This document shows, in pieces, positions 1 to 28,986 of a stretch of DNA of 28,986 bases. Made by a program: the position numbers and the translations under genes. Origin of the DNA: a virus; the IMG/VR virus record IMGVR_UViG_3300033998_000247, positions 1 through 28,986 of that record; one strand, given 5' to 3'. The notes beneath the pieces are model-generated. The model saw only the letters and a program-made list of their open reading frames with translations. It did not search any database and was not told where the DNA came from. The first letter of the stretch is position 1. Each line of letters starts with the position of its first letter.

Positions 1-3000
1 ATAGAACAGGTAGCGTAATTTTCCTCCGTCCCCAGCCATTCGTACACCTTTTGCCTTAACTTGCTTTCCACATACCTCAATGCTTGGGTAATATCACCAT
101 ATAGGGTACTTTCAAATTTGTCAGCAGTAATCGTATTAGCCTCTATTAAGTCGCCCTTAATCTTGCCAGACTTGATAATATCAGCCGACAGACCAGCGGT
201 AGAAATATGCTCAGTGGTTATAGAATGGACAACAATATCAGCGGCCCCAACCTTAGACGGTTTCCCCGCATAAACCTCTGGCGACCATCCAGAAGTATTG
301 CCAGACAGGTCTACAGCACGATAACGGTACTTATACTCAATCTCATACTCCACATCCTGATCTACAATGGAAGTACCCTTGACGGTAGCAATAGTTACCC
401 ATTCAGCCCAGTTGCGAAAATCACTGCGCTGTACTTCATAATAGGCCAAATCATAACACGGACTCCCGTCCTGATTCTGAGTCGTTTCGTTCCAGGTAAT
501 AGCAAACATTTTTAGACCAGGAATAACTTCTGGGGCCTCAGTAGGAGTCTTGGGAGCAACCGTATCCTTTGGAGTAACAACCGTCTTGGGATATGTTGTA
601 AGGGAAGTATCAGCAGGAAGTTGGGTGCTACACTCATTTCCCTGCACGTCAAAAGAAGTCACCTTAACACGGTAGGTAGTATTCGGCCTTACACCCCTTA
701 TCCTATACTCATTGGTCTTACCTACGGTTGCAACTGGATAAAAGCTACCAGAATTATTCTCTTCAAGGTAAATTTTATACCCCTCAAGATCGCTATCGGA
801 AACTTCATTCCATTTAACTACTATAGTCACTATTTGGGTTTCAGCAGTCTGTTCCAGGACAGCATTTACCCCTTCCTCCCGCCAAGTAGGTACAGCAGGA
901 GGTGTTGTATCAAACTTGCTCGCAGGCAAAGTATTATCCATAAGGACGGCCCCATAAAGACCGTCTGCCGTAAGAGCCGTGCGGTAGGTCAGTCCACCAT
1001 CGGTGGTGATTTTGAGCTGACCAGAATTGATAACGAAACGTTTATTTTGGTCTGTGGGGTCTACGAAGACAAGCCCTTCACCAGTAAAGAAGCCAGTATA
1101 CTCACTCCCGCCAGCTTTGGCTTTGATCCCCTGGGAATCTATCACAATCTCCTCTGTAGGCCCAAGGCGTATACTCCCCTGGTTATCCAGTTTAATACCA
1201 CCAGGAACATGAACAGTAAATCCCTGTGGAGTCAGGCGGGCCATTACGTTATTATTAGTGTCATACATATAGATACCATCGCCAACAAAAACCATCCTGG
1301 AGCCACTGGAATCTATACTGGAAGAAATGGTAACTTTAGTAGTGTCAAGAACGCCGCTGGTGATTTTTCCCGCACTTAAATCAGCAATTTTGGCCTGATC
1401 AATGACAGCATTAGAAGTAGAAAGGTTAATAGCCTCAATAACATTAGCTTTTAAGCGGTCAGTAGAAATATCACCACTGGTTATTTTTGAAGCATCCAAG
1501 TTAGTTATATGAGCATTAGTAATCGTTGCTTCTTCTATCTTTGCCCCATCAATTTTAGCCGTAGAAGTTGATAGGTTAATAGCATCTATTACATTGGCTT
1601 TTAATCTATCCGTAGCAATATCACCAGAAACTATTTTGGAAGCATCTAAATTTGCTATCTTAGCACTATCAATAACAGCTCCCGATGTTGATAGATTAAT
1701 AGCCTCAATAACACTAGCTTTTAACCTCTCGGCAGATATATCACCAGAAGTAATCTTGGAAGCATCAAGCTCTCCAATTTTAGCTCCATCTATAACTGCG
1801 GACGTAGTAGAAAGGTTAATTGCTTGAATCACGTTAGTTTTCATTACAGTAGCACTTAAATCACCAGTAGTTATTTTGCTGGCATTTAAGTTTTTAATAT
1901 GAGCGTCAACTATTGTGGCTTCGGCAATTCTGGCACCATCTATCTTGGCATCAGAAGCAGAAAGATTTATTGCTTCTATTACGTTAGCCACTAACCTGTT
2001 TGTATCAATATTGCCACTGGTAATCTTGGAAGCATCAAGATTGCCGATTTTAGCCTGATCAATGACAGCATTAGAAGTAGAAAGATTAATAGCATCAATT
2101 ACATGAGCTTTTAACCTGTCAGTATTTATATCTCCCGAAACTATCTTAGAAGCATCAAGCTCACCAATTTTAGCCTGATTAATAACTGCGCCAGAAGTAG
2201 ATAAATTAATAGCTTCAATAACGTTAGCCTGCAATCTCTCTGTTGCGATGTCACCAGAAGTAATTTTGGACGCATCTAAACTTCCGATTTTAGCCTGATC
2301 TATTACAGCCAGCGAAGTAGAAACATTTATAGCCTCTATAACATTAGCCGCCATTCTATCAGCGGCAATATCACCCGTGAGAATTTTAGAGGCATCAAGA
2401 AAACCTATCTTAGCTTGGTCAATAGTGGCGGTAGAAGTGGAAAGGTTAATAGCTTCTATTACATTAGCCTTAAGGCGGTCTGTAGATATATCGCCGCTAG
2501 TAATTTTGGAGGCATCCAAGTTACCAATCTTAGCTTGATCTATAACAGCAGTCGAGGCGGACAGATTAATAGCTTCTATAACATTGGCAGTCAAGCGGTC
2601 AGTAGCTATATCGCCACTAACTATCTTGGAAGCATCAAGAACACCAATCTTCGCCTGATCAATAACGGCACCTGTAGCCGAAAGATTTATTGCTTCAATT
2701 ACACTACCAGTTAACCTTTCTACGTCTATTGTACCACTGACTATTTTAGAAGCATCGAGATTGCTGATTTTGGCCTGGTCAATAATAGCGGTTGACGTAG
2801 ACAAATTAATAGCATCTATAACGTTAGCTTTTAGGCGATCAGCAGATATATCACCAGCCGACAAATTTATGGCTTCAACTACATTAGCCTTCATTCTATC
2901 GGCACTAATATCGCCAGAGGTAATCTTAGAAGCATCTAGATTGGCGATGTTTGCATCTGTTACCGCAAGCTCACCAATAACACCAGACTCCGCAGTAATA

Positions 3001-3365
3001 GTACCAGCAACTAACCTATCAGCAGTTATCGAGCGAGATTTAATATGATCATTATTAATAACGCCATTTGCTATATCAGTAGGACTTGTAATAACCACAG
3101 AATAATCTATACTGGGTGGATTAGAGTAATTATTACCAACAACAATAGGAACATTACCCTGCCACGAAATGAGAACATAGTCATTTATTTTAGGAGTATA
3201 AGTCCCCATTATTGCCACATATTGAAGTAAAAGGGGATTTCCGTAATAATCCACCCCACTACCAACAACAACATCAACAGTACCATCATTATGTATATTA
3301 ATTACTTTTCCGTACTCATAAAGAATGCTTTTTGTTCTAGATTCATACATTAAGTAATTAGGCAA
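1..3365 (-). CDS. Tail fibre/spike protein with 40-residue repeats and FN3 domains (partial, runs off left edge)
   Basis: This frame is open for about 1120 codons from a TTG at 3365 to the left edge, so the C-terminus is missing. The TTG is preferred because GGAGG sits 7 bases before it; the first ATG, at 3350, is about 21 bases away from that SD. Residues 1-85 look like a gpV/gp45-type OB fold, with the motifs INDYVLISWQG and PIVVGN. Residues about 100-660 are tandem repeats built on LDASKI.SGDI..DRL.ANVIEAINLS. A spacer region follows (about 665-810), then two fibronectin-III-like domains (about 815-920 and 930-1040), and then more degenerate SADIIKSGKI-type repeats. Such proteins sit at the tail tip and usually bind the host surface. 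It is the last tail gene seen, directly after the baseplate hub gene. The structural role is inferred; receptor binding is likely but not shown by sequence. Confidence 0.8.
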   Translation of the reverse strand, partial: MPNYLMYESRTKSILYEYGKVINIHNDGTVDVVVGSGVDYYGNPLLLQYVAIMGTYTPKINDYVLISWQGNVPIVVGNNYSNPPSIDYSVVITSPTDIANGVINNDHIKSRSITADRLVAGTITAESGVIGELAVTDANIANLDASKITSGDISADRMKANVVEAINLSAGDISADRLKANVIDAINLSTSTAIIDQAKISNLDASKIVSGTIDVERLTGSVIEAINLSATGAVIDQAKIGVLDASKIVSGDIATDRLTANVIEAINLSASTAVIDQAKIGNLDASKITSGDISTDRLKANVIEAINLSTSTATIDQAKIGFLDASKILTGDIAADRMAANVIEAINVSTSLAVIDQAKIGSLDASKITSGDIATERLQANVIEAINLSTSGAVINQAKIGELDASKIVSGDINTDRLKAHVIDAINLSTSNAVIDQAKIGNLDASKITSGNIDTNRLVANVIEAINLSASDAKIDGARIAEATIVDAHIKNLNASKITTGDLSATVMKTNVIQAINLSTTSAVIDGAKIGELDASKITSGDISAERLKASVIEAINLSTSGAVIDSAKIANLDASKIVSGDIATDRLKANVIDAINLSTSTAKIDGAKIEEATITNAHITNLDASKITSGDISTDRLKANVIEAINLSTSNAVIDQAKIADLSAGKITSGVLDTTKVTISSSIDSSGSRMVFVGDGIYMYDTNNNVMARLTPQGFTVHVPGGIKLDNQGSIRLGPTEEIVIDSQGIKAKAGGSEYTGFFTGEGLVFVDPTDQNKRFVINSGQLKITTDGGLTYRTALTADGLYGAVLMDNTLPASKFDTTPPAVPTWREEGVNAVLEQTAETQIVTIVVKWNEVSDSDLEGYKIYLEENNSGSFYPVATVGKTNEYRIRGVRPNTTYRVKVTSFDVQGNECSTQLPADTSLTTYPKTVVTPKDTVAPKTPTEAPEVIPGLKMFAITWNETTQNQDGSPCYDLAYYEVQRSDFRNWAEWVTIATVKGTSIVDQDVEYEIEYKYRYRAVDLSGNTSGWSPEVYAGKPSKVGAADIVVHSITTEHISTAGLSADIIKSGKIKGDLIEANTITADKFESTLYGDITQALRYVESKLRQKVYEWLGTEENYATCS
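1381..2960 (-). repeat. Tandem 120-bp coding repeats in the fibre gene
   Basis: About 13 copies of an INLS-ending unit can be placed by eye. Ten of the twelve steps between copies, at + coordinates near 1421 to 2861, are 120 or 150 bases: eight are exactly 120 around the 1571-1811 and 1961-2801 blocks and two are 150. One last step is 60. The 150-base units carry an extra ten residues (AKIEEATITNAHI or a close variant). Units differ at synonymous and variable sites, so the array is old rather than freshly amplified. All indels are multiples of 30 bases and keep the frame. Confidence 0.85.
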
Positions 3366-3388
3366 GAATATCCCTCCCCTCTCGGAGG

Positions 3389-5914
3389 CTAGCTTAATAC
3401 TTGATAGCTAGGTACTTCTACAATAATACTTTCAGAAGGCGGCGACTTTTTGCTCCACCTATTCACAGATTCCATTCTATAATAAAACGTTCCTGGCCCA
3501 CTCCAGTAATCTATAAACCAGTTAACACTCAAATCAGCCCCCGAAAGTACAGCAGGTACAAAACCAACAAACGTGAAATTGCTTCCATCAGTAGAACGAT
3601 ATATATTAAAACCAACAAGCCCCACTATTTCAGTACCATTGGTATTTGTGGTAGGATAAGACCACGATATCTTGGGGTAGTAGAAAACCCTACCCTTTTC
3701 TTCCGCAGGCCAATTACATCCTGGATACCTATTTACAGTCCTGGTAACTATTTCTGCCGTCAAGCCAGCAGGAGGCGAAGGGGTTATACTTGTCGCTACC
3801 CATATATTCTTAAACAATTGAGCTTTAAGGACGGTTTGTTTGGTAGTATCACTAAGAGTATGAGTAATACCTATAACCTTGTATAACTGATCTATACTTT
3901 GTAAACCAGATTTCTGGCTGTTAATTCCAATAATATCACCCAATTGAATGATTGGGTAAAAAGGCAAAGTAATATTAACCATTCCCCTGGGATAACGCAG
4001 ATCTTCCAAGATAGCATTAGCTAACTTTTGTGCTGTCTCCTGATCATAGATAAATGATGAAAGGCTCCTATCAACCTCCATAAACCTCCTGCCGTAATCC
4101 CTAATAGAATCATTATCCTGCACTCTTACCTGAATAATTCCTGACGGCGTTTCTGCCTTAACAAGAATATCATTTCTAACATCAGCATCAGTTAAATTGA
4201 GTGTTTCTATAGTAATAATATCCTCATCAAATATATCATCTGCAACTTCTTGTTTTTTTCGATCAAATAACCAAAGTATCCCACTTTCATCAAACATAAG
4301 ATACCAGCCAATCGAGCTTACTAACTGCTGTAAAGCATCCCATAGGTTTATATTCTTTAACTGATAATGTTTAATTAAATAATAAGTAGGTTGACTAATA
4401 AATTCAATTTCTCCCCAGTTAGAATGAATAATCGAATCGGGCAAATAAGTCCTCAGTAAATCATCTATAACATTCTCCAATACCACATAATCATAAGACT
4501 TGGATAAAGATACAAAGATATCCTGTAACCCCTTTGAAAAATCGCGACAACCTAGTACAATTGTTCCAGTATTTACATCCTCCTCAATATCATCACCAGT
4601 CAAGCCTGTAAAAATTGGAACCATACCCTGGGGAGATTCGGCAACAACAGTCTCATAATTGAGAGAAATATTTTTTAGAACCGGACTATAAAGTGTATCG
4701 CTGGTACTTAAATTAGCCCTTACCTTCAAAAATCTTGCCACAGGTACAGAATCTAAAGAAGGATACCACGCCGACCAAACTTGACCATCTGTGCTACTTG
4801 CAAATTCAAATGTAACACTACCCGTATATTCCGATTCTATCGAAAGATATCTATTAATTCTGGGGCCACAATCAAACTGTACAACAACACTACCACTATT
4901 TTTATATATTATATCTCTCACATATATTCGGTAAGTTAAGCTCTGATCTTGTAAAATATTTTGTTGATTAACAATATCACATCTAAATACTTCAAAAATC
5001 TTACTTCCAGAAACAGAATTATATGCAACATAATCAAGCTGATTAGAACTATCTTTTCTCGTAGCATAAGAACTACTCTCTAGAAACAGCATGTAATCAA
5101 TATTCGGCTCAATAAAACAATCGTCAAATTTAAAATCAATCCACCCTGTCGAACGCTTTCCCACCTCTACTGTCTTTATTGCATTTTTCCTTGGATCAAA
5201 AGGAGGAGAAGAGCCTGCATCATTATGGCTATTCCAATTATTACCAGGCCAATCCCATTTCCACTTATACAAAGTACACCATATACAACCCTGGCCATAA
5301 ACCAACTTAGGATCTGCGGCCCTTATATATACAGAAAATCGAGAGAGGTACTTTTTTGTTGTTGTGTTAATCTTAAATATTTGACCATAATCATATTCAT
5401 AAAAAGCACTACTATAATGATGGTCTTTACCGAGCATTAGATAGTTAGATATATTCTCCTGGCTAAGAATTAAATATTCATTACCCAAGGTATAGGCCAG
5501 CATTACACCATCAGGGGTTGGCTCTGTATTTACAAACTCTGCTCCAGCGAAATTATTTATAGTGGCCTTCTTGGTTACAACCGTAGTGGCACCTGATTCA
5601 CTAGATGTTTCCATTAATCCAGCATAAACTCTTACTACCCTACCTGGTTTTAGTAATGGTTCAAATACACCCCTATTATAATTAAGTTCACTATCATGGT
5701 TATTAAGACCCAATTTATAATCACTGTTATCAATTACAATCCTACAGGAAGCATTGGAAGAATCAAGCTCTCTTGTCACCTCTATCTCTTTTACCCTGTC
5801 AGTAATATCTATTTCTTCTGCACCAAAATTACGAAGAAATGTTACTTTATAAGCAAGGTGCCTAACATCGAATTCTTTCAAAACCTGTTTAAAAGTATCA
5901 GATACATTAATCAT
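3389..5914 (-). CDS. Baseplate hub / Tal-like tail-tip protein
   Basis: I place the start at ATG 5914, which has GGAGG 7 bases upstream. An earlier in-frame start at 5950 overlaps the previous gene and would add 12 glycine-rich residues. The protein is about 841 residues. The N-terminal 100 residues read like the first domain of a tail hub (ITDRVKEIEVTREL, then SSNASCRIVIDNSD). Residues about 140-420 form a beta-rich, aromatic-rich insertion that could be a carbohydrate-binding jelly roll. Residues about 430-710 carry hub-like features: a GCRDFSKGLQD segment, NLWDALQQLVSSIGWYL, and the C-terminal QLGDIIGI with KVIGITHTL, seen in gp27/gpD-type and prophage endopeptidase-tail proteins. The last 120 residues resemble a fibronectin-III domain (GFNIYRSTDGSNF). 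It lies between the Dit-like genes and the fibre gene, as expected for Tal. No peptidase active site was recognised. Confidence 0.75.
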   Translation of the reverse strand: MINVSDTFKQVLKEFDVRHLAYKVTFLRNFGAEEIDITDRVKEIEVTRELDSSNASCRIVIDNSDYKLGLNNHDSELNYNRGVFEPLLKPGRVVRVYAGLMETSSESGATTVVTKKATINNFAGAEFVNTEPTPDGVMLAYTLGNEYLILSQENISNYLMLGKDHHYSSAFYEYDYGQIFKINTTTKKYLSRFSVYIRAADPKLVYGQGCIWCTLYKWKWDWPGNNWNSHNDAGSSPPFDPRKNAIKTVEVGKRSTGWIDFKFDDCFIEPNIDYMLFLESSSYATRKDSSNQLDYVAYNSVSGSKIFEVFRCDIVNQQNILQDQSLTYRIYVRDIIYKNSGSVVVQFDCGPRINRYLSIESEYTGSVTFEFASSTDGQVWSAWYPSLDSVPVARFLKVRANLSTSDTLYSPVLKNISLNYETVVAESPQGMVPIFTGLTGDDIEEDVNTGTIVLGCRDFSKGLQDIFVSLSKSYDYVVLENVIDDLLRTYLPDSIIHSNWGEIEFISQPTYYLIKHYQLKNINLWDALQQLVSSIGWYLMFDESGILWLFDRKKQEVADDIFDEDIITIETLNLTDADVRNDILVKAETPSGIIQVRVQDNDSIRDYGRRFMEVDRSLSSFIYDQETAQKLANAILEDLRYPRGMVNITLPFYPIIQLGDIIGINSQKSGLQSIDQLYKVIGITHTLSDTTKQTVLKAQLFKNIWVATSITPSPPAGLTAEIVTRTVNRYPGCNWPAEEKGRVFYYPKISWSYPTTNTNGTEIVGLVGFNIYRSTDGSNFTFVGFVPAVLSGADLSVNWFIDYWSGPGTFYYRMESVNRWSKKSPPSESIIVEVPSYQVLS

Positions 5915-5933
5915 GCAGTCACCTCCCCCGCCA

Positions 5934-6944
5934 TTAGAGCAGGAGACCATTGAATTCTAAATAGTATAGTGGCTGATTCTTATCACTCTTAACATGCTCT
6001 ATATTTAAAGATTTAATCATCAATGTCTGTCTAATTTCTTTCTCATTAACAACACTAACTGGTGAGCCGTTAGCAAACAGCAATTTAAGCTTGTACAACT
6101 TTTCGTTTACAGTATTCCAGTAGTATTTTAGAAGTAAACCATTATTTAATATATAAAAATATCCACTAGTCCTATCAAAGCAGATATCTAAAACATCTAA
6201 TGTAGGACTAATATCAACCTCATTTATTATAATCTGATTAAGATAATCAATCTGAACTAATGTATGCCTATCGGCATCAAAATACCAAACAAAAGAATCA
6301 GAACCATCTTGTTTCATAGCAATATAAGGAGTCTTTCCTGTTGAAAAATTATCGGCAAAATCATCAGTAGTATAAACAGTTGATAAACTAGAATTAATCA
6401 TTAAATATATCCTGCCCCGTTTATCCAAAATAAGTATACCACCAGTATTGTAATCGTACCCAATGCCGCCAAGAATTACATCGTTTAACGTAATACTCTG
6501 CGTCTGGAGAACATTCAGATCAAGATCGCATGTTAAAAGAAGGTAGCCAGCACTATCTGTCCCGAGAATATAAAGCTTATTATTAGGATATGCATCACAA
6601 AGATTTAAAATAGAAGTGACTTGAGTAATTTGTTTAGTTTGAACTATATTGAGATTGTTATCAAGGATATCTATATTATTTCCATAAGCCATATATAAAC
6701 GATTTAATATTGAGTAGTTTGTAATACTATTATAAGACTTTAAAATAGGTTTCCGCAAGATAACATCAGATGGGCTTGAATCCCACAAGGCCACCCTAAA
6801 TCTTCTTTGATTTTTATTATATAAGTATTTGCTCCTTGCCACAGCATTTAAAGTAATACTAGTCACCCTTGTTAGTTCAATCGTATCTGATTCTTCAACT
6901 GGATTTATATTAAGAGTTATGTCACCGATAATCCACTTGGACAT
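5934..6944 (-). CDS. Dit-like distal tail protein with beta-rich insertion, copy 2
   Basis: The protein has 336 residues. Its N-terminus (WIIGDITLNINPVEESDTIE, then an RRFRVALW strand) and its C-terminus (LMIKSLNIEHV, then YYLEFNGLLL) resemble the two halves of a small distal-tail beta domain. Between them lie about 240 residues of repeated short beta strands (KLYILGTDSAG, GGILILDKRGRIYLM, GYFYILNNGLLLKYY) that look like beta-propeller blades. The gene starts 18 bases after the copy-1 gene and ends 20 bases before the hub start. It is a diverged paralogue of copy 1: same length class, same split layout, same terminal motifs. Distal-tail proteins join the tail tube to the hub. The propeller reading is inferred from pattern only. 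Confidence 0.55.
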   Translation of the reverse strand: MSKWIIGDITLNINPVEESDTIELTRVTSITLNAVARSKYLYNKNQRRFRVALWDSSPSDVILRKPILKSYNSITNYSILNRLYMAYGNNIDILDNNLNIVQTKQITQVTSILNLCDAYPNNKLYILGTDSAGYLLLTCDLDLNVLQTQSITLNDVILGGIGYDYNTGGILILDKRGRIYLMINSSLSTVYTTDDFADNFSTGKTPYIAMKQDGSDSFVWYFDADRHTLVQIDYLNQIIINEVDISPTLDVLDICFDRTSGYFYILNNGLLLKYYWNTVNEKLYKLKLLFANGSPVSVVNEKEIRQTLMIKSLNIEHVKSDKNQPLYYLEFNGLLL

Positions 6945-6962
6945 ATTAATACCACCTACAAA

Positions 6963-7931
6963 TTAAAGTATGGTGAATCCCGAAATATCAATATCATAAC
7001 AGTTATCAAGGTTATTTACTCTATTTATACTAATACTTTCAATAAAAAGTTGGGATTTTCTTCTATATTGATCTTCAATCAACACAGAATCAGCAAGAAG
7101 TGCTTTCTTAAGCTTTGTTATTTCATAAAGGCTACTCCCAATATAAAACCTACTAAGACCCAAATTAGCAGAAAATACACTTAAAATTTCTTTATCTGTT
7201 AAGAACATAGACTCTGGATCAGAAGTATAGTTGAATTCATTAACATCAATAATTGAAAGTGGATTTAAATTATAGAAATAAATAGTTAATATATCAAACC
7301 AGTGATTACCAAGCAGTAATACATCATTATCTAGAGGAACCATTGCAAAGTAGCCACCAGGAACAATATCCAGCTCCCCAATATATGTTTGTTGGTAATC
7401 AAGCCTGTATAACCTATACTGACTATCCAATAAATATTTCACCCCTTCAAGGGCAGTAAAACAGGCCAGATCAGCCCCATCAGAAAAGGTAATATCAAAC
7501 TGGTTTTTTAAAGATAGATTTGTCCTATCAAAAACATACACTCTTGCCAAACCACTTGAGGGCCTATCAACTACATAAATATCCGCGCCATCAACACTAA
7601 AACTACTCAAATTAACAACCGATAATCCAATATTATTCTCATGCTCAAAAACCAAATTTCTATTATATCTCGACAATACAGAACTGGAAGTATTTAAGAT
7701 AAACATATTATCCTTATCGCCACAGGCAATATCTCCAGAAATTGATAACAAATCGAGAAATTTGGGGAGTGGCTTCCAAATACGAGCTGTCAATTGCAAA
7801 TTCTTCTTGTAATAGCTCGGCTGGATTATTGTCCTACCCGATAGTGCTGTAACATCAGCTCCAACATATTCTAAAGTATCTTTTCTACTATTAGGCGCAA
7901 CGGTGAAGGTATAATCACCTATCCTATACAT
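6963..7931 (-). CDS. Dit-like distal tail protein with beta-rich insertion, copy 1
   Basis: The 322-residue protein begins MYRIGDYTFTVAPNSRKDT, reaches a strand LQLTARIWKP near residue 50, and ends with SQLFIESISINRV and YDIDISGFTIL. These outer parts fit a Dit belt domain directly after a tape measure gene. The middle (about residues 60-270) is a series of short strands with turns (DIYVVDRPSSG, RVYVFDRTN, KYLLDSQYRLYRLD, DVLLLGNHW), suggesting a beta-propeller or similar repeat fold inserted in the Dit core. A GGGGGAGTGG SD precedes the ATG. A pair of such genes is unusual, because one Dit is normal. Confidence is fair for a tail-tip role and lower for the exact fold. Confidence 0.55.
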   Translation of the reverse strand: MYRIGDYTFTVAPNSRKDTLEYVGADVTALSGRTIIQPSYYKKNLQLTARIWKPLPKFLDLLSISGDIACGDKDNMFILNTSSSVLSRYNRNLVFEHENNIGLSVVNLSSFSVDGADIYVVDRPSSGLARVYVFDRTNLSLKNQFDITFSDGADLACFTALEGVKYLLDSQYRLYRLDYQQTYIGELDIVPGGYFAMVPLDNDVLLLGNHWFDILTIYFYNLNPLSIIDVNEFNYTSDPESMFLTDKEILSVFSANLGLSRFYIGSSLYEITKLKKALLADSVLIEDQYRRKSQLFIESISINRVNNLDNCYDIDISGFTIL

Positions 7932-7949
7932 TAAGCCACTCCCCCTTTA

Positions 7950-10900
7950 TTAATATGAAATACCAGCATGACGCAATCTGGTTAATCTAGAAGCGCGTTC
8001 CTGTTGTCTCAAAGCCTTGGCAACGCCTTCACTTATCTTCTCCTCAATTAAGTTAAGAGTAGCCCGATCTATATTTGCTCCACCCTCAATGGTGAGGTTA
8101 ACCTCAAAGTAATTATAATTTCCAGAAGATGGTGTTGCTGTATTTTGTCCTGCAAAAATCTTATCTGTCCTTGCCAAGAAATCAATAAATCTACTTGTCA
8201 ACAACGGCGGCAGAACCATTTCATCCCGATGTAGTATAGCCAACTGCTCAAATTCAGATATGCCGCCTCTATGAGCAACACCTATCTTCTTCAGCTCTTT
8301 TTGTACCCTCTCAACAATATTGGGCTCTTTTCCTTCTGCGGCCCTACGGAGAAGGTCATTTACATAAGCAATAAGCCCACCAGGGAAAGTTCTTTCGATA
8401 TAAGCCGCATACTGATTTGTACTTATTGCCTTCGTTATCTTGCTAAACAAAGAGTCGGTGGTATTAGGAGTAGTATATTCAACACTAGTTGTTGCACTAC
8501 TCTTATTTGTACTGCCTCCCGTAGCACTACTGCTGGTTCCAGCAGAAGGCTGGCTTGTTGTTGGTAGTGAAGAAGTATAACTGCTACCAACAGTAGACCG
8601 ATATGAACTACTTTGTAATATTTGCGACAACGAATTAGGAATGCCCAAGATAGCATTCAGAACATCATGCTGGGTTTGCAACTGAGAAACATTCAAGTTA
8701 TATAAGCCACGTAAATTATCAACACTGACGCCTGTAAGCCTACTTATCTGCTCAAGATTTGCATTGCCCTTTATTGTTATTTCATGAGTTTTCTTATTCC
8801 ACTCAACGTTATAGCCCAATGCTTGAGCCACTTCCCTAATTGCCACATAACTCTTACCTTCCTCATCCACCCAGGCTGGTTTAAACCTTCGCCCGCCTAT
8901 TATAACTTCACTAGTTACCCTATCCCAGTCAACCGATACTCCCAGTATCCTACCCAACTCCCTGCTCCACATATAACTCTTACCATCCTGCAGGACATAC
9001 TGTCCATACCCAATAGTAGCAACAGTAACCTGTACCTGAAGCAAACCTAATATAGCCTCAAGTAAGCTAATCATCTTATCAAATTTTGTACCGTGTTCAC
9101 TTAACACAGTATTAACACCATCAAGACCAACAGAAATATTACTAATAATATTTTGCAGAGGACTTTCTGGTGGAGCAGGGGCTTCACCAGCGGACACCTC
9201 ACCAGTCCCAGGCATAGGAGGTAGTGGTGGGTAAACTTGGCCTTCGCCAGCCTCTCCTGGAAGCCTTAACCCTGGTATCTCCTCTGGGCCACGACCCTTC
9301 ATATACTCATAGACATACGGCTCAATCTTAAATCCAGAAGGAGCATTAAAAACTTGGTCTTTAAGAGTCTCAAGAATGCCACCAAGAAGATCTTTATAAG
9401 CTGGCAGATAAGAGGCCAGGATATCAATAATGCCCTGCAAGTTACTCCTAAATCCAGCCACATCAATCTGGCCGCCAGTAAAAACGCTCCTGGTTACAGA
9501 GGCAATCAAGTCATCTATCTGCTTACCAATACCAGTTGCCTCAAAAATAGCGTCTGAAATAGCCTCAGCCAACAGACCTCCAACGCTTTGCTTAATGTTA
9601 GCCAAGAAATCTTCCTGGTAAGACATAGAACCACTAAAGGCATCCGAAAGACCCCTTGCGAAAGCACTACGCAGACCGCTCGTCAAATTGTTATGGAATT
9701 CCAGGATAGAACTACGAGCCTCATAAGTCTTATTATCCAATTCCTCAAGACGATCCAAGTATTCATCAAGGCTAATTATCCCGAGTTTAAACGATTCGGC
9801 TAAAGCATCCTTGCGCTCATTAATCAAGCCTAACCATTGTTTCTCAAGAGACACTATCTCGTCCAGGAGAGCATAATACTCATCTTCTCCAGAATAACCT
9901 CCACTTTGAAGCAGGTTCACAGCTCTGCCAATTTGGGCTTGCAACATCAACCTGCGGTATTCCTCTACTTCACCAGCAGTCCTGACAAACTCCTCCAGCC
10001 CCTCAGCAGTTAATTCAAAATACTTCTTGGTTAAATCAACGCGCTGGGACAACAGCTCATTTTCCTTTGTATGTAACTCAACAATATCATTAAGAGCCAC
10101 AAAGTATTCAAGACTTAGTGGGGCGATTTCCTGGAATTTCTCATTCGCCTGCCTTAACTGTTCTCCCAGCACATAAAGACTCCTACCAAAATTCCTAACC
10201 TCTGCGTCGAAGAGATGGCGATAAGCATAAGGAGCTTCTGGAGCCATCGTCTCAAAAACTTGACGCAGATCGCTAACCTTCTCTTCTAAAGTATACAGAG
10301 CCTCATAGGTAGTCTTAATATTCTCTATCAGCTTGTTATAAACCGTACTGCCATACTCAGCCTGCCCAAGCCTGGAGAGATAGTTTAAAAGCTCATTTAA
10401 TTGAATTGTGCTATTATATCTTACCTCATCAATAAAGGCTTGGACTTGAGGGATGTATCTTAGCAAACCGCTGGCATACTGAGGAAATTCCAGCATTAAA
10501 TTTTGTAACATCTCAAGGATACTAGACCCAATGCCAGCCCAATTAGGCGGCATACCAGTAAGACCAGACATGGTCAACTGGACACCAATCTGCCTAAACA
10601 GATCACGCCATGCTTCTTCTTTGCGAAGGGCATAATATTCCTTATTTAATTGGGCTATTTGTTTAATTAGATCGCCCAACTGAGAGGCAGGAACTTCGTA
10701 AGCAAGTTTAATTAATTGATCGATTACATCTTTTAATTCTTCGCTTCTCTTACGAGCAAGGTTTTCATTAATTTGCGCCAACCGAATACTAACTCTTCTC
10801 CGTTCACTAAACTCCTCAAAAATCTGTTTCTTTGCCGCTTCATAATAAACATTAGCAAGTTTCCTGATGGCATTAATCAATTGGTTATTAAGTAAAGCAG

Positions 10901-13900
10901 GTATTTTTTGAACATCATTAACTATTTTATTAATACCCTGACGGTAAATATCGGTAATTTCGGGTACTTGCCCAGGGATTATATCTTCTAATTCCTTTAG
11001 TACATTAAGTGTTTGAGAAATTGCATCCGGCAGACCAAGATAAGAATTTCTCAGCCTCTCAATTTCTTGTGCTATTGTATTCAAAACATTTTGGGCTTGC
11101 TTTTTAGCTTCTTCTCCCGATGCTTTTACTTCCTGTTGAATATTACCAGCCCAATTCGTCAAAGCACTACTTGGTATAACGCCATACTTGGCAAAAAGAT
11201 TCATTCTTGCCTGTATTTCACTAGACGGTATACCAGCCCCCACATACCTTTTCAAGAAGCCGACAAGATCTCCACCAGCCGCCGCAAGGTCTTGCTGTAT
11301 CCTAATGGCCGTTACTTCAGCATTAATTCTCGGATCTTTCAGTAGAGATATTGCTTGCTCTCTAGTCTTAACTTCCGTAACACCATACTGAGCGGCAACC
11401 TGCCTTAAAATATCCCAATTCCGTTTTACATTCAAATTTATCTGCCCAAGACCTATACTGCTACCATGATCTCCAACCGCCTCTGGTCTGAAACCACTTT
11501 CCCTTTCTACAGTTGCCAGCAAAACACCAAGAGGGACATTATACTTCCTAGCCGCCTCCTCAAGTATTCCTCTAACATCACTAGTATCACCAAAAGGAAC
11601 AAGATGCTTATAATTCCCTTCAGTAGTCCCTCCAGATTCAGCCTGAACACGGAAGTCGCCATATCCAAGTCCACCACTGGTGGCCTTCTCTATAGCTCCA
11701 GTCAGTCTATCAGTAGCTTCTGTTAGTTTATCCTGGGATTGAATAAGTTTATCGCTCTGTTCTATAAGGGGGTCAGTAACAGCCTTTTTCATTTGTGCCC
11801 CAAGCTCTCCTAACCTAGCCTCTTCTATCGCCTGAGCGAGCTTCTCCTGGTCATCACCATACAAAGCAATGCTTTCCTCAAGACTAATATATGTATTCCA
11901 TAATTTTTCTATATTGCTGGATATGCGTGATTGTAAAAAGGACGTATAATCCCAACCCCTGCCGAAAACCTGAGTACCAACAGAGGCCAATCTCTGGTCT
12001 ACAGCAGGGCTTACAGAAATAACCCTCAATTCAGATATAGCCTGTTTTACCAGCTTAATCCTATTCTGTATACTCTCCCAAACACCAGCGTATTTTGTTC
12101 CGCTCAATACCAGTTGTAACTGGGCCTGTTGAATCTCCATCAAAGTAGTAACATACTCCAAAGACGAACGTTGAAGAGATGATTGTAACGCTTCCAACCT
12201 CTCAACATTGCTGACGAGAGTCTCGTATTCCTTAAACCGCTCCTCAGAATAGCCAGCTTTTCTTATATCTTCTAAACTCTTCTGGCCACTTAAAACTTGA
12301 TCATAAAGTGCCGCTTCATCTTTAAAGGCATTACGGTAATTTTCAAGGATCTTTCTATTTTCTTCTAACTGGGTATTGACATAGCCAATCCTCTCCTGGA
12401 TACTCTCATAAGATTCAATGGCTTTACTCTGGAGCTGGCTCATCAAACCAGTTACCGTGCTAACATATTCCATTGAAATGCCAAGATCCATGTAGCTGTT
12501 ACGAACAGCGTCAACAACTGTCTTAAGATTATTAAATTCCTCCGAAATTCTACTTACAGCTTTATTTATATTTGTTTCAATTCTAGTTATATCCTCTGGG
12601 GGAGCAGGGGAAACTCTAGCCGCAACCTTACCCTCTTCACCTTTCTCTCCCACAACCTGACCACCACCAAATCTCTGCCATTGCTCACGCCACTTTTCAA
12701 AATCCCTCTCCTGGGCAAGGCTCGTCATCCCATAAGAAGGATGATAGAACCTGATGGCCTTCAAACGCCTCTCCATTTCCTCAAATTCTCCCTGGGCCTC
12801 CTGTTTTTCTTGTAGTTCAACAAGTCGTGCTTCTTCCTCCCTAGTTAAAGTACCTTCAATTTGCTTATTAATCAGCTCCTCAAGAAGTAACTCTTCGCCT
12901 CTTGTAAGCCCCCGTTGAGCCCCTTCTTCTCTTAGAGTCCAATATCTTTCATAGGTTTCTCTTAATTCACTTTCGGTAAGTGCGCCAAATTCTTTCTTGG
13001 CTATTGGTTCATAAGCTTTATCAACCTGCCACTCTCTAAACTTTTTGCCTATCGCTTCAATGCCACTATAAACGGCACTAAATGCCACAGAAAGAAGGAG
13101 AATCTCAGGTATAGTAGCAAGTAAGCCCCTAATAGAAACTTTGAGGGCGTCTATCATTGTCCTAATACCCATCAAAGCTTGAGCTGTCCTATTAAAGACA
13201 GTCGGTAAAATCACCATAGTCTTGCCCAGTTTATCAAACGCTTCCTGTAAAGCTTGCACGGTTTTGGGAAATTCTATAAATCTACGATCTTTGGCTATTT
13301 GTTCTCTAAACTCCCTTATAGCATCTATATAGGGCAAGCCATAAGGCTGTTTTGCGGCAGGCACACCTGGAACAATAATTGTGGGTTCTTTTACTGTAGC
13401 CTTTATGCTTTCCAGTTTTTCGGTCGCTAAATCTATAGAAGTTTTGGGCTCGACTCTTAAAGCTTCGAGAATTTTAGTAGCCCGCTCTATATTAGTCAGT
13501 TCCCAATTATCACGAATTCTCTCAAGGCGAGCGGCTACTTCAGCAGTTATATCTGGACGATAACCAGCCTTGGGAGATACAACAACTTGTGGCAATTCTT
13601 CTTTTGCGCCCCTAGGTGTAGGCACATGGGGCACCACAATAGAAGGCTCTACTGTAGGCGAACGCCTGATAATTAGCGATTCTTCAGCAGATACTCCTTT
13701 GGGTAAGATAGGTATTCCCTCAATATACCTGTAATTTGAAGATAAAAGAGGTATCCTTCCAGAAGCTATATTTTCTAGCTTCTTGGTCGCTTGTTCTATA
13801 GCAGATAATTTCTTCAGTTCTTCGAGTTTTTCAGTAACCTCTTCTATAGTATTAGTAGTTTTACGAGCATCTAATAAAACGCCCTGCCCCAAATATACAA

Positions 13901-16469
13901 AACCAAATCTTAACTCTTCTCCGCGTCTACCCATAAGGGCTGGAGCAACATTAATAACTGGCCCACTAACCTCTCTTGCTAACCATCTTTCCCTGTCCTC
14001 ACGTAACTTGGCCGCCTTTTCTAATCTCTCGGTAGCACGCTCAACAGCATTCATGGGCAACCTCTCGTCCTGCCTGCCAGAAGCACGACGAGTAAGCGGA
14101 ACGCCCTCTCCCATATAAATATTTCTACCCGCAGGAACGTTCTGCCTACTAACTACAGCCTGCTGACTGGCTAATGCTTCCGTAGCAGATCTAATCGCCG
14201 CTTCTTCAGCCTTAAACTTCTCTATTAAAGCATCAACATTTCTACCAATAATATTAAACGCTTTCTGGCTCTCAATGGCCTGTAAGTTAATAGCTTCTGG
14301 AATAGAAGAAATCCCCTTCTCCAGATCTCTCAAAGACTTGGCAATAACACCCATGCCTTCATAGAACTTATAGGCCATCCTGGTAACAATAGCACTAACA
14401 AATCCCAGGAGGGCATTAAAGCCTCCAGGAATAGTGTTAATAGCATTAAGCAAAGCATTAATGGGCCTCAAAAGCATAGCGAAGAAATCAGCCAAGCCAC
14501 TGGTCTCGATTTTAGAAACCAGAACCGTATACTCAGCCCCCAACTGGCGCACTTGCCCCTGCAGGCTGGCCAAAACCTGCTTCTCCTGGTATGCGGCCTC
14601 ACCAGCACTCTTCAAAGAAGCATTATGGTAATCAAGTATCAAATTAAGAGATTGCACAAGTCCTCTAAACAAACTACCCTGCCTATAGCTGGCCCATGTA
14701 TTACTAATATATTGCTGTACTCCTTGTGGGAGCTCTTTCCACTTCTGGCTCAAGTCCACAATAACATCAAACATATTGCGGAGTTCGCCATTCACTTTAT
14801 AGACAGAAATTCCCACACTTTCCAGAGCCCGAATAGTCTCAGCATCACCATAATGTTCACTAATAAACTTAATGAAGTTACCTACCTCTGAGCCACCTAG
14901 ACCAGTAGCTGTACCAACAGTTTCAATCAAAATACTTAATTCTCTGGCTGACACCCCAACACCCTTAGCCGAGGCCGCAGTCCGTGAAAATGCCTCTCCC
15001 AGCTCCTTAAAATCAACAGTACCACGCCTGGCAAGAGCGGCCCACTGATCCATAAGCTGGTAAGCCTCAGCCATATTCATGTTATACTGCCGAATTGCCG
15101 AAATAATCAGCTCGGCAGACTCTTTATACTCAAGACCACTGATGTTAAAAGCACGCAAGGCCAGCTCAGTAGCCTTAATAGCCTCTTCCTCATCATTAAA
15201 AACTTTGGTAAATTGGTAGGCAATATTGACCGCCTCATCCATAGGGGCCATGTGTGCGGTACTAAGTTGTTCCACGTTCCTCACTATCTTCTCGAAATCA
15301 AGACCATCAGCAACAATTTGTAGATAAATAAACCTCTCGGACAACTCCCTAACATAACCAATGGCATCCCTAATGCCATTAATGAACATATAAACACCAG
15401 CAGTAGCAATGGCCCAAACTCCCATGCGATAAAACATTGTGCGGAATAAATCACTCAAACTTCTCTCAAAATTCAAAGTAACTCTACCAGCACGGTCAGC
15501 AAGAACAGCAAACTGCCCCAACCTATTGCCGTAATCATCATAAACCTGTATTGTATCGTACATACTGGTTCCTAACTGCTTTGCCGTTTGAGCCAAAGCT
15601 TTTATTCTATTCTGGATAGCAACTAACTGATCTGTCTTAAAATGCTTTTGAAAATCAAAAGGTTCAAAGGGAACCTCAGCATAATCAGCGATTTGCCGAG
15701 CTATGCTGGCACGCCTCATTCTGTAACTAACCTGCTGGGATCTAACATTAACAGGCGTCATGTAGCCATAAGTATCAAGATAAAATGGTTCCTGTGGCAT
15801 ACCATAAATAGCAAACCAGTCGGCAGGAGTAAGATCCTTCATTGTAAGAGGAAAAGATTGTTTAGTCCCTGCCGCTCCCCTAGCGGCTCTATTGACAGCT
15901 CTATTGACTACTTTATCAACGTCTTTTCTGAGCCTATCAAAACCACCTGTTGCATTATTAATCAGATTAGTTGTATCTCTCAGTACATTATTTAAAGTTC
16001 TAGCAGAATCTGTAACTGCATTCAAATTCTTAACGCCGCGCTGTCCAAGATCATCCAATAACTTACTTTGCCGTTCAATAGAACGGGACACCTTAGCCAG
16101 CATTTCATTATAACTTCTCCAGGTATTCTTATCGCCAAAAGAGACAGGAATAGCCAGGGGGCTTCTCCCTACTCTCCTGGTGACGTTTTCGATATGCCTT
16201 TCAAGCTCAGAAATGGTTGCTTGGGGAGAAAAACCGACATGGGCCTGCACATTAAGTTGTTCACCAATGGAAGCCACTTGGGACTTAACAGCCTGCAATT
16301 CTCCATCAGCCACTTTTACCCGAACAGTAGCCTGGAGATTGAGAGTCTGTAGCTTCCGCTGGAAATTTTCAAGGGCAAGAATAATCCCCTGGAAACTACG
16401 CTCTAGATTTTCTACATCTGCAATTGCCTGTACTACATAATTAGTTCTATATTCAGCCACAGGAACCAC
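7950..16469 (-). CDS. Tail tape measure protein with lytic transglycosylase and stalk domains
   Basis: This is the largest gene, 2839 residues, sited between the small pre-tape genes and the Dit genes. Residues about 355-610 match the TP901-type tape measure core (VGNFIKFISE, GSLFRGLVQSLN). Residues about 755-1070 hold repeated short motifs of the form IE.ATEKLE alternating with PTIIVPGVP-like segments. A hydrophobic stretch lies near 1110-1140. Residues about 1630-1745 form an SLT lytic transglycosylase domain with the catalytic-type ERESGF and IGLGQIN motifs, for local peptidoglycan cleavage during DNA entry. Long coiled-coil regions follow. Residues about 2488-2568 are two copper-amine-oxidase-N-like stalk repeats (REVAQALGYNVEWN). 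A Ser/Thr-rich linker follows at about 2620-2675, and the C-terminus has the HRDEMVLPPLL motif common in tape measures. By the usual 1.5 angstroms per residue, the tail would be very long, roughly 0.4 micrometres or less. Start is GTG 16469 or GTG 16460. Confidence 0.95.
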   Translation of the reverse strand: MVPVAEYRTNYVVQAIADVENLERSFQGIILALENFQRKLQTLNLQATVRVKVADGELQAVKSQVASIGEQLNVQAHVGFSPQATISELERHIENVTRRVGRSPLAIPVSFGDKNTWRSYNEMLAKVSRSIERQSKLLDDLGQRGVKNLNAVTDSARTLNNVLRDTTNLINNATGGFDRLRKDVDKVVNRAVNRAARGAAGTKQSFPLTMKDLTPADWFAIYGMPQEPFYLDTYGYMTPVNVRSQQVSYRMRRASIARQIADYAEVPFEPFDFQKHFKTDQLVAIQNRIKALAQTAKQLGTSMYDTIQVYDDYGNRLGQFAVLADRAGRVTLNFERSLSDLFRTMFYRMGVWAIATAGVYMFINGIRDAIGYVRELSERFIYLQIVADGLDFEKIVRNVEQLSTAHMAPMDEAVNIAYQFTKVFNDEEEAIKATELALRAFNISGLEYKESAELIISAIRQYNMNMAEAYQLMDQWAALARRGTVDFKELGEAFSRTAASAKGVGVSARELSILIETVGTATGLGGSEVGNFIKFISEHYGDAETIRALESVGISVYKVNGELRNMFDVIVDLSQKWKELPQGVQQYISNTWASYRQGSLFRGLVQSLNLILDYHNASLKSAGEAAYQEKQVLASLQGQVRQLGAEYTVLVSKIETSGLADFFAMLLRPINALLNAINTIPGGFNALLGFVSAIVTRMAYKFYEGMGVIAKSLRDLEKGISSIPEAINLQAIESQKAFNIIGRNVDALIEKFKAEEAAIRSATEALASQQAVVSRQNVPAGRNIYMGEGVPLTRRASGRQDERLPMNAVERATERLEKAAKLREDRERWLAREVSGPVINVAPALMGRRGEELRFGFVYLGQGVLLDARKTTNTIEEVTEKLEELKKLSAIEQATKKLENIASGRIPLLSSNYRYIEGIPILPKGVSAEESLIIRRSPTVEPSIVVPHVPTPRGAKEELPQVVVSPKAGYRPDITAEVAARLERIRDNWELTNIERATKILEALRVEPKTSIDLATEKLESIKATVKEPTIIVPGVPAAKQPYGLPYIDAIREFREQIAKDRRFIEFPKTVQALQEAFDKLGKTMVILPTVFNRTAQALMGIRTMIDALKVSIRGLLATIPEILLLSVAFSAVYSGIEAIGKKFREWQVDKAYEPIAKKEFGALTESELRETYERYWTLREEGAQRGLTRGEELLLEELINKQIEGTLTREEEARLVELQEKQEAQGEFEEMERRLKAIRFYHPSYGMTSLAQERDFEKWREQWQRFGGGQVVGEKGEEGKVAARVSPAPPEDITRIETNINKAVSRISEEFNNLKTVVDAVRNSYMDLGISMEYVSTVTGLMSQLQSKAIESYESIQERIGYVNTQLEENRKILENYRNAFKDEAALYDQVLSGQKSLEDIRKAGYSEERFKEYETLVSNVERLEALQSSLQRSSLEYVTTLMEIQQAQLQLVLSGTKYAGVWESIQNRIKLVKQAISELRVISVSPAVDQRLASVGTQVFGRGWDYTSFLQSRISSNIEKLWNTYISLEESIALYGDDQEKLAQAIEEARLGELGAQMKKAVTDPLIEQSDKLIQSQDKLTEATDRLTGAIEKATSGGLGYGDFRVQAESGGTTEGNYKHLVPFGDTSDVRGILEEAARKYNVPLGVLLATVERESGFRPEAVGDHGSSIGLGQINLNVKRNWDILRQVAAQYGVTEVKTREQAISLLKDPRINAEVTAIRIQQDLAAAGGDLVGFLKRYVGAGIPSSEIQARMNLFAKYGVIPSSALTNWAGNIQQEVKASGEEAKKQAQNVLNTIAQEIERLRNSYLGLPDAISQTLNVLKELEDIIPGQVPEITDIYRQGINKIVNDVQKIPALLNNQLINAIRKLANVYYEAAKKQIFEEFSERRRVSIRLAQINENLARKRSEELKDVIDQLIKLAYEVPASQLGDLIKQIAQLNKEYYALRKEEAWRDLFRQIGVQLTMSGLTGMPPNWAGIGSSILEMLQNLMLEFPQYASGLLRYIPQVQAFIDEVRYNSTIQLNELLNYLSRLGQAEYGSTVYNKLIENIKTTYEALYTLEEKVSDLRQVFETMAPEAPYAYRHLFDAEVRNFGRSLYVLGEQLRQANEKFQEIAPLSLEYFVALNDIVELHTKENELLSQRVDLTKKYFELTAEGLEEFVRTAGEVEEYRRLMLQAQIGRAVNLLQSGGYSGEDEYYALLDEIVSLEKQWLGLINERKDALAESFKLGIISLDEYLDRLEELDNKTYEARSSILEFHNNLTSGLRSAFARGLSDAFSGSMSYQEDFLANIKQSVGGLLAEAISDAIFEATGIGKQIDDLIASVTRSVFTGGQIDVAGFRSNLQGIIDILASYLPAYKDLLGGILETLKDQVFNAPSGFKIEPYVYEYMKGRGPEEIPGLRLPGEAGEGQVYPPLPPMPGTGEVSAGEAPAPPESPLQNIISNISVGLDGVNTVLSEHGTKFDKMISLLEAILGLLQVQVTVATIGYGQYVLQDGKSYMWSRELGRILGVSVDWDRVTSEVIIGGRRFKPAWVDEEGKSYVAIREVAQALGYNVEWNKKTHEITIKGNANLEQISRLTGVSVDNLRGLYNLNVSQLQTQHDVLNAILGIPNSLSQILQSSSYRSTVGSSYTSSLPTTSQPSAGTSSSATGGSTNKSSATTSVEYTTPNTTDSLFSKITKAISTNQYAAYIERTFPGGLIAYVNDLLRRAAEGKEPNIVERVQKELKKIGVAHRGGISEFEQLAILHRDEMVLPPLLTSRFIDFLARTDKIFAGQNTATPSSGNYNYFEVNLTIEGGANIDRATLNLIEEKISEGVAKALRQQERASRLTRLRHAGISY

Positions 16470-16488
16470 ACCACCTTACGCTATGATA

Positions 16489-16827
16489 TTACACCTCCCT
16501 GGGCCACAAATGTTTGCCGCAACCGCCCAGGCGGTTAACTGCCATTGCTTTTAAAATTATAAGTAGACTACCCAATTGCACAGCAGGACTAATTCCGTAT
16601 TGTTTACAAAGAGAACTCAATACTTTACTAACACCAGCACCTTCAAGCAAGGGGCGATAATCAAAAGCTCCGCACTCCTGATTATAAACAATAAGCAATT
16701 CTTCTGTAGTCGCACGACACAATGCTAAATCCAGGAGATCCATCGAATCAACTTCTGCTTCACCGCAGACATCGGCTAAAACATCAAGCCGCTCCATTGG
16801 AGCCATCGGCCTTAAGAATAACGACAT
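16489..16827 (-). CDS. Small helical protein before the tape measure gene
   Basis: I choose ATG 16827, which follows the previous stop directly (TAA-A-ATG) and has a GGGCGGGG SD-like run. An earlier in-frame start at 16857 overlaps the previous gene. The 112-residue product is predicted helical with many leucines (MDLLDLALCRATTEELL, LGSLLIILKAMAV) and ends CGKHLWPREV. I do not recognise the family. Its place right before the tape measure is where tail assembly chaperones sit, and its helical pattern resembles the next gene upstream, so a chaperone-like role is possible. Confidence 0.6.
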   Translation of the reverse strand: MSLFLRPMAPMERLDVLADVCGEAEVDSMDLLDLALCRATTEELLIVYNQECGAFDYRPLLEGAGVSKVLSSLCKQYGISPAVQLGSLLIILKAMAVNRLGGCGKHLWPREV

Positions 16828-16828
16828 T

Positions 16829-17203
16829 TTACAACCCCGCCCTTCTTGCAGATTCAATCATTGACTTTACCAAAATTACAATGCCCAAAAAACGTTGACG
16901 ATCATCCGTACACTGTTCCATCAGAAAATCGCCCAATTTATTAGCGTAGTAAAGACAATCATTATATAACTCCCAGTTAATCTCAGCTTTTTCGTCATCG
17001 TATAATAACTGTACCAAATTTAAAGTAACTGCCGTATCAAGAAGTAGATCGGTATTAAAATCATAGTGATTACAAAAATCGGCAATCTTCTCTATAGCCT
17101 CCCCATCTATACCTGGTGTCAAAACATCCATAGGTTCTCTCACAAAAACCATCCCCCAATCTCTAACTAACAAAACTTCTTTCCAACTCCCATATATCCT
17201 CAT
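16829..17203 (-). CDS. Small helical protein, function unknown
   Basis: The start is set at ATG 17203, with AAGG six bases upstream. This overlaps the 3' end of the SpeD-like gene by about 40 bases. ATG 17152, just after that gene's stop, is the alternative, while a TTG at 17224 seems less likely. The roughly 124-residue product has an acidic helical core (DFNTDLLLDTAVTLNLVQLL, LGIVILVKSMIES). The order of helices and the LGxxxxLKxM-like end resemble the following gene, so the two may be distant paralogues. Tight coupling with SpeD and the tape measure suggests one transcript. Confidence 0.6.
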   Translation of the reverse strand: MRIYGSWKEVLLVRDWGMVFVREPMDVLTPGIDGEAIEKIADFCNHYDFNTDLLLDTAVTLNLVQLLYDDEKAEINWELYNDCLYYANKLGDFLMEQCTDDRQRFLGIVILVKSMIESARRAGL

Positions 17204-17519
17204 TCCCAGCCTTGAAGTAATCAACTAAGTGGAAAAATGCCTTCATCGCGGCTTCCCTATCACCACAGGTATATAAATCAATCGAAACAAAGTTATGCTC
17301 TGGCCAAGTATGAATAGAAAGATGAGATTCTTTAAGTGGAACAACGCATACCAAACACGAAGCACCAGTATTATCACCATCCACAAGAGACACCGCAAAG
17401 TCGCCAATTGGAGTCATCCTTGCCATTTCAACAGTCTTATATGCAATTTCTTTTAATTCATCTGCTTCGCTAATGTTCTTAGAACACATACTCAAGTCAG
17501 CAATAAAATGCCAGCCTAT
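17163..17519 (-). CDS. speD: SpeD-type pyruvoyl-dependent decarboxylase (S-adenosylmethionine decarboxylase family)
   Basis: Family members cleave themselves at an internal serine to make a pyruvoyl cofactor and decarboxylate S-adenosylmethionine for spermidine synthesis; some relatives act on arginine or ornithine instead. The signature KESHLSIHTWPEH and the following SIDLYTCGD are clear. Counted from the ATA start, the self-cleavage serine is Ser65, with His70 and Cys85 matching the processing and catalytic residues of class-1 bacterial enzymes. The conserved first strand, GWHFIADL followed by a Cys, is encoded only upstream of the first usual start codon (TTG 17495). The frame has no ATG, GTG or TTG there, only ATA 17519, which overlaps the previous TAA stop and has GGGGAG nine bases before it. 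From ATA the product is 118 residues, normal for the family. It sits inside the tail gene cluster; no spermidine synthase is nearby. Substrate cannot be fixed from sequence. Confidence 0.85.
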   Translation of the reverse strand: MGWHFIADLSMCSKNISEADELKEIAYKTVEMARMTPIGDFAVSLVDGDNTGASCLVCVVPLKESHLSIHTWPEHNFVSIDLYTCGDREAAMKAFFHLVDYFKAGNEDIWELERSFVS

Positions 17520-17908
17520 TACCCTTCTCTCCCCAAGTCAACCGCCCCCTTCGGTTTGCTCCTATCAATTACAATAACCTCTTCAGCCTTAAAAGCACTT
17601 ACCATATTAGTAGTACCCTTCATTTTTTCTCGATAATTCTTTTCCCTACGTTCGTTGTACTCCTTAGTTACAACCTCAAACCATTCTTCAAGCAACTTGT
17701 CGTCCTCTATTACCCAATCTGGTGGTGCATCTACACTTTCATAAACATTGTCATACATTATGGAGTAATAACTAAGAACCAGTTTATTTATATCCCACTC
17801 TGAAGGACAACCAGGGAAGATGGGACAACGGGTAGCTTTAGCTACACGCCATTTTAATTTCCAAAGCCTACCCGCTTCCCCTTCGCCTTTCGCTATTCTT
17901 CTGAGGTT
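17519..17908 (-). CDS. Possible tail assembly chaperone extension (open frame with no usual start in its first 50 codons)
   Basis: The first ATG (17758) would give a 79-residue protein but has no SD. The frame is open and protein-like well upstream of it, back to a TGA at 17911-17909. It reads GRLWKLKWRVAKATR, then CPIFPGCPSEWDIN, then YDNVYESVDAPPDWVIEDD. That upstream part keeps tryptophans, prolines and charged residues in a real-looking pattern, and no ATG, GTG or TTG occurs in it. The frame is -1 relative to the preceding 223-residue gene, the layout of gpG/gpGT-type chaperones. However, the only overlap with that gene (17893-17908) has no good slippery heptamer. ATA 17896, overlapping the preceding TAG stop, is the other possible entry. 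The function is inferred from position before the tape measure. Confidence 0.5.
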   Translation of the reverse strand, partial: NLRRIAKGEGEAGRLWKLKWRVAKATRCPIFPGCPSEWDINKLVLSYYSIMYDNVYESVDAPPDWVIEDDKLLEEWFEVVTKEYNERREKNYREKMKGTTNMVSAFKAEEVIVIDRSKPKGAVDLGREG

Positions 17909-18564
17909 TCACCAGTCCCTCCCCCCAGATCTGTCTCATTTATCTGGGGGGAGGAACCAAGCGTCTCCTCATCTAAACCACTCAAGAAGGCCAAGAAATT
18001 ATAGGCAATAACGCTCACTTCTCTTTGTCTACGCTCATTACGGAAATCATCAAAGGACTTCCATAACCTCTCCCCAGTTTCGGCATTATAAGCACAGCGA
18101 TATAGTAAATAGCCAAGTCTTTCCTGTTCAGCTTTACTTTCGGCTGTATTGGCTAAATAAAATCTCTTCTTCTGCCTAAGCTCATCTATCTTGTTATAAA
18201 CTTCAGTCATTTTCTTTGTATATTCATTTTTAGCCTTTTCTGTCTGCATCTTTGAAGCAAGTGTAGCTAGACTCTTGGCTTCTTTTTCCATTTCAGCAAT
18301 CTTTCTCTCGTGTTCTTCAGTCCAAATTCCTTTTTTATTAAGCAACTCAAGCATTTCTTCTTGGGTCATTAAACCATCAAGCATTGCTTCATTAAGATAC
18401 TTACTGTAGTAATAGTCTGCCTTTCTACTATCTTCAATACTGGGAAATACTACTTTAACCAGCCCAAATCCCTCAACTTCAAAGATTCTCGAACCACTTA
18501 TAGTTTCTTCAAGAGCCTCTTTTAGCTTTTTTTCTTCCTTTTCAGTTAGCTTTTTATTCGCCAT
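17893..18564 (-). CDS. Probable tail assembly chaperone
   Basis: ATG 18564 has GGAGG seven bases upstream and is preferred over GTG 18570, which is too close to the SD. The product is about 223 residues, charged and mostly helical: a basic/acidic N-terminus, a short beta part (FEVEGFGLVKVVFPSIED), then RKADYYYSKYLNEAMLDGLM with a GIWTEEHERKIAEMEKE coiled coil, and a C-terminal FDDFRNERRQREVSVIAYNFL helix. It follows the tail tube by one gene and precedes the tape measure by four small genes. The 'K.F.PS..D.rkA...Y...Y.eA...Gl.t..E' layout resembles chaperone-like proteins of other large phages, from memory. The last codons form a strong hairpin (17914-17958), and a second frame continues past its stop. 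Role is moderately supported. Confidence 0.55.
   Translation of the reverse strand: MANKKLTEKEEKKLKEALEETISGSRIFEVEGFGLVKVVFPSIEDSRKADYYYSKYLNEAMLDGLMTQEEMLELLNKKGIWTEEHERKIAEMEKEAKSLATLASKMQTEKAKNEYTKKMTEVYNKIDELRQKKRFYLANTAESKAEQERLGYLLYRCAYNAETGERLWKSFDDFRNERRQREVSVIAYNFLAFLSGLDEETLGSSPQINETDLGGGTGETSEE
17914..17958 (-). other. 17-bp hairpin at the 3' end of the chaperone gene
   Basis: On the minus strand, 17958-17942 (GGTTCCTCCCCCCAGAT) pairs with 17930-17914 over 17 continuous pairs, two of them G-U, leaving an 11-base loop. It lies inside codons for a Gly/Ser/Pro/Thr-rich tail. No T run follows, so it is not a standard terminator. It contains GGGGGGA in frame, but a -1 slip there meets TGA after four codons. 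Confidence 0.7.
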
Positions 18565-18576
18565 CTCCACCCCTCC

Positions 18577-18828
18577 TTAACGCTCAAAGACTATTTTCTC
18601 TTTCTGTGGAGGCATATATTTGACCATGTACTTGTCAATTTCCCTGTTCATAAAGCGAATCTGGTCATTGCCGACACCAAGCAGTTTAGATCTGGCAAGT
18701 TTATATTGCTTTTCGTCTGGTATCAGCATAGCCATCAAACGTAATGCCTCCTCAAAAGTAATTTGAATACTCTTAGCCACCTTGTTTTTTAAAATCTCCC
18801 TATCACTATTGTCGCACTCAACTAACAC
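18577..18828 (-). CDS. Small protein after the tail tube, function unknown
   Basis: I place the start at GTG 18828, which has AAAGGAGG seven bases upstream. The longer frame from TTG 18897 would begin inside the terminator stem and so is rejected. The 83-residue product (LVECDNSDREILK, then FEEALRLMAMLIPDEKQYKLARSK, ending KEKIVFER) looks helical and soluble. It is separated from the chaperone-like gene by only a few bases and shares its transcript. No family recognised. A small tail-assembly or chaperone partner is plausible from position only. Confidence 0.6.
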   Translation of the reverse strand: MLVECDNSDREILKNKVAKSIQITFEEALRLMAMLIPDEKQYKLARSKLLGVGNDQIRFMNREIDKYMVKYMPPQKEKIVFER

Positions 18829-18863
18829 AACAACCCCTCCTTTAAAATTACTAGCATTGCGAC

Positions 18864-18906
18864 AAAAAAGGGGGTACTCAGACACTTTAAGTCCCAAAGT
18901 ACCCCC
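18864..18906 (-). terminator. Intrinsic terminator after the tail tube gene
   Basis: The stem GGGGGTACT (18906-18898) pairs perfectly with AGTACCCCC (18878-18870), and six T follow at 18869-18864. Two more G precede the 5' arm. It lies 46 bases after the tail tube stop and before the SD of the next gene, so it would cap a tail tube-rich transcript while some readthrough feeds the chaperone and tape measure genes. Confidence 0.85.
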
Positions 18907-18951
18907 CCAACCTTCTAAAACCCCAACCCTAAGTATTTGTTGTCTATTCTA

Positions 18952-20544
18952 CTAAGCAACGATTTGCAGATCATGAGTCCTAAAGTTATAAGTCTGCGTG
19001 GCATTGCCCCTGACACGGCTGTTCCAGGCTTCATCAGTGGGAATCAAGTAGGGAATCACAATCTCCTTCAGCGGCCTCTGCCAAGGGTGATTGGCGGGCA
19101 GTTTAGCCCTTTGATCGTCTGATACACGATAAATCTTTATCCTCAAACCACGATTACGCAGAATATCGTTTACATCCAGCTCATTCGTTCCAGTAATAAC
19201 ACCATCATTGTACTGATAGCCAGTAAGTCTTGCAAGCATTTCCAGGTCGGAATCGGTAAACTCCAAAGCGGCAGTAGTCTCAAACGGCAGGGTGGCAGGA
19301 CGTGCATAGGGCTCTTTTGAACCAAGTTCTGGTAGGCGTTCACGGTTAAAGTTTGCGGTAATACGGCAGGACTGTACACGAGTCAAAATCTTATCGGTTC
19401 CACCTTCAGTCAAATAGATCTCAACACGTCCCTTATTAACGCCACCAGGCTGTTCAAAGGTCTTGGTGTCATCTTCATAGAAGAAGTTTATAAATTGATC
19501 AGAATCATCATGGAAAACGCCGCCAGTAGAAGAGGTATACCTTACCAACACCTGATCGCCAGCAACCAGGGACGAAGTAAAGGTTATTGTCTTGGTTGCA
19601 GGCTCCACATTAAAATCAACACCCTCTTTAAGCTCCTGCCCATTCTTCACCACTTTAAGCATATAATTACCATTCAAAAGTTGGGTGGGCGTATAGGTCA
19701 AAGTTTGAGTAGCCTGAGAGGCAGTAGCCACAAACTGCTCTTTAATAACATGCTTTGCATCATTAATGAAATAACGTTTATTATCAGTTTCGCCTGCATA
19801 GTTTTCGGTAGCCATACCGTCTACGCTGTAATTCATATCAATTCTAGTTAAGTAAACATTTTCCATGTAGCAAGTACGATCTACTTCATCAGTTCCACCT
19901 TCAGTAGATGGTTTCATAGGGATATAAATATCCGCCTTAGCCAACTCAAAATCAATCAGTTTAATAGTACCCCAAGTCCTGGTGTCGGTAATCATATCCT
20001 GCGTAACAATACCAGTAGTAGGCACATTACGAATTTCTGCAATCTTAATCTCACCAGCAGGGGGAGTGGGTGGAGTATCAGGATCTTCAAAACCGCTCTG
20101 GTTAAAAGTTACAGTGTACTGCGGATCGGCATTTGGATCAGTTTTTAAGCTAATTACACAGGAATCTGGAAGAGCGGGATGAGGAATAGTAATAATAGCC
20201 CTCTTGATGTGAATGGGGACTCCATTGACAATAATTCTTCCCTCTTCCAGGAGAACTTTGTCCTGTCCAGGTTGGGTTTGAGTAGGAACGGCAAAAATGC
20301 GGCACCCAAAGGGTTTATTGGCAAAAGCACCCAGGGTCTTGTTGGAGCCGTATTCGTTTGTATCAATCGTTACCTCAACATCGGAGACATCATCAATAAT
20401 TTCAACGATGTTCAGGTTGCCGTGTTCAAATACCTCTTCAAAATTGAACCTTGTCGAAGTACCAACAGCCTGCACACGATCCATATCAATATCATCTATA
20501 AAGCAGGCCACACCAGCATAATGCAATCGAGTGGGTTTCGGCAT
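18952..20544 (-). CDS. Major tail tube protein, enlarged
   Basis: ATG 20544 has GGAGG about ten bases upstream. At 530 residues it is much longer than usual tube proteins (often 150-350). The tube-like features are at the end: RVQSCRITANFNRERLPELG followed by KEPYARPATLPFETTAALEF, a pattern typical of phage tail tube proteins that define a hollow ring. Residues about 280-350 look like an inserted beta domain (LKVVKNGQELKEGVDF, TITFTSSLVAGDQVLVRYT) of the kind found in fibres, and residues about 90-180 hold a proline-rich segment (DTPPTPPAGE). The insertions may decorate the tube surface. The gene is followed by a strong terminator, which fits its expected high expression. No sheath-like gene accompanies it, hence a siphovirus-type tail. 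Confidence 0.75.
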   Translation of the reverse strand: MPKPTRLHYAGVACFIDDIDMDRVQAVGTSTRFNFEEVFEHGNLNIVEIIDDVSDVEVTIDTNEYGSNKTLGAFANKPFGCRIFAVPTQTQPGQDKVLLEEGRIIVNGVPIHIKRAIITIPHPALPDSCVISLKTDPNADPQYTVTFNQSGFEDPDTPPTPPAGEIKIAEIRNVPTTGIVTQDMITDTRTWGTIKLIDFELAKADIYIPMKPSTEGGTDEVDRTCYMENVYLTRIDMNYSVDGMATENYAGETDNKRYFINDAKHVIKEQFVATASQATQTLTYTPTQLLNGNYMLKVVKNGQELKEGVDFNVEPATKTITFTSSLVAGDQVLVRYTSSTGGVFHDDSDQFINFFYEDDTKTFEQPGGVNKGRVEIYLTEGGTDKILTRVQSCRITANFNRERLPELGSKEPYARPATLPFETTAALEFTDSDLEMLARLTGYQYNDGVITGTNELDVNDILRNRGLRIKIYRVSDDQRAKLPANHPWQRPLKEIVIPYLIPTDEAWNSRVRGNATQTYNFRTHDLQIVA

Positions 20545-20565
20545 CTGCCCTATACCTCCTCTTTA

Positions 20566-21252
20566 CTAAAACTCTTCCATTTCGAGTTCAACTATACCGC
20601 AATAAGCGTAAGCCTCGTTTATTAGTTCAACATAACCAAGGTCACGCACCACTATATCACCACTAAGCTCAAGATAGCCTATAATCGGGCCTGTATAGTT
20701 AATATTTTTTGTTCCATCGCTGTTTAGGGGGAATCCCTGATTATAATCAATAATTGGAACACCGCCTAAAATAGAACCGACAACCATATCAAGTAGTTCA
20801 TTAACCTGCACTTTTGACTCAGTATATGCTATTATTTCAATATTACAGACATTTCTGCGCTTAACTACTGTGCCTAACTCCAAAGGAGCAGAACGAATCA
20901 TAGCTACATCGACAAGCACAACAGGCGGCACAAAAGATTCTTCATAGGTTGTTTTAATATCTACTAGGCAGTATGAAGCTGATAGGGTTATATTATCAGA
21001 AGAAGAATTCTGTTGTTCAAAAACCACCTTGCCTTCTGGATAATAAATCTTTACCGCCGCCGTAACATCTTCCCCGTTTTTATAAACAAACACTGGTTCA
21101 AGGGGCAAAAGGTTTTTGTATGGAGAAATATAGGTCAAATAATCATTCGTAGTAAGTAACTGATTAGTAAATGTGCCCTTAAGGGCATGTTGAAGGTGGT
21201 AATACAAGCTGGCCTCAATCAAGCTATTTCTTAGCACGACTCGACACTCCAA
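20566..21252 (-). CDS. Tail completion/terminator-like protein with inserted beta domain
   Basis: The start is TTG 21252 with GGAGG about nine bases upstream; it overlaps the previous gene by 29 bases, suggesting coupling. The 228-residue product starts with a helical segment (SLIEASLYYHLQHAL). It then has a VFVYKNGEDVTAAVKIYYPEGKV stretch resembling the small beta insertion of the tail tube protein, and ends with beta strands (VVRDLGYVELINEAYAY). RRNVCNIEIIAYTESKVQVNE resembles the strand-helix core of tail terminators. The place between the gp10-like gene and the tube gene is standard for tail terminator proteins. Assignment rests mostly on order. Confidence 0.5.
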   Translation of the reverse strand: MECRVVLRNSLIEASLYYHLQHALKGTFTNQLLTTNDYLTYISPYKNLLPLEPVFVYKNGEDVTAAVKIYYPEGKVVFEQQNSSSDNITLSASYCLVDIKTTYEESFVPPVVLVDVAMIRSAPLELGTVVKRRNVCNIEIIAYTESKVQVNELLDMVVGSILGGVPIIDYNQGFPLNSDGTKNINYTGPIIGYLELSGDIVVRDLGYVELINEAYAYCGIVELEMEEF

Positions 21253-21871
21253 ATAACGCCCCCTCCATTGCGCGGGGCAGTAATTTTCGTGACTTTATAC
21301 GATACAAACCTTTCCTAAACAACCTTGCTGGTTTAATACCTCTATGTTTAAGCTTGCCCTTTGGACTCATAAGGAATAACCTTTTACCAGTATCCTCACG
21401 TGTACCTATATATTCCATTGGGGCAGACTGAGTTGTTTTGCCATGTGTAGTCAACTCTGGAGGTGGATTCTCTCCCAATCTCCTAATACCAAACTCAAGG
21501 GCAAGCCAAATTGGGAAGTCGCTTCCTTTGGTCTTTATAACATGAACATTTCCATTTGGTCTGGTCACAGGTATAGTTTCGGGTGGACGGGTAATTTTAT
21601 TCAGATTATCGAGCTTACCAAAGCCCGTATAAACAACAGCTCCCTCACTGTGTACCTCTGGGACTTCGCTTTGAAGATATCCCCAAAACTTACCAGTATT
21701 CTTCAAATCATGCCCAGCATCCCAGGGGCCTTTCAAAACCTCCTCTTTCAAAGCCTGCCCAACTTCTCCAACTGCTTCTTTAATAAATTCGTGGGCCTTA
21801 GCTAATTTCTCTAATTCTGCTCTAAGTTTAGTAGCATCAATATTAAATTTAAATCTGATAACTGGAGGCAT
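21224..21871 (-). CDS. HK97 gp10-like head-tail joining protein
   Basis: The 215-residue basic protein begins with FKFNIDATKLRAELEKLAKA and an amphipathic helix, typical of gp10-like proteins, followed by a beta part with GAVVYTGFGKLDN and a FPIWLALEFGIRRLG motif ('YA.ylEfGtr.' in the family). The C-terminus is strongly basic (KPARLFRKGLYRIKSRK). It is two bases from the zinc-ribbon gene and overlaps the next by 29 bases, so translation is likely coupled. The family takes part in head-tail joining or tail completion. Confidence 0.7.
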   Translation of the reverse strand: MPPVIRFKFNIDATKLRAELEKLAKAHEFIKEAVGEVGQALKEEVLKGPWDAGHDLKNTGKFWGYLQSEVPEVHSEGAVVYTGFGKLDNLNKITRPPETIPVTRPNGNVHVIKTKGSDFPIWLALEFGIRRLGENPPPELTTHGKTTQSAPMEYIGTREDTGKRLFLMSPKGKLKHRGIKPARLFRKGLYRIKSRKLLPRAMEGALFGVSSRAKK

Positions 21872-21873
21872 TG

Positions 21874-22323
21874 CTAGGCCCCTACCTTCCTTTTGAGAAT
21901 ACAGTTTATCTCATATAAAACACCTTGAAGAGTTTCTTCGGTGTAAGCCTTTAATACATAATCACTTCCTCTGTAGGTGAAGTAATCAATCTCGGTAACG
22001 TCAATATTATGTTCTGTTATCTCCTGGGAATCTATAGTAATAGAGAGTAAGTCAGTAAGTACCTCGCCAGGAGCTATAAGATTAATTTGAGCCTCATCAA
22101 GGTTATCTACACTACAATCTATTGTTAAGGGATTATCGGTAATAATATAACCTTTCCCGCCACAAGTTGGACAAAATGGGTTTGAGCTTCCCCCATGAAC
22201 TGGGTTATATGAACAGGAGGGACAATCCTCTTTTGCCTGTCGATGTAGGGTTATCTTTTCTGGATAGATATGATTTATCTTAGAAATATACTTGATTATT
22301 TTCTCAGGGGCAGGTACTTTCAT
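21874..22323 (-). CDS. Head completion protein with Cys4 zinc ribbon
   Basis: The 149-residue protein carries CPSCSYNPVHGGSS followed by CPTCGGKGYI (residues about 34-60), two CxxC knuckles that probably bind zinc. The rest looks like a beta barrel (LTDLLSITIDSQEITEHNID, YFTYRGSDYVLKAY). Similar small proteins in other phages sit at the head closure or stopper position, which agrees with neighbours: a gp6-like adaptor upstream (4-base overlap) and a gp10-like protein downstream. Function is assigned from order and fold pattern. Confidence 0.6.
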   Translation of the reverse strand: MKVPAPEKIIKYISKINHIYPEKITLHRQAKEDCPSCSYNPVHGGSSNPFCPTCGGKGYIITDNPLTIDCSVDNLDEAQINLIAPGEVLTDLLSITIDSQEITEHNIDVTEIDYFTYRGSDYVLKAYTEETLQGVLYEINCILKRKVGA

Positions 22324-22709
22324 TCCACCCTCACCCCTCTAAGATAACCATACATCAACAAGCTATTTAGTTTTGTATTCAAATACTCAAGAGTTTTTGA
22401 ATGGTCTGAAGCCTGTTTAGTGTTGTCTATACGCAACTTGTTTTTAGTAATAACAAAGTTATCTCTATCTGCACTCATCTTGAGAGCTTCCGCAAGAAGA
22501 ATGGCCGCCTTAACCAAAACCAGCTCATATTCATACGACGAGAGGGGGCGGGATAGCTCATTACTAACTATTTGCACATTGCCGACGTATCTACTCAAGT
22601 CATTAAGGGCACGTTTAATATACAAGATAAGCCTATCATCAGTAAAATCGGCTTCAAAATCGCCTATTTGGGATTTTAGGCCCTCAATTAAATCTCCAAG
22701 AGAATACAC
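22320..22709 (-). CDS. Head-tail adaptor (gp6-like)
   Basis: From GTG 22709 the product begins VYSLGDLIEGLKSQIGD and continues FTDDRLILYIKRALNDLSRYVG. It is all helical, with the pattern of phage adaptors that dock under the portal. A purine run with GGGAGGGGGGGG precedes this GTG. ATG 22733 is the alternative, while the longest frame, from 22808, would overlap the previous gene by 50 bases and has no SD. The length from GTG (129 residues) is normal for the family. The 4-base stop/start overlap with the next gene suggests coupling. Confidence 0.65.
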   Translation of the reverse strand: MYSLGDLIEGLKSQIGDFEADFTDDRLILYIKRALNDLSRYVGNVQIVSNELSRPLSSYEYELVLVKAAILLAEALKMSADRDNFVITKNKLRIDNTKQASDHSKTLEYLNTKLNSLLMYGYLRGVRVE

Positions 22710-22758
22710 TTCTTCCCCCCCCCTCCCGATCATTAATTTGTATTCCAAGTAGATTATA

Positions 22759-23157
22759 CTACGATTTATCTTCCAATTCAAGTTGCTTAATCCTCTTATT
22801 GAGGACATTGATGTAAGGATTCATATTCTTGGTAGTCTTTTTATTAACATCAACAGCATAGTCACGCAGTTGTTTCAAAAATTCAAGGTCATCAATTTCT
22901 TTCACTTCCCGCTCTAAAGCCCTCCAGTGTTTCCCAAAATAATCTTCAATATTCTTAGAAGGCAACTTCTCCAGTTCTTCCTCCAACTTTGAAGAAGAGG
23001 AAGGATTCTTTTCCCCTCCGACCTCCTCCAGGAAGCCATGCTCAATAGCCCATCTAATTTCGTGATTCACGTCTATTACTGTGGCTTCTTCATAAGGTTT
23101 AAATCTTTTGCTACCAACTACCAAGAATGTATTCGTTTTATTCCTCAATACTACCAT
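22759..23157 (-). CDS. Head module protein of unknown function
   Basis: ATG 23157 has AAGGAAGG at good spacing; ATG 23163 is directly against the SD. The 132-residue product has a short beta N-terminus (LRNKTNTFLVVGSKRFKPYE), a Ser/Glu-rich linker near residue 55, then a helical part (FLKQLRDYAVDVNKKTT) ending in lysine-rich helix. The beta part resembles small head-decorating or head-fibre-base domains, but I recognise no family. It follows the capsid gene directly. Confidence 0.6.
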   Translation of the reverse strand: MVVLRNKTNTFLVVGSKRFKPYEEATVIDVNHEIRWAIEHGFLEEVGGEKNPSSSSKLEEELEKLPSKNIEDYFGKHWRALEREVKEIDDLEFLKQLRDYAVDVNKKTTKNMNPYINVLNKRIKQLELEDKS

Positions 23158-23179
23158 TACCATCCTTCCTTTCTATCCC

Positions 23180-24052
23180 TTACCTTGAAATTACCCCCTT
23201 AACAACAGCACGGTCATCCAACACACCGAAACCAATCTCTTCGTAAGCTACAATGGAAACACGCAGTCTGTTGCTGGCAGTAGGATCTTCAAAGGTCATG
23301 AGCGATTGTCTTTCGGGCATTACACCGAAGCGGCTGGTATCAAACAGATACACCTCATTATCAGCCAGCGAATTCAGAGGAATAATTGTTACACCCCAAA
23401 TATTTCCCAAGCCGCCTTGTTGCCAAACTTCACGCCTAGTAGTATCATCAAGTTGAGTGTTGTCCCACTCACGAATTTCAGCGGCAGACAACACAGAACA
23501 GAACATCAGATCAGCCTTAAAGCCCTCATAGGACTCAAGACGTGCAATCATTTCGTTAATCAGTTTTTTGGACAGATAAGTACCTTCAGTAGTACCAAGT
23601 TGAATAACATTTTCTGGTTTTACGGCGGCCTTGATCAATGCCCAACCAGCCTGCTCCTCTTGTACCAGAATCGCATCGGCCAGCTTCTGACGGGCACGCT
23701 GGGAAATATTAAACCTACCATCACGGGCATAGCTCATACGGAAAGTAACATCAGAAGTAATCTCGAAAGTATTCACCAGCAACTCATCGCCGTCACGATA
23801 GTTAATAGGCACCCCACCCAAACGGGGCATTACCCAAGCAGTAACATTCTCGAAATCAACGGGATAGCTGGCCAAAGCGCCAGGATCAAGGGGGTCGGGA
23901 GCAAAAATCTTACGCACAGACCCTTTATGTTCTAAGTCTTTTTTAACAGGAATGGACAGCGAAGCGGCCCACGCCTTACGAGCTACATCATCATAGAAAA
24001 TACGGCGAAACATTTCTCTCCTTTTGGCTTCATCAATAGCAGGTTTGGTCAT
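23180..24052 (-). CDS. Major capsid protein, HK97 fold
   Basis: The 290-residue product (start ATG 24052) has the expected order of an HK97-type shell protein: helical N-arm (MFRRIFYDDVARKAW), an E-loop-like segment with FAPDPLDPGALASYPV and ITSDVTFRMSYARDGRFN, a spine helix (ARQKLADAILVQEEQAGWALI), and a C-terminal P-domain strand (FGVMPERQSL, then VSIVAYEEIGFGVLDD). No long N-terminal delta domain is present, in agreement with a separate scaffold gene. ATG 24052 is preceded not by an adjacent SD but by a 41-base hairpin. A second possible start, ATG 24013, follows AAAAGGAGAGAA and would remove 13 residues. The gene is placed right after a mobile RNA element. Confidence 0.85.
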   Translation of the reverse strand: MTKPAIDEAKRREMFRRIFYDDVARKAWAASLSIPVKKDLEHKGSVRKIFAPDPLDPGALASYPVDFENVTAWVMPRLGGVPINYRDGDELLVNTFEITSDVTFRMSYARDGRFNISQRARQKLADAILVQEEQAGWALIKAAVKPENVIQLGTTEGTYLSKKLINEMIARLESYEGFKADLMFCSVLSAAEIREWDNTQLDDTTRREVWQQGGLGNIWGVTIIPLNSLADNEVYLFDTSRFGVMPERQSLMTFEDPTASNRLRVSIVAYEEIGFGVLDDRAVVKGVISR

Positions 24053-24112
24053 AAACTTTGCGGCTGGATACCCCCGATTTTAATCAGGGGAGGAAGCCGC
24101 TTACCCTCCTTT
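24050..24112 (-). promoter_or_regulatory. Capsid gene ribosome binding site bridged by a hairpin
   Basis: AAAGGAGGG (24112-24104) is 51 bases from ATG 24052. A 41-base hairpin lies between them: outer stem GCGGCT/AGCCGC (24100-24095 with 24065-24060), inner stem CCCCTGAT/ATCGGGGG with a TAAA loop. With the hairpin folded, only TAA and AAAGTTT separate SD and ATG, about ten bases, so the SD could act across the hairpin as in T4 gene 38. GGAGG can also pair with the CCTCC in the hairpin, which would hide it. Confidence 0.5.
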
Positions 24113-24372
24113 CTATGCAACATATTTGTACCTCACATAGTAAGCCTCCTCAACGGAGTATCTTCAGCCCTTCGGCCATGTCCAGCAGGCTTAGCACAGC
24201 CAAGCCATGCGTGGGATTCAGCGGTTCTCCCGTAGAGCCTGGAGCTAGGGCGGCACCCCAGGATACTTGGTAGCCCACTGGACGTAGCGGGTTGGATACC
24301 GCTTGGCCTAGTTCAACCGTTACCCTTGCTACCGCCATCGCAAGCCTCCGAATTTATTCGGGGTGGTTGACC
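24053..24372 (-). mobile_element. IscB-less IS200/IS605-type mini-element
   Basis: The 341-base gap between decoration and capsid genes has no credible protein. Read on the minus strand, it has an omega-RNA-like left part (24372 to about 24145), a short spacer (24144-24113), and a right-end hairpin of IS605 type with TTCCTCCCC and GGGGGTATCC arms (24100-24060). The right end abuts ATGA, the 3' flank I recall for HEARO insertions and compatible with known IscB target-adjacent motifs. Joining the flanks restores AAAGGAGG, 9-10 bases, then ATGACC, a normal start for the capsid gene. No iscB or transposase reading frame remains, so it is probably a non-autonomous derivative. The exact left boundary is uncertain by a few bases. 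Confidence 0.6.
24145..24372 (-). ncRNA. HEARO / IscB omega-RNA-like structured RNA
   Basis: Outer stem TCAACC (24370-24365) pairs with GGTTGA. Inside it are hairpins CCGAA-TAAA-TTCGG and CTTGC...GCAAG. A second long-range stem AGCGGT/ACCGCT encloses CCCGC/GTGGG. GTGGG can alternatively pair with the later CCCAC as a pseudoknot. A GGCTT...AAGCC hairpin and CTCC...GGAG hairpin follow. The sequence and order (ACCACCC, hairpin, GGAGGCTTG, then GGTTGAACTAGG) match my memory of omega-RNA scaffolds from IscB loci. In that system the guide is the sequence just 5' of the scaffold, here the tail end of the decoration gene region and the old SD (about 24393-24373). Recognition is from memory and hand pairing, not a model search. 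Confidence 0.55.
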
Positions 24373-24381
24373 TATTACTCT

Positions 24382-24389
24382 CCTCCTTT
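24382..24389 (-). promoter_or_regulatory. Stranded Shine-Dalgarno, probably the original capsid RBS
   Basis: AAAGGAGG stands just after the decoration gene's stop with no start codon downstream in range. Its context (AAAGGAGGAG then GTAATAG) closely mirrors the AAAGGAGGAG before the decoration gene's own ATG. Removing the element puts it 9-10 bases before the capsid ATG. Confidence 0.6.
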
Positions 24390-24393
24390 GCAG

Positions 24394-24846
24394 TTACACC
24401 AGTAATTTAATCTTCACAGGCGAACCAGCGGCTCCACTCTCAAGAGCCACAGCAACGGGCGGTTGGTCAACAATCTCAACGTTGGATAACTTACCAGCTA
24501 AAGTAGCATCGGTGCTAGAATCAGCAGGCCACAACGTATCACCAGCATTTACATTGGTAGCAATTTGGTCGGTAATATAAATGTCATTGTAAAAAACGGC
24601 CACAACTTCACCATAGCGAACCTTAGTGGTCGCAACAGAAGGCAAAATATGTGTATTCACGTTCGGAGCAATCACATCTTGGCCCAACAAACCAAGAATT
24701 TTAGCAGTAGGTGTGGCCTGAGTTGCATAATCAATCTTCGTAGGATCACTAGCATCAAAAGTTACTAACCTGCCAGCAACCATATCCTTATTGGGGGCTT
24801 TAAATTCACCATAGACAGGAGAATTGCGATTGTACTCTTTAAGCAT
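24394..24846 (-). CDS. Capsid decoration-like protein
   Basis: The 150-residue product starts at ATG 24846 with AAAGGAGG ten bases upstream. It has a short N-arm (MLKEYNRNSPVYGEF), then a compact beta fold with AGRLVTFDASDPTKI, KILGLLGQDVIAP and a long loop (GDTLWPADSSTDATL). The pattern of low-complexity Ala/Thr/Val strands, with GRLV and ILGLL segments, is typical of head decoration proteins that bind the outside of HK97-type capsids. It precedes the capsid gene, the usual order in lambda-like modules (decoration then capsid). No family name can be given with certainty. Confidence 0.6.
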   Translation of the reverse strand: MLKEYNRNSPVYGEFKAPNKDMVAGRLVTFDASDPTKIDYATQATPTAKILGLLGQDVIAPNVNTHILPSVATTKVRYGEVVAVFYNDIYITDQIATNVNAGDTLWPADSSTDATLAGKLSNVEIVDQPPVAVALESGAAGSPVKIKLLV

Positions 24847-24872
24847 TCCTTATACTCCTCCTTTAAGCTAAA

Positions 24873-26075
24873 TTACATAGTTTCGGCAAGTTCAGCATAT
24901 TCATCAAAGATAGACTTGTGTTGGGCATACTCGATATTAAAGGAAGCCAAACGCTTCTTCATGTTAGAGGCAGTTGCATTAGCACCTTCTTGAGACATCA
25001 CATCATCCTGCGGCACAACACCAGCTCTTACTTCCAGCAATTCAGCTTTATACTCTTCGTACTCCTCATCAGTCATCTCCATTAACTTAGCAAATACAGC
25101 TTCCTGACGCTTTTCCGAAAACACTACTCCATTTTCTTTAAGATCATTCAAACGCTCATTTGCCTTAGTTCTTTTTTGAGCTTCCAGTTTTTCAGCCTCA
25201 ACTTTGGCCACATACTCATCATGTTCTTTCTTTAAGGTTTCATACTGTTTGGTTTGCTCTGCCAAAGCATTCTTAGTCTCTTCCAATTCCCTCTTAACTG
25301 TTTCGAGTTCTTCTTTCAGGGTCTCTTCAACATTAATCTCCTTCAGATTGAGACCAAACATAGCCACAGCGGTCTTTACTAAAGCCTCAGCATCTTCCTT
25401 CTTGAGTTCAGCTAAAAACTTCTTGATATCTTCCACTTCTCTATTCCTCCTTACTTCTAATTTCTCGGCTTGGGACATATTAGCGCCCAACAAGCCTTCA
25501 AAATAACGTCTAAATCCTTCACAGGCCAACTCAAGTTTGTAAATAAAGTCCATATTAACTTCTTCAGCATTGTTAATAAGTTCGGTAGCAAAAGCCTCAA
25601 CCATTTCATCAATAATACCCAATGAGGCACTACCTTTGTCTTTAAGTTCGGGTAGGCTCTGAAGAAACTTCCAGTGACTCTGAAGGTGTTTTTCTGCTTC
25701 GCTTAAATTAGCCTTAGTATCAACATCGCCATCTCTGACGCGAGATTTAAGCTGTTCCAACCTCCTGATAGCGGCACGTACACCAGCATAGCTCAAAACT
25801 AATTCCCCATTCTCCCACTTGTGGTGCGGGAAAAAGTAAGCTTCTTTGGCTTTGGGATAGCCATCCTCTTGTTCTTCTGCAAGGTCTGGCCTGTATGTAG
25901 CACAGGCCATTGCTAAACCTTTCCAGCCTAACTTTTCAATTATGGTATCGGCGTCTTTGCTCCACTGCCACCGCCACTCACTATCAATAACGTAAGGTTT
26001 ATTAATCACCTTTACTGCTTTAGCTTCGGCTTTTATAAGAGTATTATCAAGATTCCTGACAACCACCTCTCTCAC
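24873..26075 (-). CDS. Scaffold-like protein with N-terminal PHH domain
   Basis: The 400-residue product has two parts. Residues about 30-140 (WRWQWSKDADTIIEKLGW, EAYFFPHHKWENGELVLSYA, GVRAAIRRLE, then SEAEKHLQSHWKFL) match a 'YkLPHH..dG....gv.AA..rL...HL..HY' pattern that I recall from phage head-morphogenesis and protease-associated proteins. Residues about 200-330 form a long charged coiled coil (EETLKEELETVKRELEET, KKEHDEYVAKVEAEKLEAQ), typical of scaffolds that guide capsid assembly and are removed by the protease. The gene starts with GTG 26075, 11 bases after a small gene, and precedes the decoration and capsid genes, where scaffolds usually lie. Confidence 0.65.
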   Translation of the reverse strand: MREVVVRNLDNTLIKAEAKAVKVINKPYVIDSEWRWQWSKDADTIIEKLGWKGLAMACATYRPDLAEEQEDGYPKAKEAYFFPHHKWENGELVLSYAGVRAAIRRLEQLKSRVRDGDVDTKANLSEAEKHLQSHWKFLQSLPELKDKGSASLGIIDEMVEAFATELINNAEEVNMDFIYKLELACEGFRRYFEGLLGANMSQAEKLEVRRNREVEDIKKFLAELKKEDAEALVKTAVAMFGLNLKEINVEETLKEELETVKRELEETKNALAEQTKQYETLKKEHDEYVAKVEAEKLEAQKRTKANERLNDLKENGVVFSEKRQEAVFAKLMEMTDEEYEEYKAELLEVRAGVVPQDDVMSQEGANATASNMKKRLASFNIEYAQHKSIFDEYAELAETM

Positions 26076-26086
26076 CCTCTTGCGGC

Positions 26087-26365
26087 TTACAGCCCGATTT
26101 TCTCAAGAAGCTCCTTGACAGCCTCAGCTTCATCGGGATTCTTCTCTTCTAACTCATCAAGAGGTATACCATCACCTTTATTACCTCCAACGTAAACCTC
26201 TCCATTACCATAATCAAAAACCTTCTTGCCGTTTACCTTGGGGAACCCACCAGCGTACTCACAATCAACTTCTTTGTATTCCCCAAAAGCATACTCCTTA
26301 GCAACCTCCTCATTGCTCACAATATGGAGAATGCCAAACTTATCCCGATAAGCGTACCCAACCAT
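26087..26365 (-). CDS. Small conserved-looking head-module protein
   Basis: The 92-residue acidic protein begins MVGYAYRDKFGILHIVSNEE, contains GGFPKVNGKKVFDYGNGE and YVGGNKGDGIP, and ends with a helix (EAEAVKELLEKIGL). The strand-rich first half with two GG motifs looks like a compact domain. I have no function for it. It sits between the protease-like and scaffold-like genes with short gaps, so it is likely made with the head proteins. Confidence 0.6.
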   Translation of the reverse strand: MVGYAYRDKFGILHIVSNEEVAKEYAFGEYKEVDCEYAGGFPKVNGKKVFDYGNGEVYVGGNKGDGIPLDELEEKNPDEAEAVKELLEKIGL

Positions 26366-26386
26366 AATATCACTCCTTCTCTAATT

Positions 26387-27094
26387 TTAATTTAAAAACT
26401 CCCTATAATCCTTATGTAGCCTTCTATGCTCTTTTATTAAAACTTCCAGTGGTATAACGTCATAAATTTCATTTTCGTATAGGAAATGAAGTCTGTCATG
26501 ATAAACTTTTATGGGATTTTCTTTATGAGCAACACTCAAAATCCATGCGTCATTATCGGCTGGATCGCTTACAACACCAGCCCCACCAAAAAACGTACCA
26601 ATCTCAAATACTCTATAAAGATCTTTATTTGTATAGCCAATTTTCTTAAATTCTTCTTGCGATATCCTTTTTGATTCATTGTATAGATCATCTAATGACT
26701 CAACATAAAAACAATTGGGGAAATAGCATTCCATGCTCATTTTAAGTTTTCCTGACTTATAATTCTCCTCCACCAGCTTGCATAGCTCTGGATACTGAAA
26801 CTTCCAAAGAAAACCTTTGCATTTTATGGCATTCTTTTGGGCAACGTCATCAAAGAAAAACTCTGAATCAGTTATGGTGCCAAAGCACGGATTATCATGA
26901 TTCCAGTTAATATATTTGTGGATGGGAGTTTTTTGAGCGGATTCAAGAACTTCTTGCAGAAATACATCACGATTTTCATTATCAAGCTCATGACAGAGAA
27001 TAAACTCTATACTTAACAAGTCTGGAGTTTTTTCATGTTCCGTCACAGCGGCAATGGATTTACAATTAACCAAAATTTTGTCCATAATGACCAC
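26387..27094 (-). CDS. Probable prohead maturation protease
   Basis: The product is 235 residues from GTG 27094 (ATG 27085 is an alternative). The layout fits a Ser/His capsid protease: an N-terminal beta region, INWNHDNPCFGTITDSEFFF with a candidate catalytic His at about residue 65, GFLWKFQYPELCKLVEE, then GKLKMSMECYF with a candidate catalytic Ser at about residue 119, and FFGGAGVVSDPADNDAWIL. Similar 'nyeHd..iG.i' and 'SmE' motifs occur in proteases of other Firmicutes phages. Position between portal and scaffold supports it. The catalytic residues are inferred from motif position, not proven. Confidence 0.6.
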   Translation of the reverse strand: MVIMDKILVNCKSIAAVTEHEKTPDLLSIEFILCHELDNENRDVFLQEVLESAQKTPIHKYINWNHDNPCFGTITDSEFFFDDVAQKNAIKCKGFLWKFQYPELCKLVEENYKSGKLKMSMECYFPNCFYVESLDDLYNESKRISQEEFKKIGYTNKDLYRVFEIGTFFGGAGVVSDPADNDAWILSVAHKENPIKVYHDRLHFLYENEIYDVIPLEVLIKEHRRLHKDYREFLN

Positions 27095-27100
27095 CAGCTC

Positions 27101-28986
27101 CTATACAGGCTCATACCAACATCTACAATTAACATGATTGGGAAGCTCAGGAGCCAAGTTTATGGGATAAACCCTGCCGTGATGTGAAGCGCATACAGGA
27201 CAGGTTTTCTCATCCATTACAGCCATATACCTAAGCTCACTAACGCCTCTGGATCTGTAACCAGCTTTCAAGCCCATAATAGTTGCCTTGTTTATCCCCT
27301 CTCCAGCGAACAATTTCAAGCGGTAGGCATTCTTTTCAAACACCTCTCTCACAGCATCCTGTGAATAGCCCTTTTCCCGTAAAGCGAAACGTAAGTCATT
27401 GACCAATTTCGCCAAGGCTTCCCTGTGCCACATTTCAAGTTTTAATGCCTGCTCACCAAAAACTAGTGATGTTGGCTCTCCACCAATATCATTGTAGGTA
27501 TCTGTGTATCTCTTAGAAAGCAAAGTAAATGTAATCGCAAATGCCCCCAGTAGGAAAGCCTGATAAGCAAGGGCCAATTTTCTTTCTCTTTCGGTGCTGT
27601 CCTGCTCCTCTACCGCCTCAAGAACTTGCTCCTCCAGGCCACGATACTCTTTCTCGAAAAGCTGATAATATTCTTCTTCAAGCTCCACGGCTTCCCAGTC
27701 CCTTGCCAGAGCCGAAGCGGGTATTCTTGGTGGCCCCGAAGGGCCGCTGTCTGGCTCAGGAATTGGCTCCCGCTCCTTATAATCTTCACTGGGAGTACCT
27801 GGCTCTCTACCCTGGTGCTGGAGGGGACTCAATTGTTTGCCAGTATAAGGTAATGTTGGTGGTATAAAATAAACCGAATTCTTTCTGCCAGCAATCTTGC
27901 GTTCAAGCTCGGCATCATAATCAAATCCAGCCTCATTAATAATGGTCTGCTCTGACAGTAGGCCACGGTCATAGAGAGGTGCAAGTACCATTTTCACATA
28001 GCTGTCCTGTCTCAGCTTGGTCTTATCAAACCTTACAACTGGCTTAACATCATAACCTTTTATTTGACAAATAGTTTCATACTCTTTCTGTAGCCACAAA
28101 CAGACATCTGTTAGTTCGGTGCTGACCCTCTCAATCATGGATTGCGTTACAACCCACATGGTACTATAATTGGCACCTTCACCAGTGACCAGGCTTACTG
28201 GAACACCCAATCCTTTGGCTATATCTTCATCGTGCTCGCGGTACTTCTCTCTATCGAGAGATTCACGACCTTCGCGAGAAATAAATTTCGCATCAAGCGT
28301 ATGATTCCACACTACCTGATAAACTGGTTTTGGTGTTGCAAAAAGCTCAGCAACCCTTTTCAAAACCTCATCGTCGGTAACAGGATACTGGTCATTACCA
28401 ACCCTTACAAGCAAAATCTGGTTAACAAGACCTTCGGCAGTCGCCAGATCAAGCATCCGCAGACGCTCTTTAATGAGAGCCGGTTTAAATATGCGGGAGA
28501 GATATGGTTCAGCGTATCTATCATAAGGCTGTTTATTTCGACAGATCCGACTAATTTTATCCTGCGGCAAGACCACCTCAGATTTTCCCTTCAGATACGC
28601 CCGTTTTATATTGCTGGGCATATTCCTAAATACCAGTTCTCTAAGTTCATCATCCAACTCGTTAAGCATCCTAAATTCTTCCGACAAATCAACAACTAAA
28701 ACCTCACTATCATACAATAGGGAACCTTTTACTTTAACAGCAAGGGGGTTCAGCACAGTATAACCAACGGGAATCCCATCTCTATCCACTTCTTTGTATG
28801 GTACAACATTACCTGACAGGTAATACTCCCGAATAATCCAGCGCAAAACTTTTGGCATTTCTACAGCTCTATTAAAGTCCTTTATAAACTCATCTGCCTT
28901 AGAGTCATTGACTTCCACCTTTATCCCACTCACGGCTAAGCTGGTAAGTATATCAATAACAGCTCCAGCTATGGGTTCAATAATAC
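27101..28986 (-). CDS. Portal protein fused to MuF-like domain (partial, enters from right edge)
   Basis: The frame is open to the right edge: the codons before GTG 28933 read IIEPIAGAVIDILTSLA in phase, so 28933 is not the true start and the N-terminus is outside the window. The portal part has a wing/stem layout (MPKVLRWIIREYYLSGNVVP, DIAKGLGVPVSLVTGEGAN, ERVSTELTDVCLWLQ) and a proline-rich linker at about residues 365-410 of the visible part. The end matches MuF/SPP1 gp7-type minor head domains: GEGINKATIMGLKAGYRSRG, MDEKTCPVCASHHGRVYP, and PNHVNCRCWYEP. These cysteines probably bind zinc. Portal and MuF proteins are usually separate genes, and this is a natural fusion. The ring forms the DNA entry vertex. 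Confidence 0.85.
   Translation of the reverse strand, partial: IIEPIAGAVIDILTSLAVSGIKVEVNDSKADEFIKDFNRAVEMPKVLRWIIREYYLSGNVVPYKEVDRDGIPVGYTVLNPLAVKVKGSLLYDSEVLVVDLSEEFRMLNELDDELRELVFRNMPSNIKRAYLKGKSEVVLPQDKISRICRNKQPYDRYAEPYLSRIFKPALIKERLRMLDLATAEGLVNQILLVRVGNDQYPVTDDEVLKRVAELFATPKPVYQVVWNHTLDAKFISREGRESLDREKYREHDEDIAKGLGVPVSLVTGEGANYSTMWVVTQSMIERVSTELTDVCLWLQKEYETICQIKGYDVKPVVRFDKTKLRQDSYVKMVLAPLYDRGLLSEQTIINEAGFDYDAELERKIAGRKNSVYFIPPTLPYTGKQLSPLQHQGREPGTPSEDYKEREPIPEPDSGPSGPPRIPASALARDWEAVELEEEYYQLFEKEYRGLEEQVLEAVEEQDSTERERKLALAYQAFLLGAFAITFTLLSKRYTDTYNDIGGEPTSLVFGEQALKLEMWHREALAKLVNDLRFALREKGYSQDAVREVFEKNAYRLKLFAGEGINKATIMGLKAGYRSRGVSELRYMAVMDEKTCPVCASHHGRVYPINLAPELPNHVNCRCWYEPV

What the first reader, a model, noticed from the sequence alone, without database searches (positions are those of the whole stretch)
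24053..24393. Omega-RNA (HEARO-like) element with no iscB gene, next to the capsid gene
Seen: a 341-base gap in a gene-packed module holds a multi-stem RNA on the gene strand (TCAACC/GGTTGA, CCGAA/TTCGG, CTTGC/GCAAG, AGCGGT/ACCGCT, GTGGG/CCCAC) followed by a TTCCTCCCC / GGGGTATCC right-end hairpin. Known: IscB loci of the IS200/IS605 group have a guide, an omega-RNA, iscB, and a right end, and HEARO RNAs are the omega-RNAs of IscB. Inference: this is a minimal derivative that kept RNA and ends but lost the nuclease and must use helper proteins in trans. The guide slot is the phage's own sequence around 24393-24373, next to ATGA. A phage carrying a stand-alone omega-RNA aimed at a capsid-gene translation start could bias inheritance of the locus or act against related phages lacking the insertion.
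Basis: partly seen in the sequence, partly recalled or inferred. Interest (0 to 1): 0.85.

Follow-up and report, generated by a model that had tools for sequence, protein, structure and literature searches.

The report
Nuclease-less omega-RNA element before capsid gene
A 319-base jumping-DNA remnant that kept its guide RNA but lost its RNA-guided nuclease (IsrB) sits exactly between the ribosome-binding site and the start codon of a phage's major capsid gene, so the RNA's guide spells out that gene's own ribosome-binding site.

Summary
Rfam HEARO (RF02033) matches window 24371-24160 (minus) over its full length at 89.2 bits, E 4.5e-17, and the 28,986-bp viral record has no IscB/IsrB or Y1 transposase gene. 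A phage contig (L048) carries the same element with an intact isrB of 337 aa: the omega-RNA part is 90.6% and the right end 91% identical. The window copy is therefore an internal deletion derivative: 990 bp between two GAGGT repeats are gone, leaving seven isrB codons, and the RNA and both ends remain. Its parent is IsrB-type (no HNH domain), not IscB. A third phage element (L269) has the same ends around tnpB. All three end 7-8 nt past the right-end hairpin, immediately before RTGA. Here that is ATGA, the capsid gene's start codon. Removing the element joins GCAAAGGAGGAGAGTAATAG to ATGACC, a normal Shine-Dalgarno/start with a 22-bp gap; relatives have 11-86 bp and the window has 341. About 20 other nuclease-less HEARO loci occur in viral contigs. 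Stand-alone HEAROs and ends-only IS605 derivatives are known; this position and clean derivation in a phage are new details. Guide activity is untested; inheritance bias is speculation.

The parts
24053..24371 (-). whole element (319 bp): omega-RNA, isrB remnant, right-end block, 7-nt tail
   Evidence: similarity to L048 starts exactly at 24371 and runs through the right-end hairpin; L048, L269 and K. racemifer copies fix the right boundary just before RTGR
24160..24371 (-). HEARO / omega-RNA scaffold
   Evidence: RF02033 full length, 89.2 bits, E 4.5e-17
24372..24391 (-). guide slot GCAAAGGAGGAGAGTAATAG = the capsid gene's original Shine-Dalgarno region
   Evidence: unique flank directly 5' of omega-RNA base 1, as in K. 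racemifer copies; anti-SD duplex -11.6 kcal/mol
24382..24389 (-). Shine-Dalgarno AAAGGAGG, now cut off from its start codon
   Evidence: sequence; relatives have SD plus ATG after an 11-86 bp gap
24113..24136 (-). isrB remnant GTG AGG TAC AAA TAT GTT GCA TAG (first codons fused to RYKYVA-stop)
   Evidence: alignment with L048 isrB, whose last codons read RYKYVA-stop; 990-bp (330-codon) deletion between GAGGT repeats
24104..24112 (-). AAAGGAGGG purine tract (SD-like) directly 5' of the right-end hairpin, complementary to CCTCC of the hairpin
   Evidence: shared with L048 and L269 despite different cargo
24060..24100 (-). right-end hairpin
   Evidence: same structure in L048, L269 and about 17 other elements
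24053..24059 (-). 7-nt tail AAAGTTT ending at the insertion point
   Evidence: tails of 7-10 nt before RTGR in L048, L269, K. racemifer and others
24049..24052 (-). target-adjacent motif ATGA, which is also the capsid gene's start codon
   Evidence: capsid M1 aligns with M1 of the phage G and Tunturi_5 capsid proteins; DtIsrB uses an NTGA motif (PMC9581776)
23180..24052 (-). major capsid gene (290 aa)
   Evidence: PHROG 2522 E 1.7e-32; phage G gp27 28-31% identical
24394..24846 (-). 150-aa ORF in the place of the decoration protein gene of phage G
   Evidence: synteny only; no sequence match

Best explanation
It is a non-autonomous IS200/IS605-type (OMEGA) element: an isrB transposon that lost about 990 bp of isrB by deletion between short repeats but kept its complete omega-RNA and both transposon ends. 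It was inserted, presumably by a Y1 transposase acting in trans on single-stranded DNA, immediately 5' of an ATGA that is the start codon of the major capsid gene. This cut the gene's Shine-Dalgarno sequence from its start codon and made that sequence the guide of the RNA. Shown by sequence: identity, parentage, boundaries, target motif, placement, and the clean SD-ATG site left after removal. Inferred: mobilisation in trans; co-transcription of the RNA with the late capsid operon; capsid translation rescued either from the element's own AAAGGAGG tract across the folded right-end hairpin or from an in-frame ATG at 24013 that has its own Shine-Dalgarno. Possible but unproven: loading of the RNA by an IsrB from the host or a co-infecting phage, which would then nick insertion-free copies of the capsid start (GCAAAGGAGGAGAGTAATAG-ATGA), while the carrier's own copy is spared because GTCA replaces the motif.
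For: HEARO full-length match. Two-block 91% match to an isrB-carrying phage element, with exactly the isrB interior missing and GAGGT at both deletion points. Parent protein matches DtIsrB and has no HNH domain. The same ends surround tnpB in L269. Right boundary followed by RTGA in three unrelated sites of this element family and by RTGG in K. racemifer copies. Relatives have 11-86 bp between the preceding gene and the capsid gene, several with a clear SD, against 341 bp here. Capsid M1 aligns with relatives' M1, so the ATGA is the native start. About 20 other nuclease-less HEARO loci in viral contigs, several also between an SD and a start codon.
Against: No exact empty site was found and no close relatives of this phage are held. 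No transposase or nuclease gene is in the contig, which is a fragment. The copy scores about 20 bits lower with the HEARO model than L048 (89.2 against 108.9), and preservation of base pairs between the two is only marginally better than chance (P 0.057), so the RNA may be decaying. No expression data.
Confidence: 0.87

Rival explanations
1. Inert, decaying passenger: a deletion derivative that landed at a tolerated gene junction and does nothing; the RNA is only read through as a 5' leader of capsid mRNA. (This shares the identity of the best explanation and differs on function.)
For: No nuclease in the contig; lower HEARO score than L048; weak evidence of pair preservation; phage gene junctions are the likely tolerated sites, which alone explains insertion at start codons.
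Against: Full-length RNA and an intact right-end hairpin retained; four paired positions that changed between the two copies all still pair in the joint fold; nuclease-less HEAROs recur in unrelated phages.
Confidence: 0.5
2. Active trans-acting guide: the RNA is loaded by an IsrB encoded elsewhere and biases inheritance or excludes insertion-free relatives.
For: Geometry is exactly that of a working guide plus NTGA-type motif; TnpB gives such a drive in multicopy plasmids (PMC11870625); an isrB of the same family is carried by another phage.
Against: No expression or activity data; IsrB nicks rather than cuts; co-occurrence of IsrB in the same cell is unknown.
Confidence: 0.18
3. Domesticated regulatory leader: the RNA or the right-end block (AAAGGAGGG, CCTCC, hairpin) now controls capsid translation in cis.
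For: The native SD is separated from the start; an SD-like tract sits directly 5' of the hairpin, with CCTCC able to pair with it.
Against: The same tract exists in elements not in front of genes (L048) and in coding sequence in K. racemifer, so it looks like an element feature rather than an adaptation to capsid; an alternative ATG with an SD exists at 24013.
Confidence: 0.17
4. An ordinary structured 5' leader or other riboregulator, unrelated to OMEGA elements.
For: Position upstream of a structural gene.
Against: HEARO E 4.5e-17; 91% identity to an isrB element on both sides of the deletion.
Confidence: 0.01

Closest known systems
IsrB OMEGA loci (Desulfovirgula thermocuniculi IsrB, PDB 8dmb; PMC9581776)
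   Same: omega-RNA family, guide 5' of the scaffold, NTGA-type motif on the far side; L048 protein matches DtIsrB at E 2.9e-45
   Different: the window copy has no isrB gene; it is an RNA-only derivative in a phage
HEARO RNA family RF02033 (IscB/HEARO loci, PMC9755519)
   Same: full-length covariance-model match above the gathering score
   Different: no associated HNH/IscB ORF; the nearest intact relative is IsrB-type
Palindrome-associated transposable elements (PATEs) of IS200/IS605 (PMC7290912)
   Same: both ends, no transposase, internal deletion leaving a stub of the nuclease gene, presumed mobilisation in trans
   Different: the PATE-like copy described there keeps a tnpB stub; this one keeps a complete HEARO omega-RNA and an isrB stub
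Multi-copy HEARO elements of Ktedonobacter racemifer
   Same: same end architecture; many copies (64 matches); left and right boundaries behave alike
   Different: chromosomal, RTGG motif; most of the 30 copies examined extend over about 1.3 kb, i.e. with an internal gene
TnpB gene drive of insertion sequences in plasmids (PMC11870625)
   Same: proposed logic: the guide records the insertion site and targets the empty allele in a multicopy replicon
   Different: there the nuclease is in cis and activity was measured; here neither holds

Membership tests
HEARO / omega-RNA (RF02033) | covariance-model match over the gathering score | tested here: met
   89.2 bits against 83, model 1-211
IscB/IsrB OMEGA locus (autonomous) | RuvC-type RNA-guided protein encoded 3' of the RNA | tested here: not met
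   no PF14239 match in the record; only a 7-codon isrB remnant
IsrB element, deletion derivative | both flanking blocks homologous to an isrB element, isrB interior missing | tested here: met
   234 bp at 90.6% and 78 bp at 91% to L048, 990 bp missing
IS200/IS605 family | Y1 transposase gene in the element or contig | tested here: not met
   PF01797 absent from G000; present elsewhere in the L048 contig beside a TnpB-like ORF
IS200/IS605 family | subterminal hairpins at both ends, shared with tnpB elements of the family | tested here: met
   left-end and right-end hairpins; same ends around tnpB in L269
IS200/IS605 family | insertion next to a fixed short target motif without target duplication | tested here: met
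   RTGA directly at the right end in window, L048 and L269; no duplication seen in the window flanks
PATE / non-autonomous IS605 derivative | moves with transposase supplied in trans | not testable with these tools
   needs a transposition assay
Functional guide RNA | expression and loading into an IsrB/IscB nuclease | not testable with these tools
   no RNA data; structural constraint only marginal

The most novel reading that the evidence does not exclude
A phage carries a working, nuclease-less guide RNA whose guide is the ribosome-binding site of its own capsid gene. Made in bulk with late transcripts and loaded by an IsrB from the host or a co-infecting phage, it attacks insertion-free sister genomes at the capsid start, so the element spreads through phage populations as a trans-acting gene drive or exclusion device.
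Probability: 0.13. Interest if true: 0.88.

Novelty: new variant of a known kind. Interest (0 to 1): 0.52.

Why it matters
It gives a clean step-by-step picture (intact isrB element, same ends with tnpB, RNA-only derivative) of how OMEGA systems shed their nuclease in phages. It also shows that a motif of the form ATGA/GTGA lets such elements drop between a ribosome-binding site and its start codon, turning an essential phage gene's translation signal into the RNA's guide. That makes a testable case of whether nuclease-less omega-RNAs act in trans during phage co-infection, and how a gene survives such an insertion.

Tried and rejected
Close relatives of the capsid and portal proteins in IMG/VR: none. 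Exact empty-site string in IMG/VR: none. Element DNA in the phage, plasmid and E. coli collections: none. Tight element pattern in genome contigs: none; the L048 IsrB protein there found only K. racemifer at 50%. Capsid protein in the HEARO-bearing records: distant relatives only. An automatic right-end finder failed for many elements, so right ends were curated by eye. Idea that these elements specially target SD-start sites: left flanks have strong SD in 13 of 52 phage elements against about 11.5% of background RTGR sites, but 7 of 30 in K. racemifer too; survival at gene junctions explains this, so no targeting claim is made. Idea that the SD-like tract before the right-end hairpin evolved to rescue translation: 10 of 20 curated ends against 6% of random positions, but it is coding sequence in K. 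racemifer and complementary to the hairpin's CCTCC, so it is left as a hypothesis.

Full report
Observation. The window is a 28,986-bp viral record with phage structural genes on the minus strand: portal/Mu F-like protein, major capsid, tail proteins and a 2,839-aa tape measure. Between a 150-aa ORF and the capsid gene is a 341-bp gap. Rfam HEARO matches 24371-24160 on the minus strand over the whole model, 89.2 bits, E 4.5e-17. It is the only Rfam hit in the window, and the search rings in none of 14 control genomes. No IscB/IsrB (RRXRR, PF14239) or Y1 transposase is present in the record.

Parentage. A scan of IMG/VR with a HEARO core pattern found a 96-kb phage contig (L048, terminase next door) holding the same element with a nuclease gene. 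Omega-RNA part: 234 bp, 90.6% identical; right end: 78 bp, 91% identical; between them lies an isrB of 337 aa. That protein matches DtIsrB (8dmb, E 2.9e-45) and only RRXRR in Pfam, with no HNH domain, so the parent is IsrB-type. In the window, isrB is reduced to GTG AGG TAC AAA TAT GTT GCA TAG; L048 reads ATG AGG TTT ... TGG AGG TAC AAA TAC GTT GCA TAG. GAGGT stands at both deletion points, 990 bp (330 codons) apart (read). A plain deletion between short repeats explains the copy.

Ends. A scan with the right-end sequence found one more phage contig, L269. It has the same left end (32 bp, 94%) and right end (55 bp, 91%), but between them lies a reverse-oriented tnpB (372 aa; PF07282, PF01385) and no HEARO. 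The ends are thus IS200/IS605-type ends that have carried isrB, tnpB, or RNA alone. In all three, the right-end hairpin is followed by 7-8 nt and then RTGA (ATGA, GTGA, GTGA). Thirty copies in Ktedonobacter racemifer calibrate this: similarity generally starts at omega-RNA base 1, left flanks are unique, and most copies end shortly after the hairpin at RTGG. The window element is therefore 24371-24053; its guide slot is 24391-24372 and its motif ATGA 24052-24049. DtIsrB's published motif is NTGA (PMC9581776).

Site. ATGA is the capsid gene's start. The capsid protein aligns from its N-terminus with Bacillus phage G gp27 and Tunturi_5. In relatives the gap before the capsid gene is 25 bp (phage G), 36 (Tunturi_5), 11 (LR745208.1), 73 and 86 bp (G053, G080), several with a clear SD. 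Taking the element out of the window leaves a 22-bp gap, CTGCAAAGGAGGAGAGTAATAG-ATGACC, an ordinary SD and start. So the element sits between SD and ATG, and the RNA's guide is the capsid gene's SD. The exact joined string is not in IMG/VR, and no close relative of the phage is held, so the empty site is inferred, not observed.

How common. Two pattern scans and HEARO/RRXRR searches of the records give about 70 HEARO loci in viral contigs; about 20 have no RRXRR gene next to them. Several keep a stub of the nuclease gene like the window (G006 151 kb, G086, G089). At least five others end directly before an ATGA/ATGG that starts an ORF (G025, G048, G064, G085, G088), four of them with an SD-like sequence in the left flank (weak in G088). 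Carriers with a nuclease do this too (G005, G067). Over 52 phage elements a strong SD in the left flank occurs in 13, against about 11.5% of background RTGR sites; K. racemifer shows 7 of 30. Survival at gene junctions is enough to explain this. The sampling was by RNA pattern, so retention of the RNA in deletion derivatives is partly ascertainment.

Does the RNA still matter? Eighteen substitutions separate the window and L048 RNAs. In the joint fold the four changed pairs all still pair, one with both sides changed. With the L048 fold alone, two pairs break against 4.7 expected (P 0.057). The HEARO score is 20 bits lower than L048's. This is compatible with weak constraint or recent decay. 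No expression data exist. I put active guide function at about 0.18 and the full drive/exclusion story at about 0.13. The precedent for the drive logic is TnpB in multicopy plasmids (PMC11870625).

Capsid translation. The insertion removed the SD from the start. Two routes remain: an in-frame ATG at 24013 preceded by AAAAGGAGAGAA, or the element's own AAAGGAGGG (24112-24104) brought near the ATG by the folded right-end hairpin. Neither is tested. The tract is shared by L048 and L269 and can pair with CCTCC of the hairpin; in K. racemifer it is coding.

Known or new. Stand-alone HEAROs and ends-only IS605 derivatives (PATEs, PMC7290912) are known kinds; that stand-alone HEAROs are known rests on my own knowledge. 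The papers that first described HEARO and ISC elements, and those on IscB/TnpB transposition, were not held here, so novelty is judged against a limited library. New in detail are the phage-borne isrB-deleted copy with its intact parent and tnpB sibling, and its position between SD and start of the major capsid gene.

Noticed in passing
L269 (IMGVR_UViG_3300006674_000133) 7536-8765: Phage element with the same two ends as the window element but carrying reverse-oriented tnpB instead of omega-RNA plus isrB: RNA-guided cargo exchanged between the same ends.
   Followed up: partly
right ends of window 24104-24112, L048, L269, G005, G054, G085, G088: A GGAGG-like tract lies directly 5' of the right-end hairpin and is complementary to the hairpin's CCTCC; it could be an outward ribosome-binding site or a competing structure.
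   Followed up: partly
G025 (L074) and G048 (L075) right ends: Two related elements in different phages end in TGAGGAAA[G/T]ATT directly before an ATGA start codon, so the element seems to bring its own SD to the gene.
   Followed up: no
G006 (IMGVR_UViG_3300034684_000299, 185 kb): Six HEARO RNAs, four RRXRR ORFs and a Y1 transposase in one viral contig; two of the HEAROs have no nuclease next to them.
   Followed up: partly
G081 82514-84231 (L262, L263): A capsid-gene homologue is split by about 1 kb containing a 283-aa ORF, perhaps an intron or other insertion.
   Followed up: no
LR745208.1 (485-kb uncultured phage): Carries an IsrB 61% identical to the L048 IsrB and also a capsid protein related to the window's.
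   Followed up: partly
window 7950-16469: 2,839-aa tape-measure protein with a copper amine oxidase N-terminal-like domain and an SLT (transglycosylase) domain.
   Followed up: no
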